A stretch of 64,000 nt of DNA from NCBI GenBank assembly GCA_018268595.1, contig JAFDWH010000013.1, forward strand, positions 124,001 to 188,000, in the 5' to 3' direction. Made by a program: the position numbers and the translations under genes. The first letter of the stretch is position 1. Every line of letters begins with the position of its first letter. This stretch comes from Actinomycetota bacterium (GTDB lineage: Bacteria; Actinomycetota; Thermoleophilia; Solirubrobacterales; Solirubrobacteraceae). Positions 1 to 64,000 of this stretch are shown in pieces. The notes beneath the pieces are model-generated. The model was not told where the DNA came from and ran no database searches. It was given only the letters and a program-made list of their open reading frames with translations.

Positions 1-420
1 CGGGATCAGCATCAGGTCGAAGAACGCGACGAACAGGATCAGGTCCTGCGCGCAGAAGGCGCCGAGGACGGCCGTCTCGCCGGCCAGCAGCCACATGTAG
101 AGCTGCGAGGGGCGCTCCCAGTCCGAGCGCAGGTTCGCCATCAGCGTCGCGCCCGCGAACAGCACCGTCGTCAGCAGCACCAGCACGAGGTTCAGCCCGT
201 CGAGGCCGAGCGAGTAGGAGATCCCGAGCGCGCTGATCCACGAGCGGTCGGTCACGAACTGCATGCCGCCGCCGGTGTGGAAGCGGACGACGAACGAGAT
301 CGCGATCGCGAGCGTCGCGAGCGTGCCGAGCAGCGCGAGGCGCGCGGCCGCGCGGTTGCCCCAGATCGCGCTCAGCAGCGCGAAGACGAGCGGCAGCCAG
401 ATGAGGATCGAGAGCGTCAT
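1..420 (-). CDS. nuoM: NADH-quinone oxidoreductase subunit M, 5' part
   Basis: Antiporter-like proton-pumping membrane subunit of respiratory complex I. Only the first 140 codons lie in the window; the gene continues past the left edge. It opens at ATG 420 with a hydrophobic N-terminus (MTLSILIWLP) and several membrane segments. The loop with YSLGLDGLNL followed by a helix, typical of NuoM, is readable. It begins 8 nt after the nuoL stop, and AGGTGA just upstream can act as ribosome binding site. The identification rests mainly on position after nuoL and on the NuoM-type N-terminal pattern. Confidence 0.93.
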   Translation of the reverse strand, partial: MTLSILIWLPLVFALLSAIWGNRAAARLALLGTLATLAIAISFVVRFHTGGGMQFVTDRSWISALGISYSLGLDGLNLVLVLLTTVLFAGATLMANLRSDWERPSQLYMWLLAGETAVLGAFCAQDLILFVAFFDLMLIP

Positions 421-428
421 CGCGTCAC

Positions 429-2447
429 CTAGCTCGCGGAGATCAGGAAGTAGAGCAGCACGCCGGCGCCGCCGAGCAGCAGCAGCGCGGCGTAGTAGCG
501 CAGGAAGCCGGTCTGGATCGCGCGCACGGCGGACGAGCCGGCGCGCACGACCGACGTCGTGCCGTCGACCAGCGTCCCCTCGACGACGACGCGCTCGAAC
601 GTGCGCCGCGAGAAGGTCCCGAACGCGGCGAACGGGCGCACGACGAGCAGGTCGATCGCCTCGTCGAAGAACCACTTGTTGACGAACAGCGTGTACGCCG
701 GCTTGAAGCGCGCGCGCCAGGCGGCGGCCGAGCCGGGCTGCGCGACCCAGATGCGGTGCGCGAGGGCGATCCCGGCCAGCGCCAGCACGGTGCCGAGCGC
801 CATGCCGAAGTAGACCATCCCGTTGCCGGCCTCGTCGTGGACGTACTTCGAGTCGGCGAACGTCGGCTCGAGGAAGTTCGTGATGACGTGGTCGACGTTC
901 GGGATCTGCACGAGCCCGGCGACGGTCGCGCCCACAGCCAGCAGCGACATCGCGACCTTCATCGGCAGCGCCCACTCGGCGATCGTGTGCTCCGGGCCCG
1001 GGAAGCCGACGTCGGTGTCCTCCTGCTCGCCGTTGGCGGGGTTGGTCGGCACCTCGGCGTGCGCGAGGTGGCCGCCCTCCAGCTCGCGCGCCTCCGCGCA
1101 CGGCTCGCCCCAGAAGGCGCGGAAGATCATCCGCCACGTGTAGACGGCGGTCAGGAACGCGCCGATGTAGCCGACGACGTAGAGCGCGACGAACCAGCCG
1201 CCGCGATGGCCGACGAACGCGAGGATCTCGTCCTTGCTGAAGAAGCCCGAGAAGGGCGGCACGCCGGAGAGCGCGAGGCCGCCGACGACGAAGCAGCCGA
1301 ACGTGAACGGCATCGATCTGCGGAAGCCGCTCATCTTGTCGAGCGACTGCGCGCCGGCCATCGCGCCGATGATCGAGCCGGCCGCCATGAACAGCAGCGC
1401 CTTGAAGAAGGCGTGCGTCATCAGGTGGAAGAGGCCGGCGACGTAGCCGCCGGCGCCGACGGCCATGATCATGTAGCCGATCTGCGACATCGTCGAGTAG
1501 GCGATGACGCGCTTGATGTCGGTCTGCGTGAGCGCGATCGTGCCGGCGATCAGCAGCGTCACGCAGCCGATCACCGCGGCCGTGTCGGCGGCCGCAGGGG
1601 CGGCCTCGAACAGCGGGTGCAGGCGTGCGATCAGGTACACGCCGGCGGTCACCATCGTGGCGGCGTGGATCAGCGAGGAGACGGGGGTCGGGCCCTCCAT
1701 CGCGTCCGGGAGCCAGGTGTGCAGCGGGATCTGCGCGGACTTCGCGAACGCGCCGACGAGGATCAGCAGGCAGCCCGCCACCAAAGCGCCGTGGTGGCCG
1801 GCGAACGCGCCGCCGTGCACCGCTCTGAACGTGCCGAGGAAGTCGAGCGTGCCGCTGTGGCGCAGCACGAAGAAGGTGCCCAAGACGAGCCCCACGTCGC
1901 CGACGACGTTGATCACGAACGCCTTGATGCCGGCCTGCGTCGCGGTGCCGCGGCGGTACCAGTAGCTGATCAGCAGGTACGAGGCCGCGCCGACGAACGC
2001 CCACCCGACGATCAGCATCAGGAAGTTGCCGCCCAGCACCAGCACGAGCATCGAGAAGACGAAGAAGTTGAGGTACGCGAAGTAGCGCGCGTAGCCGCGG
2101 TCGCCTCTCATGTAGCTGACGCTGTAGAGGTGGATCAGCGTCGAGATGCCCGTCACCACGAGCATCATGTAGACGGACAGCGGGTCGACGAGGATCGACA
2201 GCTTCGCGTCCACGTCGCCGTTCGTGACTGCGTAGTCCCACAGCGAGGACGTCAGCTCGCGGTGCTCTGCGCTGTGCCCCTGCAGGCTGAACAGCGCGCC
2301 GAGCGCGCAGACGAACGCGAGGCCGATCGAGGCCGTGCCGATCGCGCCCGCGCCGCCGCGGCCGAGCTGCTTGTAGCCGAGCCCGTTGACGAGCGTGCCC
2401 AGCAGCGGGAACAGGAGGACCAGCCAGGCCCAGGTCGTGGTGCTCAT
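429..2447 (-). CDS. nuoL: NADH-quinone oxidoreductase subunit L
   Basis: Largest antiporter-like proton-translocating membrane subunit of complex I, 672 aa. ATG 2447 is chosen because it gives the usual N-terminus ([18 protein letters not shown]) and a 4-nt ATGA overlap with the nuoK stop; the open frame extends 67 codons further but into nuoK. About 14-16 membrane helices are visible. The conserved antiporter stretch with [20 protein letters not shown] is near residues 235-255, and the lysine- and histidine-rich helices follow ([15 protein letters not shown]). A long C-terminal amphipathic region ends in a last helix. The length is normal for the family. Confidence 0.97.
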
Positions 2448-2743
2448 CCCTGCAACTCCCGCAGCTCGTCGACATCGATGGGAAGGCGGCGGCGGAAGAT
2501 CGCGACGATCAGGCCGAGCCCGACCGTCACCTCGCAGGCGGCGACGACCATCACGATCAGCGCGAAGATCTGGCCGTCGTTGTTGCCGTGCATGCGCGCG
2601 AAGGCGATCAGCGCGAGGTTCGCCGCGTTCAGCATCAGCTCGAGGCACAGCAGGATCACGAGCGGGTTGCGCCGCACCAGCACGCCGCCCGCGCCGATGC
2701 AGAAGATCAGCGCCGAGACGACGAGGTACCAGGCGATGCTCAC
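2444..2743 (-). CDS. nuoK: NADH-quinone oxidoreductase subunit K
   Basis: Small MrpC-like membrane subunit of complex I, 99 aa, the normal length. Three hydrophobic helices are visible, with the conserved glutamates in [12 protein letters not shown] (helix 2) and [12 protein letters not shown] (helix 3) that belong to the proton path. Start ATG 2743 overlaps the nuoJ stop by 4 nt, and its own stop overlaps the nuoL start by 4 nt, so translation is probably coupled on both sides. Confidence 0.97.
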
Positions 2744-3384
2744 GAGCGCAGCTCCTCGACCGGCTCCGGCTCGGTCTGCGCGCGATGCGGCCCGCCGACG
2801 GCCTCCGCCATCGTGCCCGTGAACAGCGAGCGCGGCGTGATCCAGCGCGTCGCGTCCTCCGGCTCGTCGCCGAGCGTGGTGCCCGCCCGCCGCCGCGCCA
2901 GCACGACCGCGCCGACCGCCGCCACGAGCAGCAGCAGCGAGGCGACCTCGAACGGGAACAGGAACTTCGTCAGCAGCGCCTCGCCGATCTGCGCCGGCGT
3001 GCCGAAGCCGGGCACGTACGGCGCGCCGTCGGAGTCGATCGCCTTCAGGCCCGACCCCAGCACGGCGATCGCCAGCTCCGCGAACAGCGCCAGCACCGCG
3101 CCGCCCGCGACCGCGCGCAACGGCGCGCCGCCGGGCGTGAGCTGCGTCGCGCCCCCGCCGATGTAGGAGACGACGAACAGGTACAAGACCATCACCGCGC
3201 CGGCGTACACGACGACCTGGGCGGCGGCGACGAACTCCGCGCGCAGCAGCAGGAACAGCGCCGCGAGCGACAGCAGGTGCCCGACGAGCGCCAGCACGCT
3301 GTAGAAGGGGTTGCGCAGCGCGACGACGCCGATCGCACCCGCGATCGCGCCGATGGCGGCGACGAAGAAGACGATGGTGGACAT
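2740..3384 (-). CDS. nuoJ: NADH-quinone oxidoreductase subunit J
   Basis: Membrane subunit J of complex I, 214 aa. Five hydrophobic segments are visible; the third carries the conserved [14 protein letters not shown] stretch (pi-bulge helix region) near residues 57-70. The C-terminal tail after the last helix is longer than in Escherichia coli and ends in a charged, proline-containing segment. It lies between nuoI, 7 nt upstream, and nuoK, which overlaps it by 4 nt. Confidence 0.95.
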
Positions 3385-3391
3385 GCGCGGG

Positions 3392-3946
3392 CTACTCGTC
3401 CTCGGTGCGGAGCGGCGTGCGCTCGAGCGGCTCGGCGAGCAGCATCTCCTTGGTGAAGATGAGGTCGTCGCGGTTGTAGTCGGACAGCTCGAAGTCGTGG
3501 CCCATCGTGATCGCGTCGAACGGGCACGCGACCTCGCAGTAGCCGCAGAAGATGCAGCGCGAGAGGTTGATCTCGTACACGGCCGCGTAGCGCTCGCCGG
3601 CGGAGACGCGCTGCTCCGGCGTGTTCTCGGCCGCGACGACGCGGATGCAGTCGGCCGGGCAGGCGGCAGCGCACAGCGAGCAGCCGACGCACTTCTCCAG
3701 CCCTGTGTCCTCGAAGCGGTGCAGCTTGTGACGCCCGCGGAAGCGCGGGTAGACGGGGATCTTCTCCTCCGGGTACTGGTAGACGTACGTGCCCTCCACC
3801 AACCGACCGAACGTCGTCTTGAGGCCCCGCAGCGTCTCGCCGAAGGCGCGGTAGAGGCCGCCGGCGCCGCCGGGCTCGGGCCCGCGCTGCACGGCGATCA
3901 CGGTGTCGCCTGTCGGCGCCCAGCGTCTGATCTCGAGCGTGCTCAT
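3392..3946 (-). CDS. nuoI: NADH-quinone oxidoreductase subunit I (2x[4Fe-4S])
   Basis: Iron-sulfur subunit that carries clusters N6a and N6b between NuoG and NuoB in complex I, 184 aa. Two ferredoxin motifs are visible: [12 protein letters not shown] near residue 82 and [12 protein letters not shown] near residue 138, each followed by the expected spacing. Start ATG 3946 shares one base with the nuoH stop (TGATG), so the larger open frame upstream is only nuoH in another frame. An N-terminal extension of about 30 residues with a Gly/Pro-rich piece precedes the amphipathic helices. Confidence 0.97.
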
Positions 3947-4980
3947 CAGTCCAAAACCGTCACGAGGATCGCGGTCACGAGCGCGTTGGCCGTGGCCAGG
4001 GGGAGCAGGACCTTCCAGCCCAGCGACATCAGCTGGTCGTAGCGCAGGCGCGGCAGCGTCGCGCGCACCCACACGAAGATCGCGATCACGAGCGTGATCT
4101 TCACCAGCACGACGATCGGGTCGACCCACGTCGGCGGGTCGATGCCGAACGGCAGCAGCCAGCCGCCGAAGAACATCGTCACGGCGATGCCGGAGGCGAT
4201 CACCATGTGGAAGTACTCCGCGGCGTAGTACAAGGCGAAGCGGCCGCCGCCGTACTCGGTGTTGTAGCCGGCGACCAGTTCGGCGTCGGCCTCGGGCAGG
4301 TCGAACGGCGGGCGGCTCGTCTCCGCGAAGGCGGCGACCATGAAGACGACGAAGCCGACGAACTGCGGGATGAACAGCCACATCCCGGCGCTCTCCTGGT
4401 GACCGACGATCTCCGTCAGCGACAGCGTCCCGCACGTGATGATCACGCCCACGAGCGAGAGGCCCATCGAGACCTCGTAGGAGATCAGCTGCGCGGCCGA
4501 GCGCATCGCGCCGAGGAAGCTGTACTTGGAGCCCGACGCCCAGCCGCCGAGCATCAGGCCGTAGACGGCGATGGCGCTGAACGCGAACGCGAACAGCACG
4601 CCGATGCTCGGGTCGATGCCGTAGAGGCCGACCTGCGTGCCGAAGATGTCGACCGTGTTGCCGAACGGCACGATCGCGAACGCGACGCACGCGGTCAGGA
4701 TCGAGATCGCGGGCGCGAGCGCGAACAGGAAGCCGGTCGCGGTGCGCGGGCGGAACTCCTCCTTCACGAGCAGCTTGAAGATGTCGGCCATCGGCTGCAG
4801 CGCGCCGAACGGGCCGACGCGGTTCGGGCCGAAGCGGTTCTGGAAGCGGCCCATCAGCTTGCGGTCCATCATCAGCGCCAGGGGGACCATGCTGAAGCCG
4901 ACGATGAAGATGATCAGCGACTTGAGGATCTGGATCCACCAGGACTCGGCGTAGCCGACGGTGGCTGTCACGAGGCTCAC
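3946..4980 (-). CDS. nuoH: NADH-quinone oxidoreductase subunit H
   Basis: Membrane subunit that forms the quinone-entry chamber at the junction of the peripheral and membrane arms, 344 aa with eight or more helices. Conserved stretches are visible: [16 protein letters not shown] after the first helix, [20 protein letters not shown] on the quinone-facing loop, and [18 protein letters not shown]. Start GTG 4980 overlaps the nuoG stop (GTGA) and gives [13 protein letters not shown]. The open frame runs much further upstream but only as a shadow of nuoG. Confidence 0.97.
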
Positions 4981-7487
4981 GCCGTCACCTCCACGCCCGC
5001 GCGGTCCACGCTCACCGGCGTTCCGTCCACAAGCTCGCTCGCCCCGCCCGCGGGCAGGCCGGCATCGAGGAACACGGTCCCGGCCGGGGCGTTGCCACGG
5101 ATGGCCGCGCGGGCCTCCACGCTCCGATCGTCGTTGCCCACGCGCACGCGGTCTCCGTTCTCGATGCCGAGTCGTTCGGCGTCGGCCGGGCTGACCTCCA
5201 GCGTCGCGCTGCGCGCGAGGAACTTCAGCGCCGGCGCGTGCTCGACCTCGGGCGCGGCCCAGATCGAGCGGAAGGTGCCGAGGCGCAGCGCGCCGTGCGG
5301 CGATGCGACCGGGGTCGGTTCGCCGACGTCGAACGGGCCGGCCGGCCCGGCGGGGAACGCCTCGGCCGCCGCGCGCTCCTGCCAGCGCACGCCGCGCCCG
5401 CCGATCTCCTCGAGCGTCAGGCCCGCGTAGAACGGCACGGCTTCCACGAGCTGCCGGGTCGCCATCGGCCCCGTGAGCGGCGAGCTGTGACCGTTTGTGT
5501 CCCCCTGAGGGACCCTGACGGACACAGCTCGCTCCAGCTCGGCCAGCACCGACCACTCGGCGCGGACCGAGCCGGGGTGGCCGATGCCGGGGCGCAGGCG
5601 CTGGAGGCGGCCGTCGGGGTGCGTGACGGTGCCTTCCTTCTCGGCGTAGGACTCGGCCGGGAACACGACCGTGGCGTGCTCGCGCAGCTCGTCGGTCAGG
5701 AACGCGCTGTGGGCGATGACCGTCGAGGCGCGGGCGAGCGCGCGGCGCCACAGCGGCGCGTCGGCGCCGTCGCGGATCGGGTCGGTGTGCAAGAGGTACA
5801 GGGCGGCCAGCTCGCCGTCCGCGGCGGCCGCGGCGATCTGCTGCGCGGAGCGGCCGGCGGCCGCCACCTCCGACAGGCCCGGTCCGGCGTTCGGCTGCAT
5901 GCCGGCCTCGCGCAGACCACGCCCGTTGGCGCTCGCCGGGACCTCCAGCAGGCCGGCGCCCTCGCGCTCCGCCAGCCCGAGCCGTCCGGCGACGTTGAGC
6001 AGCGCCGGCAGCGCGGCGGCGCCGACGCGTTCGCCCCACAGGATCACCACGTCGCCGCGGCCGTCCTCGCCGAGCAGGTCCGCCAGGGCGCGAACGGCCT
6101 TCGGGTCGGCGTCGGCGACGGCGCACAACCGATCCACGTCGCCGGAAGCACCCAGAGCCGCCTCCAGCGCCGCCAGGAACGCATGCTCCGCGCCGGGCGC
6201 GTAGCGCAGCCACAGCTTCGCGTTGCGGTCCAGCGACGACGGCCGAGGGGTCGCCACGGCGAGTTGCACGCCGCGACGGCGCACGCCCTTGCGGATGCGC
6301 AGGTCGAGGATCGGCGCGTCGTCGACCGGCTCGGTGCCGAGCACGAGGACGGTGTGGGCGAACTCGATGTCGGGAACGGTTGCTCCCAGCGCCGGCGCGG
6401 CAAGCGCGCGTTGCAGCTCGAGCGGCATCGGGCTGCCGTCGATGCGGGAGTCGACGTCGGCGCTGCCCAACCCTTCGCGCACGAGGCGCTGGAGCAGGAA
6501 AGCCTCCTCGTTCGTCGTCGTGCCGCCGGCGAGCGCGCCGACCGACCCACGCGCCTTGCCGAGCGCAGAAGCGGCGGCGCTCAACGCGCGCTCCCACGAG
6601 GCGGGCCGGAGCTGGTCGCCGTCGCGCACGAGCGGCTCCACGATCCGCTCCTCGCTGTGGATCGCCTGGTAGGCGAAGCGGCCCTTGTCGCACAGCCAGC
6701 CGTCATCCACGTCGGCGTGGTCGCGGCCGAGGACGCGCAGCACGCGCTCGTCGCGCACGGTCAGCTCGACGTTGCACTGCGACGGGCACAGCGTGCAGAC
6801 GGTGCCGGCGCCCTCGATGTCCCACGGGCGCGCGCGGAAGCGGTAGGGCCGCGACGTCAGCGCGCCCACCGGGCACAGCTCGATGATGTTGCCGGAGAAG
6901 GGGGCTACGTACGGGTGCGAGTCGAACGTGCCGACGTACGACTGCGCGCCGCGCTCGTGCAGGATGAGCTGGTAGTCCTCGGAGACCTCCTGCGAGAAGC
7001 GCACGCAGCGGTAGCAGAGGATGCAGCGCTCGCGGTCGATCGCGATCAGCGGCGACAGCTCCAGCGGCTTCTTGAAGTGGCGCTTCGGCTCGACCATCCG
7101 CGAGATCCCGCGGCCCCAGCCGAACGTGATGTCCTGCAGCGGGCACTCGCCGCCCTTGTCGCAGACGGGGCAGTCGAGCGGGTGGTTCACGAGCAGGAAC
7201 TCGACGACGGAGTTCTGCGCCTCTCTTACACGCGTGGTCTGCGTGTGCACGACCATGCCGTCCTTGACCGGCGTCGAGCAGGCGGTCTGCAGCTTCGGGA
7301 TGCCCTCGATCTCGACGAGGCACATGCGGCACGCGCCGACCGGCTGGCCGAGCTTCGGCTCGTAACAGAAGACGGGGATCTCGACGTCGCCGTGCTTGGC
7401 GCCGTCGACCAGCATCACGCCCTCGGGCGCCTGCACCTCGCGGCCGTCGATCGAGAACGTGACGATGCGGACCTCTGGACGCGGCAT
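4977..7487 (-). CDS. nuoG: NADH-quinone oxidoreductase subunit G
   Basis: Large iron-sulfur subunit of the NADH arm, 836 aa. The N-terminal [2Fe-2S] domain has [16 protein letters not shown] near residue 40. It is followed by the His/Cys ligands in [18 protein letters not shown], the ferredoxin-like [10 protein letters not shown], and a CTLCPSQC motif opening the molybdopterin-oxidoreductase-like domain. As in other NuoG proteins that domain is structural, since no molybdenum cofactor is bound in complex I. A short C-terminal domain resembling the molybdopterin-dinucleotide-binding barrel ends the protein. Start ATG 7487 shares one base with the nuoF stop (TAATG). Confidence 0.96.
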
Positions 7488-8797
7488 TACGAGCCCACCC
7501 CCACGGCCTCCAACGGCGTCGGCTCGGTCGGCTCGCCGAGCCCGAGCTGCGCGCGGCGCGTCTCGATGTGCGCCTCGAACTCGTCGCGGAACTTCGACAC
7601 CATCGAGGCGACCGGCATCGCCATCGCGTCGCCCAGCACGCACAGGCAGTTGCCCATGATCTGCTCCTGGACGGAGGCAATGATGTCGAGGTCCATCGGC
7701 GTCGCCTCGCCCGACTCGACGCGCTGAAGCATCTTCACGGTCCAGTTCGTCCCCTCGCGGCACGGCGTGCACTTGCCGCACGACTCGTGTCTGTAGAACT
7801 TCGCGAGCGTCAGCGCGACGTCGACGACCGACTGCGAGTCGTCCACGACGATGATCGCGCCGGAGCCGAGCATCGAGCCGGCCTTCGCCATCGAGTCGAA
7901 GTCGTACGGCAGGTCCAGCTCGGCCGGTGTCAGCACCGGCGAGGACGAGCCGCCCGGGAACCAGAACTTGACGTCGCGCCCGCGCTCGGGGCCGCCGGCC
8001 AGTCCGAAGATGATCTCGCGCGCGGGGATCCCGAGCTCGATCTCGTAGTTGCCGGGCCGCTGGACGTTCCCGCTCACCGACACGAGCTTCGTGCCGGTCG
8101 ACGTCTCGGTGCCGAGCTTCGCGTACTCCTGACCCCCGAGCCGGATGATGTGCGGCACGGTCGCGAGCGTCTCGACGTTGTTGATCAGCGTCGGACCCTG
8201 ATAGAGGCCCTGGTTGGCCGGGAACGGCGGCTTCAGGCGCGGGTTGCCGCGCTTGCCCTCGAGCGAGTCGAGCAGGCCCGTCTCCTCGCCGCAGATGTAG
8301 GCGCCGGCGCCGCGGTGGAGGACCAGCGACAGCGAGTGGTCGGAGCCGAGGATCCGCTCGCCCAGGTATCCCGCGCTGCGCGCCTCCTCGATCGCCCGCT
8401 CGAGGATCTCCGCCTGCTGCTGGTACTCGCCGCGGATGTAGATGAAGGAGCGGTTCGCGTCGGCGGCGTAGGCGGCGATGATCATCCCCTCCACGAGCAT
8501 GTGGGGGGACTTCTGCATCAGCTCGCGGTCCTTGAAGGTGCCGGGCTCGGACTCGTCCGCGTTGCAGACGAGGTACTTGTCCATCGTCCCCTTCGGCAGG
8601 AACGACGCCTTCTTGCCCATCGCGAAGCCCGCCCCGCCGCGACCGCGCAGGCCGGAGTCGAGCAGGTTCTGCAGGACCTCCTCGCGCGGCATTCTCAGCG
8701 CCCGCTTGAGCGACTCGTAGCCGCCGCGGCGTTCATACACCTCGCGGGACGCGAGCCCCGGCTCGTCGATGTCCTTGAACAGCAGCAGCTCGCTCAT
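7487..8797 (-). CDS. nuoF: NADH-quinone oxidoreductase subunit F (NADH/FMN)
   Basis: Flavoprotein subunit that oxidises NADH, with FMN and cluster N3, 436 aa. The FMN/NADH glycine-rich loop GLRGRGGAGFAMGKK is near residues 49-63. The [4Fe-4S] ligands are in SCGKCTPCREG near residue 340, with a fourth Cys in NCLCVLGD near residue 386. Start ATG 8797 overlaps nuoE by 4 nt and gives MSELLLFKD; the longer open frame is a shadow of nuoE. Confidence 0.97.
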   Translation of the reverse strand: MSELLLFKDIDEPGLASREVYERRGGYESLKRALRMPREEVLQNLLDSGLRGRGGAGFAMGKKASFLPKGTMDKYLVCNADESEPGTFKDRELMQKSPHMLVEGMIIAAYAADANRSFIYIRGEYQQQAEILERAIEEARSAGYLGERILGSDHSLSLVLHRGAGAYICGEETGLLDSLEGKRGNPRLKPPFPANQGLYQGPTLINNVETLATVPHIIRLGGQEYAKLGTETSTGTKLVSVSGNVQRPGNYEIELGIPAREIIFGLAGGPERGRDVKFWFPGGSSSPVLTPAELDLPYDFDSMAKAGSMLGSGAIIVVDDSQSVVDVALTLAKFYRHESCGKCTPCREGTNWTVKMLQRVESGEATPMDLDIIASVQEQIMGNCLCVLGDAMAMPVASMVSKFRDEFEAHIETRRAQLGLGEPTEPTPLEAVGVGS

Positions 8798-9444
8798 GCC
8801 CGGTCCTCGTCGTCGAACAGCGCCGGCGCGTCCGTGCTGGCGCGCGGGTCGGCGACCTTGCGGCGCAAAAGCTGCTTCTCCGGCAGCACGTCCTCGCCGG
8901 CGCGGAGCTGCTCCACGATGCGCTCGGCGTCGCTCAGCTCGAGGGGGCCAACGTAGGCGCCGTTGACCGACGCCATCGGCGCGATGTCGCACGCGCCGAG
9001 GCACTCGAACGCGCGCACGTTGAAGTCGGGGTCGTCGCCGGCCGCCTGCTGGACCGCGGCGTGCAGCTCGCGCGCGCCGCGCAGCGAGCAGGAGATGTTC
9101 GTGCAGACGTAGACCGTGTTGCGGCCGACCGGCTTGCTCTCGAACATGTCGTAGAAGCCGACGACGGCGGTCAGGTACGCCGGCGTCAGGCGCATCACGC
9201 ACGCGACCTGCTCGATCGCCTCGGGCGAGCACCAGCCGTGCAGCTCCTGCGCGGCGTGCAGGGCGGGGATCGCGGCCGAGCGGAAGTCGGGGTAGCGGGC
9301 CATCGCCGCCTCGATCTGCTGCCGCAGCTCGGCGGGCACCGGCGTCAGCGCGGGGTCCGGGATCGAGGCCGGGTCCTTGCTCAGGTCGACCGCGTCGTCC
9401 CAGCCGGGGATGCGCGAGCCGTGGTCGTAGCGCGCGACGCTCAT
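8794..9444 (-). CDS. nuoE: NADH-quinone oxidoreductase subunit E (thioredoxin-like [2Fe-2S])
   Basis: Thioredoxin-fold [2Fe-2S] subunit (cluster N1a) next to NuoF, 216 aa. Ligands are visible at Cys114 and Cys119 (CTNISC) and Cys148 and Cys152 (CLGAC). The protein is longer than many NuoE proteins: there is an acidic, Pro-rich segment of about 35 residues before the helical N-domain and a charged tail of about 45 residues after the thioredoxin fold. It overlaps nuoD and nuoF by 4 nt each. Confidence 0.96.
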   Translation of the reverse strand: MSVARYDHGSRIPGWDDAVDLSKDPASIPDPALTPVPAELRQQIEAAMARYPDFRSAAIPALHAAQELHGWCSPEAIEQVACVMRLTPAYLTAVVGFYDMFESKPVGRNTVYVCTNISCSLRGARELHAAVQQAAGDDPDFNVRAFECLGACDIAPMASVNGAYVGPLELSDAERIVEQLRAGEDVLPEKQLLRRKVADPRASTDAPALFDDEDRA

Positions 9445-10685
9445 CGGTCGACTCCTCCCAGCACCGGGTCGAGCATCGCGAGCGTCGCGACGAGGTCGGC
9501 GATGTAGGAGTTGCGCGTGGCGGGCGCGGTCGCCTGCAGGTTCACGAACGAGGGGTCGCGCATGTGCACGCGAGCCGGTCTCGACGAGCCGTCGCTGCGC
9601 ACGTAGCAGCCGAGCTCGCCGCGCGGCGACTCGATCGGGTTGTAGACCTCGCCCGGCGGCACGCGGAAGCCCTCCGTGACGAGCTTGAAGTGGTGGATCA
9701 GCGCCTCCATCGAGGTCGCCAGCTCGTGGCGCGGGGGCAGCGCGACCTTGCGGTCGGTCGTGATGAACGGCCCCTCGGGCAGCCCGTCGAGCGCCTGGTC
9801 GATGATGTCGCAGGACTCGTAGATCTCGGCGTGCCGCACGCGGTAGCGGTCGTAGTTGTCACCGATCGTGCCGACCGGGATCTTGAAGTCGAAGTGGTCG
9901 TAGGAGCTGTACGGCGCGGCCTTGCGCAGGTCCCACGGGTTGCCGGCGGCGCGCAGCAGCGGGCCGGTGACGCCGAGGCCGAGCAGCGTCGCCTCGTCGA
10001 CGATGCCGGTGTGGCGCAGACGCTGCAGCACGATCTCGTTCTTGTCGAGCAGCGCGGCGTACTGGTCGGCGCGCGTGCGCATCGTCTTCGTGAATCTGCG
10101 GACCCGCTCGACCCAGCCGCGCGGGATGTCCTCGATCACGCCGCCGACCTGGAAGTAGCGCGTGTGCATGCGCTGGCCGGAGGACATCTCGAACAGGTCC
10201 AGGACCGCCTCGCGCTCGCGGAAGCAGTACCACCACACGGAGATCGCGCCGAGGTCGATGCAGCTCGTGCCGAGCCACACGAGGTGGGACATGATGCGGT
10301 TCAGCTCCAGGTGGATCACGCGCAGGTACTGCGCGCGCGCCGGGACCTCGACCTCCAGCAGCTTCTCCACCGCGCCGCAGAACGCCATCGCGTTGAAGTA
10401 GTAGGAGAGGTAGTCCATCCGCTCGACGACGGGGATCGCCTTCCAGTAGGGCTTGTCCTCGGCCGTCTTCTCGATGCCGGTGTGGACGTAGCCGATCACC
10501 GGCTTGATGTCGCGGACGGTCTCGCCCTCGAGCGTGACGATCAGGCGCAGCACCCCGTGCGTCGAGGGGTGGTGCGGCCCCATGTTGATCGTCATCAGCT
10601 CCTGCTCGAGCCCCTCCCCGGCGGGCTGGGAGCTGAGCGTGACCGACTCCTCCTGCTTGCGGTAGTCGCTGATGCCGGTGCTCAT
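9441..10685 (-). CDS. nuoD: NADH-quinone oxidoreductase subunit D (49 kDa)
   Basis: 49-kDa-type subunit that lines the quinone site with NuoB, related to NiFe-hydrogenase large subunits, 414 aa. The conserved [15 protein letters not shown] stretch is near residues 33-47, with the quinone-site histidines, and [11 protein letters not shown] lies near the C-terminus. The last residues, DPVLGGVDR, are typical of NuoD. Start ATG 10685 gives [10 protein letters not shown] and a 4-nt overlap with nuoC. Confidence 0.97.
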
Positions 10686-11191
10686 CGCGTCCACCCCGGG
10701 ACCTTGTCCTCGTTGTAGGTGAACAGCACCGGCTCGCCGCCGATCGGGAAGTCGCGCCGCTGCGGGTGACCTTCGTAGTCCTCGGGCATGAGGATGCGGC
10801 GCAGGTCCGGGTGGCCGTCGAAGACGACGCCGAACATGTCGAAGACCTCGCGCTCCGGGTGGTTCGCGCCCGGCCACAGGTCACACAGCGACGGCACGTT
10901 CGGCTGCTCGACCGTGACGCGCGTCTTGAGGCAGATGCGGTCGACGTTCGGCATGTCGAGCAACTGGTAGTGCACGCCGAGGCGCGGCTCCTCGGGGTAG
11001 TAGTCGACCCCGTGACACGACGCCATGAACGCGTAGCCCTTCTCGACGAGCAGCTCGGCGGCCGTGCGCAGGAACGCCGGCGCGACCTCGACCGTCGCCT
11101 CCTCGCGGAAGAAGCTGGTTCCCAGGACGGCGTCGGAGTCGGCGGCGCGCAGGTCCTGAGCGATCAGCTCGAGACCGGTCGCGTCAGGCAC
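10682..11191 (-). CDS. nuoC: NADH-quinone oxidoreductase subunit C (30 kDa)
   Basis: 30-kDa-type peripheral subunit of complex I, 169 aa. The family signature around [25 protein letters not shown] (split here: ERE-x-FDMFG, then HPDLRRIL) is present, and the C-terminus carries DFP with EP. GTG 11191 is the start; it overlaps the nuoB stop by 8 nt. nuoC and nuoD are separate genes, not fused as in enterobacteria. Confidence 0.95.
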
Positions 11192-11867
11192 GTTGGGTCT
11201 CTCCGGATTGGAAGACGTTGACGGCGTTGACGCCCGGCAGGTCGGCCTCGCCGAGCACCTCCTCGGTGCCGTGCGCGTCGTAGCGCTCGCGCCAGCCGGC
11301 GGGCGCGTTGCCCTGGATTCTGTCGCGCAGCTTGAGGATCCCGTGCATCAGCGCCTCCGGCCGCGGCGGGCAGCCCGGCACGTGCACGTCGATCGGCATG
11401 AACTTGTCGGCCGGCACGATCGCGTAGTTGTTGAAGACGCCCATCGAGGAGCAGCAGGCGCCCATCGCGATCGCCCATCGCGGCTCCAGCATCTGGTCGT
11501 AGATGCGGCGGACGACCGGCGCCATCTTGATCGAGACGCGGCCGGACAGGATCAGCAGGTCGGCCTGGCGCGGGGAGGCGCGGAACGCCTCGAAGCCGAA
11601 GCGCGCGATGTCGAGGCGCGCGCCCGGCAGCGACATCATCTCGATCGCGCAGCAGGCGAGCCCGAACGTCGCGGGGAAGAGGCTGTTGCCGCGCGCCCAC
11701 GCGACCGCCTTGTCGAGCGTGGTGGTGAGGACGCGCTCCTCGACGTACTGCTCCAGCTCCTCGTCGGGGATGTCGCCGCGCAGCATGTCGCGCGCGCGCA
11801 ACTGGCGGATGCGGAAGTCGCTGCTGTCGGCGGCTGCGCCGTTCAGCTTTGCGCGCGTCACTTCCAT
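11184..11867 (-). CDS. nuoB: NADH-quinone oxidoreductase subunit B (cluster N2)
   Basis: Subunit that holds the terminal [4Fe-4S] cluster N2, the direct electron donor to quinone, 227 aa. The tandem cysteines are in [11 protein letters not shown] near residue 72, and further ligands are in MGACCSSMG near residue 137 and PGCPPRPEA near residue 166. Start ATG 11867 gives [10 protein letters not shown] and overlaps nuoA by 10 nt. Compared with short NuoB proteins it has an extra N-terminal segment of about 50 residues and a C-terminal tail of about 45. Confidence 0.97.
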
Positions 11868-12223
11868 TCGAGCGCTCCCCGCCGCCATACGTACGCGAAG
11901 CCGACCATCAGCAGCGTCACGAAGACGGCGGTCTCGACGAGCGCGAAGGTCCCGAACGCGCGCAGCTCGACCGCGATCGGGTAGAGGAAGATCACCTCGA
12001 TGTCGAACAAGATGAACAACATCGCGATCAGGTAGAAGCTGATGCCGAAGCGGAAGTTGCGTGTCACCTCGCTCGGCAGGCCACACTCGTAGGGAGTGAG
12101 CTGCGACTGACGGGACGCCGCCGCACGCTTCGGCCCGAGCAGCCGCGGGGCTGTCCCGAAGGCGCCCGCGACGACGAGTCCGATCGCGAGGAAGACGATC
12201 GCTGGTCCGTAGCTGGTCAGCAA
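11858..12223 (-). CDS. nuoA: NADH-quinone oxidoreductase subunit A
   Basis: Three-helix membrane subunit A, first gene of the nuo operon, 121 aa. The conserved loop PYECGLPSE and the segment [26 protein letters not shown] are readable (F-x-I-x-F then FDIEV). The start is TTG 12223 (MLTSYGP); no ATG or GTG gives a better N-terminus and no Shine-Dalgarno sequence is seen. A -10-like TATAAC ends 10 nt upstream, so the operon may begin with a leaderless TTG. Confidence 0.93.
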
Positions 12224-12233
12224 AGCGTTGCGG

Positions 12234-12239
12234 GTTATA
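12234..12239 (-). promoter_or_regulatory. candidate -10 of the nuo operon
   Basis: TATAAC on the minus strand, 10 nt before the nuoA TTG, with TTACAA 18 nt further upstream as a possible -35. The position implies a leaderless or nearly leaderless transcript. Confidence 0.45.
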
Positions 12240-12259
12240 GCACCGCGCGAGGGCGGTTT

Positions 12260-12274
12260 GTAACAACGTGTTAC
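12260..12274. promoter_or_regulatory. palindrome in the nuo promoter region
   Basis: Perfect inverted repeat GTAACA-ACG-TGTTAC that covers the presumed -35 region of nuoA. This is a typical operator position. It is not the Rex consensus known from streptomycete nuo promoters. It also lies about 95 nt upstream of the rightward gene at 12369. Confidence 0.4.
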
Positions 12275-12355
12275 TTAGTGCGGAAACGCTCGATGTGATC
12301 GTGCGAAAACGCGCTTGGAGACCCGTGCGGGAGGGCTGCCCGGCGCGCGCTCGAA

Positions 12356-12361
12356 TAGGGT
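12356..12361 (+). promoter_or_regulatory. -10-like TAGGGT
   Basis: TANNNT hexamer 7 nt before ATG 12369; no Shine-Dalgarno sequence is seen, which suggests a leaderless transcript. Confidence 0.5.
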
Positions 12362-12368
12362 CCGCGCG

Positions 12369-12821
12369 ATGGTCGTCGTCCATGTCGTCACCGGTGCCGC
12401 GCTGCTCGTCCTGAACCTCGCCGCGGGGCTGCTCGGCGCGTGGTGCTGGTACCGCGTCGAGCCGAGCACGCGCTTCTGGCAGCTGCTGCGCGCGGGGCAG
12501 GCGGCGATCGTGCTGCAGGTGGTGCTCGGCGGGCTCCTGCTCGCGCTCGGCCACAAGCCGGGCGACGACCTGCACATCCTCTACGGGGCGCTGCCGCTGG
12601 TCGTCTCGTTCGTCGCCGAGCAGCTGCGGATCGGCTCGGCCGACGCGATCCTCGCCGCGCGCGGCTACGACTCGGCCGCCGACGTCGGCGAGCTGCCGCC
12701 GGACGAGCAGCGCGTGGTGGTGCTGTCGATCGTGCGCCGCGAGATGGGCGTGATGGCGGTCGCGTGCTTCGTCGTGGTCGCGCTCGCGCTGCGCGCGGCG
12801 ACCACGTCCGGCGCGTTCTGA
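12369..12821 (+). CDS. four-helix membrane protein, function unknown
   Basis: 150 aa. Four hydrophobic helices are visible, near residues 3-25, 40-60, 70-87 and 122-145. A short loop with GHKPGDDLH precedes helix 3, and a cytoplasmic-type charged loop lies between helices 3 and 4. Histidines at residue 5 and in [13 protein letters not shown], together with Arg/Trp residues near the membrane face, recall small haem- or quinone-binding membrane proteins, but no family is recognised. ATG 12369 is preferred over the upstream in-frame ATG because of the TAGGGT box 7 nt before it. It is divergent from nuo, so a respiratory link is possible but unproven. Confidence 0.75.
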
Positions 12822-12838
12822 GCCGAGCGGCGCGCCCC

Positions 12839-13471
12839 TCAGCCGGCCGGCCGGCGGGCCTCCGCCCACAGCGCACGGTCGCCCGGTTCGCGCCGGACGC
12901 GCACGTCGACGAAGCCGGCGTCGCGCAGCCGGCGCTCGAGCGAGCGCGCCGTGTAGCCGGTGCGGTGGGCCATGAAGTGGAAGCCGCGGGAGATTTCGCG
13001 GCCGTGCCCGTAGACCATGTCGAGCGGCGTGATCGGACCGGCCTCCGACTCGTAGAGCGCGTCGTCGAGGCGCCCCGACGCTATCCGTTCGGCCGCCCGT
13101 TGCAGGTCGGGCGTGGTGATCAGCGCGAGGCCGCCGGGGCGCAGCACGCGCAGGAACTCGCCGAAGACCTGCGGCACCTCGTGCGCGAAGACGTGCTCGA
13201 TGTTGTGCGAGGACCAGAGCGCGTCGACCGACGCCGACGGCACCGTCTCCCGCATGTCGATCATGTCGGCGACGATGTCGGGCAGCTGGGCGCGGTCGAT
13301 GTCGAGCCGCAGCTCACGCCACTCCGCGCCGTGGAAGCGCTCGTGCAGGTTGTCGGCGGCCGGCGGCCCGCAGCCCACGTGCAGCACGAGCCTGCGACCG
13401 TCGTCCGTCGCGAACAGGTCGGGCGACGGCTGTCCGTCGCGTCCGTCGCGTCGCTTGCGCGTGCCGAGCAT
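12839..13471 (-). CDS. SAM-dependent methyltransferase, class I (copy 2)
   Basis: 210 aa. Rossmann-type methyltransferase (Methyltransf_11-like). Motif I is [14 protein letters not shown] (residues ~29-42) and the acidic motif II is [34 protein letters not shown] carries motif IV and post-IV, with LRPGG near residue 120. The substrate is unknown. It is the second of two adjacent paralogues with the same N-terminus (MLGTRKRR versus MLGTRRRR) and the same layout. Its ATG overlaps the upstream copy's stop by one base (TGATG). The C-terminus differs, ending in [11 protein letters not shown]. Confidence 0.85.
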
Positions 13472-14100
13472 CAGCGCGGACCGCCCGGGATCGGCTTGCG
13501 CCCGTTGGCCCACAGCGCGAACTCGTGCACGCCGACGCGCAGCGCCACGAAGCCGGCCTGGCTGAGCCTGCGCGTGAGCGTTCTCACGGTGAAGCCGGTT
13601 CGGTGCGCCATGTACTCGCGCCCGCTCGCGATTTCGGCGCGGAAGCCGTAGACGACGTCGAGCGCGGCGATGTCGCCGGCGGGCCCGGTGTAGAGCCGCT
13701 CCTCGAGCCGCCCGGCGGCGATCGCTCTCGCGACGCTCTGCAGGTCCGGGGTCGCGATCACGACCTCGCCGCCGGGCCGCAGCACGCGCAGGAACTCGCC
13801 GAACACGAGCGGCACCTCGTGCGCGAAGACGTGCTCGATGTTGTGGTGCGAGAAGACCGCGTCGACTGCGTCGGTCGGCACAGGCGTCATGTCGGTGATG
13901 CTCGCGACGACGTCCGGGTCGCAGCCCGGGTCGATGTCGAGCCGCACCTCGCGCCACTCCGGCCTACGGAAGTCGCGGAACAGCGTCGCCTGGTCGTCGG
14001 GCGGGCCGCAGCCGACCTGCAGCACGAGCCTGCGACCGTCGTCCGTCGCGAACAGGTCGGACGACGGCTGTCCACCCCGTCTCCTGCGTGTCCCGAGCAT
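13471..14100 (-). CDS. SAM-dependent methyltransferase, class I (copy 1)
   Basis: 209 aa, first of a tandem pair of paralogous methyltransferases. The glycine-rich SAM loop is VLQVGCGPPDDQ, the acidic motif LRLDIDPG, and [20 protein letters not shown] precedes [11 protein letters not shown]. The C-terminal domain has MAHRTGFTVRTLTRRL, shared with the neighbour. Start ATG 14100 has GGGGGA as ribosome binding site, and a TAAAAT box lies about 30 nt upstream. The two copies are probably co-transcribed. No partner gene indicates the methyl acceptor. Confidence 0.85.
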   Translation of the reverse strand: MLGTRRRRGGQPSSDLFATDDGRRLVLQVGCGPPDDQATLFRDFRRPEWREVRLDIDPGCDPDVVASITDMTPVPTDAVDAVFSHHNIEHVFAHEVPLVFGEFLRVLRPGGEVVIATPDLQSVARAIAAGRLEERLYTGPAGDIAALDVVYGFRAEIASGREYMAHRTGFTVRTLTRRLSQAGFVALRVGVHEFALWANGRKPIPGGPR

Positions 14101-14131
14101 CGCGCTTCCCCCTGGTCGAGCCCCGGGAAGC

Positions 14132-14137
14132 ATTTTA
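14132..14137 (-). promoter_or_regulatory. -10-like TAAAAT of the methyltransferase pair
   Basis: TAAAAT on the minus strand in an AT-rich spot (cattttacct), about 30 nt upstream of ATG 14100. With GGGGGA before the start this is a leadered promoter. Confidence 0.5.
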
Positions 14138-14152
14138 CCTCTTAGCGGTGTA

Positions 14153-14638
14153 TCAGTGGTCCGCGAGCGCGCGGTAGCCGCCGCGGTACCACAGCAGCGG
14201 GTCGCCGTCGACGAGGTCCAGCGCGGCAACCTCGCCGATCGCGATCTCGTGGTCGCCGGCCGGCACCAGCTCGCGCAGGTCGCAGACGATCCAGGCGAGC
14301 GCGGCGTCGAGGATCGGCATGCCGTCCTCGATGCGGTGCGGCACGTCGCGCAGCTTCTCCGCCTCGGGCACCTTGGAGGCGAACACGCGCGCGACGTCCT
14401 CGGCGCCGGAGCGCAGGACGTTGACGGCGAAGCGCCCCGCGTCGCGCACGAGCGGCAGCGTGCGGGCGGACTGCTCGAAGCACACGAGCGCGAGCAGCGG
14501 GTCGAGCGAGACCGAGCAGACGGCGTTCGCCGTCATGCCGCCCTCGCCGGCGGGACCGGCGACGGTGATGACCGCCACGCCCGTCGCGAAGTGGCCGAAG
14601 ACCGTGCGATAGCGGTCGGGGTCGGGGGCGCTCGGCAT
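14153..14638 (-). CDS. flavin reductase domain protein (NAD(P)H:flavin oxidoreductase type)
   Basis: 161 aa, split-barrel flavin reductase family (Flavin_Reduct, HpaC/FRED-like). Such enzymes reduce free FMN or FAD for two-component monooxygenases. The family pattern is visible from residue 10: YRTVFGHFATGVAVIT, then GMTANAVCSVSLDPLLALVC, RFAVNVL, and a C-terminal G-x-Y-RAL. The length is standard. No monooxygenase partner lies nearby. ATG 14638 is the first in-frame ATG that fits the family start. Confidence 0.88.
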   Translation of the reverse strand: MPSAPDPDRYRTVFGHFATGVAVITVAGPAGEGGMTANAVCSVSLDPLLALVCFEQSARTLPLVRDAGRFAVNVLRSGAEDVARVFASKVPEAEKLRDVPHRIEDGMPILDAALAWIVCDLRELVPAGDHEIAIGEVAALDLVDGDPLLWYRGGYRALADH

Positions 14639-14646
14639 GGGCGCTG

Positions 14647-14652
14647 GTTGTA
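14647..14652 (-). promoter_or_regulatory. weak -10-like TACAAC
   Basis: TACAAC on the minus strand, 8 nt before the flavin reductase ATG. It fits TANNNT except for the last base, so it is a weak call made by position. Confidence 0.25.
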
Positions 14653-14664
14653 TCAGCCCGGATG

Positions 14665-14705
14665 GCCCGCGGCCGCACCGGGAGGGGATCGGTGCGGCCG
14701 CGGGC
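14665..14705. terminator. 16-bp G+C hairpin without U-tract
   Basis: Perfect 16-bp inverted repeat (arms 14665-14680 and 14690-14705) with a 9-nt loop. It lies between the flavin reductase and the lipoprotein gene, both on the minus strand, and can end the lipoprotein transcript. No T-run follows on either strand. The 14639-14877 stretch holds no convincing gene. Confidence 0.5.
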
Positions 14706-14832
14706 GGGTGCCGGAGAAGGCACGTCCCGACGCCGACCCTCTGGTTGCCGCCGTGAGGACGATCGCGTTCAAGATCGTCACGCCGGCGCCGGGACTGTTC
14801 GACGTTTCGCCGCCGCTCGGCGGTGTCCTGCC

Positions 14833-14862
14833 GCACGCGCGCGCTTGCACGCGCGCGTGCAA
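14833..14862. terminator. overlapping palindromes after the cupredoxin-like lipoprotein gene
   Basis: An 11-bp stem (14833-14843 with 14850-14860) overlaps a perfect 18-bp palindrome at 14845-14862 (TTGCAC-GCGCGC-GTGCAA). It lies 16 nt past the stop of the minus-strand lipoprotein gene, so termination is the simplest reading. The perfect symmetry would also suit a protein-binding site. Confidence 0.4.
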
Positions 14863-14877
14863 AACGGCCGGGCCGGC

Positions 14878-15261
14878 TCAGCGCGCCACGATCGTGCCGT
14901 GCTCGCCGAGCGTGTCGTGACGCTCGACCGCGCACGCGTCGACGTAGCGCCCGGGCGCCAGCTCGACGACCAGCCGCGCCGTCTGCCCCGGGCGCAGCGG
15001 CGGGCTCGTCGCGAGCGTGCGCGTGCGGTCGCCGCTGCGCAGCTGGAGCCGGTGGACCGTCGCGCCCCCGTTGCGCACCACGATCTCGACGCGGCCGGCC
15101 GGCACGCGCACCGCCTGCGGCTCGACGCGGTACTCCGACAGCGTCAGCCGCAGCGGCGCCGCGTCGACCGCCACGGGCGCCGGCTCGCCGCACCCGGCGA
15201 GCGCCGCCGCGGCCGCCGCGCCGGCAGCCGCCGCCAGGGGCAGCGGGGGGAGGGAGGGCAT
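14878..15261 (-). CDS. cupredoxin-like lipoprotein
   Basis: 127 aa. The N-terminus is an Ala-rich signal peptide with lipobox LAGC (Cys24), so the protein is probably anchored outside the membrane. The rest is a beta-rich domain with PAGRVEIVVRNGGATVHRLQL and CAVERHDTLGEHG, which line up with the ligand strands of plastocyanin-type cupredoxins. His (VHR), Cys and His are at ligand spacing, but the position of the axial Met holds Glu, with a His right after it. Copper binding is therefore inferred and may be altered. It is divergent from the cytochrome c gene. Confidence 0.75.
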   Translation of the reverse strand: MPSLPPLPLAAAAGAAAAAALAGCGEPAPVAVDAAPLRLTLSEYRVEPQAVRVPAGRVEIVVRNGGATVHRLQLRSGDRTRTLATSPPLRPGQTARLVVELAPGRYVDACAVERHDTLGEHGTIVAR

Positions 15262-15279
15262 CGCGGCGGGATTCTTCCG

Positions 15280-15285
15280 TATGAT
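15280..15285 (+). promoter_or_regulatory. -10-like TATGAT
   Basis: TATGAT, close to the consensus -10, ends 10 nt before ATG 15296. It supports that start over the ATGs at 15281 and 15284, which lie inside the box. Confidence 0.45.
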
Positions 15286-15295
15286 GCGCGGCCGC

Positions 15296-15796
15296 ATGCT
15301 CCGCCCCACGAAGTCGATCCTCCTCCCCCTGCTCGCTGTCGCCCTCGCGCTCCCGCTCGCCGCCTGCGGCGAGCAGCGCATCGAGGTCCCCAGCTCGAGC
15401 CCCCAGCACGCCGGCGCCGAGCTGTTCTCACAGCGCTGCGCGGGCTGCCACACCTTCCGCGTCGCCGCCACGCAGGGCGGCTCCTCCAACGTCCGCACGC
15501 GCGAGCGCACGGACGGCCCGAACTTCAACACCCGTCGCGAGTGCATCGAGCGCGTCCTGTACGCGATCGAGAACGGCGGCTTCTCCGGCGCGATCATGCC
15601 GCAGAACATCGTCGTCGGCGACCAGGCGAGAGAGGTCGCGGACTTCGTCGCCCACTACGCCGGCAAGGACGCGAAGGGCCCGCGCCCCGACGGCAGCGGC
15701 AGCGCGGCGAACGGCTTCCACTGCACGGGCACGACCGCCCCCGGCGGCAGCGCGCAGACGACGCCTTCGCCGACGGCACCCGCGGGCGGCGGCTGA
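15296..15796 (+). CDS. cytochrome c lipoprotein
   Basis: 166 aa. Signal peptide with lipobox LAAC (Cys24), then a class I c-type haem motif CAGCH near residues 49-53. A likely axial methionine lies in GAIMPQ, and a C-terminal helix (AREVADFVAHYAG) is typical of cytochrome c. A low-complexity Gly/Ser/Thr/Pro tail with one extra Cys follows. It probably acts as an electron carrier on the outer face of the membrane. Its divergent neighbour encodes a cupredoxin-like lipoprotein. Starts at 15281 or 15284 are possible, but the TATGAT box favours 15296. Confidence 0.88.
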   Translation: MLRPTKSILLPLLAVALALPLAACGEQRIEVPSSSPQHAGAELFSQRCAGCHTFRVAATQGGSSNVRTRERTDGPNFNTRRECIERVLYAIENGGFSGAIMPQNIVVGDQAREVADFVAHYAGKDAKGPRPDGSGSAANGFHCTGTTAPGGSAQTTPSPTAPAGGG

Positions 15797-15825
15797 CGCG
15801 CGGCGGGAAGGGGAGCCCGCCGCCC

Positions 15826-17067
15826 ATGCTCGACCTCAGGCTGATCCGCCGCGACCCCGACGCCGTCCGCAGCGCGCTGGCGCGGCGCGGGGACGTGGCC
15901 GCCGACGCGATCGACCGCCTGCTCGCCGCCGACGAGCGCTGGCGCGAGCTGACGACGCAGCTGGAGACGCTGCAGGCCGAGCAGAACGAGGCGACGCGCG
16001 CGCTGCGCGGCGCCCCGACCGACGAGCAGCGCGCCCAGCTGCGCACGCTGTCCGAGCGCGGCCGTGCGCTGTCCGACGCGCAGGCCGGCGTGGCGGCGGA
16101 GCGCGACGAGCTGCTGCGCGCGCTGCCGAACGTCCCGGCCGCCGACGCGGCGCCCGAGGACACCGTCGTGCGTGAGTGGGGCGCGGCCGGCAAGAGCGGC
16201 AGGGACCACCTCGAGCTGGCCGGCGAGCGGATCGACATGGAGCGCGGCGCGCGGCTGTCCGGCAGCCGCTTCGCGTATCTGCGCGGCGACCTCGTGCTGC
16301 TCGAGCTGGCGCTCGTGCGCTGGGCGATGACGCAGCTCGTCGGCGCGGGCTTCGAGCCGGTGATCCCGCCGGTGCTGGTGCGCGAGCATGCGCTGTACGG
16401 GACCGGGATGCTGCCCGACACCGAGCAGCAGATCTACCGGCTGGCGGACGACGACCTGTACCTCGTCGGCACCTCCGAGGTCGCGCTCGCCTCGCTCCAC
16501 GCCGGCGAGATCCTCGACGCCGGCGAGTTGCCGCGCCGCTACGCCGGCTTCTCCCCCTGCTTCCGCCGCGAGGCCGGGGCGGCCGGCAGAGACACGCGCG
16601 GGATCTTCCGCGTCCACCAGTTCGAGAAGGTCGAGATGTTCAGCTTCGTCGCGCCGGAGGACTCGGCCGACGAGCACGAGCGAATCCTCGCGCTCGAGGA
16701 GTCGATCCTGCAGGCGCTCGAGATCCCCTACCGCGTCGTCAACATCGCGGTGAACGACCTCGGCGCGAGCGCGGCGAAGAAGTACGACTGCGAGGCGTGG
16801 CTGCCCGGGCAGGGCCGCTACCGCGAGCTGACGTCCTGCTCGAACACGACCGACTTCCAGGCGCGCCGGCTGGAGATCCGCTACCGCCCGCGGGACGCGA
16901 AGAAGCCGGAGACGCTGCACACGCTCAACGGCACCGCGGTCGCCGTCGGGCGCACGCTGATCGCGCTGCTCGAGAACGGCCAGCAGGACGACGGCACGAT
17001 CGTCATCCCGCCGGCGCTGGTGGCGGCCGGCGCGCCGGCGACGCTCGCCGCGGCCGTCGGAGGCTGA
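15826..17067 (+). CDS. serS: serine--tRNA ligase
   Basis: Class II aminoacyl-tRNA synthetase that charges tRNA-Ser (and tRNA-Sec where present), 413 aa. The N-terminal coiled-coil arm with Arg/Glu/Ala heptads spans about residues 30-100. Then come motif 1 (GFEPVIPPVLV), the TSEVAL segment, motif 2 with FSPCFRREAGAAGRDTRGIFR, and motif 3 (NGTAVAVGRTLIALLEN). GGGGAG upstream of ATG 15826 serves as ribosome binding site. Its stop shares one base with the next start (TGATG). Confidence 0.98.
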   Translation: MLDLRLIRRDPDAVRSALARRGDVAADAIDRLLAADERWRELTTQLETLQAEQNEATRALRGAPTDEQRAQLRTLSERGRALSDAQAGVAAERDELLRALPNVPAADAAPEDTVVREWGAAGKSGRDHLELAGERIDMERGARLSGSRFAYLRGDLVLLELALVRWAMTQLVGAGFEPVIPPVLVREHALYGTGMLPDTEQQIYRLADDDLYLVGTSEVALASLHAGEILDAGELPRRYAGFSPCFRREAGAAGRDTRGIFRVHQFEKVEMFSFVAPEDSADEHERILALEESILQALEIPYRVVNIAVNDLGASAAKKYDCEAWLPGQGRYRELTSCSNTTDFQARRLEIRYRPRDAKKPETLHTLNGTAVAVGRTLIALLENGQQDDGTIVIPPALVAAGAPATLAAAVGG

Positions 17068-18716
17068 TGGCCCGGGGTCGCGCAGGACGGGCGCTCGCCG
17101 CCGGCCTCGCCGGCGTGACCGCCTACGACCTGTTGCAGCGCCGCCACGCGATCCTGCGCAACTTCCCGATCATCGGGCACCTGCGCTACCTGCTCGAGCT
17201 GTTCGGCCCGGAGCTGCGCCAGTACATCGTCACGAGCAACGACGAGGAGCGGCCGTTCAACCGCGACCAGCGCCGCTGGATCTACGCCTCCGCCAAGGCG
17301 CAGACGAACACGTTCGGGTTCGGGACCGACAACGAGATGGAGTCGGTCAGCGCGATGCTCGCGATCCGGCACGCGCCGTTCCCGGCGCCGCCGCCCGCGG
17401 ACGGCGAGCCCGGCGGCTTCCCCGACTACGCGATCCCGGCCGGCAAGGTGCTGGGCGCCGCGCGCGGGCGGCGGCACACGTTCCGCCCCGCCTCGCTCGT
17501 GAACGTCTCCGGCATGAGCTTCGGCGCGCTGTCCGGCCCGGCGGTGCACGCGCTCAACGAGGGCTGCCGGCTGGTCGGCTGCCTGCAGTCGACCGGCGAG
17601 GGCGGCCTCGCTCCGCAGCACTGCCAGGGCGGCGAGCTGGTCTTCCAGATCGGGACCGGCTACTTCGGCTGCCGCGACGCGCAGGGCCGCTTCTCGCTCG
17701 AGCGGCTGCGGGAGACGATCGCCGGCCACCCGGTGCGGGCGATCGAGATCAAGCTCTCGCAGGGCGCGAAGCCCGGCCTCGGCGGGCTGCTGCCGGCCGC
17801 CAAGGTGACGCCCGAGATCGCCGCGATCCGCGGCGTCGAGGCGGGGCGCGACTGCGTCAGCCCGCCCGGCCACAGCGCGTTCTCGAGCGTCGACGAGCTG
17901 CTCGACGTCGTCGAGGCGATCGCCGACGGCACCGGCCTGCCGGTCGGGATCAAGTCGGCCGTCGGCGAGCAGGCGTTCTGGGACGAGCTGGCCGAGACGA
18001 TGGCGCGCGACCGCGGGCGCGGCGTCGACTACGTGCTGGTCGACGGCGGCGAGGGCGGCACCGGCGCCGCCCCGCTGACGTTCACCGACCACGTCGCGCT
18101 GCCGTTCAAGCTCGGCTTCGCGCGCGTCTACGCGGCGTTCGCGCGCGCGGGGATCGCGGAGGACGTCGTGTTCGCCGGCAGCGGCAAGCTCGGCTTCCCC
18201 GACCAGGCGCTGTGCGCGCTCGCGCTCGGCGCCGACATGGTCAACGTCGGGCGCGAGGCGATGATGGCGATCGGCTGCATCCAGGCGCAGCGCTGCCACA
18301 CCGGCCGCTGTCCGACCGGCGTCGCGACGCAGAACGCGTGGCTGACCGGAGGCCTCGACCCGCAGCTGAAGGCGGTCCGTCACGCGACCTACGTGCGCGC
18401 GCTGCGCGGCGAGCTGCTCGCGCTCGCGCGCACCTGCGGCGTCGCGCACCCGGCGCTCGTCGACCCGGGGCGGATCGAGATCGTCGGCGAGCGCTTCACG
18501 AGCGCGCCGCTGCACGAGGTGCTCGGCTACGAGCCGGGCTGGGCGGTGCCGCCGCCGGCGCGGCGCGCCGAGCTCGAGGCGCTGATGAGCGCGCGGACCG
18601 GCTTCCGCCCGCCCGGGCCGGAGCTGGGTCCGCTGCCGGGCGACGGGACCGGCGGCGACGGCGCCGTGCCGGACGCGCCGGCGCGCCAGCCGCGCGTCCC
18701 GCCGGTCGCCGGCTGA
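17067..18716 (+). CDS. GltB-like FMN-binding glutamate synthase domain protein
   Basis: 549 aa. It matches the stand-alone FMN domain (Glu_synthase family) of glutamate synthase and lacks both the glutaminase domain and a small subunit. Visible features are NVSGMSFGALSGPAVHALNEG, STGEGGLAPQH, IEIKLSQGAKPGLGG, the FMN/phosphate loop VDGGEGGTGAAPLTF, and a Cys cluster (CIQAQRCHTGRCPTGVATQ, three Cys) that fits the 3Fe-4S site. An N-terminal hydrophobic stretch may touch the membrane. The true substrate of these proteins is unsettled. Its start overlaps serS by one base. Confidence 0.88.
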   Translation: MARGRAGRALAAGLAGVTAYDLLQRRHAILRNFPIIGHLRYLLELFGPELRQYIVTSNDEERPFNRDQRRWIYASAKAQTNTFGFGTDNEMESVSAMLAIRHAPFPAPPPADGEPGGFPDYAIPAGKVLGAARGRRHTFRPASLVNVSGMSFGALSGPAVHALNEGCRLVGCLQSTGEGGLAPQHCQGGELVFQIGTGYFGCRDAQGRFSLERLRETIAGHPVRAIEIKLSQGAKPGLGGLLPAAKVTPEIAAIRGVEAGRDCVSPPGHSAFSSVDELLDVVEAIADGTGLPVGIKSAVGEQAFWDELAETMARDRGRGVDYVLVDGGEGGTGAAPLTFTDHVALPFKLGFARVYAAFARAGIAEDVVFAGSGKLGFPDQALCALALGADMVNVGREAMMAIGCIQAQRCHTGRCPTGVATQNAWLTGGLDPQLKAVRHATYVRALRGELLALARTCGVAHPALVDPGRIEIVGERFTSAPLHEVLGYEPGWAVPPPARRAELEALMSARTGFRPPGPELGPLPGDGTGGDGAVPDAPARQPRVPPVAG

Positions 18717-18719
18717 GCG

Positions 18720-19742
18720 TTAGGTCGTGCGCTTGCGCTTCGGCGCGGAGCGCGCGTCGAGCTGCAGCTCGCGCTCGGCGCCGGGGAGCCCTTCCTCCAG
18801 CTCGCGGTTGCGCTCGCGCTCGGCGTTCAGCTCCATCCCGAGCAGCAGCGCCAGGTTGGTGATCCACAGCCACACGAGGAAGGCGACGACGCCGCCGAGC
18901 GTCCCGTACGTCTTGTCGTAGGCGCCGAAGTTCGCGACGTAGAGGCCGAACAGCGCCGAGGCGACCACCCACACCACGAGCGCGAGCAGGGCGCCGGCGG
19001 TGACCCACTTGAAGCCGGGCAGCTTCACGTTCGGCGAGGCGTGGAACAGCACGGCGAGCATCAGCAGCACGACGAGGACCATCACGGGCCACTTCGCGAT
19101 GTCCCACGCGGTCGTGGCGGCGCTGCTGATGCCAAGTGGGCCCGCCACCTGGTCGACGACCGGGCCCGTCAGCACGAGCGACAGCGCCAGCAGCGCGAGC
19201 AGCACGACCATCGCGAGCGTGACGAGGATCTGCAGCGGGCGCAGCTTCCAGAACGGCCGTCCCTCGGGCGTCTCGTAGGCGATGTTGGCGGCACGCATGA
19301 ACGCGCCGACGTAGCCGGACGCCGACCACAGCGCGGCCCCGAGCCCCACGACGAACAGCACGCCGGCCGCGCCGCGGTTGGCGGTGATCGATCTGATCGG
19401 GCCGGAGAACGTGTCGGCGGCGGTGCTGGGACCGATCGAGGTGACGATGTCGGTCAGCTTTCTCGTCGTCGTGACGGGATCGCCGAACAGGCCGACGATC
19501 GAGACGAGCGCGATCAGCGCCGGGAACAGCGCGAGCAGGCCGTAGTAGGTGAGCGCCGCCGCCCAGTCGGTCATGCCGTCCTCGCGGAACTCCAGCACGG
19601 TGCGCTTGAGCGTCGGCAGCAGGGCGGTGCGCGCGTCGGTGCCGGTCGGCCGGTAGTCCATGCGGCGGCGCTGCGGGGCGTCGCCCGACGGCTGGGCGCC
19701 GGCGGGGGTCGTCCCCTGCATCTCGGTGTGGTCCATGCGCAT
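18720..19742 (-). CDS. YihY/BrkB family inner-membrane protein
   Basis: 340 aa with about six membrane helices. The family patterns are visible: DGMTDWAAALTYYGLLALFPALIALVS near residue 55, an Ala/Gly-rich central helix pair, and LYVANFGAYDKTYGTLGGVVAFLVWLWITN near residues 265-295. The hydrophilic N-terminus (~40 residues) and the basic C-tail (PKRKR) flank the membrane core. The family was once wrongly called ribonuclease BN; its function is unknown. It is convergent with the upstream gene, with only 3 nt between stops. Confidence 0.88.
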   Translation of the reverse strand: MRMDHTEMQGTTPAGAQPSGDAPQRRRMDYRPTGTDARTALLPTLKRTVLEFREDGMTDWAAALTYYGLLALFPALIALVSIVGLFGDPVTTTRKLTDIVTSIGPSTAADTFSGPIRSITANRGAAGVLFVVGLGAALWSASGYVGAFMRAANIAYETPEGRPFWKLRPLQILVTLAMVVLLALLALSLVLTGPVVDQVAGPLGISSAATTAWDIAKWPVMVLVVLLMLAVLFHASPNVKLPGFKWVTAGALLALVVWVVASALFGLYVANFGAYDKTYGTLGGVVAFLVWLWITNLALLLGMELNAERERNRELEEGLPGAERELQLDARSAPKRKRTT

Positions 19743-19805
19743 GGCGTACCCGGCCTCGCCCGGGCCATTCGCCGCGCGTCAGGCCGGCGCCGCCGGAGGC
19801 GGCGC

Positions 19806-19811
19806 TAGGGT
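19806..19811 (+). promoter_or_regulatory. -10-like TAGGGT
   Basis: TAGGGT ends 10 nt before GTG 19822 of the ThyX homologue; no Shine-Dalgarno sequence is seen. Confidence 0.45.
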
Positions 19812-19821
19812 GTTCGCCCCC

Positions 19822-21444
19822 GTGGAGTACCCGAGCGAGACGTTCACCGAGGCCGAGCGCGCACGACTGGCGCCGCACGTCAGCGATCTCGACGGCCCGG
19901 TGTTCGCGCTGCTCAACCTGCCGGAGACCGTCAAGGGCGCGCTGTTCGCGCGCTACTCGCGCTACCCGGGGACGCTCAAGCGGCTGTTCCTCGACGAGTT
20001 CGCCGACTCGCTGCCCGAGCTGCCGGCGGGCTGGGACACGAGCGGCGAGGGCGAGCGCGCCGCGCAGCTCTACGAGAGAGTCTTCCTCGGCTACGGCGAC
20101 GACTCGGTCGCGCAGCTCGGCGGCGCGCACGTCGCCTGCGAGTGGGTCTCGAACGTGCTGACGAAGCTGCTGCAGCGCCCGCGGCTCGGCGCCTACCTCG
20201 AGCAGTCGACCCGCTACATCGCCTACGACGCGCCGATGGAGGCCGGCTCGGCCCCCGGCGACGGCATGCCGCGCTACCGCTACTACCGCGACGCGGCGCT
20301 CGGCCCGCAGTACGAGCGCGCGCTCGACGCGCTGTTCGACACCTACGCCGCGCTGCTGCCGCGCGTCTCGGCGTGGACGGCCGAGCAGTTCCCGCGCCGC
20401 GACGGCGAGGACGAGCGCGCGCACGCGCGCGCGATCAAGGCGAAGGCGCTCGACCTGCTGCGCGGCCTACTGCCGGCCGCCTCGCTCTCGCACATGGGGA
20501 TCTTCGCCAGCGGCCAGACGTACGAGCAGCTGATCCTGCACCTGCTCGCGCACCCGCTGCCGGAGGCGCAGCGCTACGGCGCGATGATCCTGCGCGCGGT
20601 GCAGGCGACGATCCCCTCGTTCGTGACGCGCGTCGAGCGGCCCGACCGCGGCGGAGCGTGGGTCGAGCACCTGCGCACGCGCGCGGAGGCGGGCGCGGCG
20701 TGGGCGGCGCGCCTGGGGCTCGACGCGAGCGAGGGCGCCGCGGGCGAGCTGCGCCCGTCGGTCGCGCTGCTGCGCCACGACGGCAGCGAGGAGGACCTGC
20801 TCGCCGCGCTGCTGTTCGAGGCGAGCGGCGTGCCGGAGGAGCGCACGCACGCGCGCGTGGCGGCGCTCGGCGCGGACGAGCGGGCCGCCCTGCTGCGTGA
20901 CCTCGTCGGCGCGCGCGAGAACCGCCGCCACCGCCCCGGACGCGGCTTCGAGGCGCTGCGCTATCGCTTCGAGATCGTCTCCGACTACGGCGCGTTCCGC
21001 GACCTGCAGCGCCACCGCATGCTGACGTGCCAGTGGCAGGCGCTCACGCCGCACCTCGGCGCGGAGGTGCCGGAGGAGGTCGAGCTGGCCGGCTGCGGCG
21101 ACGACTACCGCCGCGCGCTGGAGGTCTCGCGCGCGGAGTACGAGCGGCTCGCGGACGCGGGCCTGCGCGAGGCGGCGCCCTACGCCGTCTGCCTCGGCTA
21201 CCGCATCCGCTACGTGCTCGACATGAACGCGCGCGCGGCGATGCAGCTCATCGAGCTGCGCTCCGGGCGCGAGGGCCATCCCTCCTACCGCGCGGTCGCG
21301 CATGCGCTGCACGCCGCGATCGCGGAGGTCCACCCCGCCGTCGCGGCGACGATGACGCACGTCGACCGCGAGACCGAGCCCCGCCTCGAGCGCATCCTGT
21401 CCGAGATGCGCACGCAGGCGCGCCGCGACGCGGCCGGCGCATAA
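19822..21444 (+). CDS. double-length FAD-dependent thymidylate synthase (ThyX) homologue
   Basis: 540 aa, about twice the usual ThyX. The two halves look like an internal duplication. The N-half has EWVSNVLTKLLQRPRLGAYLEQSTRY near residues 110-135, and the C-half has FRDLQRHRMLTCQWQ near 394-408 and MNARAAMQLIELRSG near 470-484. The classic RHRxxSxNxxSxRY signature is thus split: RHR in the C-half and QSTRY in the N-half. It may make dTMP from dUMP with FAD and NADPH, or have diverged from that role. GTG 19822 is chosen by the TAGGGT box. The upstream open frame is a shadow of the YihY gene. Confidence 0.8.
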   Translation: MEYPSETFTEAERARLAPHVSDLDGPVFALLNLPETVKGALFARYSRYPGTLKRLFLDEFADSLPELPAGWDTSGEGERAAQLYERVFLGYGDDSVAQLGGAHVACEWVSNVLTKLLQRPRLGAYLEQSTRYIAYDAPMEAGSAPGDGMPRYRYYRDAALGPQYERALDALFDTYAALLPRVSAWTAEQFPRRDGEDERAHARAIKAKALDLLRGLLPAASLSHMGIFASGQTYEQLILHLLAHPLPEAQRYGAMILRAVQATIPSFVTRVERPDRGGAWVEHLRTRAEAGAAWAARLGLDASEGAAGELRPSVALLRHDGSEEDLLAALLFEASGVPEERTHARVAALGADERAALLRDLVGARENRRHRPGRGFEALRYRFEIVSDYGAFRDLQRHRMLTCQWQALTPHLGAEVPEEVELAGCGDDYRRALEVSRAEYERLADAGLREAAPYAVCLGYRIRYVLDMNARAAMQLIELRSGREGHPSYRAVAHALHAAIAEVHPAVAATMTHVDRETEPRLERILSEMRTQARRDAAGA

Positions 21445-21480
21445 CCGGCGGCAAGCCGCGACGCGCCCGGGCGGCGCCAC

Positions 21481-21486
21481 TAGACT
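21481..21486 (+). promoter_or_regulatory. -10-like TAGACT
   Basis: TAGACT ends 6 nt before ATG 21493, a good leaderless-promoter spacing. Confidence 0.5.
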
Positions 21487-21492
21487 GCCCCC

Positions 21493-23097
21493 ATGTCGTG
21501 GGGGACGACGCGGCGCGTGGGGACGCGCCACGGGGGATCGCGCGCGGACCAGGCGCCGCTGTGGTCGCGCCTGAGCTGGGAGGCGTGGGCGGCGGTCGGC
21601 GTGACCGCGCTGTTCATAGCGATCACGTGCTGGTGGCTGGCGGCCGACGACGGCATGCCGTACGGCGACGCCGCCGAACACCTCTACAACGCGTTCTACT
21701 TCCACGACCAGCTCGCGCACGGCGACCTGCTCGGACCGTTCAGCTACAGATCGGTCTATCCGCCGCTCACGTCGTTCGTCGGCGGCCTGGCGATCTTCTT
21801 CGGGCCGCGCACGACGGCGACGCCGATCGTCGCGCAGAACCTCCTCTACGCGTCGCTGCTGGCGTTCGGCTGCTACCGCGTCGCGCAGCTCTCCTACGGC
21901 GCGCTGGCGGGGTTGCTGGCGGTCGTCTTCGCGCTCGGCTCGCCGCTGATCGCGGAGCAGTTCCACGTCTTCATGCTCGACCCGCCGGAGGCGGCGCTCG
22001 TCGCCGTGACGGCGTGGCTGCTGCTGTCGAGCGAGCGGCTGCGCCGCGTCGACCTGGCCGCCGCGGCCGGCCTCGTCACCGGGCTCGGGATCGTCACGAA
22101 GCAGACGTTCCCGCTCTACGTCGCGGGGCTGCTCGCCGTCCTGCTGCTGCGCGAGCGCGGCTGGCGCAACGGGCGCGGCCTCGGCGCCTACCTGCTCGTC
22201 GCGCTCGTCGTCGCCGCGCCGTGGTTCCTCGCGCATGCGGGCGAACTCGGCGCGATAGCGAGAAACGCGAGCGCGAACGGGACGGTGCCGCCGCTCGCGA
22301 GACCGCCGGTCGTCTCGCTGGAGAACCTGGAGTGGTACGGCTGGGCGCTCGCCAACTCGACGCTGTTCCTGCCGCTGCTGCTGTTCGCGCTGACGGGCGT
22401 CGTGTGGGCCGTCGTGGACGTCGTGCGCCGCACGCGCCCGCTCGGCTGGACGCCCGAGCTGCTCGGCGGCCTCGGCCTCGCGTGGGTCGCGATCACGCTG
22501 ATGCCGCACCACGACCTGCGCTACACGATCCCGCTCGTCCCCTACCTGGCCGTGCTGGGAACGGCCTGGATCCCGCGGCTGGCGGTGCCGTGGCGCCACG
22601 CGGCGATCGGCTGCCTCGCGGCCGCGACGGTCGCCGCCACGCTCGGCGCGACGTTCGGCGTCGGGTCGAAGCGGCCAGAGCCGCTGCCGGCGGTGCAGGA
22701 AGCCCCCGACGGCGTCGGCGTCCCGCCGCTGCACACGCTCACGCTGCAGGCCGGCAGCAACTACATGGTCTCCGGCCCGCGCCATGGCGACGACGTGCTG
22801 CCGCTGCTGAAGGCGCTGCGCGCGGACGGCGTCACCGAAGTGCTGTGGATCCCGCAGCAGGCGCCGCCGTGGAGCCGCGACTTCAACATCCGCGGCCTGC
22901 TCGCCTACGCGAGAGTCGCGCGGCTGCACGTGCACAGCGGCGCGATAGACCTCTCGCACCTCGAAGCGCGCGAGGCGCTGCTGCTGCGTGGGCGCGGCCG
23001 CCGCTACGCCGGCGCCCCGGCGTGCGAGCGGCTGCCGGACGGGACCGGCGTGTGGGTGCAGGTCGGCGGGCAGACGGTCTGCCCGCGACACAGGTAG
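21493..23097 (+). CDS. membrane glycosyltransferase, GT39/ArnT-like
   Basis: 534 aa. Polytopic protein with about 10 helices and the layout of dolichyl-phosphate-mannose or ArnT-type glycosyltransferases (PMT_2). After the first helix comes an outward loop with DDGMPYGDAAEHLYNA, the expected acidic catalytic site. PPLTSFVGG and DPPEAALVA follow, and a periplasmic soluble C-domain of about 130 residues ends the protein. It likely transfers a sugar from a polyprenyl-phosphate donor to an envelope acceptor. Donor and acceptor cannot be told from the sequence. No pathway partners are adjacent. Confidence 0.78.
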   Translation: MSWGTTRRVGTRHGGSRADQAPLWSRLSWEAWAAVGVTALFIAITCWWLAADDGMPYGDAAEHLYNAFYFHDQLAHGDLLGPFSYRSVYPPLTSFVGGLAIFFGPRTTATPIVAQNLLYASLLAFGCYRVAQLSYGALAGLLAVVFALGSPLIAEQFHVFMLDPPEAALVAVTAWLLLSSERLRRVDLAAAAGLVTGLGIVTKQTFPLYVAGLLAVLLLRERGWRNGRGLGAYLLVALVVAAPWFLAHAGELGAIARNASANGTVPPLARPPVVSLENLEWYGWALANSTLFLPLLLFALTGVVWAVVDVVRRTRPLGWTPELLGGLGLAWVAITLMPHHDLRYTIPLVPYLAVLGTAWIPRLAVPWRHAAIGCLAAATVAATLGATFGVGSKRPEPLPAVQEAPDGVGVPPLHTLTLQAGSNYMVSGPRHGDDVLPLLKALRADGVTEVLWIPQQAPPWSRDFNIRGLLAYARVARLHVHSGAIDLSHLEAREALLLRGRGRRYAGAPACERLPDGTGVWVQVGGQTVCPRHR

Positions 23098-23127
23098 GCG
23101 TCCCGCGCGAGAGGCCCGCGGGACGCC
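23097..23127. terminator. bidirectional hairpin between convergent genes
   Basis: Perfect 11-bp inverted repeat (23097-23107 and 23117-23127), loop 9 nt, in the 41-nt gap between the glycosyltransferase and acs stops. It has no U-tract. Confidence 0.5.
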
Positions 23128-23138
23128 CCTGCGGCCCG

Positions 23139-25133
<1,995 letters not shown>

Positions 25134-25163
25134 CTCGCTCCTCTCGTATGGGTCGGACCGCCG

Positions 25164-25189
25164 TCCCGCGGGCCGGCGGTCCCGCGGGA
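25164..25189 (-). repeat. hairpin between acetate transporter and acs
   Basis: Perfect 9-bp inverted repeat (25164-25172 and 25181-25189), loop 8 nt, in the 70-nt gap between two co-directional genes. It may act as a partial terminator or an mRNA-stability element that sets the transporter to acs ratio. Confidence 0.4.
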
Positions 25190-25203
25190 AGGCAGCCCGT
25201 GTT

Positions 25204-25872
25204 CTACTCCTCCGCGCGCCTCAGCGGCATCACGGGCGCCACGACGCGCCCGAAGGTGGCGTTCACGACCGCCGCGAACGACGCGTACCAGGCGGCCACG
25301 GCCGTCGCGAGGCCGAGCCAGCCGCCGATCTTCACGATCGAGTTGTTGCCGCCCGAGTTGCCGATCCCGAGCACGATGAAGGTCGCCGCCAGCAGCAGGA
25401 AGACGAGCGCGACCGCGCCCGTCGTCCGCAGCGACGCGACGAGCATGTACGTCGTGAAGACGCCCCAGCCGATCAGGTAGAGGCCGACCGCGTGGCCGGC
25501 GTCCGCGGCCGGAACCGCTCTCGCGAAGAACGCGACGTAGACGAAGAACGAGATCCAGAAGGCGCCGAACGAGCTGAACGCGACTGCGCCGAACGTGTTG
25601 CCCGTGCGGAACTCCCACATGCCGGCCAGCAGCTGCGCGAGCCCGCCGTAGGCGACGGCGAGCCCGAGCACGACCGGCTCGCCGGCTCTGCTGACCAACC
25701 CGGCGTTGAACATGCTCAGCACGAACGTGGTGAGCGCGAAGCCCGCGAGGCCGAGCGGTCCGGGGTCCGCGATCGTGAAGCCGCCGCGCGCTGAGGTCGC
25801 CGCCTCTCGCGCCCGGGGCGGCGCGACCTCACGCTCGGCGAGGCCGTCGGCAGGATGGCGTATGGCTCCCAT
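25204..25872 (-). CDS. acetate uptake transporter (AceTr / GPR1-FUN34-YaaH family)
   Basis: 222 aa, six membrane helices. The family signature near the N-terminus (DPGPLGLAGFALTTFVLSMFNAG, a variant of NPAPLGL) is at residues ~36-58. QLLAGMWEFRTGNTFGAVAFSSFGAFW is the second conserved region, and NSGGNNSI lies in the fifth loop. Members carry acetate or succinate with protons. ATG 25872 is preferred over the upstream in-frame codon because GAGGAGGA stands 6 nt before it. It is the upstream partner of acs. Confidence 0.9.
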   Translation of the reverse strand: MGAIRHPADGLAEREVAPPRAREAATSARGGFTIADPGPLGLAGFALTTFVLSMFNAGLVSRAGEPVVLGLAVAYGGLAQLLAGMWEFRTGNTFGAVAFSSFGAFWISFFVYVAFFARAVPAADAGHAVGLYLIGWGVFTTYMLVASLRTTGAVALVFLLLAATFIVLGIGNSGGNNSIVKIGGWLGLATAVAAWYASFAAVVNATFGRVVAPVMPLRRAEE

Positions 25873-25989
25873 GTGGTCCTCCTCCTCGTCCGGGGGATGC
25901 CACCGAAGCCCGGTACCCGCGCGAGCGGCCCGCAAGCACGTCTGGTCGGGGCTCGGACGAGCAGCAGGCGCGCCGCCGCTCGGCCCCGC

Positions 25990-26841
25990 TCAGCGGCGCT
26001 TCTTGCGCTTGCGGCGGGCGCCGGCGGAGCCGGCCCCGCTCGCCTCGCCGCGCGCCGCCGCGGAGCCCTCGACGACGTCCTCGGCGTCGCCGCCGGAGCG
26101 GCGCGCCTCGGCGTCGCGCACGCGCTGCTCGCGCATGTCGGCGGGGCTCGGCCACGGGATCGCCTCGCCGCTCTGCCACGCCGGCGGCGTGCCGTTCGGC
26201 AGGCGGCCGGCGAAGAGCATCGCGAGCGCGCCGAGCCAGTACGCCTGGACGATCGGGATCGGCACGAACATCAGCACGAACAGCACGCCGGAGATCACGC
26301 CGAGGTAGCCGAGGAAGCGCGTCAGCAGGCCCGCGCGCATCGCGTTGACCGAGATCAACACGATCGCGAGCGCCAGCGCGAGCTGCACGAACAGGCCGAA
26401 CAGCGGCGGCACGCCGGCGTCGACCGCCTTGCGCGCCTCCTCGTAGGTCTGCGTGCCGTGCGTCGCGAAGTGCGTCACGTTGACGGCGAGCGCGATCTGG
26501 TAGGCGATCGTGAAGATCGCCACGCCGATCCCGCCGATCCACGGCAGCGGGCGGATCTGCCACGGCAGCTCCGGGTTGCGCGCGCGCGTGGCGCGGTAGA
26601 GGAAGTCGAGCACGATCGCGATCGCGACCGCGCCGATCACCGAGCAGGCGGCGCTCGCGTACTGCGAGGCCTGGTTGTCGTGGTAGAAGAGGAGCGCGGC
26701 CGGGAGGTTGTCCGGCGGCGCGCCCGCGGCGATCCGGCCGACGAGCGAGCCGAGCAGCGTGAAGACGGCGGCCACGATCGCGACGAGCGTCATGCGCGGG
26801 CGCTCGCGCGCCTCGGCCTGCAGGATCTCCGACGTCGCCAT
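25990..26841 (-). CDS. six-helix membrane protein with basic tail, function unknown
   Basis: 283 aa. Six hydrophobic segments lie between residues 18 and 212, followed by a hydrophilic C-terminus rich in Ala, Glu and Arg that ends in a Lys/Arg cluster (RRKRKKRR). No family is recognised with certainty. ATG 26841 is chosen because a minus-strand TAGCAT box ends 9 nt before it; the GTG at 26850 lies next to the box. It is divergent from the CBS-pair gene with about 50 nt between starts. Confidence 0.75.
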   Translation of the reverse strand: MATSEILQAEARERPRMTLVAIVAAVFTLLGSLVGRIAAGAPPDNLPAALLFYHDNQASQYASAACSVIGAVAIAIVLDFLYRATRARNPELPWQIRPLPWIGGIGVAIFTIAYQIALAVNVTHFATHGTQTYEEARKAVDAGVPPLFGLFVQLALALAIVLISVNAMRAGLLTRFLGYLGVISGVLFVLMFVPIPIVQAYWLGALAMLFAGRLPNGTPPAWQSGEAIPWPSPADMREQRVRDAEARRSGGDAEDVVEGSAAARGEASGAGSAGARRKRKKRR

Positions 26842-26850
26842 GGGGCGCAC

Positions 26851-26856
26851 ATGCTA
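26851..26856 (-). promoter_or_regulatory. -10-like TAGCAT
   Basis: TAGCAT on the minus strand, 9 nt before ATG 26841; leaderless-type spacing. Confidence 0.5.
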
Positions 26857-26880
26857 GTGGCGCGTCCCGTTGGACCGTCC

Positions 26881-26886
26881 TATGCT
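26881..26886 (+). promoter_or_regulatory. -10-like TATGCT
   Basis: TATGCT ends 7 nt before ATG 26894; leaderless-type spacing. It faces the TAGCAT of the divergent gene. Confidence 0.5.
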
Positions 26887-26893
26887 CGGTGCG

Positions 26894-27340
26894 ATGGAGA
26901 TCCGCGAGGTGATGACGGCCTCGGTCGTCACGGCGGACCCGGCGACGCCGGTGCGGGAGGTCGCCGAGCTGATGCGCGAGCGCAACGTCGGGTCGGTCGT
27001 GCTGGTGCGCGACGGCGCGCCGGTCGGGATCGTCACCGACCGCGACCTGACGCTGAGCGTTCTGGCCGACGGGCGCAGCGGCGAGGACCACGCGATCGAC
27101 CACGCCAGCAGGCCCGTCGTCACCGGCGCGCCGGGCATGGACGTGGCGGACGCGTGCGAGCTGCTCGTCGCGCACGGCATCCGCCGCCTGCCGATCGTCG
27201 ACGGCGAGCGCCTCACCGGCATCGTCACGCTCGACGACCTCGCCGCCCGCACGGGCGACGCGGAGCTGGTCGCGCGGCTCGCCTCGCAGGTCACGCGCGC
27301 GGCGCTGCCCGACTTCTACTTCCACCAGCGCGGCGGCTGA
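26894..27340 (+). CDS. CBS-domain pair protein
   Basis: 148 aa made almost only of two CBS domains (a Bateman module). The first spans about residues 7-62 (VMTASVVTADPATPVREVAELM, VGIVTDRDL). The second spans about 75-125 (VTGAPGMDVADACELLVAHGIRRLPIVDG, GIVTLDDL). Such modules bind adenine nucleotides and act as energy sensors or regulators of a partner. No partner is fused to it or evident next door. ATG 26894 is supported by the TATGCT box. Confidence 0.9.
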   Translation: MEIREVMTASVVTADPATPVREVAELMRERNVGSVVLVRDGAPVGIVTDRDLTLSVLADGRSGEDHAIDHASRPVVTGAPGMDVADACELLVAHGIRRLPIVDGERLTGIVTLDDLAARTGDAELVARLASQVTRAALPDFYFHQRGG

Positions 27341-27388
27341 GCGCGCGCACGCCGCTGCGCACAACGGCGCGTCCGCCGATGCGCCGGA

Positions 27389-27440
27389 GCGTCCGTGGCC
27401 GAATGGTCAGGCAGCGGCGAGCATGGGTAGACCGACGCCA
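27389..27440 (+). other. tRNA-Cys-like 5' half (possible tRNA remnant) in the leader of the transporter operon
   Basis: 27389-27418 reads like the 5' half of an actinobacterial tRNA-Cys. It has a 7-nt acceptor strand (GCGTCCG), TG, a D-arm GCCGAATGGTCAGGC with the GG of the D-loop, A26 and a GCGGC stem strand. No matching anticodon 3' strand or T-arm follows; instead CGACGCCA ends the block and can pair with part of the acceptor strand. This is either a decayed partial tRNA gene or a structured leader. It lies 30-80 nt before the ABC transporter start. Confidence 0.35.
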
Positions 27441-27469
27441 CGACGTCCGGCAGGACGGGAGGAGCGCGT

Positions 27470-28555
27470 TTGTCCGAGGTGCAGCCCGACCCGCGAGGTG
27501 CCCCCGCGCCCGCCGTCTCCGCGCGCGGGCTGCGCAAGGTCTACGGCGACGTCGTCGCGCTCGCGCGCCTCGAGCTGGACGTGTGGCCGGGCGAGTTCTT
27601 CACGCTGCTCGGCCCGTCCGGCTCCGGCAAGACGACGACGCTGCGGCTGATCGCCGGCTTCGAGCGCCCCGACGCCGGCGGCGTCGCGCTCGACGGCGTC
27701 GACGTCACGAGCCGCCCGCCCTACCAGCGCGACGTCAACACCGTCTTCCAGGACTACGCGCTGTTCCCGCACATGACGATCGCCGAGAACGTCGCCTACG
27801 GGCTGATGGTGAACGGCGTCGGGCGCAGAGCGCGCGCCGCGCGCGCGGCGGAGGCGCTGCGGCTCGTGCAGCTCGCCGAGCTGGGCGCGCGCAAGCCGAT
27901 CCAGCTCTCCGGTGGCCAGCGCCAGCGCGTCGCGCTCGCGCGTGCGCTCGTGAACCGTCCGCGCGTGCTGCTGCTCGACGAGCCGCTCGGCGCGCTCGAC
28001 CTCAAGCTGCGCCAGGACATGCAGCTGGAGCTGAAGCGGATCCAGCGCGAGCTGAGCGAGGACGTGACGTTCGTCTACGTCACGCACGACCAGGACGAGG
28101 CGCTCACGATGAGCGACCGCATCGCCGTCTTCTCGACCGGCCGCATCGAGCAGGTCGGCACGCCGCGCGAGATCTACGAGCGCCCCGCGAACGAGTTCGT
28201 CGCCGGCTTCGTGGGGACCTCGAACGTCGTCGCGCGCGACGGTCGCCGCTGCACGGTCCGGCCGGAGAAGATCCGCCTGCTGCCGCCCGACGCCGCCGCG
28301 CCGGACGGCGAGCTGTCGGAGCTGGGCGTCGTGCGCGAGGTCGTCTACCTCGGCGCGACGACGCGCTACGTCGTCGCGCTCGACAACGGCGAGACGCTCG
28401 TGGCGATGCGACAGAACGACGAGTCGGAGGACGGCGCCGCGTCGGAGGAGCGCGGCCGCCGCGTCCGCCTCGCATGGAGGGCGCAGCACATGACCGCCGT
28501 GGACGGCTTCGCCGCGGCGGACGCGCAGCGAGAGCACGAGGAGGTGCCGCAGTGA
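27470..28555 (+). CDS. potA: polyamine-type ABC transporter ATP-binding protein
   Basis: 361 aa. Cytoplasmic ATPase of a spermidine/putrescine-type importer. Walker A GPSGSGKTTT is near residue 46, the signature LSGGQRQRVALARAL near 146, Walker B VLLLDEPLGALD near 163 and the H-loop VYVTHDQDEAL near 200. A C-terminal TOBE-like beta domain lies after residue 255. The start is TTG 27470, backed by GGGAGGAG five nt upstream; GTG 27479 is the alternative. It is the first gene of an A-D-B-C operon and overlaps the binding-protein gene by 4 nt. Confidence 0.92.
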   Translation: MSEVQPDPRGAPAPAVSARGLRKVYGDVVALARLELDVWPGEFFTLLGPSGSGKTTTLRLIAGFERPDAGGVALDGVDVTSRPPYQRDVNTVFQDYALFPHMTIAENVAYGLMVNGVGRRARAARAAEALRLVQLAELGARKPIQLSGGQRQRVALARALVNRPRVLLLDEPLGALDLKLRQDMQLELKRIQRELSEDVTFVYVTHDQDEALTMSDRIAVFSTGRIEQVGTPREIYERPANEFVAGFVGTSNVVARDGRRCTVRPEKIRLLPPDAAAPDGELSELGVVREVVYLGATTRYVVALDNGETLVAMRQNDESEDGAASEERGRRVRLAWRAQHMTAVDGFAAADAQREHEEVPQ

Positions 28556-29748
28556 GGAACAGTCGCAACCGAGGCGCTCCCCCCGCCCATCCCGCGCTCG
28601 CCCGGCTCACGGTCGGGCTGGTGACGCTCGCGATGACGGCCGTCGTCGCGTGCGGGGGCGGCGGGAGCGGAGGCTCCACGACCTCGAGCCTGCCGACGTC
28701 GGTCGGTAGAGGCGAGGGGCAGCTCAACCTGATCGCGTGGGAGGGCTACACCGAGCCGCAGTGGGTCAAACCGTTCGAGCAGCAGACGGGCTGCAACGTC
28801 AGCGCGAAGTACGCCGGCTCCTCGGACGAGATGGTCACGCTGATGCGCCAGGGCGGCGGGACGCAGTACGACATGGTGTCGGCGTCTGGCGACGCGTCGC
28901 TGCGCCTGATCAAGGGCGGCGACGTGCAGCCGGTCAACGTCGCGCTGGTACCCGGCTGGAAGGACTTCATCCCCCAGCTCCAGTCGCCGCCGCACAACAC
29001 GGTCGACGGCAAGCACTACGGCGTCTCGCTGCAGTGGGGGCCGAACACGCTGCTCTACAACACGAGAGACGTCACCCCCGCACCGGATAGCTGGGCGACG
29101 ATCTACGACCCGCAGTTCAAGGGCAGGATCACCGTCCCGGACAACCCGATCCAGATCGCCGACGCGGCGCTCTACCTGTCGAAGACGAGACCGGAGCTGG
29201 GCATCAGAGACCCGTACGAGCTGACGCAGGACCAGCTCACCGCGGCGATCGACCTGCTCAAGAGCCAGCGCCCGCTGATCAAGAAGTACTGGGCGCTCGC
29301 GTCCGACGAGATCGACCTGTTCAAGAACGGCGACGCGGTCGTCGGGGCCTCGTGGCCCTACCAGACGATCACGCTGCAGGACAGCGGCGCGCCGGTGAAG
29401 GACCTGATCCCGAGAGAGGGCGCGACCGGCTGGGCCGACACGTGGATGCTGTCGGCGCACGCCAGACACCCGAACTGCGCCTACAAGTGGATGCAGTGGA
29501 TCTCGACGCCGAGAGTGCAGGCCGAGCAGGCGATCTCGTTCGGCGAGACGCCGGCCAACACGAAGGCGTGCCCGTACATGGACAGAATCCAGGCAGGCGC
29601 GTGCACGAAGTACCACGCGAACGCGCCGGCCTCCTACTTCGCCTCCATCCGCTTCTGGAGAACGCCGACCAGAGACTGCGGGAACGGCAGCCAGGACTGC
29701 ACCGACTACACGACCTGGCAACAGAGATGGACGGAGATGAAGGGGTGA
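28552..29748 (+). CDS. potD: polyamine-type ABC transporter substrate-binding lipoprotein
   Basis: 398 aa. Long signal peptide with lipobox VVAC (Cys34), a Gly/Ser linker, then a PotD/PotF-like periplasmic-binding fold: LNLIAWEGYTEPQWVKPFEQ, DMVSASGDASLRLI, GVSLQWGPNTLLYNT, and FKGRITVPDNP. The ligand is probably spermidine, putrescine or a related cation; the exact one cannot be read. Start GTG 28552 overlaps potA (GTGA) after GAGGAG. Codon use is odd: 11 of about 20 arginines are AGA, unlike the flanking transporter genes. Confidence 0.9.
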   Translation: MRNSRNRGAPPAHPALARLTVGLVTLAMTAVVACGGGGSGGSTTSSLPTSVGRGEGQLNLIAWEGYTEPQWVKPFEQQTGCNVSAKYAGSSDEMVTLMRQGGGTQYDMVSASGDASLRLIKGGDVQPVNVALVPGWKDFIPQLQSPPHNTVDGKHYGVSLQWGPNTLLYNTRDVTPAPDSWATIYDPQFKGRITVPDNPIQIADAALYLSKTRPELGIRDPYELTQDQLTAAIDLLKSQRPLIKKYWALASDEIDLFKNGDAVVGASWPYQTITLQDSGAPVKDLIPREGATGWADTWMLSAHARHPNCAYKWMQWISTPRVQAEQAISFGETPANTKACPYMDRIQAGACTKYHANAPASYFASIRFWRTPTRDCGNGSQDCTDYTTWQQRWTEMKG

Positions 29749-29771
29749 AAGCGGACTGGGGACCCGCCTCC

Positions 29772-29789
29772 GCCGGCCACGTGGCCGGC
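29772..29789 (+). repeat. 18-bp palindrome between binding-protein and permease genes
   Basis: Perfect palindrome GCCGGCCAC-GTGGCCGGC in the 52-nt gap after potD. Such intercistronic stems often stabilise the binding-protein mRNA or reduce readthrough into the permease genes. Confidence 0.4.
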
Positions 29790-29800
29790 TCCGGCACCCC

Positions 29801-30727
29801 ATGACCGCTGCCCGCGCCGAGGTCGTGGCGGGCGGGCCGGGACGCTTCCGGTCCGCCCGCCGGCGCGCGTCCGCCGGGCTGTTCCGCCGCGGATGGCTGC
29901 GCGCGACGCTGCTGCTGAGCGCGCCGGCGGCGTGGTTCGTGCTGATCTACCTCGCGGCGCTCGCGATCCTGTTCGTGAGCGCGTTCTGGCGCGTCGACGC
30001 GTTCACGGGCGAGGTCGTCCACCAGTGGAACCTCGACAACTTCAAGACGATCGCCGAGTCGCCGGCCTACCGCACGATCGCGCTGCGCACGATCGGGATC
30101 GCGGCGGCCGTGACGCTGACCGACGCGCTGCTGGCGATCCCGTTCGCGTACTTCGCCGCGCGGCTCGCGCCGAGACGCCTGCAGACCGTGCTGTTCGTGA
30201 TCGTGCTCGTGCCGCTGTGGACGTCCTACCTCGTGCGCGTGTACGCGTGGCGGCTGATCCTCGCGCACGACGGGATCCTCAACTGGACGCTGCACAAGCT
30301 CGGCTTCGGCGGCGTCGACATCGCCTACTCGAACTGGGCGATGTGGGTCGTCTTCAGCTACCTGTGGCTGCCGTTCATGATCCTGCCGGTGTGGGTCGCG
30401 TTCGAGCGCGTGCCCGACTCCTTCCTGGAGGCGAGCGCGGACCTCGGCGCGCGCGGCTGGACGACCTTCCGCCGCGTGCTGCTGCCGCTCGTGCTGCCGG
30501 GCGTCGTCGCCGGCTCGATCTTCACCTTCTCGCTGACGCTCGGCGACTTCATCACGCCGACGCTCGTCGGCGGCGCCGGCTCGGACTTCATCGGCAACGT
30601 CGTGTACAGCAGCGTCGGGATCGCGAACAACGTCCCGTTCGCGGCCGCGTTCGCGACGATCCCGCTGCTCGTGATGGGCGCCTACCTGCTGGTGGCGCGC
30701 AAGGTCGGCGCGTTCGAGGCGCTCTAG
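29801..30727 (+). CDS. potB: polyamine-type ABC transporter permease, PotB type
   Basis: 308 aa, six membrane helices after a basic cytoplasmic N-terminus. The permease EAA loop is visible (FLEASADLGARGWTTFRRVLLPLVLPG, residues ~208-234). VPLWTSYLVRVYAWRLIL, typical of PotB/PotH, is near residue 138. It pairs with the next gene to form the membrane channel of the transporter. Stop and next start abut (TAG-ATG). Confidence 0.93.
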   Translation: MTAARAEVVAGGPGRFRSARRRASAGLFRRGWLRATLLLSAPAAWFVLIYLAALAILFVSAFWRVDAFTGEVVHQWNLDNFKTIAESPAYRTIALRTIGIAAAVTLTDALLAIPFAYFAARLAPRRLQTVLFVIVLVPLWTSYLVRVYAWRLILAHDGILNWTLHKLGFGGVDIAYSNWAMWVVFSYLWLPFMILPVWVAFERVPDSFLEASADLGARGWTTFRRVLLPLVLPGVVAGSIFTFSLTLGDFITPTLVGGAGSDFIGNVVYSSVGIANNVPFAAAFATIPLLVMGAYLLVARKVGAFEAL

Positions 30728-31573
30728 ATGGCACGCGTCGCGCTGCGCGTCTGGGTCGCGCTGATCGTGCTGTTCCTGCTGTTCCCGATCCTGCTGATCG
30801 CGCTCTACGCGTTCAACGAGAGCAACGTGCAGAGCTGGCCGCTGCCCGGCCTCTCGACGAAGTGGTTCGCCTCGACGTTCCACAACGAGGCGATGCGCCA
30901 GGCGCTGTGGCTGAGCGTGCGCGCCGCGCTGATCGCGACGACGATCGCGATCGTGCTCGGCTCGATGGCGGCGTTCGCGGTGCACCGCTTCCGCTTCTTC
31001 GGGCGCGAGACGGTCTCGTTCCTGCTCGTGCTGCCGCTCGCGCTGCCCGGGATCATCACCGGCATGGCGCTGAACTCGTTCTTCGCCTGGGGCACCGTCG
31101 ACTTCTCGCTGACGACGATCGTGATCGGCCACGCGACCTTCTGCATCGTGACCGTCTACAACAACGCGCTTGCGCGGCTGCGGCGCACGCAGACGTCGCT
31201 GGTGGAGGCGTCGATGGATCTCGGCGCGGACGGCTGGCAGACGTTCCGCCACGTGACGCTGCCGATGGTCGCCACCGCGTTGGTGGCCGGCGGGCTGCTG
31301 GCGTTCGCGCTCAGCTTCGACGAGGTGATCGTGACGACGTTCACCGCCGGGGCGCAGAACACGCTGCCGCTGTGGATCTTCGGCAACATCCGCCTCGGCC
31401 AGCAGCTGCCGCAGGTCAACGTCGTCGTGCTGATGGTGATCGTCGTGACGATCGTGCCGGTGACGCTCGCGCAGCGCCTCACGCGCGACACCGGCGTGCT
31501 GCGCACGGGCACCGGCCGCGGCCGCGCTGACGCCTCCACGCACGCGGCCGTCGCCGCCGAGCCGGCGCCATAG
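30728..31573 (+). CDS. potC: polyamine-type ABC transporter permease, PotC type
   Basis: 281 aa, six helices. FNESNVQSWPLPGLSTKWF after the first helix is typical of PotC/PotI. The EAA loop is LVEASMDLGADGWQTFRHVTLPMV near residues 157-180. Last gene of the A-D-B-C operon. A hydrophilic tail of about 35 residues rich in Thr, Arg and Ala follows the last helix. Confidence 0.93.
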   Translation: MARVALRVWVALIVLFLLFPILLIALYAFNESNVQSWPLPGLSTKWFASTFHNEAMRQALWLSVRAALIATTIAIVLGSMAAFAVHRFRFFGRETVSFLLVLPLALPGIITGMALNSFFAWGTVDFSLTTIVIGHATFCIVTVYNNALARLRRTQTSLVEASMDLGADGWQTFRHVTLPMVATALVAGGLLAFALSFDEVIVTTFTAGAQNTLPLWIFGNIRLGQQLPQVNVVVLMVIVVTIVPVTLAQRLTRDTGVLRTGTGRGRADASTHAAVAAEPAP

Positions 31574-31604
31574 CGGCCCACGGTCGCCGACGGAAGCCGG
31601 TGGG

Positions 31605-31610
31605 TAGCAT
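31605..31610 (+). promoter_or_regulatory. -10-like TAGCAT
   Basis: TAGCAT ends 7 nt before ATG 31618; leaderless-type spacing. Confidence 0.5.
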
Positions 31611-31617
31611 CCAAGCC

Positions 31618-31884
31618 ATGGAGGGATTCGGAGGACTGTTCGGCGACCCGGAGGAGCTGCAGCGCCGCATGGCCGAGCTCGCCGAGAGCATGCAGGGCCA
31701 GCAAAGACTGGCGTGGGCCGACAACGCGATCAAGCTCGCCGTCGACCTGACCGTCGCGGCGATCAACCGCGTCAACATCCAGGGCACGACCGAGGAGCAG
31801 GCGCAGCAGATCCGCTCGGTGATGGCGGTCGTCTTCCCCGAGGCCGTGACGCTCGTGCGCGAGGCGCGCGAGGGCCTGCAGTAA
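31618..31884 (+). CDS. small helical protein, function unknown
   Basis: 88 aa, predicted mostly alpha-helical: a Gly/Phe-rich N-terminus (MEGFGGLFGD), then amphipathic helices (EELQRRMAELAESM, AIKLAVDLTVAAINRV, EEQAQQIRSVMAVV). No signal peptide or membrane helix, and no family recognised. The TAGCAT box and ATG 31618 support expression from its own promoter after the transporter operon. Confidence 0.65.
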   Translation: MEGFGGLFGDPEELQRRMAELAESMQGQQRLAWADNAIKLAVDLTVAAINRVNIQGTTEEQAQQIRSVMAVVFPEAVTLVREAREGLQ

Positions 31885-31942
31885 GCGGCGCGGCCCCGGC
31901 GTGGTGCCGCCCGCCGGCGGCCGACCCGGCAGGATGCGGGGC

Positions 31943-32791
31943 ATGAGCCTCCACGGGAAGACGATCTTCATCTCCGGCGCGAGCCGCGGGATCGGCCTCG
32001 CGATCGCGCTGCGCGCCGCGCGCGACGGCGCGAACGTCGCGCTGATCGCGAAGACGGCCGAGCCGCATCCGCGCCTCGAGGGCACCATCTACACGGCCGC
32101 CGAGCAGATCGAGGCGGCCGGCGGCAGCGCGCTGCCGATCGTCGGCGACATCCGCGACGAGGAGCAGGTCGAGACGGCGGTGGCGCAGGCGGTCGCGCGC
32201 TTCGGCGGCATCGACGTGTGCGTCAACAACGCGAGCGCGATCAACCTCGCGCGCACCGAGGCGCTCGAGCTGAAGCGCTACGACCTGATGCAGGACATCA
32301 ACGTGCGAGGGACGTTCGCGGTCAGCCGCGCCTGCATCCCGCACCTGCGCGAGGCCGAGAACCCGCACATCCTCACGCTCTCGCCGCCGATCGACCTCGA
32401 CCCGAGATGGCTCGGCCCGCACCTCGGCTACACGCTCGCGAAGTACGGCATGTCGCTGATCGCGCTCGGCCTGGCGGCCGAGCTGCGCGCGGACGGGATC
32501 GCCTCCAACGCGCTGTGGCCGCGCACGCTCGTCGCGACGGCGGCGGTGCAGAACCTGCTCGGCGGTGACGAGGCGATGGCGCGCGCCCGCAAGCCGGAGG
32601 TCTACGCCGACGCCGCCCACGCGGTCCTCACGCGCCCCGCGCGCGAGTGCACCGGCAAGGCGTTCCTGTGCGAGGACGTGCTGGCCGAGGAGGGCGTGAC
32701 CGACCTCTCCGCGTACGCGTACGTGCCCGGGGCCGAGCTGGCGGTCGACCTGTTCGTCGACGCCGCCAACCCGCCGGGCGTGGCGGGGTAG
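31943..32791 (+). CDS. short-chain dehydrogenase/reductase, HSDL2-like
   Basis: 282 aa. Classical SDR fold. Cofactor motif GASRGIGLAIA is at residues ~11-21, then NNASAINL near 94, a serine in LTLSPPID near 143, and YTLAKYGMS (YxxxK) near 165. The sequence, with SPP-x-DL and LWPRTLVATAAVQNLLGG, is close to hydroxysteroid-dehydrogenase-like protein 2 homologues, so an acyl or steroid-like substrate is possible but not proven. ATG 31943 has GCGGGG before it and a near-consensus CAGGAT upstream. Confidence 0.88.
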   Translation: MSLHGKTIFISGASRGIGLAIALRAARDGANVALIAKTAEPHPRLEGTIYTAAEQIEAAGGSALPIVGDIRDEEQVETAVAQAVARFGGIDVCVNNASAINLARTEALELKRYDLMQDINVRGTFAVSRACIPHLREAENPHILTLSPPIDLDPRWLGPHLGYTLAKYGMSLIALGLAAELRADGIASNALWPRTLVATAAVQNLLGGDEAMARARKPEVYADAAHAVLTRPARECTGKAFLCEDVLAEEGVTDLSAYAYVPGAELAVDLFVDAANPPGVAG

Positions 32792-32796
32792 CTCGC

Positions 32797-32802
32797 TAGG
32801 AT
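32797..32802 (+). promoter_or_regulatory. -10-like TAGGAT
   Basis: TAGGAT ends 7 nt before GTG 32810; leaderless-type spacing. Confidence 0.5.
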
Positions 32803-32809
32803 CGAGCGC

Positions 32810-33517
32810 GTGGGGGCAGCGGCGAGACACGGCGGCAGGAGCGTGCGACACGCGCTCGCCTGCGCGCTGCTGGCACTGGCCGTCGCGCTTGCGGCCGGCT
32901 GCGGCTCGTCCGGCTCCGGCACCGCGACGGTGCCCGGCACGACGAACGCCGGTCCGGGGTTGCAGACGAGCCAGCCGCCGTGGAGACCCGAGTACGCGCA
33001 CCTCGCGCAGCGCATCAGCGCGCTCGGCCTGCCGCCCGCCGGGACCGAGAGATTCCACATCCACGCGCTGCTGCACGTCTACGTCGACGGGATCCTCCAG
33101 CCGGTGCCGGCGAACGTCGGCATCGACGAGGCCAAGCACATCGAGACGAGCCTCCACACGCACGACAAGACCGGGATCATCCACATGGAGGCGACCCACC
33201 CGCACCGCTTCACGCTGGGGGACTTCTTCGCCGTGTGGGGCGTCAAGCTCGGCCCCGACCGCGTCGGCGGCCTCACCGGGCTGGGCGGCGACAAGCTGCA
33301 CTTCTACCTGGACGGCAGACCGCTGCGCGACCCCGCCGCGCTGCAGCTCAGAGACGGCGACAACATCGTGATCGGCTACGGCGCGCTCGGCAGCTTCCCG
33401 CACGCGCCCAGCACCGAGCTGCTGAGAGCGCTCAAGAGCAGAAACGGCACCGCGCTGAGCTGCTCCGCCGTCAGAGGCGGAAGAAGAGTCACGAGCTGCT
33501 TCGCGCAGAGAAGGTGA
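32810..33517 (+). CDS. histidine-rich exported lipoprotein, function unknown
   Basis: 235 aa. Signal peptide with lipobox LAAGC (Cys31), a Ser/Thr/Gly linker, then a domain with repeated His: FHIHALLHVYVDG, ETSLHTHDKTGIIHMEATHPH, and FTLGDFFAVWGV. The pattern looks like a metal site or a conserved fold seen in uncharacterised actinobacterial and Chloroflexi proteins, but this is from memory and not checked. Two Cys near the C-terminus (LSC, TSC) may form a disulfide. Eleven of 18 arginines are AGA, a bias shared with the polyamine-binding lipoprotein and not with the neighbours. Confidence 0.78.
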   Translation: MGAAARHGGRSVRHALACALLALAVALAAGCGSSGSGTATVPGTTNAGPGLQTSQPPWRPEYAHLAQRISALGLPPAGTERFHIHALLHVYVDGILQPVPANVGIDEAKHIETSLHTHDKTGIIHMEATHPHRFTLGDFFAVWGVKLGPDRVGGLTGLGGDKLHFYLDGRPLRDPAALQLRDGDNIVIGYGALGSFPHAPSTELLRALKSRNGTALSCSAVRGGRRVTSCFAQRR

Positions 33518-33550
33518 CGCCGCGCTGACGCCGCCCCGGCCCGCCGCCGC

Positions 33551-34060
33551 TCAGCGCGGCGCGAGCTGGACCAGCGGGATCGTGCGACCGGCGCGCGCGG
33601 CGCGCTCGCGGTAGGCCGCGTAGGGCGGGAAGACCCGGTCCGCCAGCGCCCAGATGCGCGCCCGCTCCGCCTCGTCCTCGACGACCTCCGCGCGCAGCGG
33701 GACGCCGCCGAGCAGCACGTCCGGATGCGCGACGGCGTTGTGGAACCACGCCGGGTGCGCTGGCGCGCCGAGCTTGGAGGCGACGATCGTGACGCGCTCG
33801 CCGTCGTGGAAGTAGATGACGCCGTTGCGCCGCGGCAGGCCGCTGCGCGCGCCGCGCGTCTCCAGCAGCGCAGTCGGCAGGATCAGTCCCATCCCGAGCC
33901 GCCCGCGCGTGAGCCGCAGCAGGTGCGGGTCGACCTTCCAGACGACGTGGACCGACAGCCACGCCGAGAGCCGCGTGCCGAGGAAGCGCACGTAGGCGCG
34001 GTAGAGGGGGCCGCGCGGCGCGTGCGGGTCGACGTGCGGCAGTGCGGCGCGAGCGGGCAT
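33551..34060 (-). CDS. F420-type deazaflavin-dependent nitroreductase-family oxidoreductase
   Basis: 169 aa. Matches the Ddn/F420H2-dependent quinone reductase family (split beta-barrel). Visible marks are LLETRGARSGLPRRNGVIYFHDGERV near residues 66-91, SKLGAPAHPAWFHNAVAHPDV near 94-115, and the acidic C-part with FPPYAAYRERA. Members transfer hydride from F420H2 to quinones, nitro compounds or other acceptors. Actinobacteria make F420, which fits the host. A TACCGT box ends 6 nt before ATG 34060. Confidence 0.87.
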   Translation of the reverse strand: MPARAALPHVDPHAPRGPLYRAYVRFLGTRLSAWLSVHVVWKVDPHLLRLTRGRLGMGLILPTALLETRGARSGLPRRNGVIYFHDGERVTIVASKLGAPAHPAWFHNAVAHPDVLLGGVPLRAEVVEDEAERARIWALADRVFPPYAAYRERAARAGRTIPLVQLAPR

Positions 34061-34066
34061 GGGCGG

Positions 34067-34072
34067 ACGGTA
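34067..34072 (-). promoter_or_regulatory. -10-like TACCGT
   Basis: TACCGT on the minus strand, 6 nt before ATG 34060; leaderless-type spacing. Confidence 0.5.
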
Positions 34073-34149
34073 GCGGCGGACGGGGGCGGCGGGGGCCGGT
34101 TGGCGGCGCGATCGGGCGCGCGCTTGCACGGGTCGACGGCGCCGCCTGC

Positions 34150-34155
34150 TAGCGT
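34150..34155 (+). promoter_or_regulatory. -10-like TAGCGT of the DEAD-box gene
   Basis: TAGCGT about 135 nt upstream of ATG 34290. It implies a leader of roughly 125 nt with a small hairpin (TGGGGA...TCCCCA near 34218-34243) and a GAGGAG site 8 nt before the start. Long leaders are common for RNA-helicase genes. Confidence 0.35.
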
Positions 34156-34289
34156 GCCGGCCGCGGGCGACGCCGTCGTCCGCGAGGTTCTTTGCTCCTG
34201 AAGGCGCCACGCGCGGTTGGGGACAGTCGAATCTCTCCCCACATCGGCGGTCGGCGCGCATGTCGCGGCGACCGCGAGGAGCAACACAC

Positions 34290-35528
<1,239 letters not shown>

Positions 35529-35534
35529 GGGCGG

Positions 35535-35565
35535 GCGGCGGGGGCGGTCAGACCGTCGCCGCCGC
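35535..35565 (+). terminator. imperfect G+C hairpin after the helicase gene
   Basis: 14-bp stem with one mismatch and one G-U pair (35535-35548 with 35552-35565), loop 3 nt, starting 7 nt after the stop. It has no U-tract. Confidence 0.4.
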
Positions 35566-35593
35566 GCACGGCGTTTGCAAGGATTCCGGCCGG

Positions 35594-36175
35594 ATGAGGC
35601 GCACACCGAGACGCTTTGGACGCACGAGCGGACGGGTCGCCGCCGTCGCGCTCGTCGCGGCGCTTGCGGCCGGACCGCCCGCGCTCGCGCGCCGGCACGC
35701 GCCGTACGAGAAGTACGGCATCGCCGGCGTGCACCTGAACGACACGATGCGCCAGGTCGTCAAGCACCTCGGCAAGCCGCTCACGCTCAGACGGCTGTGC
35801 TCCCGGACGGCGTGCAACGACCCGCGATACTGCCGCTCCGCCGGCGGCTGGCGCGCGACGTACCCGGCGCAACTGACCGTGGTCTACGCGATCCGCTCGC
35901 TCAAGGACTACTGCAAGCCGGGCAAGTCGCACGTCGACAGCGTCACGACGCGCAGCCCGAAGGACTACCTCCCCAACGGGGTGCACGTCGGCTCGACCGT
36001 CGGGCAGCTCAAGCGCGCCTTCCACAAGCTCTACTGCTCGCATGGGCAGTGCGATCTCGTCAAGTGCTACTGCGGCGTCAACAGCTACCTCTCGGGATAC
36101 GACTACGACGCGTCGTTTCGGCTGCACCGCAAGCGCATCTACGAGATCGAGCTGGCGCTCGGCTACGGCTCGTAG
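35594..36175 (+). CDS. secreted Cys-rich protein with SmpA/OmlA-like segment
   Basis: 193 aa. Basic N-terminus and a hydrophobic signal peptide (VAAVALVAALAAGPPALA, cleavage near residue 32). The mature part begins with YGIAGVHLNDTMRQVVKHLGKPL, the pattern of SmpA/OmlA- or BLIP-type folds. About nine Cys residues (CSRTAC, YCRSA, YCKP, YCSHGQC, KCYC) suggest disulfides. No enzyme motif. Function unknown. AAGGAT stands 10 nt before the ATG in place of the usual TANNNT box. Its last codons overlap a small minus-strand gene by 13 nt. Confidence 0.72.
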   Translation: MRRTPRRFGRTSGRVAAVALVAALAAGPPALARRHAPYEKYGIAGVHLNDTMRQVVKHLGKPLTLRRLCSRTACNDPRYCRSAGGWRATYPAQLTVVYAIRSLKDYCKPGKSHVDSVTTRSPKDYLPNGVHVGSTVGQLKRAFHKLYCSHGQCDLVKCYCGVNSYLSGYDYDASFRLHRKRIYEIELALGYGS

Positions 36176-36339
36176 CGCGAGCGCGCCAGCACGAGCAGCG
36201 CCGCCCAGGCGGTCGCGACCACCACGGCGCGGGTGGCGGCGGCCAGCTCTCGGCGCGTCGTCGGCGAGAGCGCGTCCCAGGCGCGCACGCCTCTGACGAG
36301 CAGCGTCGCGACGATCGTGAACAAGAGGTCGGTGGACAT
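36163..36339 (-). CDS. small two-helix membrane protein
   Basis: 58 aa. Two hydrophobic stretches (LLFTIVATLLV and AVVVATAWAALLVLA) flank a charged loop (RRELAAATR). CGGAGG stands 6 nt before ATG 36339, a good ribosome binding site, which is the main reason to call the gene. It starts about 107 nt past the stop of the FHA regulator on the same strand and overlaps the convergent gene's end by 13 nt. No family recognised. Confidence 0.5.
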   Translation of the reverse strand: MSTDLLFTIVATLLVRGVRAWDALSPTTRRELAAATRAVVVATAWAALLVLARSRYEP

Positions 36340-36380
36340 CGCAGCCTCCGTGGACGGGTCGGGAAGGGAGTGCATGCGAT

Positions 36381-36398
36381 GCTCGCCGAGTGGCGAGC
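36381..36398 (-). terminator. short hairpin after the FHA regulator gene
   Basis: 7-bp perfect stem (GCTCGCC/GGCGAGC) with a GAGT loop, 49 nt past the FHA gene stop; weak. Confidence 0.25.
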
Positions 36399-36446
36399 CG
36401 CAGTCACCACCGCTCCCGGCGGTCTTGCCCACCCCCTGCGGCCGGC

Positions 36447-37043
36447 TCAGACCCAGCCGCCGTCGCTGGCCCGACGGATCAGCTGCGACCGTCGCTGTCC
36501 GACGGGTGCGTCGCCGAGGCCGAACTTCTCGTAGAGCGCCTTCAGGTGGTCTCGCAGCGTGTTCTCCGAGATGACCAGCGCACGCGCGAGCGCGGCGTTG
36601 CTCGGCCAGCCGCCGCGCCCGGCCAGCGCCTCGGAGCACAGCAGCGCGAGCAGCTCCTGCTCGCGCCGCGTCAGCTCGATCGTCGTCTGCTCGACCGGAT
36701 CCGTGCGGCCCGGCTCGCCCGAAGCCGGCGGGCAGTGGAACGTCAGCACCGTCTTGCCGACGCAGATCCGGTCGCCGTGGCGCAGACGCCGTGGGCGCTT
36801 GACCCGCTCGCGCTGCCCGTCGCGCAGCAGGTACGTGCCGCTCCCCGAGTCGACGTCGGCGAGCAGCCATGCCCCGTCGAGGTGCGAGAGCGCAGCGTGC
36901 TCGCGGCTGACCGTGCCGTCGTCGTCGATGCGGATCGAGGCCTGCCGGCGCCGCCCGACCAGCGCCGCGCCCGCAGCGGGCAGCTCGACGCGGTGCAGCC
37001 CCGGCGCGTCGCGACGCGGCCACTGGACCCATGCGGATGCCAT
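36447..37043 (-). CDS. FHA domain-HTH transcriptional regulator
   Basis: 198 aa. The N-terminal forkhead-associated domain (residues ~22-105) has the phosphothreonine-binding core: VGRRRQASIRID, VSREHAALS, and a GSGTYLL loop. After a linker, residues ~125-195 form a LuxR-like winged HTH (LTRREQELLALL, SNAALARALVISENTLRDHLKALYEKFGL). It likely binds a phosphorylated partner and switches transcription. The PknB-like kinase gene 0.5 kb away is the obvious candidate. ATG 37043 is divergent from the Ser-rich peptide gene. Confidence 0.85.
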   Translation of the reverse strand: MASAWVQWPRRDAPGLHRVELPAAGAALVGRRRQASIRIDDDGTVSREHAALSHLDGAWLLADVDSGSGTYLLRDGQRERVKRPRRLRHGDRICVGKTVLTFHCPPASGEPGRTDPVEQTTIELTRREQELLALLCSEALAGRGGWPSNAALARALVISENTLRDHLKALYEKFGLGDAPVGQRRSQLIRRASDGGWV

Positions 37044-37122
37044 CGCCGCACAGCCTGCCGCACGTGGGGACGCTCCGGCGCCGCTTCGCGGGGAACCGGT
37101 GCATCGGCGCCCGACCGGGCGC

Positions 37123-37128
37123 TAGCCT
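37123..37128 (+). promoter_or_regulatory. -10-like TAGCCT
   Basis: TAGCCT ends 9 nt before ATG 37138; leaderless-type spacing. Confidence 0.5.
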
Positions 37129-37137
37129 CGCCCCGCT

Positions 37138-37473
37138 ATGCGTGTTGCGCTGCTCCTCGTCGCGTGCGCGGTCCTGTTCGCGGCCGCTTTCGCGCTTCGC
37201 GTGCGATCCCCGCGTCCGGGCCCGGCGCCGAGCGCTCCGCCGCGAGCGCTCGTGCTGCGCCCCGCAGGCGTGCACGTCCCGCTCGGCGTGGGCGCCGCGG
37301 TCGCGCCCTATCCGCAGCCGCGCACGACGCAGAGCGCGTCGTCGAGCGCCGCGGCCGTGACGCCGGTCGTGACGCAGACGCCGGTCGCGAGCTCCTCGCC
37401 GACGTCCTCGGGCAGCGGCAGCTCCTCGACGTCGAGCGGCGCGCAGCGCCCGTACGGCATCACGCTCAAGTGA
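37138..37473 (+). CDS. secreted or anchored Ser/Pro-rich peptide, function unknown
   Basis: 111 aa. N-terminal hydrophobic helix (VALLLVACAVLFAAAFAL) without a clear cleavage site, then a Pro/Ala/Val stretch and a low-complexity Ser/Thr/Gly tail (SSAAAVTP, SSPTSSGSGSSSTSSG) ending in QRPYGITLK. It could be a membrane-anchored linker peptide. It sits between the FHA regulator and the kinase. No family recognised. Confidence 0.6.
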   Translation: MRVALLLVACAVLFAAAFALRVRSPRPGPAPSAPPRALVLRPAGVHVPLGVGAAVAPYPQPRTTQSASSSAAAVTPVVTQTPVASSSPTSSGSGSSSTSSGAQRPYGITLK

Positions 37474-37513
37474 GCGGGGAGCCGATCCCGCGCGTGCGAC
37501 CGCACGCGCCGGC

Positions 37514-39259
37514 TCAGTAGCCGTTCCTGCGCAGGCCCGCGAGCGCCGCATGCAGTCGCGCGTCGGCGTGGACGACCGCCGCGCGCGCACCTGCGTAGGC
37601 CGGCTCGTCCCGTCTCCTCGCCACCGTCGCAAGCGTCGAGAACGCCGCCTGCTCGGCGCCGAGCGCACGTGACAGCGCCGCGTGGGCCGCCGCGTCACGC
37701 AGTTGCGGCGTCGTGCGCGCGACGGTCCGGCGCGCGGCGGCGTAACCGCCGGCCACCTGCTCGGCTGCGTGCGCGCGCCGGCTCAGGGAGCGTGCGGCAA
37801 GGTCGGCCCGCGCGGTGTCTCGCACATGGAGCGCCGCCGCGAGGGCGCCGTCGAGCGCGCGCCCATAGCGTGGATCGGGCAGGACCGGCTGCGGTCGCCC
37901 GCGCGCAACCTGGACGTCGGCGGCGAGCGCCTCGCAGCGCCGCAGCGCATCCTCGCCGCCGGGGGCCCCGGCACGGCATGCGAGCGCCAGCCAGCCGCGA
38001 CTCGTCGGCACGAAGAAGACGGACAGCCGGTCTCCCGCCGCGGTCCCCCGGTAGACGAGCGCCTGCAACCGGCCGAGGCGCGCCCCGGTCGGGGCGCTGG
38101 ACATGCGGAGCGCACGCCGCAGCGCCGGCGACGCCGGATCCGCTCCGGGCTGCGGACGGCGGACGATCCCGACGGTGAGCGAGGCGTGCGCCGCATGATC
38201 CTCGACGGCGATCGCGTCCGCGAGCTCGAGCCCCTTCGGCGCGTCCGGGCGGTTCGCGGGTCGCCATGGCGAGCCGTAGCGGACGCTCAGCGACCCGTCG
38301 AGCGTCGCAGCCTGAACCGTGGCGTGCCGGAGGCCGACGACGAGGCCGCCGGCAACCGACGCCGTCGCGGCGACGGTGGCCGCGACCATTTGCAGCGTTC
38401 GCCGCGACGGCCGTCCGGCGTCGCGCCTCCGCACGGGGCGACGGACGCGGCCGCGTCGATCGAGGTCGAGCGCCCGCTCGAGCGCGCGCCCGAACGCCTC
38501 CATGTCGGGGTAGCGATCGTCCGGGTTGCGCGCGGTCGCACGTGCGATCGCGGAGCGCATCCGCACCGGACAGGGCAGCGCTCTCACGTCGATCCGCTCG
38601 CCGACGAGCGGCATCGCTCCGGTGAGCAGATGCGCGAGCGCGCGTCCCAGCGCGTAGACGTCGGCCGGCGCACCGACCGGCTTGCCGCGGAGCTGCTCGG
38701 GCGCCGCGTACTCGGGCGTCCCGTTGACATGCACGCGCGAGCCGGTCAGCGGGGTCACGCCGCCGACCTTCACGAGCCCGAAGTCCGACACGTACACGTG
38801 CAGCGTGCGTCCGAGGTCGTTGAACAGCAGGTTGCTCGGCTTCACGTCGCGGTGGACCATGTCGCGCCGGTGCGCGGCGCCGAGCCCGGCGGCAACCTGG
38901 AGCGCGACGTGCCCGACCTTCCGCCAGGGGAGCGGCCCGTGCTCGTTCACGTGCGTGCCGAGGTCGCGGTCGGGCACCAGCCGCATCACGAGGTACAGCT
39001 CGCCGTCCGCCGCGGCGGAGTCGTACACGGGGATCACGTGCGGGTGCTCGAGCTTCGCGACCGCCTCCGCCTCGCGCAGGAAGCGGCCGCGGAAGCCGTC
39101 GTCGTTCGCGTGCTCGGCGCGGATCAGCTTGACGGCGACAGGCCGCACCGTGTCGGCGTGCATCAGCTGCTCGCCCCGGTAGACCACGGCCATCCCACCG
39201 ACCCCGATCACGTCGAGCAGGCGGTAGCGGCCGGCGAGCAGATCGTCTCGTTCACGCAT
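37514..39259 (-). CDS. PknB-like serine/threonine protein kinase with extracellular domain
   Basis: 581 aa. Kinase domain at residues ~10-265: glycine loop GVGGMAVVYRG, VAVKLI lysine, HRDVKPSNLL catalytic loop near 138, DFGLVK, and activation-segment end GTPEYAAPEQL. A basic linker leads to one membrane helix near residue 300. The C-terminal domain outside the cell (~250 residues) has no PASTA repeat; it looks Ala/Arg-rich and helical at its end. ATG 39259 has GGAG 6 nt upstream; the longer open frame adds an unlikely N-terminus. Likely partner: the FHA-HTH protein. Confidence 0.9.
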   Translation of the reverse strand: MRERDDLLAGRYRLLDVIGVGGMAVVYRGEQLMHADTVRPVAVKLIRAEHANDDGFRGRFLREAEAVAKLEHPHVIPVYDSAAADGELYLVMRLVPDRDLGTHVNEHGPLPWRKVGHVALQVAAGLGAAHRRDMVHRDVKPSNLLFNDLGRTLHVYVSDFGLVKVGGVTPLTGSRVHVNGTPEYAAPEQLRGKPVGAPADVYALGRALAHLLTGAMPLVGERIDVRALPCPVRMRSAIARATARNPDDRYPDMEAFGRALERALDLDRRGRVRRPVRRRDAGRPSRRTLQMVAATVAATASVAGGLVVGLRHATVQAATLDGSLSVRYGSPWRPANRPDAPKGLELADAIAVEDHAAHASLTVGIVRRPQPGADPASPALRRALRMSSAPTGARLGRLQALVYRGTAAGDRLSVFFVPTSRGWLALACRAGAPGGEDALRRCEALAADVQVARGRPQPVLPDPRYGRALDGALAAALHVRDTARADLAARSLSRRAHAAEQVAGGYAAARRTVARTTPQLRDAAAHAALSRALGAEQAAFSTLATVARRRDEPAYAGARAAVVHADARLHAALAGLRRNGY

Positions 39260-39424
39260 CGGGTTCTCCAGAGCGCCCGTGGTCCGATGGAGGTCGCACC
39301 GGCCATCCGCCGTCCGGACGCGCTGGACCGTATCTAGGTGCGCTTGCCTCCGCCAGTCACAGATCGCAGCGGCGCCTTCCGAGACTGCTCTGCCGCGCAA
39401 GCCAGCGGCAGCCGCGGGTTCGGC

Positions 39425-39430
39425 TACCGT
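39425..39430 (+). promoter_or_regulatory. -10-like TACCGT
   Basis: TACCGT ends 8 nt before ATG 39439; leaderless-type spacing. The rest of the 179-nt gap to the kinase start shows no gene. Confidence 0.5.
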
Positions 39431-39438
39431 GGGACCGC

Positions 39439-40002
39439 ATGGGTCGTGTCTTCTTCGCGATGGGCATGTCGCTCGACGGCTATGTCGAGGACGCGGACGG
39501 GAGCTTCGACTTCGCCGTGCCGGACGATGAGGTCCATCGCATCGCGAACGAGCAGGCGCGCGACGCCGCCGTGTTCGTGTTCGGGCGCCGCATGTACGAG
39601 CTGATGGAGAGCTACTGGCCGGCCGCCGCGGCGGCTCCGGACGAGCTGTCGGAGGTGGCGGCGGAGTTCGCTCGCGTCTATGTGCAGACGCCGCGCGTCG
39701 TCGTCTCCGACTCGCTCGGCGAGGTCCCGGACGGGGTGCGGCTCGTGCGCCGCGCCGACGCGGCCGCCGAGGTGGCGCGGCTCGCGCGCGAGCACGAGGG
39801 CCACATCGAGGTCGGCGGCCCGACGCTCGCCGCCGCGCTGTTCGACCTGATCGACGAGTTCCGCATGTGGGTCAACCCGGTCGCGGTCGGCGGCGGCAAG
39901 CCGTACTTCCCGGCCGGCGGCGAGCAGCTGCGCCTGCGCCCGCTGGAGCAGCGCGCCTTCGCCTCGGGCACGCTGTACCTGCGCTACGAGCGCGTCCGCT
40001 AA
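39439..40002 (+). CDS. dihydrofolate reductase family protein (RibD C-terminal type)
   Basis: 187 aa. Matches the RibD_C/YwjB-type reductase family: FFAMGMSLDGYVEDADGSFDF at the start, FGRRMYELMESYWP near residue 49, HIEVGGPTLAAALFDLIDEF near 122, and PVAVGGGKPYFP near 145. NAD(P)H-dependent reduction is likely, but the substrate is unknown. It stands at the left border of the island flanked by bcp repeats. Confidence 0.87.
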   Translation: MGRVFFAMGMSLDGYVEDADGSFDFAVPDDEVHRIANEQARDAAVFVFGRRMYELMESYWPAAAAAPDELSEVAAEFARVYVQTPRVVVSDSLGEVPDGVRLVRRADAAAEVARLAREHEGHIEVGGPTLAAALFDLIDEFRMWVNPVAVGGGKPYFPAGGEQLRLRPLEQRAFASGTLYLRYERVR

Positions 40003-40026
40003 CCGGCCGCCGGCTCGCGGGGCCTC

Positions 40027-40173
40027 CTACGCCGCGGCCAACTGCTCCAGCACCGCCAGCACCTCGTCGTCGTGCGTTCTCGGCGTGACTCTCGGGATCA
40101 CGTGGGCGACAGCGCCGTCGGGACCGATCACGAACGTCGCGCGCAGAGCGCCCATGTACTTGTGCCCGTACAT
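40027..40173 (-). pseudogene. truncated bcp copy (3' end only)
   Basis: Encodes only the last ~48 residues of a Bcp peroxiredoxin (SMYGHKYMGALRATFVIGPD to LAVLEQLAAA). It matches the 3' end of the intact bcp at 41814-42284 at roughly 92% of bases. The catalytic Cys region is absent and no ribosome binding site precedes it. The differences (HKYM versus RKYW) show the copies are not from a very recent event or come from different donors. Confidence 0.85.
40030..40173. repeat. direct repeat, left copy (bcp 3' end)
   Basis: About 144 bp, matching 41817-41960 in the same orientation with about 12 mismatches. The pair flanks a 1.6 kb block with a toxin-antitoxin pair and a lower-G+C broken gene. 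The layout is that of an element inserted at the 3' end of a gene. Confidence 0.8.
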
Positions 40174-40199
40174 CGACATCCACCAGGAGAGGGGTCGCA

Positions 40200-40487
40200 T
40201 CAGTCGTTGGTCGGCGAAGCCGCTCGCCGCGCGTCCTGCATCGTCAGGACCGTCACCGTGTCGGCGCGTTCGTCGTGCTCGTAGACGATCAGCAGCCACG
40301 ACCAAGGTCCGAGCACGTACCGCGTGTCCGCCCATCGGCCACTCAGGGCAGGCCCGAGCTTCGGAAAGCGCTGAAGCGCCCGCAACCGCCGCGCGACCCG
40401 CTGCACCGTATCCGGCGGCAGCTCGTGCGTCAGGATCAGCTCGCGGAGGTCCTCGACGGCCGCCGCGGCAACACGAACTTTCGCCAC
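40200..40487 (-). CDS. RelE/ParE-family toxin
   Basis: 95 aa. ParE_toxin-like pattern: VRVAAAAVEDLRELI at the start, RRLRALQRFPKLGPAL in the middle, and a C-terminal strand series WLLIVYEHDERADTVTVLTMQDAR. GTG 40487 follows directly on the antitoxin stop (TAG-GTG), so the two are co-translated. Target (ribosome-bound mRNA or gyrase) cannot be told. Lies in the bcp-flanked island. Confidence 0.8.
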   Translation of the reverse strand: MAKVRVAAAAVEDLRELILTHELPPDTVQRVARRLRALQRFPKLGPALSGRWADTRYVLGPWSWLLIVYEHDERADTVTVLTMQDARRAASPTND

Positions 40488-40736
40488 CTACAGCTCGTCG
40501 AGCCTGACCGTCTCGCCGCGACCGGCCTGCTCGCGCCCGAGATGCATCCGCTCCCATGAGCCGGGAATGCGGTCCAGCACTGACGCAACCTCCGCCGGCT
40601 CCCGCTCCAACTCAGCAAGCGCCTCCGAGAGCAGAGTCACCGCCAGGTCGTCCTGCTGTGCGTGCGCACGCTCAGCCAGCGCAGCCAGCCGCGCGGCCGA
40701 CTCGTCATCAAGGTCGAGATAGATCTGGTGAGCCAT
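40488..40736 (-). CDS. antitoxin, ribbon-helix-helix-like
   Basis: 82 aa. A short N-terminal strand (IYLDLDDESAARLAALAERA) followed by helices looks like an RHH/MetJ-type DNA-binding antitoxin. The acidic C-part (GETVRLDEL) would neutralise the toxin encoded just downstream. ATG 40736 is preferred over the upstream codon because TACCCT ends 6 nt before it. Autorepression is expected for such pairs. Confidence 0.75.
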   Translation of the reverse strand: MAHQIYLDLDDESAARLAALAERAHAQQDDLAVTLLSEALAELEREPAEVASVLDRIPGSWERMHLGREQAGRGETVRLDEL

Positions 40737-40742
40737 GCAGTC

Positions 40743-40748
40743 AGGGTA
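40743..40748 (-). promoter_or_regulatory. -10-like TACCCT of the toxin-antitoxin pair
   Basis: TACCCT on the minus strand, 6 nt before the antitoxin ATG; leaderless-type spacing. Confidence 0.5.
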
Positions 40749-40821
40749 CCGAGCAAGACTGCGAAGTCCACAGCCTGCGACTGGTGCACGCGCAACCGGC
40801 AATGCCGCACCATGTCCTCGT

Positions 40822-41798
40822 ATGGAAGACGTCCCGGACCTTACGGCTGCGCAAGCCCAAACGCTGAACCAGAGGCTCTACGCAATGGAGCCGTGGATCT
40901 CTTTCCAGCAGCGGCTTGCGCACCTCATGCTCGCCACCGACCAGGATCGCTACCGCGCGATCTTCCGAGAGGGCGTGTCCGCTGGTGGAGTGGCTCTGAG
41001 AATCGAGAGTCCGGCGATGAGTCACCGACGCCCGAGCAGTCGTTCGTTGCGATCGAGTCGGAGGTCCTGCTGCATCACGCTTCCGAGACGCTTCTCCGAT
41101 TCGTCCACGCCCACGCAGGGCTGGGCACTTCTCCGTGGATACGCATGGCGTCGCTCACAATCCACGGGAAGTTCAAGAGATGGGTCAAGACAGCGATCCT
41201 CGACGCGTCCGATCAGGATTTGCTCCACGTTTGCAAGGAAACCTTCGCCGTCGATTCGAGCCGTACCGCCGACCTCCATGCCTGCTCCTCATACCTTCGG
41301 CTTTTCGGAACGCACTTCGTCGATGCGGACTGCTACAACGCCGCCAAACACGGGATGGTCCTCCGCGGCGGGAGCCACCGCCTCGGACTTGAGATCGACG
41401 GCTGGAGAGTCCTCGAGCGTGACGGCGTCACGGTGGGCTGGCTGGCTCGCTGGCCACGAGACGATTCTGAGCAACCATCACGTTGGACCCAGGTCTCTCG
41501 CTTCCTCGACCAAGGCGCCACGATTGCCCTGATCTATATGGCCACGATGCTGATGCGCAGCATCTGGGTGCGCGGGCGAGCACGCCACTTGAGAGAACCC
41601 TTGGAGAAGGTCTACCGTCCAACGCCGCCGGACGACCTCCTAGCTTCGCGGGGCCTTCGCGATCACGTCATCGCAGACATATACGAGCCGTTCCCGGCTG
41701 AGGGAGAGACGCCTCATCTCCACATCGTGTCGGCCAACCTGAGAGTCCCACCCGAAGCCGAGGAGAACGCGAAACCGGACAGTCCGACGACGGACTAA
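40822..41798 (+). pseudogene. frameshifted gene of unknown function in the island
   Basis: The coding signal starts at ATG 40822 (MEDVPDLTAAQAQTLNQRLY ... RYRAIFREG) and moves to the -1 frame near 40971. It continues there to TAA 41798 (EQSFVAIESEVLLHHASETLL, YNAAKHGM, GWLARW). The joined product would be about 325 aa. The helical core with YNAAKHG recalls HEPN-like or abortive-infection-type proteins, but no family is certain. Base use is clearly less G+C-rich than the neighbours (codons ctt, tct, aat, ata, caa), which suggests transfer. The shift is either a mutation or, less likely, programmed at gagaggg. Confidence 0.65.
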
Positions 41799-41813
41799 GC
41801 CGTGGGCAACTGT

Positions 41814-42284
41814 TCAGGCCGCCGCCAACTGCTCCAGCACCGCCAAGACCTCGTCGTCATGCGTTCTCGGCGTGACTCTCGGGATCACGTGGGCGACGAC
41901 GCCGTCGGGACCGATCACGAACGTCGCGCGCAGGGCGCCCCAGTACTTGCGCCCGTACATGCTCTTCTCCGCCCAAACGCCGTACTGCTCGCAGACCGCG
42001 TGGTCCTCGTCGGCGAGCAGGGTGAAGTCGAGCGACTGCTTGTCGGCGAACTTCTTCACGGCTCTGACCGGGTCGGGCGAGACGCCGATCACGACCGCGC
42101 CCGCTTCCGCGTAGTTCGGCAGGTGGTCGCGGACGCCGCACGCCTGCACCGTGCAGCCGGGCGTGTCGGCCTTCGGATAGAAGTAGAGGACGACCGTCTT
42201 GCCGGCGAAGTCGCTCAGGCTGACGGGGTGGCCGTCCTGGTCGGGGAGCGTGAACTGCGGTGCGGTGACGCCTGTCTCGATCAT
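41814..42284 (-). CDS. bcp: thiol peroxidase / bacterioferritin comigratory protein (Bcp, PrxQ type)
   Basis: Peroxiredoxin that reduces H2O2 and organic hydroperoxides, 156 aa, full length. Peroxidatic and resolving cysteines are in TPGCTVQAC near residues 41-49 (C-x4-C, atypical 2-Cys). VVLYFYPKADTPGC and GVSPDPVRAVKKFADK are standard. The C-terminus (RATFVIGPDGVV to LEQLAAA) is duplicated 1.8 kb to the left. It lies 10 nt after fpg but has its own TAGCCT box. Confidence 0.95.
   Translation of the reverse strand: MIETGVTAPQFTLPDQDGHPVSLSDFAGKTVVLYFYPKADTPGCTVQACGVRDHLPNYAEAGAVVIGVSPDPVRAVKKFADKQSLDFTLLADEDHAVCEQYGVWAEKSMYGRKYWGALRATFVIGPDGVVAHVIPRVTPRTHDDEVLAVLEQLAAA
41817..41960. repeat. 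direct repeat, right copy (bcp 3' end)
   Basis: Right partner of the 40030-40173 repeat, inside the intact bcp gene. Confidence 0.8.
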
Positions 42285-42291
42285 GCGCCGC

Positions 42292-42297
42292 AGGCTA
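42292..42297 (-). promoter_or_regulatory. -10-like TAGCCT of bcp, overlapping the fpg stop
   Basis: TAGCCT on the minus strand; its TAG is the fpg stop codon. It ends 7 nt before the bcp ATG. Confidence 0.5.
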
Positions 42298-43143
42298 CTT
42301 CAACAGCCGCGACAGCCGCCGATCCTTGAGCACCCGTCCCTCCGTCTGGCACGCCGGGCAGTAGGCGATCACGTAGTCCTCGAAATGGACCGCCTGCAGC
42401 GTCGTGCCGCAGCGCGGACACGGCTCGCCCTCGTGGCGATGGACCCGCAACGGCAGCGGCAGTCTGTCGGGCAGCGGCAGTCTCAGCGTCTGCTCGTAGA
42501 CGGAGATCGCCTCGCCGAGCCGCGCGACCGTGGCCTCCCGCAACGCCGAAGCCTCCGCCTTGCTCAGGTCCACCCCGCGCTTGTACGGCGACAGCCGCGC
42601 CTCCCACAGGATCTCGTCGACCCACGAGCGACCGATCCCGGCGATCACGCGCTGGTCGCGCAGCAGCGAGTGCAGCGGGCGCGGCTGTCTGCCGAGCAGC
42701 GGCAGGAACGGCGGCGGGTCCGGCCACGCCTCCGGGCCCAGCGTCGCGATCGCCTCGTCGTCCTCCCACTCGGAGGCCCGCAGCAGCTTCGCCCACGCCG
42801 CCTGCTTCGTGCCGAACTCGCGCAGCCGCAGCTCGCGCCCGTCGTCCAGGCGGATCAGCACGCGCGAGCTGCGGTCGCGCAGGCCGGCGCGTCTGTCGAA
42901 CAGCTGCAGCCGTCCGGCTGACATCAGGTGGACCAGCAGCACCAGGCCCGCGTCGCTCGCGACCGCCAGGTGCTTCCCGCGGCGCCGCACGCCGGTCAGC
43001 GTCGTGCCGTCGAGCGCGTGCAGCGGCGGGTCGAACGTCTTGAGCGCGTTCACGCCCGGCGCGAGCGTCGACTCGACGCGCGCGCCGGCGACCGCGGCGC
43101 CGATCAGGCGCGCCGTGATCTCGACCTCGGGCAGCTCCGGCAT
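42295..43143 (-). CDS. Fpg/Nei-family DNA glycosylase
   Basis: 282 aa. Base-excision repair enzyme of the formamidopyrimidine-DNA glycosylase/endonuclease VIII family. The N-terminus is MPELPEVE with catalytic Pro2 and Glu3. GKHLAV contains the conserved Lys, GIGRSWVDEILWEARLSP is the H2TH region, and a C-terminal zinc finger carries CPRCGTTLQ...YCPAC. Whether it prefers 8-oxoguanine (MutM) or oxidised pyrimidines (Nei) is unclear. A TAGCCT box ends 9 nt before ATG 43143. Its neighbour bcp also serves oxidative-damage defence. Confidence 0.93.
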   Translation of the reverse strand: MPELPEVEITARLIGAAVAGARVESTLAPGVNALKTFDPPLHALDGTTLTGVRRRGKHLAVASDAGLVLLVHLMSAGRLQLFDRRAGLRDRSSRVLIRLDDGRELRLREFGTKQAAWAKLLRASEWEDDEAIATLGPEAWPDPPPFLPLLGRQPRPLHSLLRDQRVIAGIGRSWVDEILWEARLSPYKRGVDLSKAEASALREATVARLGEAISVYEQTLRLPLPDRLPLPLRVHRHEGEPCPRCGTTLQAVHFEDYVIAYCPACQTEGRVLKDRRLSRLLK

Positions 43144-43152
43144 GCGCCGTTC

Positions 43153-43158
43153 AGGCTA
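43153..43158 (-). promoter_or_regulatory. -10-like TAGCCT
   Basis: TAGCCT on the minus strand, 9 nt before the glycosylase ATG. Confidence 0.5.
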
Positions 43159-43238
43159 ATGGGCCCGCGAAGTGACGACGCGCCGGCCAGCGACATTTGG
43201 GCGTAATACAGGTTTAAGGAGGGGAAGTCCTCTCTGTT

Positions 43239-43277
43239 ATGACCGCTTTACGGACGAGGGGAAGAGTGTCGCCATGA
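43239..43277 (+). CDS. 12-codon upstream ORF (possible leader peptide)
   Basis: ATG 43239 to TGA 43277 encodes MTALRTRGRVSP; the stop overlaps the next start as ATGA. The surrounding leader (43159-43273) is unusually A+T-rich for this genome, with TAATAC and AAGGAGG. AAGGAGG is 16 nt before the ATG, farther than normal. Translation of the uORF is therefore uncertain. Confidence 0.3.
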   Translation: MTALRTRGRVSP

Positions 43278-43576
43278 CGAACGCAGAGGTCCTCCTGATC
43301 GCAGGGCCCGACGCTCGCGACGACGAGCTGGTCGCGGCGGCGGCCGCGCACCGTCCACGCCGCGTCACCGTCTTGATCGAAGCGCAGGATCCGAGCTGGT
43401 GCTGGAGCGAGCAGCACGTCGCCGCCACGCGCCGCGACCGCCTCGCCGAGCTGCTGACCGTTGTCGAGCGCGCGACCGGCGCGAGCGTGATCGGGCTCGT
43501 CGGCAACGCCGGCGAGCTGGACCTCGGCGGCTTCGACGCGATCGTCGGCGGCGCCCACCTCTGCAGCGCCGCCTGA
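43274..43576 (+). CDS. small soluble protein, function unknown
   Basis: 100 aa. Alternating strands and helices (VLLIAGPDARDDELVAAAA, RRVTVLIEAQDP, LLTVVERATGASVIGLVGN, FDAIVGGAHLC) give a flavodoxin- or UspA-like alpha/beta impression, with no diagnostic motif. Two Cys and Trp residues are in the centre (SWCWSEQH). ATG 43274 is chosen for its GGGGAAG-type site and the ATGA link to the upstream ORF. A strong hairpin follows 11 nt after the stop. It looks like a separately regulated single gene. Confidence 0.65.
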   Translation: MTNAEVLLIAGPDARDDELVAAAAAHRPRRVTVLIEAQDPSWCWSEQHVAATRRDRLAELLTVVERATGASVIGLVGNAGELDLGGFDAIVGGAHLCSAA

Positions 43577-43587
43577 GCCTTCCCCCC

Positions 43588-43622
43588 GAGCGGGCGCCGG
43601 CCTCCCCCACCGGCGCCCGCTC
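43588..43622 (+). terminator. 13-bp G+C hairpin without U-tract
   Basis: Perfect 13-bp stem (43588-43600 and 43610-43622), loop 9 nt, 11 nt after the stop of the 100-aa gene. Confidence 0.55.
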
Positions 43623-43636
43623 AACGCCCCGTCGCA

Positions 43637-43642
43637 TAGCGT
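43637..43642 (+). promoter_or_regulatory. -10-like TAGCGT
   Basis: TAGCGT ends 9 nt before ATG 43652; leaderless-type spacing. Confidence 0.5.
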
Positions 43643-43651
43643 TCGGCGTGC

Positions 43652-44734
43652 ATGGGCACGAGCAGCGCGATCGTCGACACGCACGCCGAGGCGGCGCAGC
43701 TGGAGCTGGCGCCGTTGCTGATCCGCGAGCCGCTCGCCGCGTTCCTCGACGCGCACGGCTTGTGCGGCGAGCCGGGCGCCGGACCGCTCGCGGCGGAGCC
43801 GATCGGCGAGGGCCACTCGAACGTCACGTTCACGGTCCGCCGCGGCGACGCGGAGGTCGTGCTGCGGCGTCCGCCGCGCCCGCCGCTGCCGCCGAGCGCC
43901 CACGACGTGCTGCGCGAGGCGCGGCTGCTGCGCGCGGTCGAGGCGCAGCCGGTGCGCACGCCGCGCGTGCTCGCCACGTGCGCGGACGCGTCGGTGATCG
44001 GCGCGCCCTTCTACGTGATGGAGAAGGTCGCCGGCGACGTGATCACCACGCAGGTCCCGCCCGCGCTCGACGCACCCGAGCAGCACGGCCGCATCGCCGA
44101 CGAGCTGATCGACGCGCTGGTCGAGGTGCACGCCGTCGACTGGCGGGCGTGCGGGCTGGAGGGCTACGGCAGACCGACCGGCTACCTCGAGCGCCAGCTG
44201 CGCCGCTTCGGCGGCCTGTGGGAGCACAACAAGACGCGCGAGATCGCGACGCTCGACCGCGTGACCGCGTGGCTCGCCGACAACCGGCCCGAGTCTGGCC
44301 CGGCCACGATCGTGCACGGCGACTACCGGCTCGGCAACGTGATGTTCGAGCACGCGGCGCCGGCACGTCTGAACGCGATCTTCGACTGGGAGCTGGCGAC
44401 GATCGGCGACCCGCTCGCGGACGTCGGCTACCTGACGGCGACGTGGGCGCAGCCCGGCGATCCGGACACGAACTTCTCACGCTTCGCGGTCACGACCGAG
44501 CCCGGCTTCCCGACGCGCGCCGAGCTGATCGCGCGCTACGAGGAGCGCTCCGGCCGCTCGATGCAGAGCGTCGCCTGGTACGCGACGCTCGCGCTGTGGA
44601 AGGCGGCGATCTTCCTCGAGGGCTCCTACAAGCGACTGCTCGCCGGCACCACCGACGACCCGTTCTTCAAGGCGCTCGACACCGGCGTGCCGGCGCTCGC
44701 CGAGCATGCGTGGGCGGTGGCGCATGGCGAGTGA
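43652..44734 (+). CDS. APH-like phosphotransferase (ACAD10/11 kinase-domain type)
   Basis: 360 aa. Aminoglycoside-phosphotransferase/choline-kinase fold: EGHSNVTFTVRRGDAEVVLRR (nucleotide-binding strands, residues ~53-73), FYVMEKVAGDV, the Brenner motif IVHGDYRLGNVMF near 227, and metal site FDWELATIGDPLADVGYL near 248. The sequence is closer to the kinase-like domain of ACAD10/ACAD11 than to antibiotic kinases. A small metabolite, perhaps a hydroxyacyl-CoA, is the likely substrate. The next gene, a HAD phosphatase, overlaps by 11 nt. Confidence 0.85.
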   Translation: MGTSSAIVDTHAEAAQLELAPLLIREPLAAFLDAHGLCGEPGAGPLAAEPIGEGHSNVTFTVRRGDAEVVLRRPPRPPLPPSAHDVLREARLLRAVEAQPVRTPRVLATCADASVIGAPFYVMEKVAGDVITTQVPPALDAPEQHGRIADELIDALVEVHAVDWRACGLEGYGRPTGYLERQLRRFGGLWEHNKTREIATLDRVTAWLADNRPESGPATIVHGDYRLGNVMFEHAAPARLNAIFDWELATIGDPLADVGYLTATWAQPGDPDTNFSRFAVTTEPGFPTRAELIARYEERSGRSMQSVAWYATLALWKAAIFLEGSYKRLLAGTTDDPFFKALDTGVPALAEHAWAVAHGE

Positions 44735-45341
44735 GCGGCGGACCGCGCTGCTGGTCGACTGGGGCGGCGTGCTTACGACCAACCTGTTCGCCTCCTTCGG
44801 CGAGTTCTGCACTGAGGCGGGGCTGGCGCCCGACGCGCTCGTGGAGGCGTTCCGCGGCAACCGCGAGTTCCGCGACACGCTGATCGCGTTCGAGGAGGGG
44901 AAGATCGAGGAGCCGGTCTTCGAGCAGCGCTTCGGCGGGCTGCTCGGCGTCGACCACGCCGGCCTGATCGACCGCCTGTTCGCCCGCGTCGGCCCCGACA
45001 TGGCGATGCTCGCGGCGGTCCGCAACGCCCGCGCGGCGGGCATCCGCACCGGCCTGATCTCGAACTCGTGGGGGACGCGCCGCTACGACCGCGCGATGCT
45101 GGACGAGCTGTTCGACGGGGTCGTGATCTCCGGCGAGGAGGGCATCCGCAAGCCGGCGCCCGAGATGTACCTGCTCGGCGCCCAGCGCGCCGGCGCCGAC
45201 CCGCGCGAGTGCGTCTACGTCGACGACCTGCCGTTCAACCTGCCGCCGGCCGAGGAGCTGGGGATGGCGACGGTCCACCACGTCGACACGACGCAGACGA
45301 TCGCCGCGGTCGAGCGGTTGCTGGACGTGGCGCTCGACTAG
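44724..45341 (+). CDS. HAD-superfamily hydrolase (ACAD10-type phosphatase)
   Basis: 205 aa. Haloacid-dehalogenase fold: motif I LLVDWGGVLTTN (first Asp at residue ~12; the usual second Asp is Gly), motif II LISNSW near 112, the Lys in EEGIRKPAPEMY near 142, and motif IV VYVDDLPFNLPPAEELGM near 165. The missing second Asp of motif I also occurs in ACAD10/epoxide-hydrolase N-domains. ATG 44724 overlaps the phosphotransferase gene, so the two products likely act together. Confidence 0.87.
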   Translation: MASERRTALLVDWGGVLTTNLFASFGEFCTEAGLAPDALVEAFRGNREFRDTLIAFEEGKIEEPVFEQRFGGLLGVDHAGLIDRLFARVGPDMAMLAAVRNARAAGIRTGLISNSWGTRRYDRAMLDELFDGVVISGEEGIRKPAPEMYLLGAQRAGADPRECVYVDDLPFNLPPAEELGMATVHHVDTTQTIAAVERLLDVALD

Positions 45342-45344
45342 CAT
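45339..45344 (+). promoter_or_regulatory. -10-like TAGCAT overlapping the HAD stop
   Basis: TAGCAT, whose TAG is the stop codon of the HAD gene; it ends 10 nt before ATG 45355. Confidence 0.45.
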
Positions 45345-45354
45345 CCGCGCACGC

Positions 45355-45798
45355 ATGCGCCGCGCGCTGCCGCTCCTCGCCCTGCTGCTCGCCGTCGCGC
45401 TCGCCGCCTGCGGCGACGACAGCCTGACCGCCGCGCAGCTGCACGACCGCGCGAGCGCGATCTGCGCGCGGACGGCGGCGGCGACCGACCGCATCGCCGT
45501 GCCGAACGAGCCGTCGCAGGGCGGGCGCTTCCTGAACGAGGGCGTCGCCGAGCTGCGGCCCGCCGTCGCGGAGCTGCATGCGCTGAAGGCGCCGAAGGTC
45601 GTGCGCGAGCGCTACGACCGCGCCGTGCAGCTCGCCGGCCGGGAGGTCGCGTTGATCGCCAGACATCAGCGCGCGATCGCCGCCGGCGACGACGTGATCG
45701 ACACGTACCGCCGGCTCGACGCCGCGCTCGAGCCGCTGCTGCGCCAGGAGAACGCCTACTGGCAAGGCCTGCAGCTCGACGCGTGCGTGCGCCGCTAG
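45355..45798 (+). CDS. exported lipoprotein, function unknown
   Basis: 147 aa. Signal peptide with lipobox LAAC (Cys19), then a mostly helical domain with two further Cys (AICARTAA and DACVRR) that could pair. No enzyme motif. Similar small helical lipoproteins occur widely in actinobacteria, but I do not recognise a named family. It is convergent with the aldehyde dehydrogenase, 13 nt between stops. Confidence 0.75.
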   Translation: MRRALPLLALLLAVALAACGDDSLTAAQLHDRASAICARTAAATDRIAVPNEPSQGGRFLNEGVAELRPAVAELHALKAPKVVRERYDRAVQLAGREVALIARHQRAIAAGDDVIDTYRRLDAALEPLLRQENAYWQGLQLDACVRR

Positions 45799-45811
45799 CC
45801 GCGCTCGCGGG

Positions 45812-47359
45812 CTACGCCCGCTTGCCGCGCCCGTACAGCAGCTTCGTCAGCCGCCCGAGCAGCTTCGTCTTGCGCGCGCTGTACGGAAACATGTGCGGGT
45901 CCTTCTTGGGCGCGAGCCGCGTGACCAGCAGCGTCTGTTGCTTGCAGTACTTGCGAATCCCGCCGGCGCCGTGGCGCGAGCCGAGGCCCGACGTCTTCCA
46001 GCCGCCCATCGGCAGCTCGAGCGTCGTGTAGTTGACCTGCGCGTCGTTGACGCACACCGCGCCCGCCTCGACCCGGCGCGCGATCTGCTCGCCGCGGTGG
46101 ACGTCCTTCGTCCACACCGACGCCTGCAGCCCGAACGGCGAGTCGTTCGCGAGCCGCAGCGCCTCCTCCTCGTCGCGCACCTTCATGATCGGCAGCGTCG
46201 GGCCGAACGTCTCCTCCGTCATGCACGCCATCGAGTGGTCGACGTCGACCAGCACGGTCGGCTCGTAGAAGGCGCCGGGGCCGTCGCCGCGCTTGCCGCC
46301 CGTCAGGACGCGAGCGCCCTTCGCGACCGCGTCTCTGACGTGCGCGTCGACGATCTCGATCTGCGGCGGGTAGATCATCGAGCCGATGTCGACGGTGCCC
46401 GGCCCGGTCGGGACGCCCTGGCGCAGCGCGCGCACGTTGTCGGCGACCTTCGCGACGAATCTGTCGTAGACCGGCTCCTCGACGTACACGCGCTCGACCG
46501 AGATGCAGACCTGGCCGCCGTTGTTCATCGAGTAGTAGGCGGCGGCGTTGGCGGCGCGGTCGACGTCGGCGTCGCTCAAAACGATCATCGGGTCCTTGCC
46601 GCCCAGCTCGAGGCCCACGGGCGTGAGCGTCTGGGCGGCCTGCTGCATGACCTTGATGCCGGTCTCGGTCGAGCCGGTGAACATCACGAAGTCGACCGCG
46701 TCGATCAGCGCCTCGCCGGCCTCGCGGCCGGTGCCGGTCGCGACCTGGAAGACGTGCTCGGGGATGCCGCAGGCGCGCAGCCCCTCCTCCATCAACAGCG
46801 AGGTCAAGGGGGTCACCTGCGCCGGCTTCAGCACCGCCGCGTTGCCGGCGGCCAAAGCCGGGATGCAGTCGCCGAACGAGTTCGTCAGCGGGAAGTTCCA
46901 CGGGCCGATCACGCCGACGACGCCGACCGGCGCGTAGCGCACGATCAGCTTCTTGCCCTTCGTCATCGGGTTGGACGTCTTGACGTGCTCGTCGGCGAGG
47001 TACTCGGGCGCGTGCTTGGCCCAGAAGCCGAACGCGTTCGCGCAGTACATGACCTCGGCGAGCAGCGCGTCCTCCCACGTCTTGCCCGTCTCGGACACGA
47101 TCGTCCTGATGATGCGGTCGGCGTTGTCGACCGTCCACTTCTGCATGCGGCGCAGGACCTTGCCGCGCTCCTCGAAGCCGAGCGCCTCCCAGGCCGGCTG
47201 CACGGCGCGCGCGCGCTCGACCAGCGCGGTCACCTCGTCGCGGCTGAGCGCCGGGACGGTCGCGATCGTCTCGCCCGTGGCGGGGTTCTCGACGGGGATG
47301 CCCTGATGGGCTCCGGCGCCGTTCTGGACGGCGGCCGGCGCCTGCTCGGTGGTCGACAT
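45812..47359 (-). CDS. NAD(P)-dependent aldehyde dehydrogenase (succinate-semialdehyde dehydrogenase-like)
   Basis: 515 aa. ALDH superfamily with catalytic Cys in GGQVCISVERVYV near residue 297 and general-base Glu in LELGGKDP near 263. The Asn in GPWNFPLTN lies near 165, and EETFGPTLPIMKV is near 400. It has a Gln/Ala-rich N-terminus and a basic C-terminal tail (SARKTKLLGRLTKLLYGRGKRA in part) that may contact the membrane. ATG 47359 has AAGGAG upstream. Upstream lies a perfect TTGACC-N3-GGTCAA repeat. Natural substrate unknown. Confidence 0.9.
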   Translation of the reverse strand: MSTTEQAPAAVQNGAGAHQGIPVENPATGETIATVPALSRDEVTALVERARAVQPAWEALGFEERGKVLRRMQKWTVDNADRIIRTIVSETGKTWEDALLAEVMYCANAFGFWAKHAPEYLADEHVKTSNPMTKGKKLIVRYAPVGVVGVIGPWNFPLTNSFGDCIPALAAGNAAVLKPAQVTPLTSLLMEEGLRACGIPEHVFQVATGTGREAGEALIDAVDFVMFTGSTETGIKVMQQAAQTLTPVGLELGGKDPMIVLSDADVDRAANAAAYYSMNNGGQVCISVERVYVEEPVYDRFVAKVADNVRALRQGVPTGPGTVDIGSMIYPPQIEIVDAHVRDAVAKGARVLTGGKRGDGPGAFYEPTVLVDVDHSMACMTEETFGPTLPIMKVRDEEEALRLANDSPFGLQASVWTKDVHRGEQIARRVEAGAVCVNDAQVNYTTLELPMGGWKTSGLGSRHGAGGIRKYCKQQTLLVTRLAPKKDPHMFPYSARKTKLLGRLTKLLYGRGKRA

Positions 47360-47395
47360 GGCGCGCTCCTTCTCGGTGCTCGGCGGCGAGATCGT

Positions 47396-47410
47396 TTGAC
47401 CCGCGGTCAA
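47396..47410. promoter_or_regulatory. operator-like palindrome upstream of the aldehyde dehydrogenase
   Basis: Perfect inverted repeat TTGACC-CGC-GGTCAA, directly downstream of a minus-strand TAGGCT box (47410-47415). It would cover the transcription start, a typical repressor site. No regulator gene is adjacent. Confidence 0.45.
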
Positions 47411-47415
47411 GCCTA
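47410..47415 (-). promoter_or_regulatory. -10-like TAGGCT of the aldehyde dehydrogenase gene
   Basis: TAGGCT on the minus strand, about 50 nt before ATG 47359. A leader with AAGGAG follows. Confidence 0.4.
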
Positions 47416-47488
47416 CCGGAGCCGCGCAGCGATTTGGCCGTCTGGCCAGTGGGCGTGCCGGACGGCGGGCCGGGGTACACGAGGCGGC

Positions 47489-48101
47489 ATGCCTGAGCAG
47501 ACCGTGGCCGTGCTCGGAGCCGGCGGCACGATGGGCTTCGCGATGGCGCGCAACCTGGCGCGCGCCGGCTACGCGGTTCGCGCCTGGAACCGCACGCGCA
47601 CGAGAGCCGAGCCGCTCGCGCAGGACGGCGCGGTCGTCTGCGACTCGCCCGCCGAGGCGGCGGAGGGCGCGCAGGTCCTGCTGACGATGCTGTCCGACGG
47701 CGACGCCGTGATCGACGCGGTCGACGGGCAGCGCGGCGCCTTCTCGCGCGTCGGCGCGGACGTCGTGTGGCTGCGTCGTCGAGGGCGGAGCGGAGACGAT
47801 CGCGCTCGCCGAGGGGCTCGGCGTCTCGCCGGCCGCGTTCTTCGACGCGATCGAGGGCGGAACGCTCGACCTGCCCTACCTGCGACTCAAGGCGAGAGCG
47901 ATGCAGGAGCGCGACTTCACGCCGTCCTTCCGGCTCGCGCTCGCCGCGAAGGACGCCGCGCTGGTGGAGGAGGCGGCAGCGCGGCGCGGGCTCGACCTGC
48001 CGGCGGTCGCCGCGATCCGCAAGCGCCTCGAGCAGGGCGCCGCCGAGCACGGCGACGAGGACCTCGCCGCCACCTACCTGACGAGCGCTAGCCGCCCGTA
48101 G
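47489..48101 (+). pseudogene. 3-hydroxyisobutyrate dehydrogenase-family gene with internal deletion
   Basis: The N-terminal Rossmann part reads well from ATG 47489 (VAVLGAGGTMGFAMARNLARAG to SRVGADVVWL). The C-terminal helical domain follows in the next frame (ETIALAEGLGVSPAAFFDAIEGG, AALVEEAAARRG, EDLAATYL) to TAG 48101. About 90-100 residues between them are missing, including the DAPVSGG-like region and the catalytic lysine helix. The joint near 47770 also changes the frame. The gene cannot make an active enzyme. Its end overlaps the convergent DUF1501 gene by 28 nt. Confidence 0.8.
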
Positions 48102-49426
48102 GCGCCCGCGTTCGGGATCACCTCGCTCGCGTCGGTCCCCAGCCAGCCCTCGATCAGCGAGCAGTAGACCTTGCGGAAGTCGACCGTCACCTTGAGGTTG
48201 TCGTCGGGGTCGAGCGCGGTCAGCGACGGGTAGTCGGTCAGGATCCCGCTCGCCGCACGCGCGCCCTGCACCCACGCGATCCCGCCGGCGCCGTGATCGG
48301 TCCCGCTCGACTCGTTCGCCTGCGGGCGGCGGCCGAACTCCGACCACACGAGCGTCAGCACGCGGTCGGCGACGCCGCGCGCCTCGAGGTCGGCCTGGAA
48401 CGCCGCGAGCGACTGCGAGACCGATCTCAAGCCGTCGCCGAGCTCTCTCGGCTGGTCGTCGTGCGTGTCGAACTCGCCGCTCGCGTCGACCGCCGCCAGC
48501 CGCACGCCGAGCGGCTGCGCGACGAGCGCGGCGACGCGCGACAGGCGCCGCCCGAGGTCGTCGTCCTGCGGGTAGGGCACGGGCGGCGCGAGCGGGTCGA
48601 CGCCGTCGTGCTCGGCGTACGGCGCGAGCCGGTCGCCGACCGCCTTCGCGAGCCGCGCCGCCGTGTGGACCGCGCGCGGCCCTTCGCCGCGCGCGTGCGC
48701 CGCGGCCATCCGCTGCCACGCCGCCAGCATCTGACGCTCCTGCCGCCCGTCGATCGCCCACACGTCGAGCGCGCAGTCGCTCGGCGACTCGAGCGCCGCG
48801 ACCGGCGCGGAGCCGGTCGCCAGCACCGGCGAGAGCGTCGAGGACAGCGTCAGCCCCTGCAGCGGGTTGTCGCGCGCGCCGTGGCGGTCGAGCCAGCGGC
48901 CGAGCCAGCCGGGCGCGGCCCGCTCGGTCACGAGCCCGGTCTCCCAGAAGTGGCGCGAGTGGAAGTGGGAGAGGTCCGGGTTGGCGTAGTCGATCCCCGG
49001 CAGGAAGCCCACCTTGCCGGCCTCGAACAGGCCCTTCACGCCGCCGCCGGCGCCCTCCGCGAGCGACGGGTGGATGCCGAGGCCGGTGCTCCCGAGCGCC
49101 GGCGGCGCCGCCAGCTTCATGTCGCCGCGCAGGTCGGCGTAGCGCCCGTACGCGCCGATCGGCGGCAGCGTGTCGAGCAGGTCGCAGCCGCCCGGCAGGA
49201 AGACGCTCACGAGCACGCGCGCGCCGGGCGCCTCGGCGGCGCGCGCCTGCGCGGCCTCCAGCACGCGCGCCCACGGCATCGTCTGCTCGGCGTAGATCGC
49301 CAGCGCGCCGCCGAGCGCGCCCGCGAGCGCCTGCCGGCGCGTCAGCGGCGCGCCGAGCCAGCGCTCGCGCACGCCCGCGCTCGTCTGGCGGAAGTCGTCA
49401 CAACCCTTGTGGACGGAGCGCGGCAT
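48074..49426 (-). CDS. DUF1501 family exported protein
   Basis: 450 aa. Twin-arginine-like signal (TRRQALAGALGGALAIYA, residues ~29-46), then the DUF1501 (sulfatase-like fold) domain: VSVFLPGGCDLLDTLPP, HPSLAEGAGGGVKGLFEAGKVGFLPG, SHFHSRHFWETG, VWSEFGRRPQANESSGTDHG near residue 365. The family is linked to export and large secreted assemblies in some bacteria, but its role is unknown. It is translationally coupled (TGATG) to the DUF1800 gene, the usual partner. Confidence 0.88.
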   Translation of the reverse strand: MPRSVHKGCDDFRQTSAGVRERWLGAPLTRRQALAGALGGALAIYAEQTMPWARVLEAAQARAAEAPGARVLVSVFLPGGCDLLDTLPPIGAYGRYADLRGDMKLAAPPALGSTGLGIHPSLAEGAGGGVKGLFEAGKVGFLPGIDYANPDLSHFHSRHFWETGLVTERAAPGWLGRWLDRHGARDNPLQGLTLSSTLSPVLATGSAPVAALESPSDCALDVWAIDGRQERQMLAAWQRMAAAHARGEGPRAVHTAARLAKAVGDRLAPYAEHDGVDPLAPPVPYPQDDDLGRRLSRVAALVAQPLGVRLAAVDASGEFDTHDDQPRELGDGLRSVSQSLAAFQADLEARGVADRVLTLVWSEFGRRPQANESSGTDHGAGGIAWVQGARAASGILTDYPSLTALDPDDNLKVTVDFRKVYCSLIEGWLGTDASEVIPNAGAYGRLALVR

Positions 49427-50817
49427 CAGTGAAGTTGCGCGTCGGGGCAGGTCAGCAGCAGGTGGCGCAGCGTCCACTGGAGCGCGTCGGCGCGCCAGTC
49501 GGCCTGGTCGCGCCAGCGCGCGTCGATGTCGTCGAAGAAGCGGGCGGCGAGGTGCGTCAGCGTCGCGCGCGTGGCCGCCGACACCCGCGGCTCGCCGACC
49601 GCTCTCCACGCGCGCGCGTACGCCTCCTGCGGCGTGAGGCTCGCCGGCGCCGCGCCCTTGCGCGGTCTCGGACGGCCGTACTGCACGACGTGGTTGCCGG
49701 CGACGAAGCGCTGGCGCATCGCGTTCGAGGACATCCACGCCGCGCCCCAGTCCCAGCCGGCGACGCTCGGCGGCGAGAACGGCAGCTGGCCCATCAGCTC
49801 CAGCAGCCACGTCGGGTAGTCCTGCGTGACGTACGTGCCGGTCGTGCGCATCGCGCCGGCGAGGAACACGACCGGGCACTTGACCATGTCGGGCGCGTCG
49901 AGGCCGCGGTAGAGCTGCGGGTGGGCGAGGATCTGCCGCACGACCGGCTCGATGCGCAGGCCGCTGCCGCGGTAGGTCGCGACGAGCGCGCGCAGCGTCG
50001 CGCGGCTCGGCGGCGTGGCGACGAAGAAGCTCCACAGCTTGCCGACGAGGAACGGCGCGTGGTTCGGGTGCGCGGTGACGAGGTCGAGCACGTCGTCGAC
50101 GCCGAGGCGGCCGCGCCGGCCGAGCAGCGTCTTGACGCCGTCGTCGTGCTGGCCGGCGTCGTACTTGATCGTGACCGTGCCGTCGTCGTGCCAGTCGGCG
50201 GTGTAGCCGGTCAGCGCGCGCGCCGCCTCGCGCACGTCGCGCTCGGAGTAGCCGGAGCCGAGCGTGAACAGCTCCATCAGCTCACGCGCGTAGTTCTCGT
50301 TCGGCGCGTCCTTCGTCGAGTCGGCGAGCGACAGGAACAGCTGCATCGCCGGGTCGCGCGTGACGGCGCCGAGCAGCTCGCGGAAGGAGCCGAGCGCGTT
50401 CGCGCGCAGCATGCGGTTCTGCGCGAGCATCAGCGGCGTGTCCTGGTCGGCCGTGGCGAAGTGGTCATGCCAGAACAGCGTCAGCTTCTCCTGCAGCGGA
50501 TGGGTGCTGCGGATCATGCGGTCGAGCCACCACAGGACGTCGTCGCCCCACTCGTTGAGCGGGTCGAGCGGGCGCTGCTCGACGCGTGGCGCGGGGCCGC
50601 GCACGCGCGCGCCGCCGGGCGGTCCGTTCACGACGTGGTCGAGCGTCGCCGCCTTTCCGCGCCGCGCCCAGCGGCGCGCCTCGGCGGGCGTCGCGCCGAA
50701 GCCGGCGCGCCAGAAGAGGCGGCGCACGTGCGCCTCGGTCCAGCCGCGCCCGCCGCTCGGCCGTCGCGCGTGCGCGCGGCGGCGGCCGTGTCTGCGGCGG
50801 GCCGCGGTCGCGCTCAT
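49426..50817 (-). CDS. DUF1800 family protein
   Basis: 463 aa. Basic N-terminus (ARRRHGRRRAHARR), then the DUF1800 domain: HVRRLFWRAGFGATPAEARRW, KLTLFWHDHFATADQD, NENYARELMELFTLGSGYSERDVREAARALTG near residue 175, DYPTWLLELMGQLPFSPPSVAGWDWG near 345. No classic signal peptide is seen; the basic start may serve as one. The DUF1800/DUF1501 pair is conserved in many phyla, with unknown function. It overlaps the cupredoxin gene by 4 nt and the DUF1501 gene by 1 nt. Confidence 0.88.
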   Translation of the reverse strand: MSATAARRRHGRRRAHARRPSGGRGWTEAHVRRLFWRAGFGATPAEARRWARRGKAATLDHVVNGPPGGARVRGPAPRVEQRPLDPLNEWGDDVLWWLDRMIRSTHPLQEKLTLFWHDHFATADQDTPLMLAQNRMLRANALGSFRELLGAVTRDPAMQLFLSLADSTKDAPNENYARELMELFTLGSGYSERDVREAARALTGYTADWHDDGTVTIKYDAGQHDDGVKTLLGRRGRLGVDDVLDLVTAHPNHAPFLVGKLWSFFVATPPSRATLRALVATYRGSGLRIEPVVRQILAHPQLYRGLDAPDMVKCPVVFLAGAMRTTGTYVTQDYPTWLLELMGQLPFSPPSVAGWDWGAAWMSSNAMRQRFVAGNHVVQYGRPRPRKGAAPASLTPQEAYARAWRAVGEPRVSAATRATLTHLAARFFDDIDARWRDQADWRADALQWTLRHLLLTCPDAQLH

Positions 50818-51194
50818 CGCGTCACGCGGAAGCTCGTGCGCATCCCGCGCGCGGCGTGGTCGGCGAGGTCGCAGACGAGCCGGTAGGTGCCGGGCCGCAG
50901 GCGCAGCGCGAGCGTCGCGCGCCGGCCCGAGCGCACCTCGCCGGTGCGGCCGACGCGGCGCCCGCCGGCCGTCTCGACGACGAGGTCGTGGCCGTCCTCG
51001 CCGAAGTTGGCGACGTTGAAGCGCACGATCCCGCCCGGCGCGCTCGTGCGATAGGCAGAGAAGCGGAACTCGCGCGCCGCGACGCCGACGGAGGTCGTCG
51101 GCGGACGGCGGCGCGCGTCGGCCGCGCTCGCCGTCAGCACGGCGAGCAACAGCAGGAGAGCGAGCAGGAGCGAGCCGGTGCGCCGCGCGACCAT
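50814..51194 (-). CDS. cupredoxin-domain exported protein
   Basis: 126 aa. Signal peptide (Leu-rich, residues ~8-25) and a plastocyanin-like domain. The His of GHDLVV (~80) and CDLADHAARGM near residues 108-118 give the full type 1 copper ligand set (His, Cys, His, Met at normal spacing). It is the first gene of an operon with DUF1800 and DUF1501. ATG 51194 is preferred over 51248 because the signal peptide starts right after it; AAAGG stands just before it. Confidence 0.8.
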   Translation of the reverse strand: MVARRTGSLLLALLLLLAVLTASAADARRRPPTTSVGVAAREFRFSAYRTSAPGGIVRFNVANFGEDGHDLVVETAGGRRVGRTGEVRSGRRATLALRLRPGTYRLVCDLADHAARGMRTSFRVTR

Positions 51195-51307
51195 CGCCTT
51201 TCGTGATCGGCACGCGGGCGGCGGCGCTTGATCGTGGAACGACCCCATGCGCCGCCGCCGGTCAGCGGCCGAACCTCAGGCGCGCCCGCGGCGCGCCCGC
51301 GCGGCGG

Positions 51308-51766
51308 TCAGTCCGCCAGCTCGACGCGCTCGATCGTCGGCGGGTCGACCGGGCGGTCGCCGGGGCCGGTCTCGACGCCCTCGATCTTGTCGACCGTGTC
51401 CATCCCCTCGACCACGCGGCCGAAGGCGGTGTGCTTGCCGTCGAGCCACGGCGTCGCCTCGGCCGTGACGATGAAGAACTGCGAGCCGTTCGTGTTGGGG
51501 CCGGCGTTCGCCATCGCGAGCGTGCCGCGCACGATCTTGTGCTGGTTGATCTCGTCCTCGAACGTGTAGCCGGGGCCGCCGGTGCCGGTTCCCTGCGGGC
51601 AGCCGCCCTGGATCATGAAGTCGGTGATCACGCGGTGGAAGATGATCCCGTCGTAGAAGCCCTCGCCCGCGAGTCTCTTGAAGTTCTCGACCGTCTTCGG
51701 CGCGTCCTCGTCGAACAGCTCGAGCTGGATCGCGCCGTGGGTGGTGTGCATCGTGGCCTGGGACAT
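51308..51766 (-). CDS. ppiB: peptidyl-prolyl cis-trans isomerase, cyclophilin type
   Basis: 152 aa cytoplasmic cyclophilin. The core is complete: [30 protein letters not shown] (catalytic Arg in FHRV), [19 protein letters not shown], and the Trp/His in [19 protein letters not shown] stands 8 nt before ATG 51766. A TAGGGT box whose TAG is the NUDIX stop lies about 45 nt upstream. Confidence 0.95.
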
Positions 51767-51811
51767 CGGCGGCTCCTCGGGGGTGCGGGGGTCGGAGGTG
51801 GGTCTCGCCCC

Positions 51812-51817
51812 ACCCTA
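51812..51817 (-). promoter_or_regulatory. -10-like TAGGGT of ppiB, overlapping the NUDIX stop
   Basis: TAGGGT on the minus strand; its TAG is the NUDIX gene's stop codon. A leader of about 40 nt with GAGGAG follows. Confidence 0.45.
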
Positions 51818-52291
51818 CTGAGCGGCGATCTCCGCCAGGCGGTCGAGGAACGGGGCCTGCGCGGGCAGCAGCTTGCGGCGCGCGGCGGCGAGCGCGAACC
51901 AGCCGGCGCGGTCGACCTCCGGAAACGTCTGCATGCGACCCGAGCGCGGCGGCCACTCCAGCTCGAACGTGTTGCTGTGGATCGCGCCGGCGTCGAGGTC
52001 GCGCTCGAGCGCCCACGCGCTCACGACCTTGCCGCTCTTCTGGCGCACCTCACCGAGCGGCAGCAGCTCGTGCTCGAGCGCGTCGGGGAAGGCGGCGCCG
52101 GTCTCCTCCTCCAGCTCGCGCAGCGCGCACGCCCGCTCCGCTTCGCCGGCGTCGACCTCGCCCTTCGGGATCGTCCAGGCGCCCGCGTCCCTTCTCGCCC
52201 AGAACGGCCCGCCCGGGTGCACGAGCAGCACCTCCAGCCGATCGCCCCCGCTCCGCCGGAACAGCAGGATCCCCGCGCTGCGCTTCGGCAC
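51815..52291 (-). CDS. NUDIX hydrolase
   Basis: 158 aa. NUDIX box GEVDAGEAERACALRELEEETG (G-x5-E-x7-REUXEE-x-G) is at residues ~44-65. The N-terminus SAGILLFRRSG and the WTIPKGE strand resemble the MutT/DR0550-type hydrolases of dinucleoside polyphosphates or damaged nucleotides. Start GTG 52291 lies 15 nt after the helicase stop, so it is probably in the deaD transcript. Confidence 0.92.
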   Translation of the reverse strand: MPKRSAGILLFRRSGGDRLEVLLVHPGGPFWARRDAGAWTIPKGEVDAGEAERACALRELEEETGAAFPDALEHELLPLGEVRQKSGKVVSAWALERDLDAGAIHSNTFELEWPPRSGRMQTFPEVDRAGWFALAAARRKLLPAQAPFLDRLAEIAAQ

Positions 52292-52306
52292 CGCGTCCCG
52301 CCCCGC

Positions 52307-53737
52307 TCAGCCGCGGACGGGCTCGATCCGCAGGCGGCGGTCGCTGCCGTCGACCGTCGTGCCGTCGACCGCCTCGACGACCCGCGCGGCGTCGTCGGCG
52401 GGCACGTCGAGGAACGAGAAGCGGTCGAGCATGCGCACGTTGCGGATCGCCTCGCCGTCGAGACCGGTGGCTGCCGTGATCGCGTGGATCACGTCCTTCG
52501 GCTCGAGCCCGTCGGCGCGACCGCCGGCCAGCACGAGCCGCGTGCGCGCCCCGTCGTCGCCGTTGACCGACGCGTGCGGCTTCGAGTGGCGGCGCGGCTT
52601 CGCCTCGACCTTCAGCGGCGCGACCTTCGCGCCCGCCGTCCACGGCGCCATCGGCGTGCTGGTGTGACGCTCGATCGCCTCGACGTCGCGCTTCTGGCGC
52701 GGCTCGAAGAACGTGATCGCGCGGCCCGAGCGGCCGATGCGGCCGGTGCGGCCGATGCGGTGGACGTACACGTCCGGCGAGGTCGGCACGTCGAAGTTGA
52801 TCACGTGCGTGACCGAGGAGATGTCGAGCCCGCGCGCGGCCACGTCGGTCGCGACGAGGATCGGCAGGCGCCCGCTCTTGAACGCGAGCATCACGCCGTC
52901 GCGCGAGCCCTGCGACATGTCGCCGTGCAGCGCCTTCACGTTCATGCCGCGGTCGCGCAGGCGCTTGAACAGCTGGTCGCAGCGGATCTTCGTGCGCACG
53001 AACACGATCGCCTGGTCGGGCCGCTCGGCCTCCAGCACGCGCACGAGCGCGTCGTCCTTCTCGCGCGTCGTCGTCTCGAGCGAGAACTGCTCGACCGTGT
53101 CGACGGTCAGGGTCGCGGCTCTGACCTTCACGAGCACCGGGTCGTACAGGTACTGCTCGGCGAGGCGGCGGATCTCCGGCGGCATCGTCGCGCTGAACAG
53201 CGCGGTCTGCCGCGAGCCCGGCGTCAGCGCCATGATCTTCTCGACGTCCTCGAGGAAGCCGAGGTCGAGCATCTCGTCGGCCTCGTCGAGCACGACGAAG
53301 CGGCAGTCGTGCAGCACGAGCGAGTGGCGCGAGATGAGGTCCTTCACGCGTCCGACCGTCCCCACCACGATGTGCCCGCCGGCGCGCAGCTGCGCCTGCT
53401 GCGAGCGGATCGGCGCGCCGCCGAAGACGGCCACCACGTCCACGCCCTTGCGCGCGCCGTACGCGCGCAGCGCCTGCGTGACCTGGATGCACAGCTCGCG
53501 CGTCGGCGTCAGCACGAGCCCCTGCACCTCGTGCACCGAGGGGTCGACGTACTCGATCAGCGGCAGGCCGAACGCGGCCGTCTTGCCGGAGCCGGTCTGC
53601 GCCTGGCCGATCACGTCGGCGCCGGTCAGCAGCGGCGGGATCCCCTGCTCCTGGATCGGGCTGGGCGATTCGTAGCCGACGTCGTGGAGCGCGTCGAGGA
53701 GGGAGTCGGACAGGCCGAGGTCGGCGAACGTGGTCAC
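52307..53737 (-). CDS. deaD: DEAD-box RNA helicase with DbpA-type RNA-binding domain
   Basis: 476 aa. Helicase core with FADLGLSDSLLDAL, Q motif, AQTGSGKTAAFGLPL near residue 47, VVLDEADEMLDLGF near 150, SATMPPEI, and HRIGRTGRIGRSGRAI near 325. After a basic linker, residues ~400-476 match the DbpA/CsdA RNA-binding fold (RLVLAGGRADGLEPKDVIHAI, DRFSFLDVP). It likely acts in ribosome assembly and RNA decay, often cold-induced. Start GTG 53737 is backed by a TAGTCT box 8 nt upstream. Confidence 0.94.
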   Translation of the reverse strand: MTTFADLGLSDSLLDALHDVGYESPSPIQEQGIPPLLTGADVIGQAQTGSGKTAAFGLPLIEYVDPSVHEVQGLVLTPTRELCIQVTQALRAYGARKGVDVVAVFGGAPIRSQQAQLRAGGHIVVGTVGRVKDLISRHSLVLHDCRFVVLDEADEMLDLGFLEDVEKIMALTPGSRQTALFSATMPPEIRRLAEQYLYDPVLVKVRAATLTVDTVEQFSLETTTREKDDALVRVLEAERPDQAIVFVRTKIRCDQLFKRLRDRGMNVKALHGDMSQGSRDGVMLAFKSGRLPILVATDVAARGLDISSVTHVINFDVPTSPDVYVHRIGRTGRIGRSGRAITFFEPRQKRDVEAIERHTSTPMAPWTAGAKVAPLKVEAKPRRHSKPHASVNGDDGARTRLVLAGGRADGLEPKDVIHAITAATGLDGEAIRNVRMLDRFSFLDVPADDAARVVEAVDGTTVDGSDRRLRIEPVRG

Positions 53738-53745
53738 GGCGCCTG

Positions 53746-53751
53746 AGACTA
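53746..53751 (-). promoter_or_regulatory. -10-like TAGTCT of deaD, overlapping the GntR stop
   Basis: TAGTCT on the minus strand; its TAG is the stop codon of the FadR-type regulator. It ends 8 nt before GTG 53737. Confidence 0.45.
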
Positions 53752-54540
53752 GTGAGAAGCGCGCCGCGAGGTCGCGCGCTCTGCGAGCGGCTGGAGGAAG
53801 TCCGGCACCGGGCGTACGAGCGCGCGGTCGGTGGCGCGTTCCCAGGCTTGCTCCATCGCGGCGAGGTGCTCGTCCATGACGGCCTCGATGCGCTCGTGGT
53901 CGGCGGAGCGGATCGCGGCGAGCGTGCGCTCGTGGACGTCGATGACCCACGGCGCGACGGGCGGCTCGTGCATCGCGAGGTCGCGCGCGATCTCGAGGCG
54001 GCGCAGCAGCGTCCGCATGAGCGAGACGATCGTGGTGTTGCCGGTCGCGCGCGCGATGCGGACGTGGAACTGCGTGTCGAGCTGGAGGAAGCGGTCCTCG
54101 TGCTGGAGCACGTCGCCCTCGGCGAGCAGCGCGCGCTGGGCGTCGATCGTGCGCTGGAGCGCGGCGAAGTCGTCCTCGCGCGCGTTGACGGCGGCCAACT
54201 GGGCGACGCGCGGCTCGATCATGCGGCGCGCCTCGAGCACGCCGGCGACCTCGCCGAGGCGCAGGTCGGACTTCGAGCGCAGCAGCTCGAACGGGACGTA
54301 GTCGGAGGCGACGAAGATCCCGCCGGCCGAGCCGGGGCGCACCGTCACGACGCCGGCGTCGGCGAGCACGCGCACCGCCTCGCGCAGCGTCGGGCGGCTG
54401 ATCTGCATCGCGGCCGCCAGCTCGCGCTCGGAGGGAAGGCGGTCGCCGGCGCCGAGGTCGCCGTGGCGGATGCGCTCGGCGATCTGCTCGACCGCGCCCT
54501 CGAACGTGCGCCGCGGGCCGACCGGCAGGAAGGGCTCCAT
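53749..54540 (-). CDS. GntR-family regulator, FadR subfamily
   Basis: 263 aa. The N-terminal winged HTH spans residues ~14-80: IAERIRHGDLGAGDRLPSERELAAAMQISRPTLREAVRVLADAG. An all-helical FCD ligand domain (residues ~95-240) carries metal-type His residues (DTQFHVRIA, DVHERTL, EHLAAME). It is divergent from the indolepyruvate oxidoreductase gene with only 49 nt between starts, so it likely controls that operon, with a 2-oxo acid, acyl-CoA or amino acid as effector. A TAGGTT box ends 6 nt before its ATG. Confidence 0.9.
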   Translation of the reverse strand: MEPFLPVGPRRTFEGAVEQIAERIRHGDLGAGDRLPSERELAAAMQISRPTLREAVRVLADAGVVTVRPGSAGGIFVASDYVPFELLRSKSDLRLGEVAGVLEARRMIEPRVAQLAAVNAREDDFAALQRTIDAQRALLAEGDVLQHEDRFLQLDTQFHVRIARATGNTTIVSLMRTLLRRLEIARDLAMHEPPVAPWVIDVHERTLAAIRSADHERIEAVMDEHLAAMEQAWERATDRALVRPVPDFLQPLAERATSRRASH

Positions 54541-54589
54541 GCGGACAACCTATCGTTTCAGGCGACCGATCAAGGTCTAAAATTGAACC
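54541..54589. promoter_or_regulatory. divergent promoter/operator between regulator and oxidoreductase genes
   Basis: Minus-strand TAGGTT (54547-54552) ends 6 nt before the regulator ATG; plus-strand TAAAAT (54578-54583) ends 6 nt before ATG 54590. Between and over them lie GACC-GATCAA-GGTC (54564-54577) and a partly symmetric GGT...ACC around TAAAAT, as expected for a GntR-type operator. The symmetry is modest. Confidence 0.5.
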
Positions 54590-57500
54590 ATGCTTGGTCA
54601 GAGCATCGTGGAGGAGGCTCGGACCGACTCCGACCGGCGCGACGGGCCCCTCCGCCCGCCGCGGCCCCGCCGTCCCGCGCTCTCCGACCGCTACGAGCTG
54701 GACGAGGGACGCGTGCTGATGACCGGCATCCAGGCGCTCGTGCGCGTGCTGCTCGACCAGCACCGCGCCGACGCGCGCGTTGGCCTGCGCACCGCGACGC
54801 TCGTGTCGGGCTACCCGGGCTCGCCGCTCGCCGGCTTCGACCGCGAGGCCGCCGGCCTCGGCCCGCTCGCCACGCAGCACGACGTCGTCCTGCGCCCGGC
54901 CGTCAACGAGGAGCTGGGCGCGACCGCCGTGTGGGGGTCGCAGCTCGCCGGCACGCTCCCCCGCCCCCGCTTCGACGGCGTGGTCGGCGTGTGGTTCGGC
55001 AAGGCGCCGGGCGTCGACCGCGCCGCCGACGCGATCCGGCACGGCAACTTCGTGGGGACCGACCCGCGCGGCGGCGTGCTTGCGCTGTGTGGCGATGACC
55101 CGGCCGCCAAGTCCTCGACGTTGCCGAGCGCCTCCGAGCAGTTGCTGGCCGCGCTGCGCGTGCCGGTCTTCGCGCCCGGCAGCGTGCAGGAGGCCCTCGA
55201 CCTCGGCCGCCATGCGATCGCCTGCTCGCGCGCGTCCGGCCTGTGGTCGGCGCTGAAGGTCGTCACGAACGTCGCCGACGCGGCCGGCACGGTCGAGGTC
55301 GGGCTCGACCGCGTGCAGCCGCAGACGCCGCTGCTGGAGTGGGAAGGCGCGCCGTACGTGCACCGACCGAGCGCCCACCTGCTGGCGCCGCCGTCGCTGG
55401 AGATGGAGCGGACGCTGGTGGAGGTCCGGCTGGAGCTGGCGAAGCGCTACGCCGCCCTTAACGGGTTGAACCGGGTCGTGCTCGACGCGCCCGGCGCGCG
55501 GATTGGGATCGTCGCCGCCGGCGCGACTGCGCACGACGTCCGCCGCGCACTTGCGGACCTCGGCCTCGGCGACGACACGCCCGTGCGGATGCTGCAGCTC
55601 GGCCTGCTGTTCCCGCTCGACGAGCAGGCCGTGCGCGACTTCGCGCACGGCCTCGACGAGCTGCTCGTGATCGAGGAGAAGGGCCCGTTCCTCGAGCGGC
55701 TCGTGAAGGACGCGCTCTACGACGCGCCGGCGTCCGCGCGGCCGCGCGTGCTGGGCCGGCGCGACGAGCACGGCGCGCCGCTCGTGCCGGCGCACGGCGC
55801 GCTCGACGCCGATGCGATCGCACGGGTGCTCGGCGCCCGGCTGCTCGCGCGCGAGGAGTTGCCGAGCGTGCGCGCGCGCCTGGAGCGGCTCGACGCGGTG
55901 GCGGCGCGGCCGGCCGCCACGCTGGGCGCCGCGCGCACGCCGTACTTCTGCTCCGGCTGCCCGCACAACAGCTCGCTGGCGGCGGACGACGACACGCTCG
56001 TCGGCGCCGGCATCGGCTGTCACACGATGGTGCTGCTGGCGCCGCAACACCACGGCGACGTCCGCGGCATCACGCAGATGGGCGGCGAGGGCGCGCAGTG
56101 GATCGGCGCCGCGCCGTTCGTCGAGGTGCCGCACTTCGCGCAGAACCTCGGCGACGGCACCTTCCACCACTCCGGCTCGCTCGCGATCCGTGCGGCCGTC
56201 GCGGCGAGACTCGACGTCACCTACAAGCTGCTGTTCAACGGCACCGTCGCGATGACCGGCGGGCAGGGCGTGCCGGGCGGGATGGACGTGCCCGCGCTCG
56301 CGCGCAGCCTGGCGGCCGAGGGCGTCAGCCGGATCGTCGTCACGACCGACGACCCCTCCCGCTACGACGGCGTCGCGCTGCCGCCCGGCGTCGAGCTGCG
56401 CGATCGCTCCGAGCTGCTGCGCGTCCAGCGCGAGCTGGCGCACGTGCCCGGCGTGACGGTGCTGCTGCACGACCAGGCCTGCGCGGCCGAGCTGCGCCGC
56501 GCGCGCAAGCGCGGCGCGGCGCCGGAGCCCGCGCGGCGCGTGCTGATCAACGAGCGCGTGTGCGAGGGCTGCGGGGACTGCGGCGAGCGGTCCGGCTGCC
56601 TCTCCGTCGAGCCGGTCGAGACCGAGTACGGCCGCAAGACGCGCATCAACCAGTCCTCCTGCAACAAGGACTACTCCTGCCTGGAGGGCGACTGCCCCTC
56701 GTTCCTCACCGTGATCCCGCCGGCGCGCGACGCCACGGCCCCGCGCCTGCCGCAGGTCTCGCTGCCCGAGCCGTGCCCCAGCGACGCCGACGACGTGCGC
56801 GTGCGCCTCGTCGGGATCGGCGGCACCGGCGTCGTGACGGTCAGCCAGACGCTCGGGATGGCGGCGCTGCTCGACGGCCTGTACGCGAGCGGCCTCGACC
56901 AGACCGGGCTCTCGCAGAAGGCCGGTCCGGTCGTCTCCGACCTGCGCCTCACGCGCACGCCGCGCGACGAGGGGGTCACGGTGCCGAGCGCCGCCGCCGA
57001 CGTGCTGCTCGGCCTCGACCTGCTCGGCGCCGCCGGCGCGGCCAGCCTGCGCGTCGCCGACCCGCAGAGCACGGTCGCGGTCGTCTCGGAGAGCCGCGCG
57101 CCGACCGGTCGCCAGGCGATCGACGTGCACGCGCCCGCGCTCGACGCCGGCGCCGCGCGCGCTGCGATCGAGGCGGCGACGCGCGCCGACGCCGACGTCT
57201 GGCTCGACGCACGGCGGATCGCCGAGACGCTCGTCGGCGACGCGCTGCACGCCAACGTGGTCGTGCTCGGCGCAGCGCTGCAACGCGAGCTGCTGCCGGT
57301 CTCGCGCGCGGCGCTGGAGGAGGCGTTCCACCTCAACGGCGTCGCCGCCGAGCGCAACCTCGCCGCGCTCGCATGGGGCCGCGCGTGGGTCGCCGACCGC
57401 GACCGCGTGCGCGCCGCGCTCGGCGACGGCCGCGACGACGACGCGCCCGCCCCGCTCTCCCCGCGCCCACGGCGGCTCGTCGAGCGCGCCGCGCCGGAGG

Positions 57501-58123
57501 AGGACGGCGAGCTGCGCCGGCTGCTCGAAGTGCGCGTCCCCGACCTGATCGGCTGGGGCGGCATGCGGCCGGCGACCCGCTACGCCGAGACGATCGCGCA
57601 CGTGCGCGCTGTCGAGGCCGAGCGTATGCCCGGCAGCAGCGCGCTCGCCGAGGGCGTCGCGCGCGGGCTGCACAAGCTGATCGCGTACAAGGACGAGTAC
57701 GAGGTCGCGCGCCTGCACCTCGAAGGGCTCGCCGCGCTGCCGGCGGGCGCCGAGGTGCGCTTCTTGCTGCACCCACCGCTGCTGCGCGCGCTCGGCCTCA
57801 GACGCAAGCTGTCGCTCGGCCGCTGGTTCGTCCCGGCCTTCCGGCTGCTGCGGCGCGGTCGCGTGCTGCGCGGCACGCCGCTCGACCCGTTCGGCGCGAC
57901 GCGCGTGCGGCGCGTCGAGCGCGCGCTGCCGGGCGAGTACCTGGAGCTGGTCGAGCTGGCGCTCGAGCGGCTGACCCCTACGACGCTGCCGCTCGCGCTG
58001 GAGATCGCGGCGCTGCCCGAGCTGGTGCGCGGCTACGAGCAGATCAAGCTCGCGGGCGTCGAGCGCTTCCGCACGCGCGGCGCGGAGCTGCGCGAGCGAC
58101 TGGAGAAGGAGGAGTCCCGATGA
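54590..58123 (+). CDS. indolepyruvate ferredoxin oxidoreductase, fused alpha/gamma-beta type
   Basis: 1177 aa. Oxidises aryl- or branched-chain 2-oxo acids to acyl-CoA with thiamine diphosphate and reduces ferredoxin. Order: TPP/pyruvate-like domains (SGYPGSPLAGFD near residue 70), the TPP-binding part (YFCSGCPHNSS, GIGCHTM near 480, FNGTVAMTGGQGVPGG), the ferredoxin-like insert CEGCGDCGERSGCLS near 658 with further Cys to 702, then the beta-type domain (GIGGTGVVTVSQTLGMAA near 743). The C-terminus has a DUF6537-like part. ATG 54590 is leaderless-type. Its stop overlaps the next gene (ATGA). Confidence 0.93.
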   Translation: MLGQSIVEEARTDSDRRDGPLRPPRPRRPALSDRYELDEGRVLMTGIQALVRVLLDQHRADARVGLRTATLVSGYPGSPLAGFDREAAGLGPLATQHDVVLRPAVNEELGATAVWGSQLAGTLPRPRFDGVVGVWFGKAPGVDRAADAIRHGNFVGTDPRGGVLALCGDDPAAKSSTLPSASEQLLAALRVPVFAPGSVQEALDLGRHAIACSRASGLWSALKVVTNVADAAGTVEVGLDRVQPQTPLLEWEGAPYVHRPSAHLLAPPSLEMERTLVEVRLELAKRYAALNGLNRVVLDAPGARIGIVAAGATAHDVRRALADLGLGDDTPVRMLQLGLLFPLDEQAVRDFAHGLDELLVIEEKGPFLERLVKDALYDAPASARPRVLGRRDEHGAPLVPAHGALDADAIARVLGARLLAREELPSVRARLERLDAVAARPAATLGAARTPYFCSGCPHNSSLAADDDTLVGAGIGCHTMVLLAPQHHGDVRGITQMGGEGAQWIGAAPFVEVPHFAQNLGDGTFHHSGSLAIRAAVAARLDVTYKLLFNGTVAMTGGQGVPGGMDVPALARSLAAEGVSRIVVTTDDPSRYDGVALPPGVELRDRSELLRVQRELAHVPGVTVLLHDQACAAELRRARKRGAAPEPARRVLINERVCEGCGDCGERSGCLSVEPVETEYGRKTRINQSSCNKDYSCLEGDCPSFLTVIPPARDATAPRLPQVSLPEPCPSDADDVRVRLVGIGGTGVVTVSQTLGMAALLDGLYASGLDQTGLSQKAGPVVSDLRLTRTPRDEGVTVPSAAADVLLGLDLLGAAGAASLRVADPQSTVAVVSESRAPTGRQAIDVHAPALDAGAARAAIEAATRADADVWLDARRIAETLVGDALHANVVVLGAALQRELLPVSRAALEEAFHLNGVAAERNLAALAWGRAWVADRDRVRAALGDGRDDDAPAPLSPRPRRLVERAAPEEDGELRRLLEVRVPDLIGWGGMRPATRYAETIAHVRAVEAERMPGSSALAEGVARGLHKLIAYKDEYEVARLHLEGLAALPAGAEVRFLLHPPLLRALGLRRKLSLGRWFVPAFRLLRRGRVLRGTPLDPFGATRVRRVERALPGEYLELVELALERLTPTTLPLALEIAALPELVRGYEQIKLAGVERFRTRGAELRERLEKEESR

Positions 58124-59232
58124 CCGAGGACGTCAGCGAGGCGCTGGAGCAGTCCCTGTCCTGGCGACACGAGCGCGTCGAGCTGGTGCACGACGCCGAC
58201 AGCGGCCTGCAGGCCGCGATCGCGATCCACTCGACCATGCTGGGGCCCGCGCTCGGCGGGCTGCGCGTGCGCCGCTATCCCGGCGGCCTGCCGGAGGCGC
58301 TCGACGACGCGCTGCGGCTCTCGCGCGCGATGACGCTGAAGGCGTCCGCGGCCGGCCTCGACCTCGGCGGCGGCAAGGCGGTCGTGCTCGCCGACGACGC
58401 CTGGCGCGACCCCGCCCGGCGGGCGGCGCGGCTGAGGGCGTTCGCGCGCGAGGTCGAGCGGCTCGGCGGCGCCTACGTCACGGCCGAGGACATCGGCACC
58501 TCCACGGCGGACATGGACCTGCTCGCCGAGCACACGCACCACGTCGTCGGGACGACGCGCAGCGCCGGGCTCGGCGATCCGTCTCCCTCGACCGCACGCA
58601 CGGTGCTGGGCGCCATGGCGGTGGCGCTCGACGTGCTCGACGGCGACGACGCGCTCGCCGGCCGGGCGGTCGGCGTGATCGGCCTCGGCAAGGTCGGCGG
58701 CCGGCTCGCCGAGCTGCTCGTGCAGGCGGGCGCGCACGTCGTCGGCGCGGACCCCGACGCGGCCGCCTGCCGGCGCGCGGGCGCGCTCGGGGTCGAGATC
58801 GAGCGCAGCGCGGCGGCGCTGCTGGCGCGCCCGCTCGACGTGCTGGCCCCGTGCGCGATCGGCGGGATGATCGACGCGGCGACGGCCGCGACCGTCGGCT
58901 GTCGCGTCGTGTGTGGCTCGGCCAACAACGCGCTGACGGGCGAGGGCGCGGCGGCGCGGCTCGCGCGGCGCGGCGTGCTGTACGTGCCCGACTTCCTCGC
59001 CAACTGCGGCGGGCTGATCCAGGCCGACTGCGAGCGCCGCCGCGAGGCGGACGCGGCGCAGCTCGAGCAGGCGCTCGCGGCCGCGCGGGCGCGCACGCGC
59101 GCGGTGCTGCTGGAGGCGCGCGAGCGCAGGTGCCTGCCGAGCGCGGTCGCCGAGGAGCACGCGTGGAGCCGCATCCGCGCGGCGGCGCGCCGGCGGCGCG
59201 AGGGACCACGGGCGGCGGCAGCCGCCGCCTGA
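58120..59232 (+). CDS. Glu/Leu/Phe/Val dehydrogenase (leucine dehydrogenase-type)
   Basis: 370 aa. NAD-dependent amino-acid dehydrogenase of the leucine/valine/phenylalanine group. GPALGGLRVRRYPGG is near residue 42, the substrate lysine in MTLKASAAGLDLGGGKAVV lies near 70, and TAEDIGTSTADM precedes the Rossmann loop GVIGLGKVGGRLA near 184. ANNALTGEG and LYVPDFLANCGGLI complete the match. AAGGAGG precedes ATG 58120. Coupled to the ferredoxin oxidoreductase, it can convert amino acids to 2-oxo acids for that enzyme. Confidence 0.93.
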   Translation: MTEDVSEALEQSLSWRHERVELVHDADSGLQAAIAIHSTMLGPALGGLRVRRYPGGLPEALDDALRLSRAMTLKASAAGLDLGGGKAVVLADDAWRDPARRAARLRAFAREVERLGGAYVTAEDIGTSTADMDLLAEHTHHVVGTTRSAGLGDPSPSTARTVLGAMAVALDVLDGDDALAGRAVGVIGLGKVGGRLAELLVQAGAHVVGADPDAAACRRAGALGVEIERSAAALLARPLDVLAPCAIGGMIDAATAATVGCRVVCGSANNALTGEGAAARLARRGVLYVPDFLANCGGLIQADCERRREADAAQLEQALAAARARTRAVLLEARERRCLPSAVAEEHAWSRIRAAARRRREGPRAAAAAA

Positions 59233-59239
59233 GCGCCCG

Positions 59240-60193
59240 CTACGCCTGCGGGTCGAGCAGCAGCTTGCCGGTCGTGCGCCGCTCGGCCAGGTCGACCTGG
59301 GCGCGCGCGGCCTCGCTCAGCGGATAGGTCGCGCCGACGACGACCTTCAGCTCCCCGCGCGCAGCGCGCGCGAACAGGTCGCTCAGCGCCTCCTCGACCA
59401 TGCCCGGCCGCTCGAGGCAGTGGTTGAACCAGAAGCCGACGACGGCGCGCGAGGTCTTCATCAGCTTGCCGCTGCGCACCTCGCGCTGCTCGCGCGAGGC
59501 GATCCCGTAGACGACGAGCCGCCCGAACGGCGCGAGCGCGTCGAACGAGGCGTCGAAGACCGGGCCGCCCGCCATCTCGAACACGACGTCGACCGGCTTC
59601 CCCCCGTTCGCCTCCAGCAGCCGCTCCGTCATCCCCTCCGGGTCGGCGTCGATCGCCGCGTCGGCGCCGAGCGAGCGCGCCAGCTCCCGCTTCTCCTCAG
59701 TCGAGGCGGTCGCGATCACGCGCCCGGCGCCGAGCGGCTTGCCGAGCTGCACCGTCAGCGAGCCGGTGCCGCCGGCGGCGCCGTGCACGACGACCGACTC
59801 GCCGGGGCGGAGCTGCGCGCTCGTCTTGTAGAGGTGCCAGGCGGTCAGGCCCTGGATCAGCAGCGCGAGCGCCGTGCCGTCGTCGACCTCGTCGGGGACC
59901 GGGAACACCAGCTCCGCGGGCGCCGTCGCGTACTCGGCGTAGCCGCCCTCCCCACACAGCGCGACCACGCGCTCACCGGTGTCGGCGCGCCGGCCGACGA
60001 CCTCGACGCCCGGCACGAACGGCAGCGTCTTCTTCGCGACGTAGTCGTTCGTGCGCTGGTGCGTGTCGGCGAAGTTGAGCCCGGCGCGGCTGACCTCGAC
60101 CAGCAGCTCGCCGGCGGCCGGCTGCGGCACCGGCAGCTCGACCAGCTCCAGCACCTCCGGTCCGCCGAACTCGCGTTGCTGGATCGCGCGCAT
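59240..60193 (-). CDS. zinc-type/quinone oxidoreductase (MDR superfamily)
   Basis: 317 aa. Medium-chain reductase without zinc ligands (QOR type). GLNFADTHQRTNDY is near residue 40, LPFVPGVEVVG near 57, the nucleotide loop VHGAAGGTGSLTVQLGKPLGAGRVI near 136, and a C-terminal TGKLLLDPQA. It reduces quinones or enones with NADPH; substrate unknown. A TACCCT box ends 9 nt before ATG 60193. It is convergent with the dehydrogenase gene (7 nt apart). Confidence 0.9.
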   Translation of the reverse strand: MRAIQQREFGGPEVLELVELPVPQPAAGELLVEVSRAGLNFADTHQRTNDYVAKKTLPFVPGVEVVGRRADTGERVVALCGEGGYAEYATAPAELVFPVPDEVDDGTALALLIQGLTAWHLYKTSAQLRPGESVVVHGAAGGTGSLTVQLGKPLGAGRVIATASTEEKRELARSLGADAAIDADPEGMTERLLEANGGKPVDVVFEMAGGPVFDASFDALAPFGRLVVYGIASREQREVRSGKLMKTSRAVVGFWFNHCLERPGMVEEALSDLFARAARGELKVVVGATYPLSEAARAQVDLAERRTTGKLLLDPQA

Positions 60194-60202
60194 GGGGCGC
60201 GC

Positions 60203-60208
60203 AGGGTA
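60203..60208 (-). promoter_or_regulatory. -10-like TACCCT
   Basis: TACCCT on the minus strand, 9 nt before ATG 60193. Confidence 0.5.
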
Positions 60209-60242
60209 CCCGTTGGCCCCGCGCGGCGCTGCCTGTCGCCGG

Positions 60243-60248
60243 TACGCT
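60243..60248 (+). promoter_or_regulatory. -10-like TACGCT of the PfkB gene
   Basis: TACGCT about 40 nt before ATG 60288. Unlike most genes here it would give a leader of about 33 nt with a weak GGAAAG site. Confidence 0.35.
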
Positions 60249-60287
60249 GTCGCGGTCCTGCACCCGACTGGAAAGACGCCCACCACG

Positions 60288-61223
60288 ATGTCGCTCACCG
60301 TCGTCGGCTCGATCGCGTTCGACGCCGTCTCCACGCCGTTCGGCAGCCGCGAGAAGATGCTCGGCGGCTCGGCGGTCCACTTCTCGCTCGCCTCGTCGTT
60401 CTTCACCGACGTGCGCGTCGTGGGCCCGGTCGGCGACGACTTCGGCGACGACGAGTACGGCGTCCTGCACGGGCGCAACGTCATCACCGACGACATCGAG
60501 CGCGTGCCCAACGGCGAGACGTTCTTCTGGCGCGGCCACTACGAGTACGACCTCAACACCGCGCACACCGACGACACGCGCCTGAACGTCTTCGGCGACT
60601 TCCGGCCGAAGCTGTCCGACGCCTCGCGCGACTGCGACGTGCTGTTCCTCGCGAACATCCAGCCGGACCTCCAGCGCGAGGTGCGCGAGCAGTGCGGGAA
60701 CGCCAAGTTCGTCGCGCTCGACTCGATGAACCTGTGGATCGAGACGGCGCGCGACTCGTTGCTGAAGACGATCGAGCAGGTCGACTGCGTGCTGCTCAAC
60801 GACGCCGAGATCCGCCAGCTCACGCGCAAGCCGAACCTCGTGCAGGCGGCGCGCGAGATCCGCGCGCTCGGCCCGAAGGTCGTCGTCGCCAAGCAGGGCG
60901 AGTACGGCGCCGCGCTGCTGACCGACGAGGGCTTCTTCGGGCTGCCCGCGTTCCCGCTCGAGACGGTGCTCGACCCGACCGGCGCGGGCGACTCGTTCGC
61001 CGGCGGCTTCGTCGGCTGCATCGCCGCACACGGCGGCGAGGACCTCTCGCACGAGACGCTGCGCCGCGCGATGGCGTACGGCACGGCGATCGCCTCCTAC
61101 AACGTCGAGGAGTTCGGGACCGAGCGCGTGCGGCGCCTGACGCGCAAGGAGATCGTCGCGCGCGTGGGCGAGCTGGCGCAGATCACGCAGTTCGCCGACG
61201 CGCCGCTCGCGCTGCGCGGGTAA
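60288..61223 (+). CDS. PfkB-family sugar/nucleoside kinase
   Basis: 311 aa. Ribokinase-like fold: N-terminal VVGSIAFDAVSTPFG, GGSAVHFSLASSFF near residue 25, and PfkB signature 2 DPTGAGDSFAGGFVG (catalytic Asp in GAGD) near residue 225. The VGPVGDDFG and KQGEYGAALL strands fit. It may phosphorylate a sugar or nucleoside such as adenosine; the substrate cannot be told from context. Confidence 0.92.
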   Translation: MSLTVVGSIAFDAVSTPFGSREKMLGGSAVHFSLASSFFTDVRVVGPVGDDFGDDEYGVLHGRNVITDDIERVPNGETFFWRGHYEYDLNTAHTDDTRLNVFGDFRPKLSDASRDCDVLFLANIQPDLQREVREQCGNAKFVALDSMNLWIETARDSLLKTIEQVDCVLLNDAEIRQLTRKPNLVQAAREIRALGPKVVVAKQGEYGAALLTDEGFFGLPAFPLETVLDPTGAGDSFAGGFVGCIAAHGGEDLSHETLRRAMAYGTAIASYNVEEFGTERVRRLTRKEIVARVGELAQITQFADAPLALRG

Positions 61224-61272
61224 GGCGCCTGACGCACCGCGACAAGGCGTGACAGCGGGGTCCGCGCGGGGG

Positions 61273-61278
61273 TACCAT
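61273..61278 (+). promoter_or_regulatory. -10-like TACCAT
   Basis: TACCAT ends 7 nt before ATG 61286; leaderless-type spacing. Confidence 0.5.
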
Positions 61279-61285
61279 CGCGCGG

Positions 61286-61549
61286 ATGGAGTGGACGGGC
61301 TTCCTGTTCCTCATGCTCGCGCTGAAGATCCCGCTCGGCGCGCTGCTGTACCTCGTCTGGTGGGCGATCAGACAGACGCCCGAGGACGAGCAGCTGCCGC
61401 AAGGCGGCGACGGCGGCTCGCGCGTGCGCGAGCCGCGCAGCCCGCGCTTCCCGCAGCATCCGCGGCGCGGCCCGCACGGCGACCCGGAGCCCGCCGCGCC
61501 GCCGCGCGTGCGCACGACGGCCGCCCGCGCGCGCACGCCGGAGCGGTGA
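61286..61549 (+). CDS. small membrane-anchored protein
   Basis: 87 aa. One N-terminal hydrophobic helix (FLFLMLALKIPLGALLYLVWWAI, residues ~6-28), then a hydrophilic Pro/Arg/Gly-rich tail without structure cues (HPRRGPHGDPEPAAPP). No family recognised. The TACCAT box and a clean ATG support it as a real gene. Confidence 0.65.
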   Translation: MEWTGFLFLMLALKIPLGALLYLVWWAIRQTPEDEQLPQGGDGGSRVREPRSPRFPQHPRRGPHGDPEPAAPPRVRTTAARARTPER

Positions 61550-61599
61550 CCCGTCGCGCCCGCTCCCACTCGCCGCGCCGCATGGCACACTTCGCGCCC

Positions 61600-62196
61600 A
61601 TGACGCCCCAGCCGACCTCGGTCCTGTCCGACGGCACGATCCTCGAGCTGGTCGAGTCCGGCCGCATCACGATCGACCCGTGGGATCCGTCGCTCGTGCA
61701 GCCGGCGAGCATCGACCTGCGGCTCGGCGACACGTTCCGCGTCTTCGACAACCACCGCATCAGCTCGATCGACCTGCGCGAACGGCCCGCGAACCTGACC
61801 TCGGAGGTGCGGATCGCGCCCGACGAAGCGTTTGTGATCCACCCCGGCGAGTTCTGCCTCGGCCGCACGCTGGAGTGGGTCGAGCTGCCGGACGACGTCG
61901 TCGCGCGCATCGAGGGCAAGTCCTCGCTCGGGCGGCTCGGCCTGATCGTGCACGCGACGGCCGGCTTCTGCGACCCGGGCTGGAAGGGCACGCTCACGCT
62001 CGAGCTGAACAACCTCACGCGCGTCCCGATCAAGCTCTCGCCGGGCGTGCTGATCGCGCAGCTGTCGTTCATGACGCTCGACCGCCCGGCGCGGAGGCCG
62101 TACGGCAGCGCCGAGCTGGGCTCGCACTACCAGGGCCAGCGCGAGGCGACCGAGTCGCGTTACGAAGGTTCCCCCGCCGTTCGGCCGATCGGTTAG
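61600..62196 (+). CDS. dcd: dCTP deaminase
   Basis: 198 aa. Converts dCTP to dUTP (or directly to dUMP in the bifunctional type) for thymidylate synthesis. Family marks: LSDGTILELVESGRI, the uridine/phosphate region EGKSSLGRLGLIVHATAGFCDPGWKGTLTLEL (SSLGRLG then A-x-FCDPG) near residues 106-137, and C-terminal GSHYQGQREATESRY. ATG 61600 is preferred over 61582 since CACACT, a near-TANNNT box, ends 8 nt before it. The thyX homologue at 19.8 kb would use the product pathway. Confidence 0.95.
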   Translation: MTPQPTSVLSDGTILELVESGRITIDPWDPSLVQPASIDLRLGDTFRVFDNHRISSIDLRERPANLTSEVRIAPDEAFVIHPGEFCLGRTLEWVELPDDVVARIEGKSSLGRLGLIVHATAGFCDPGWKGTLTLELNNLTRVPIKLSPGVLIAQLSFMTLDRPARRPYGSAELGSHYQGQREATESRYEGSPAVRPIG

Positions 62197-62199
62197 GCT
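62194..62199 (+). promoter_or_regulatory. -10-like TAGGCT overlapping the dcd stop
   Basis: TAGGCT, whose TAG is the dcd stop codon; it ends 8 nt before ATG 62208. Confidence 0.5.
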
Positions 62200-62207
62200 C
62201 GCGCGCG

Positions 62208-62420
62208 ATGCTTCCCCTGATCGCAGCCGTCGCCGAGCACGGCTCGAAGACGGCCTTCTACGTCGCCGGCGGCGCGCTCGCCTGCTGGGCGGTGCTGATC
62301 GGCGTGATCGGCGTGACGCGCCCCGCGTTTCCGCGCGGCGCGGGCGCCGCGCGCGGCGTGATGGCGGTCAGCGGCGTGCTGATGGTCGCCGCGATGGCGA
62401 CCGCCGTCATCACCTCGTAG
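62208..62420 (+). CDS. small two-helix membrane protein
   Basis: 70 aa. Two hydrophobic helices (AFYVAGGALACWAVLIGVIGV and GVMAVSGVLMVAAMATAVI) are joined by a short basic loop (TRPAFPRGAGAARG). Similar tiny membrane proteins are common in actinobacteria, but I cannot name the family. Its TAGGCT box shares the dcd stop codon. Confidence 0.65.
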   Translation: MLPLIAAVAEHGSKTAFYVAGGALACWAVLIGVIGVTRPAFPRGAGAARGVMAVSGVLMVAAMATAVITS

Positions 62421-62522
62421 CCCGCGCTCAGCTGAACGCTGGCGTGTTCACAAGCCGCACGTCGGCTGGGCAGCTCGATGCGGTAGAACGGGTAGGAGAC
62501 CTTGCACGCATATGGGAGAGCC

Positions 62523-63857
<1,335 letters not shown>

Positions 63858-63875
63858 CCGGAGCGGGACCCGCCC

Positions 63876-63904
63876 CCGGCGGCGCGCCGAACGCGCGCCG
63901 CCGG
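63876..63904. terminator. 12-bp G+C hairpin between convergent genes
   Basis: Perfect stem (63876-63887 and 63893-63904), loop 5 nt, between gltA and the minus-strand protease gene. It has no U-tract and likely serves both directions. Confidence 0.5.
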
Positions 63905-63919
63905 AGACCGGCGCCGGAT

Positions 63920-64000
63920 CTAGAAGCCGCCGACGCCGTTCGGCGTGCCGAGGCCGGTCGGTCCGTCGTAGCCGGCGGCGGCGGCGCAGATCGTCGCCCC
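63920..64000 (-). CDS. probable sedolisin-type (S53) protease, C-terminal fragment
   Basis: Only the last 26 codons are in view, reading AAGYDGPTGLGTPNGVGGF and a TAG stop. The GYDGPTGLGTPNG pattern is the conserved calcium-site end of S53 (sedolisin/kumamolisin) proteases. The catalytic residues lie beyond the right edge, so the call rests on this short motif alone. Confidence 0.55.
   Translation of the reverse strand, partial: GATICAAAAGYDGPTGLGTPNGVGGF

What the first reader, a model, noticed from the sequence alone, without database searches (positions are those of the whole stretch)
19822..21444. Double-length ThyX homologue with the ThyX motif split between halves
Classic ThyX has RHRxxSxNxxSxRY in one stretch. 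Here the N-half keeps ...EQSTRY and the C-half keeps QRHRM, so a single active site may be built from both halves of one chain, as canonical sites are built from different subunits. That would be an internally duplicated, sub-functionalised form. dcd in the same window makes its presumed precursor.
Basis: partly seen in the sequence, partly recalled or inferred. Interest (0 to 1): 0.5.

Follow-up and report, generated by a model that had tools for sequence, protein, structure and literature searches.

The report
Two-domain thymidylate synthase, shared active site
This gene encodes a double-length version of the enzyme that makes the DNA building block dTMP, in which each half has kept a different part of the active site, so that neither half should work without the other.

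Summary
Confirmed: 19822-21444 (+) encodes 540 aa with two ThyX (Thy1) domains. The N-half keeps RPRx7STRY; the C-half keeps RHR and Arg174 but has lost the SxRY loop. In solved ThyX, SxRY and RHR/Arg174 are supplied to one site by different subunits (PMC6514825), so the split follows a natural subunit interface. It holds in 66 of 66 non-redundant double-length homologues from Actinomycetota, plasmids and phages, apparently one ancient family. Both halves are predicted to have the ThyX fold. The genome has no ThyA, DHFR or other ThyX. In 197 phylum genomes, 0 of 53 with the double carry canonical ThyX, against 92 of 144 without it. Best reading: a working FAD-dependent thymidylate synthase whose sites each combine an N-half and a C-half, two live and two dead per four domains. 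Whether the halves pair within or between chains is open. The duplication is in print since 2009 as uncharacterised (PMC3224940); ten searches did not show the split site. New variant of a known enzyme; no activity shown.

The parts
19822..21444 (+). double-length thyX gene, 540 aa plus stop (GTG start)
   Evidence: start supported by 96 of 111 homologues
19822..20712 (+). N-half ThyX domain (residues 1-297)
   Evidence: profile-profile match to canonical ThyX E 9.2e-15; AF2 model pLDDT 89.9, Z 12.7, rmsd 3.6 over 194 residues to M. tuberculosis ThyX 3gwc
19957..19959 (+). Ser46 in ARYSR, proposed equivalent of T. maritima Ser30 of the folate loop; equivalence read by eye, as the T. maritima row used does not cover it
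   Evidence: 65 of 66 homologues
20176..20217 (+). N-half motif RPRLGAYLEQSTRY (119-132): Ser129, Arg131, Tyr132 = T. maritima Ser88, Arg90, Tyr91 (dUMP side and tyrosine lid)
   Evidence: S 66/66, R 66/66, Y 65/66; absent from the C-half
20461..20463 (+). Arg214 = T. maritima Arg147
   Evidence: 66/66 in N-halves; mostly P or Q in C-halves
20746..21384 (+). C-half ThyX domain (residues 309-521)
   Evidence: Pfam best stretch 369-506; profile match E 2.2e-12; Z 16.6, rmsd 2.5 over 193 residues to T. maritima ThyX 5ior
21010..21018 (+). C-half Arg397-His398-Arg399 = RHR 78-80 (FAD side)
   Evidence: R 66/66, H 66/66, R 63/66
21226..21261 (+). C-half NARAAMQLIELR: Asn469, Arg471, Arg480 = T. maritima Asn163, Arg165, Arg174
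   Evidence: N 51/66, R 56/66, R 66/66

Best explanation
The gene encodes the organism's only detectable thymidylate synthase: an FAD-dependent (ThyX-type) enzyme made of two fused ThyX domains. In canonical ThyX four identical subunits form four sites, each lined by three subunits. Here the two domains have specialised. The N-half plays the subunit that offers the dUMP loop and lid (Ser129, Arg131, Tyr132) and the Arg147 equivalent (Arg214). The C-half plays the subunit that grips FAD with RHR (397-399) and contacts dUMP with Arg480. A dimer of double chains would thus form a pseudo-tetramer with two complete sites at N-half/C-half interfaces and two dead ones. Shown here: two domains, complementary conservation, a tree that fits one origin, lone-gene status. 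Inferred: catalysis, oligomer, number of sites. Not settled: whether the two halves of a site belong to one chain, and which domain acts as the third subunit.
For: Two Thy1 domains. Each half matches canonical ThyX profiles (E 9.2e-15 and 2.2e-12) but hardly the other half (0.039), as expected if they diverged in complementary ways. In 66 of 66 homologues under 80% identity to one another, E127, S129, R131 and R214 (N-half) and R397, H398, R480 and R490 (C-half) do not vary. In a merged profile alignment Ser88/Arg90 fall in a gap in 65 of 66 C-halves, and 0 of 66 N-halves have the RHR histidine; 14 of 14 canonical rows hold all these residues in one domain. Where the C-half lost R165 (6 of 66, neither R nor K), the N-half has R in 5. 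Literature geometry: M. tuberculosis dUMP is bound by Arg95 and Arg199 of subunit A and Arg87, Ser105, Arg107 and the Tyr108 lid of subunit C (PMC6514825, section 3.1 read); PBCV-1 Arg182 monomer A, Ser88/Gln89 monomer B (PMC3498832, passages). Own genome: no ThyA, no other ThyX, no DHFR. Phylum sample of 197: canonical ThyX in 0 of 53 double genomes against 92 of 144 others; order sample of 61: 0 of 43 against 12 of 18. Models.
Against: No activity, FAD binding or oligomer was tested. The equivalog model TIGR02170 scores 39.7 bits, below its cut-off of 87.9. The His53 position is Asp in this lineage (52 of 66 N-halves; His in 13). R165 and N163 sit in the C-half here but in the N-half of several phage doubles, so the third-subunit role is not uniform. 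In one alignment placement 13 of 66 N-halves have Arg at position 174 (0 of 66 ungapped), and 49 of 66 N-halves keep the R78 equivalent, so the N-half is not wholly stripped. The two alignments disagree over the C-half's H53-E58 segment (pairs E377 with E58; gaps it). The exclusivity figures ignore shared ancestry; 3 genomes hold the double plus some ThyA (G006; fragments in G181 and G243).
Confidence: 0.8

Rival explanations
1. One half is the enzyme and the other only a scaffold; the catalytic half forms conventional sites by pairing with its like across chains.
For: The C-half has the stronger Pfam match and the better structural match.
Against: Ser88/Arg90 fall in a gap in 65 of 66 C-halves and Tyr91 in 62 of 66, and the N-half lacks the RHR histidine and a secure Arg174; no half holds a complete set, and residues are invariant in both halves.
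Confidence: 0.07
2. It is a ThyX-fold methylase for another substrate (as PolB, a UMP/dUMP methylase), not the cell's thymidylate synthase.
For: PolB structures 4p5a/4p5b are among the matches and the equivalog cut-off is missed.
Against: No other ThyA or ThyX in this genome and near-complete exclusion of canonical ThyX and ThyA in 197 and 61 genomes.
Confidence: 0.06
3. The protein has decayed and the organism lives on thymidine salvage.
For: Key motif residues are missing from each half taken alone.
Against: Active-site positions without exception in 66 of 66 homologues over a phylum, plasmids and phages.
Confidence: 0.03
4. The composite sites are right, but a complete set is reached only between two different chains (domain-swapped), not within one. 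A sub-case of the best explanation, scored apart.
For: Canonical sites need three subunits; nothing here fixes the partner.
Against: AF2 gives pTM 0.88 for the whole single chain, suggesting a defined contact between the two halves, but I could not inspect which interface it is.
Confidence: 0.35

Closest known systems
Domain-duplicated ThyX of Chloroflexi (Valas and Bourne 2009, PMC3224940; passages seen)
   Same: A ThyX with a domain duplication that is the only thymidylate synthase of its hosts; [quoted passage not shown]
   Different: The passage says nothing of which half keeps which residue, nor of composite sites. I fetched no Chloroflexi sequence, so identity with this family is likely but untested.
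Canonical ThyX / FDTS (T. maritima TM0449, M. tuberculosis ThyX)
   Same: Fold of each half; the summed active-site residues; expected FAD, dUMP and folate chemistry.
   Different: There every subunit holds the whole RHRx7SxRY plus Arg174 set in one domain (14 of 14 rows); here the set is shared out over two fused domains.
phrog_36506 'thymidylate synthase' (Microcystis phage Ma-LMM01 gp020)
   Same: Double length (491 aa), same split (L145 is one of the 66 rows); BFVD match E 3.9e-17 over 545 columns; the window protein matches the family.
   Different: Only about 22% identical; phage-borne. In print as a ThyX homologue (PMC5780444, passage).

Membership tests
Thy1 / ThyX superfamily (PF02511) | Match above Pfam's gathering score | tested here: met
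   100.7 bits against 24.8, two stretches
Thy1 / ThyX superfamily (PF02511) | ThyX fold | tested here: met
   predicted models: C-half Z 16.6, N-half Z 12.7
Canonical ThyX equivalog (TIGR02170) | Score above the curated cut-off | tested here: not met
   39.7 bits against 87.9
Canonical ThyX equivalog (TIGR02170) | Complete RHRx7SxRY in one domain | tested here: not met
   N-half RPRx7SxRY; C-half RHR without SxRY
Canonical ThyX equivalog (TIGR02170) | Homotetramer of single-domain subunits with four sites | not testable with these tools
   the chain has two domains; the oligomer is unknown
Canonical ThyX equivalog (TIGR02170) | FAD- and folate-dependent methylation of dUMP | not testable with these tools
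   no assay; supported indirectly by lone-gene status
Domain-duplicated ThyX (PMC3224940) | Two ThyX domains in one chain | tested here: met
Domain-duplicated ThyX (PMC3224940) | Same clade as the Chloroflexi proteins | not tested
   no Chloroflexi sequence was fetched
PolB UMP/dUMP methylase | UMP as substrate, antibiotic gene cluster (recalled) | not tested
   flanking genes are BrkB-type, PMT_2-type and acetyl-CoA synthetase-like; substrate unknown

The most novel reading that the evidence does not exclude
An ancient, widespread and uncharacterised thymidylate synthase class in which a homotetramer with four identical sites became an obligately asymmetric pseudo-tetramer: one domain type is the dUMP-loop donor, the other the flavin and arginine donor, two sites are live and two abolished. 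One fusion would underlie versions in Actinomycetota, in Firmicutes and Bacteroidota plasmids and in large phages.
Probability: 0.65. Interest if true: 0.6.

Novelty: new variant of a known kind. Interest (0 to 1): 0.52.

Why it matters
Thymidylate synthesis is essential, and ThyX is pursued as an antibacterial target. A form with complementary half-sites would be a natural experiment in how a symmetric multi-subunit active site divides its labour after duplication. It would let single residues on either side of one site be changed without touching the symmetry mates, which is hard in a homotetramer whose sites share three subunits, and it gives many soil bacteria and phages with no other recognised thymidylate synthase a concrete enzyme to test.

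Tried and rejected
Rejected: 'not real or frameshifted': open frame, and 39 other genomes hold an uninterrupted match over most of the length at 64-83% identity. 'Chance motif'. 'Decayed copy beside a canonical enzyme'. 'Operon with dcd': about 40 kb apart.

Led nowhere: paper searches listed only papers that do not bear on a split site; TOPSAN mentions TM0449, and its 'C-terminal half' passage is about another protein. The Leduc 2004 paper was not held. The window protein finds no phage record by tblastn; a viral-contig homologue as query finds 16. I recall (no call) that Chlamydia ThyX may also be double-length; not tested. That the complementary split is not in print rests only.

Rows dropped or limits: of the 43 double genomes, 31 proteins were aligned (30 loci plus L047); the others were not fetched, or broken (L048) or a repeat (L049). 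The 129 doubles contain near-copies; counts use the 66 under 80% identity. L137 lacks part of its N-terminus but is counted. L149-L166 were not added. The canonical set is 14 rows, 11 of them from the window's own order. Of 93 genomes one (G114) was a hit inside its own double gene and was moved. 31 of 197 genomes had no hit by any of the three searches at the strict cut-offs; in the order sample G036 and G057 had none of the three but carry a third, atypical ThyX-like protein.

Full report
What is there. The frame 19822-21444 (+) gives 540 aa. It lies after a divergent BrkB-type membrane protein gene (18720-19742, -) and before a PMT_2-type glycosyltransferase gene (21493-23097, +). Pfam finds Thy1 twice. 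The NCBIfam equivalog for ThyX stays under its cut-off (39.7 against 87.9 bits), which already says that this is not a canonical ThyX.

The split. In T. maritima numbering, the N-half keeps Ser88, Arg90, Tyr91 and Arg147 (window S129, R131, Y132, R214); the C-half keeps Arg78-His79-Arg80, Asn163, Arg165 and Arg174 (R397-H398-R399, N469, R471, R480). Over 66 homologues under 80% identity to one another, drawn from 129, S129, R131 and R214 and R397, H398 and R480 never vary; over all 129 they do not vary either. Ser88 and Arg90 fall in a gap in 65 of 66 C-halves, and the RHR histidine is P, G, N or another residue, never H, in the 66 N-halves. By contrast 14 of 14 canonical rows have the full set in one domain (11 of these rows are from the same order). 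Arg165 is almost reciprocal: Q in the N-half and R in the C-half in 52 of 66; where the C-half has neither R nor K (6 of 66) the N-half has R in 5.

Results that blur the picture. 49 of 66 N-halves keep an Arg at position 78, and 13 of 66 have an Arg that one alignment places at 174 (0 of 66 in the ungapped reading). The His53 place is Asp in 52 of 66 N-halves and His in 13. The C-half stretch facing His53-Glu58 is aligned differently by the two methods. The Ser46/Ser30 equivalence is my reading of the sequence; the T. maritima row used does not cover that loop.

Why the split makes sense. A review (PMC6514825, section 3.1 read) gives the M. tuberculosis site as RHR 95-97 and Arg199 of subunit A, Ser71 and Arg190 of subunit B, and Arg87, Ser105, Arg107 and the lid Tyr108 of subunit C. 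In PBCV-1 ThyX Arg182 is from monomer A and Ser88/Gln89 from monomer B (PMC3498832, passages). In T. maritima the flavin-stacking His53 sits on a third monomer (PMC11940539, section 10 read). So the N-half holds the Ser, Arg and Tyr that subunit C supplies, and the C-half the RHR and the last Arg that subunit A supplies. If N-half met only N-half across that interface, no complete site could form. Which domain is subunit B is unclear: Ser71's place is conserved in the N-half (S95, 65 of 66), Arg190's place in the C-half of this lineage.

Structure. AlphaFold2 with an alignment of 35 sequences gave pLDDT 89.3 and pTM 0.88 for the whole chain. The C-half aligns with T. maritima ThyX at Z 16.6, rmsd 2.5, 193 residues. 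The N-half modelled alone (pLDDT 89.9) aligns with M. tuberculosis ThyX at Z 12.7, rmsd 3.6, 194 residues. No solved structure matched by sequence is of double length: the 12 profile matches are 217-258 aa. No coordinates were available, so the contact between halves was not examined.

Origin and spread. In a tree of 24 N-halves, 24 C-halves and 7 canonical rows, each group is one side of a branch (SH-aLRT 96, 95 and 89, short search, some long branches), which fits one ancient duplication or fusion. The genome scan found 201 relatives; the best 80 carry mostly Solirubrobacterales, Thermoleophilia or unspecific Actinomycetota titles. A two-domain form is also on plasmids of Miltoncostaea, Euzebya, Parabacteroides, Paenibacillus and Bacillus, in 9 viral contigs at 24-43% identity, and in phages such as Ma-LMM01 and Vibrio and Tunturiibacter phages.

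Function by genome content. The window's genome (98.88% complete, 31 contigs) has no other Thy1 match, no ThyA and no DHFR, one dcd in the window and a dUTPase homologue on another contig. In 61 relatives the double gene is in 43; canonical ThyX (G056 included) is in 0 of these 43 and 12 of the other 18, ThyA in 1 of 43 and 7 of 18. In 197 phylum genomes the double is in 53 (57 matches less 4 weak ones that hit canonical genes); canonical ThyX in 0 of 53 and 92 of 144; ThyA at E up to 1e-10 in 2 of 53, both fragmentary, and 28 of 144. Fisher's p for canonical ThyX is 7e-19, but it treats genomes as independent, which they are not. This pattern is what replacement of one thymidylate synthase by another looks like.

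What is known. Valas and Bourne (2009, PMC3224940, passages) wrote that Chloroflexi other than Dehalococcoides have only a ThyX with a domain duplication that 'has not been characterized'. Ma-LMM01 gp020 is in print as a ThyX homologue (PMC5780444, passage). Ten searches of an open-licence library showed no description of the complementary split; subscription papers are mostly not held, so this is weak evidence of absence.

Verdict. A real, functional-looking, domain-duplicated ThyX with a shared-out active site. That it works as a thymidylate synthase I put at about 0.9, that its sites are composite at about 0.85, and that two of four sites are dead at about 0.75. None of this was assayed.

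Noticed in passing
L046 518-2551 (-): In an order-level relative (G056) the canonical ThyX is interrupted just before THELVRHR by a long in-frame insert (CYDADTEVLTSDGWK ... VVSGN) that looks like an intein.
   Followed up: no
L044 1288-2970 (+), L045 616-1656 (-): Two relatives (G036, G057) have neither double, canonical ThyX nor ThyA but an atypical single ThyX-like protein with NTHRVFSRNSASSRAIP.
   Followed up: no
L139, L141, L147: Bacillus and Paenibacillus plasmid doubles have RHN in place of RHR in the C-half and lie near DUF1257/DUF2997 and helicase genes, perhaps phage-like plasmids.
   Followed up: partly
L146 144-2967; L143 402-2994: Doubles lie close to dcd on an Euzebya plasmid and next to a dCMP deaminase gene in phage Tunturi_5.
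   Followed up: no
G243 C39:1968-3886: ThyA match in two pieces about 1 kb apart in a genome that also holds the double ThyX.
   Followed up: no
L067, L075, L078: Records titled Bifidobacterium breve hold doubles 69-73% identical to this one, so the titles look mislabelled.
   Followed up: no
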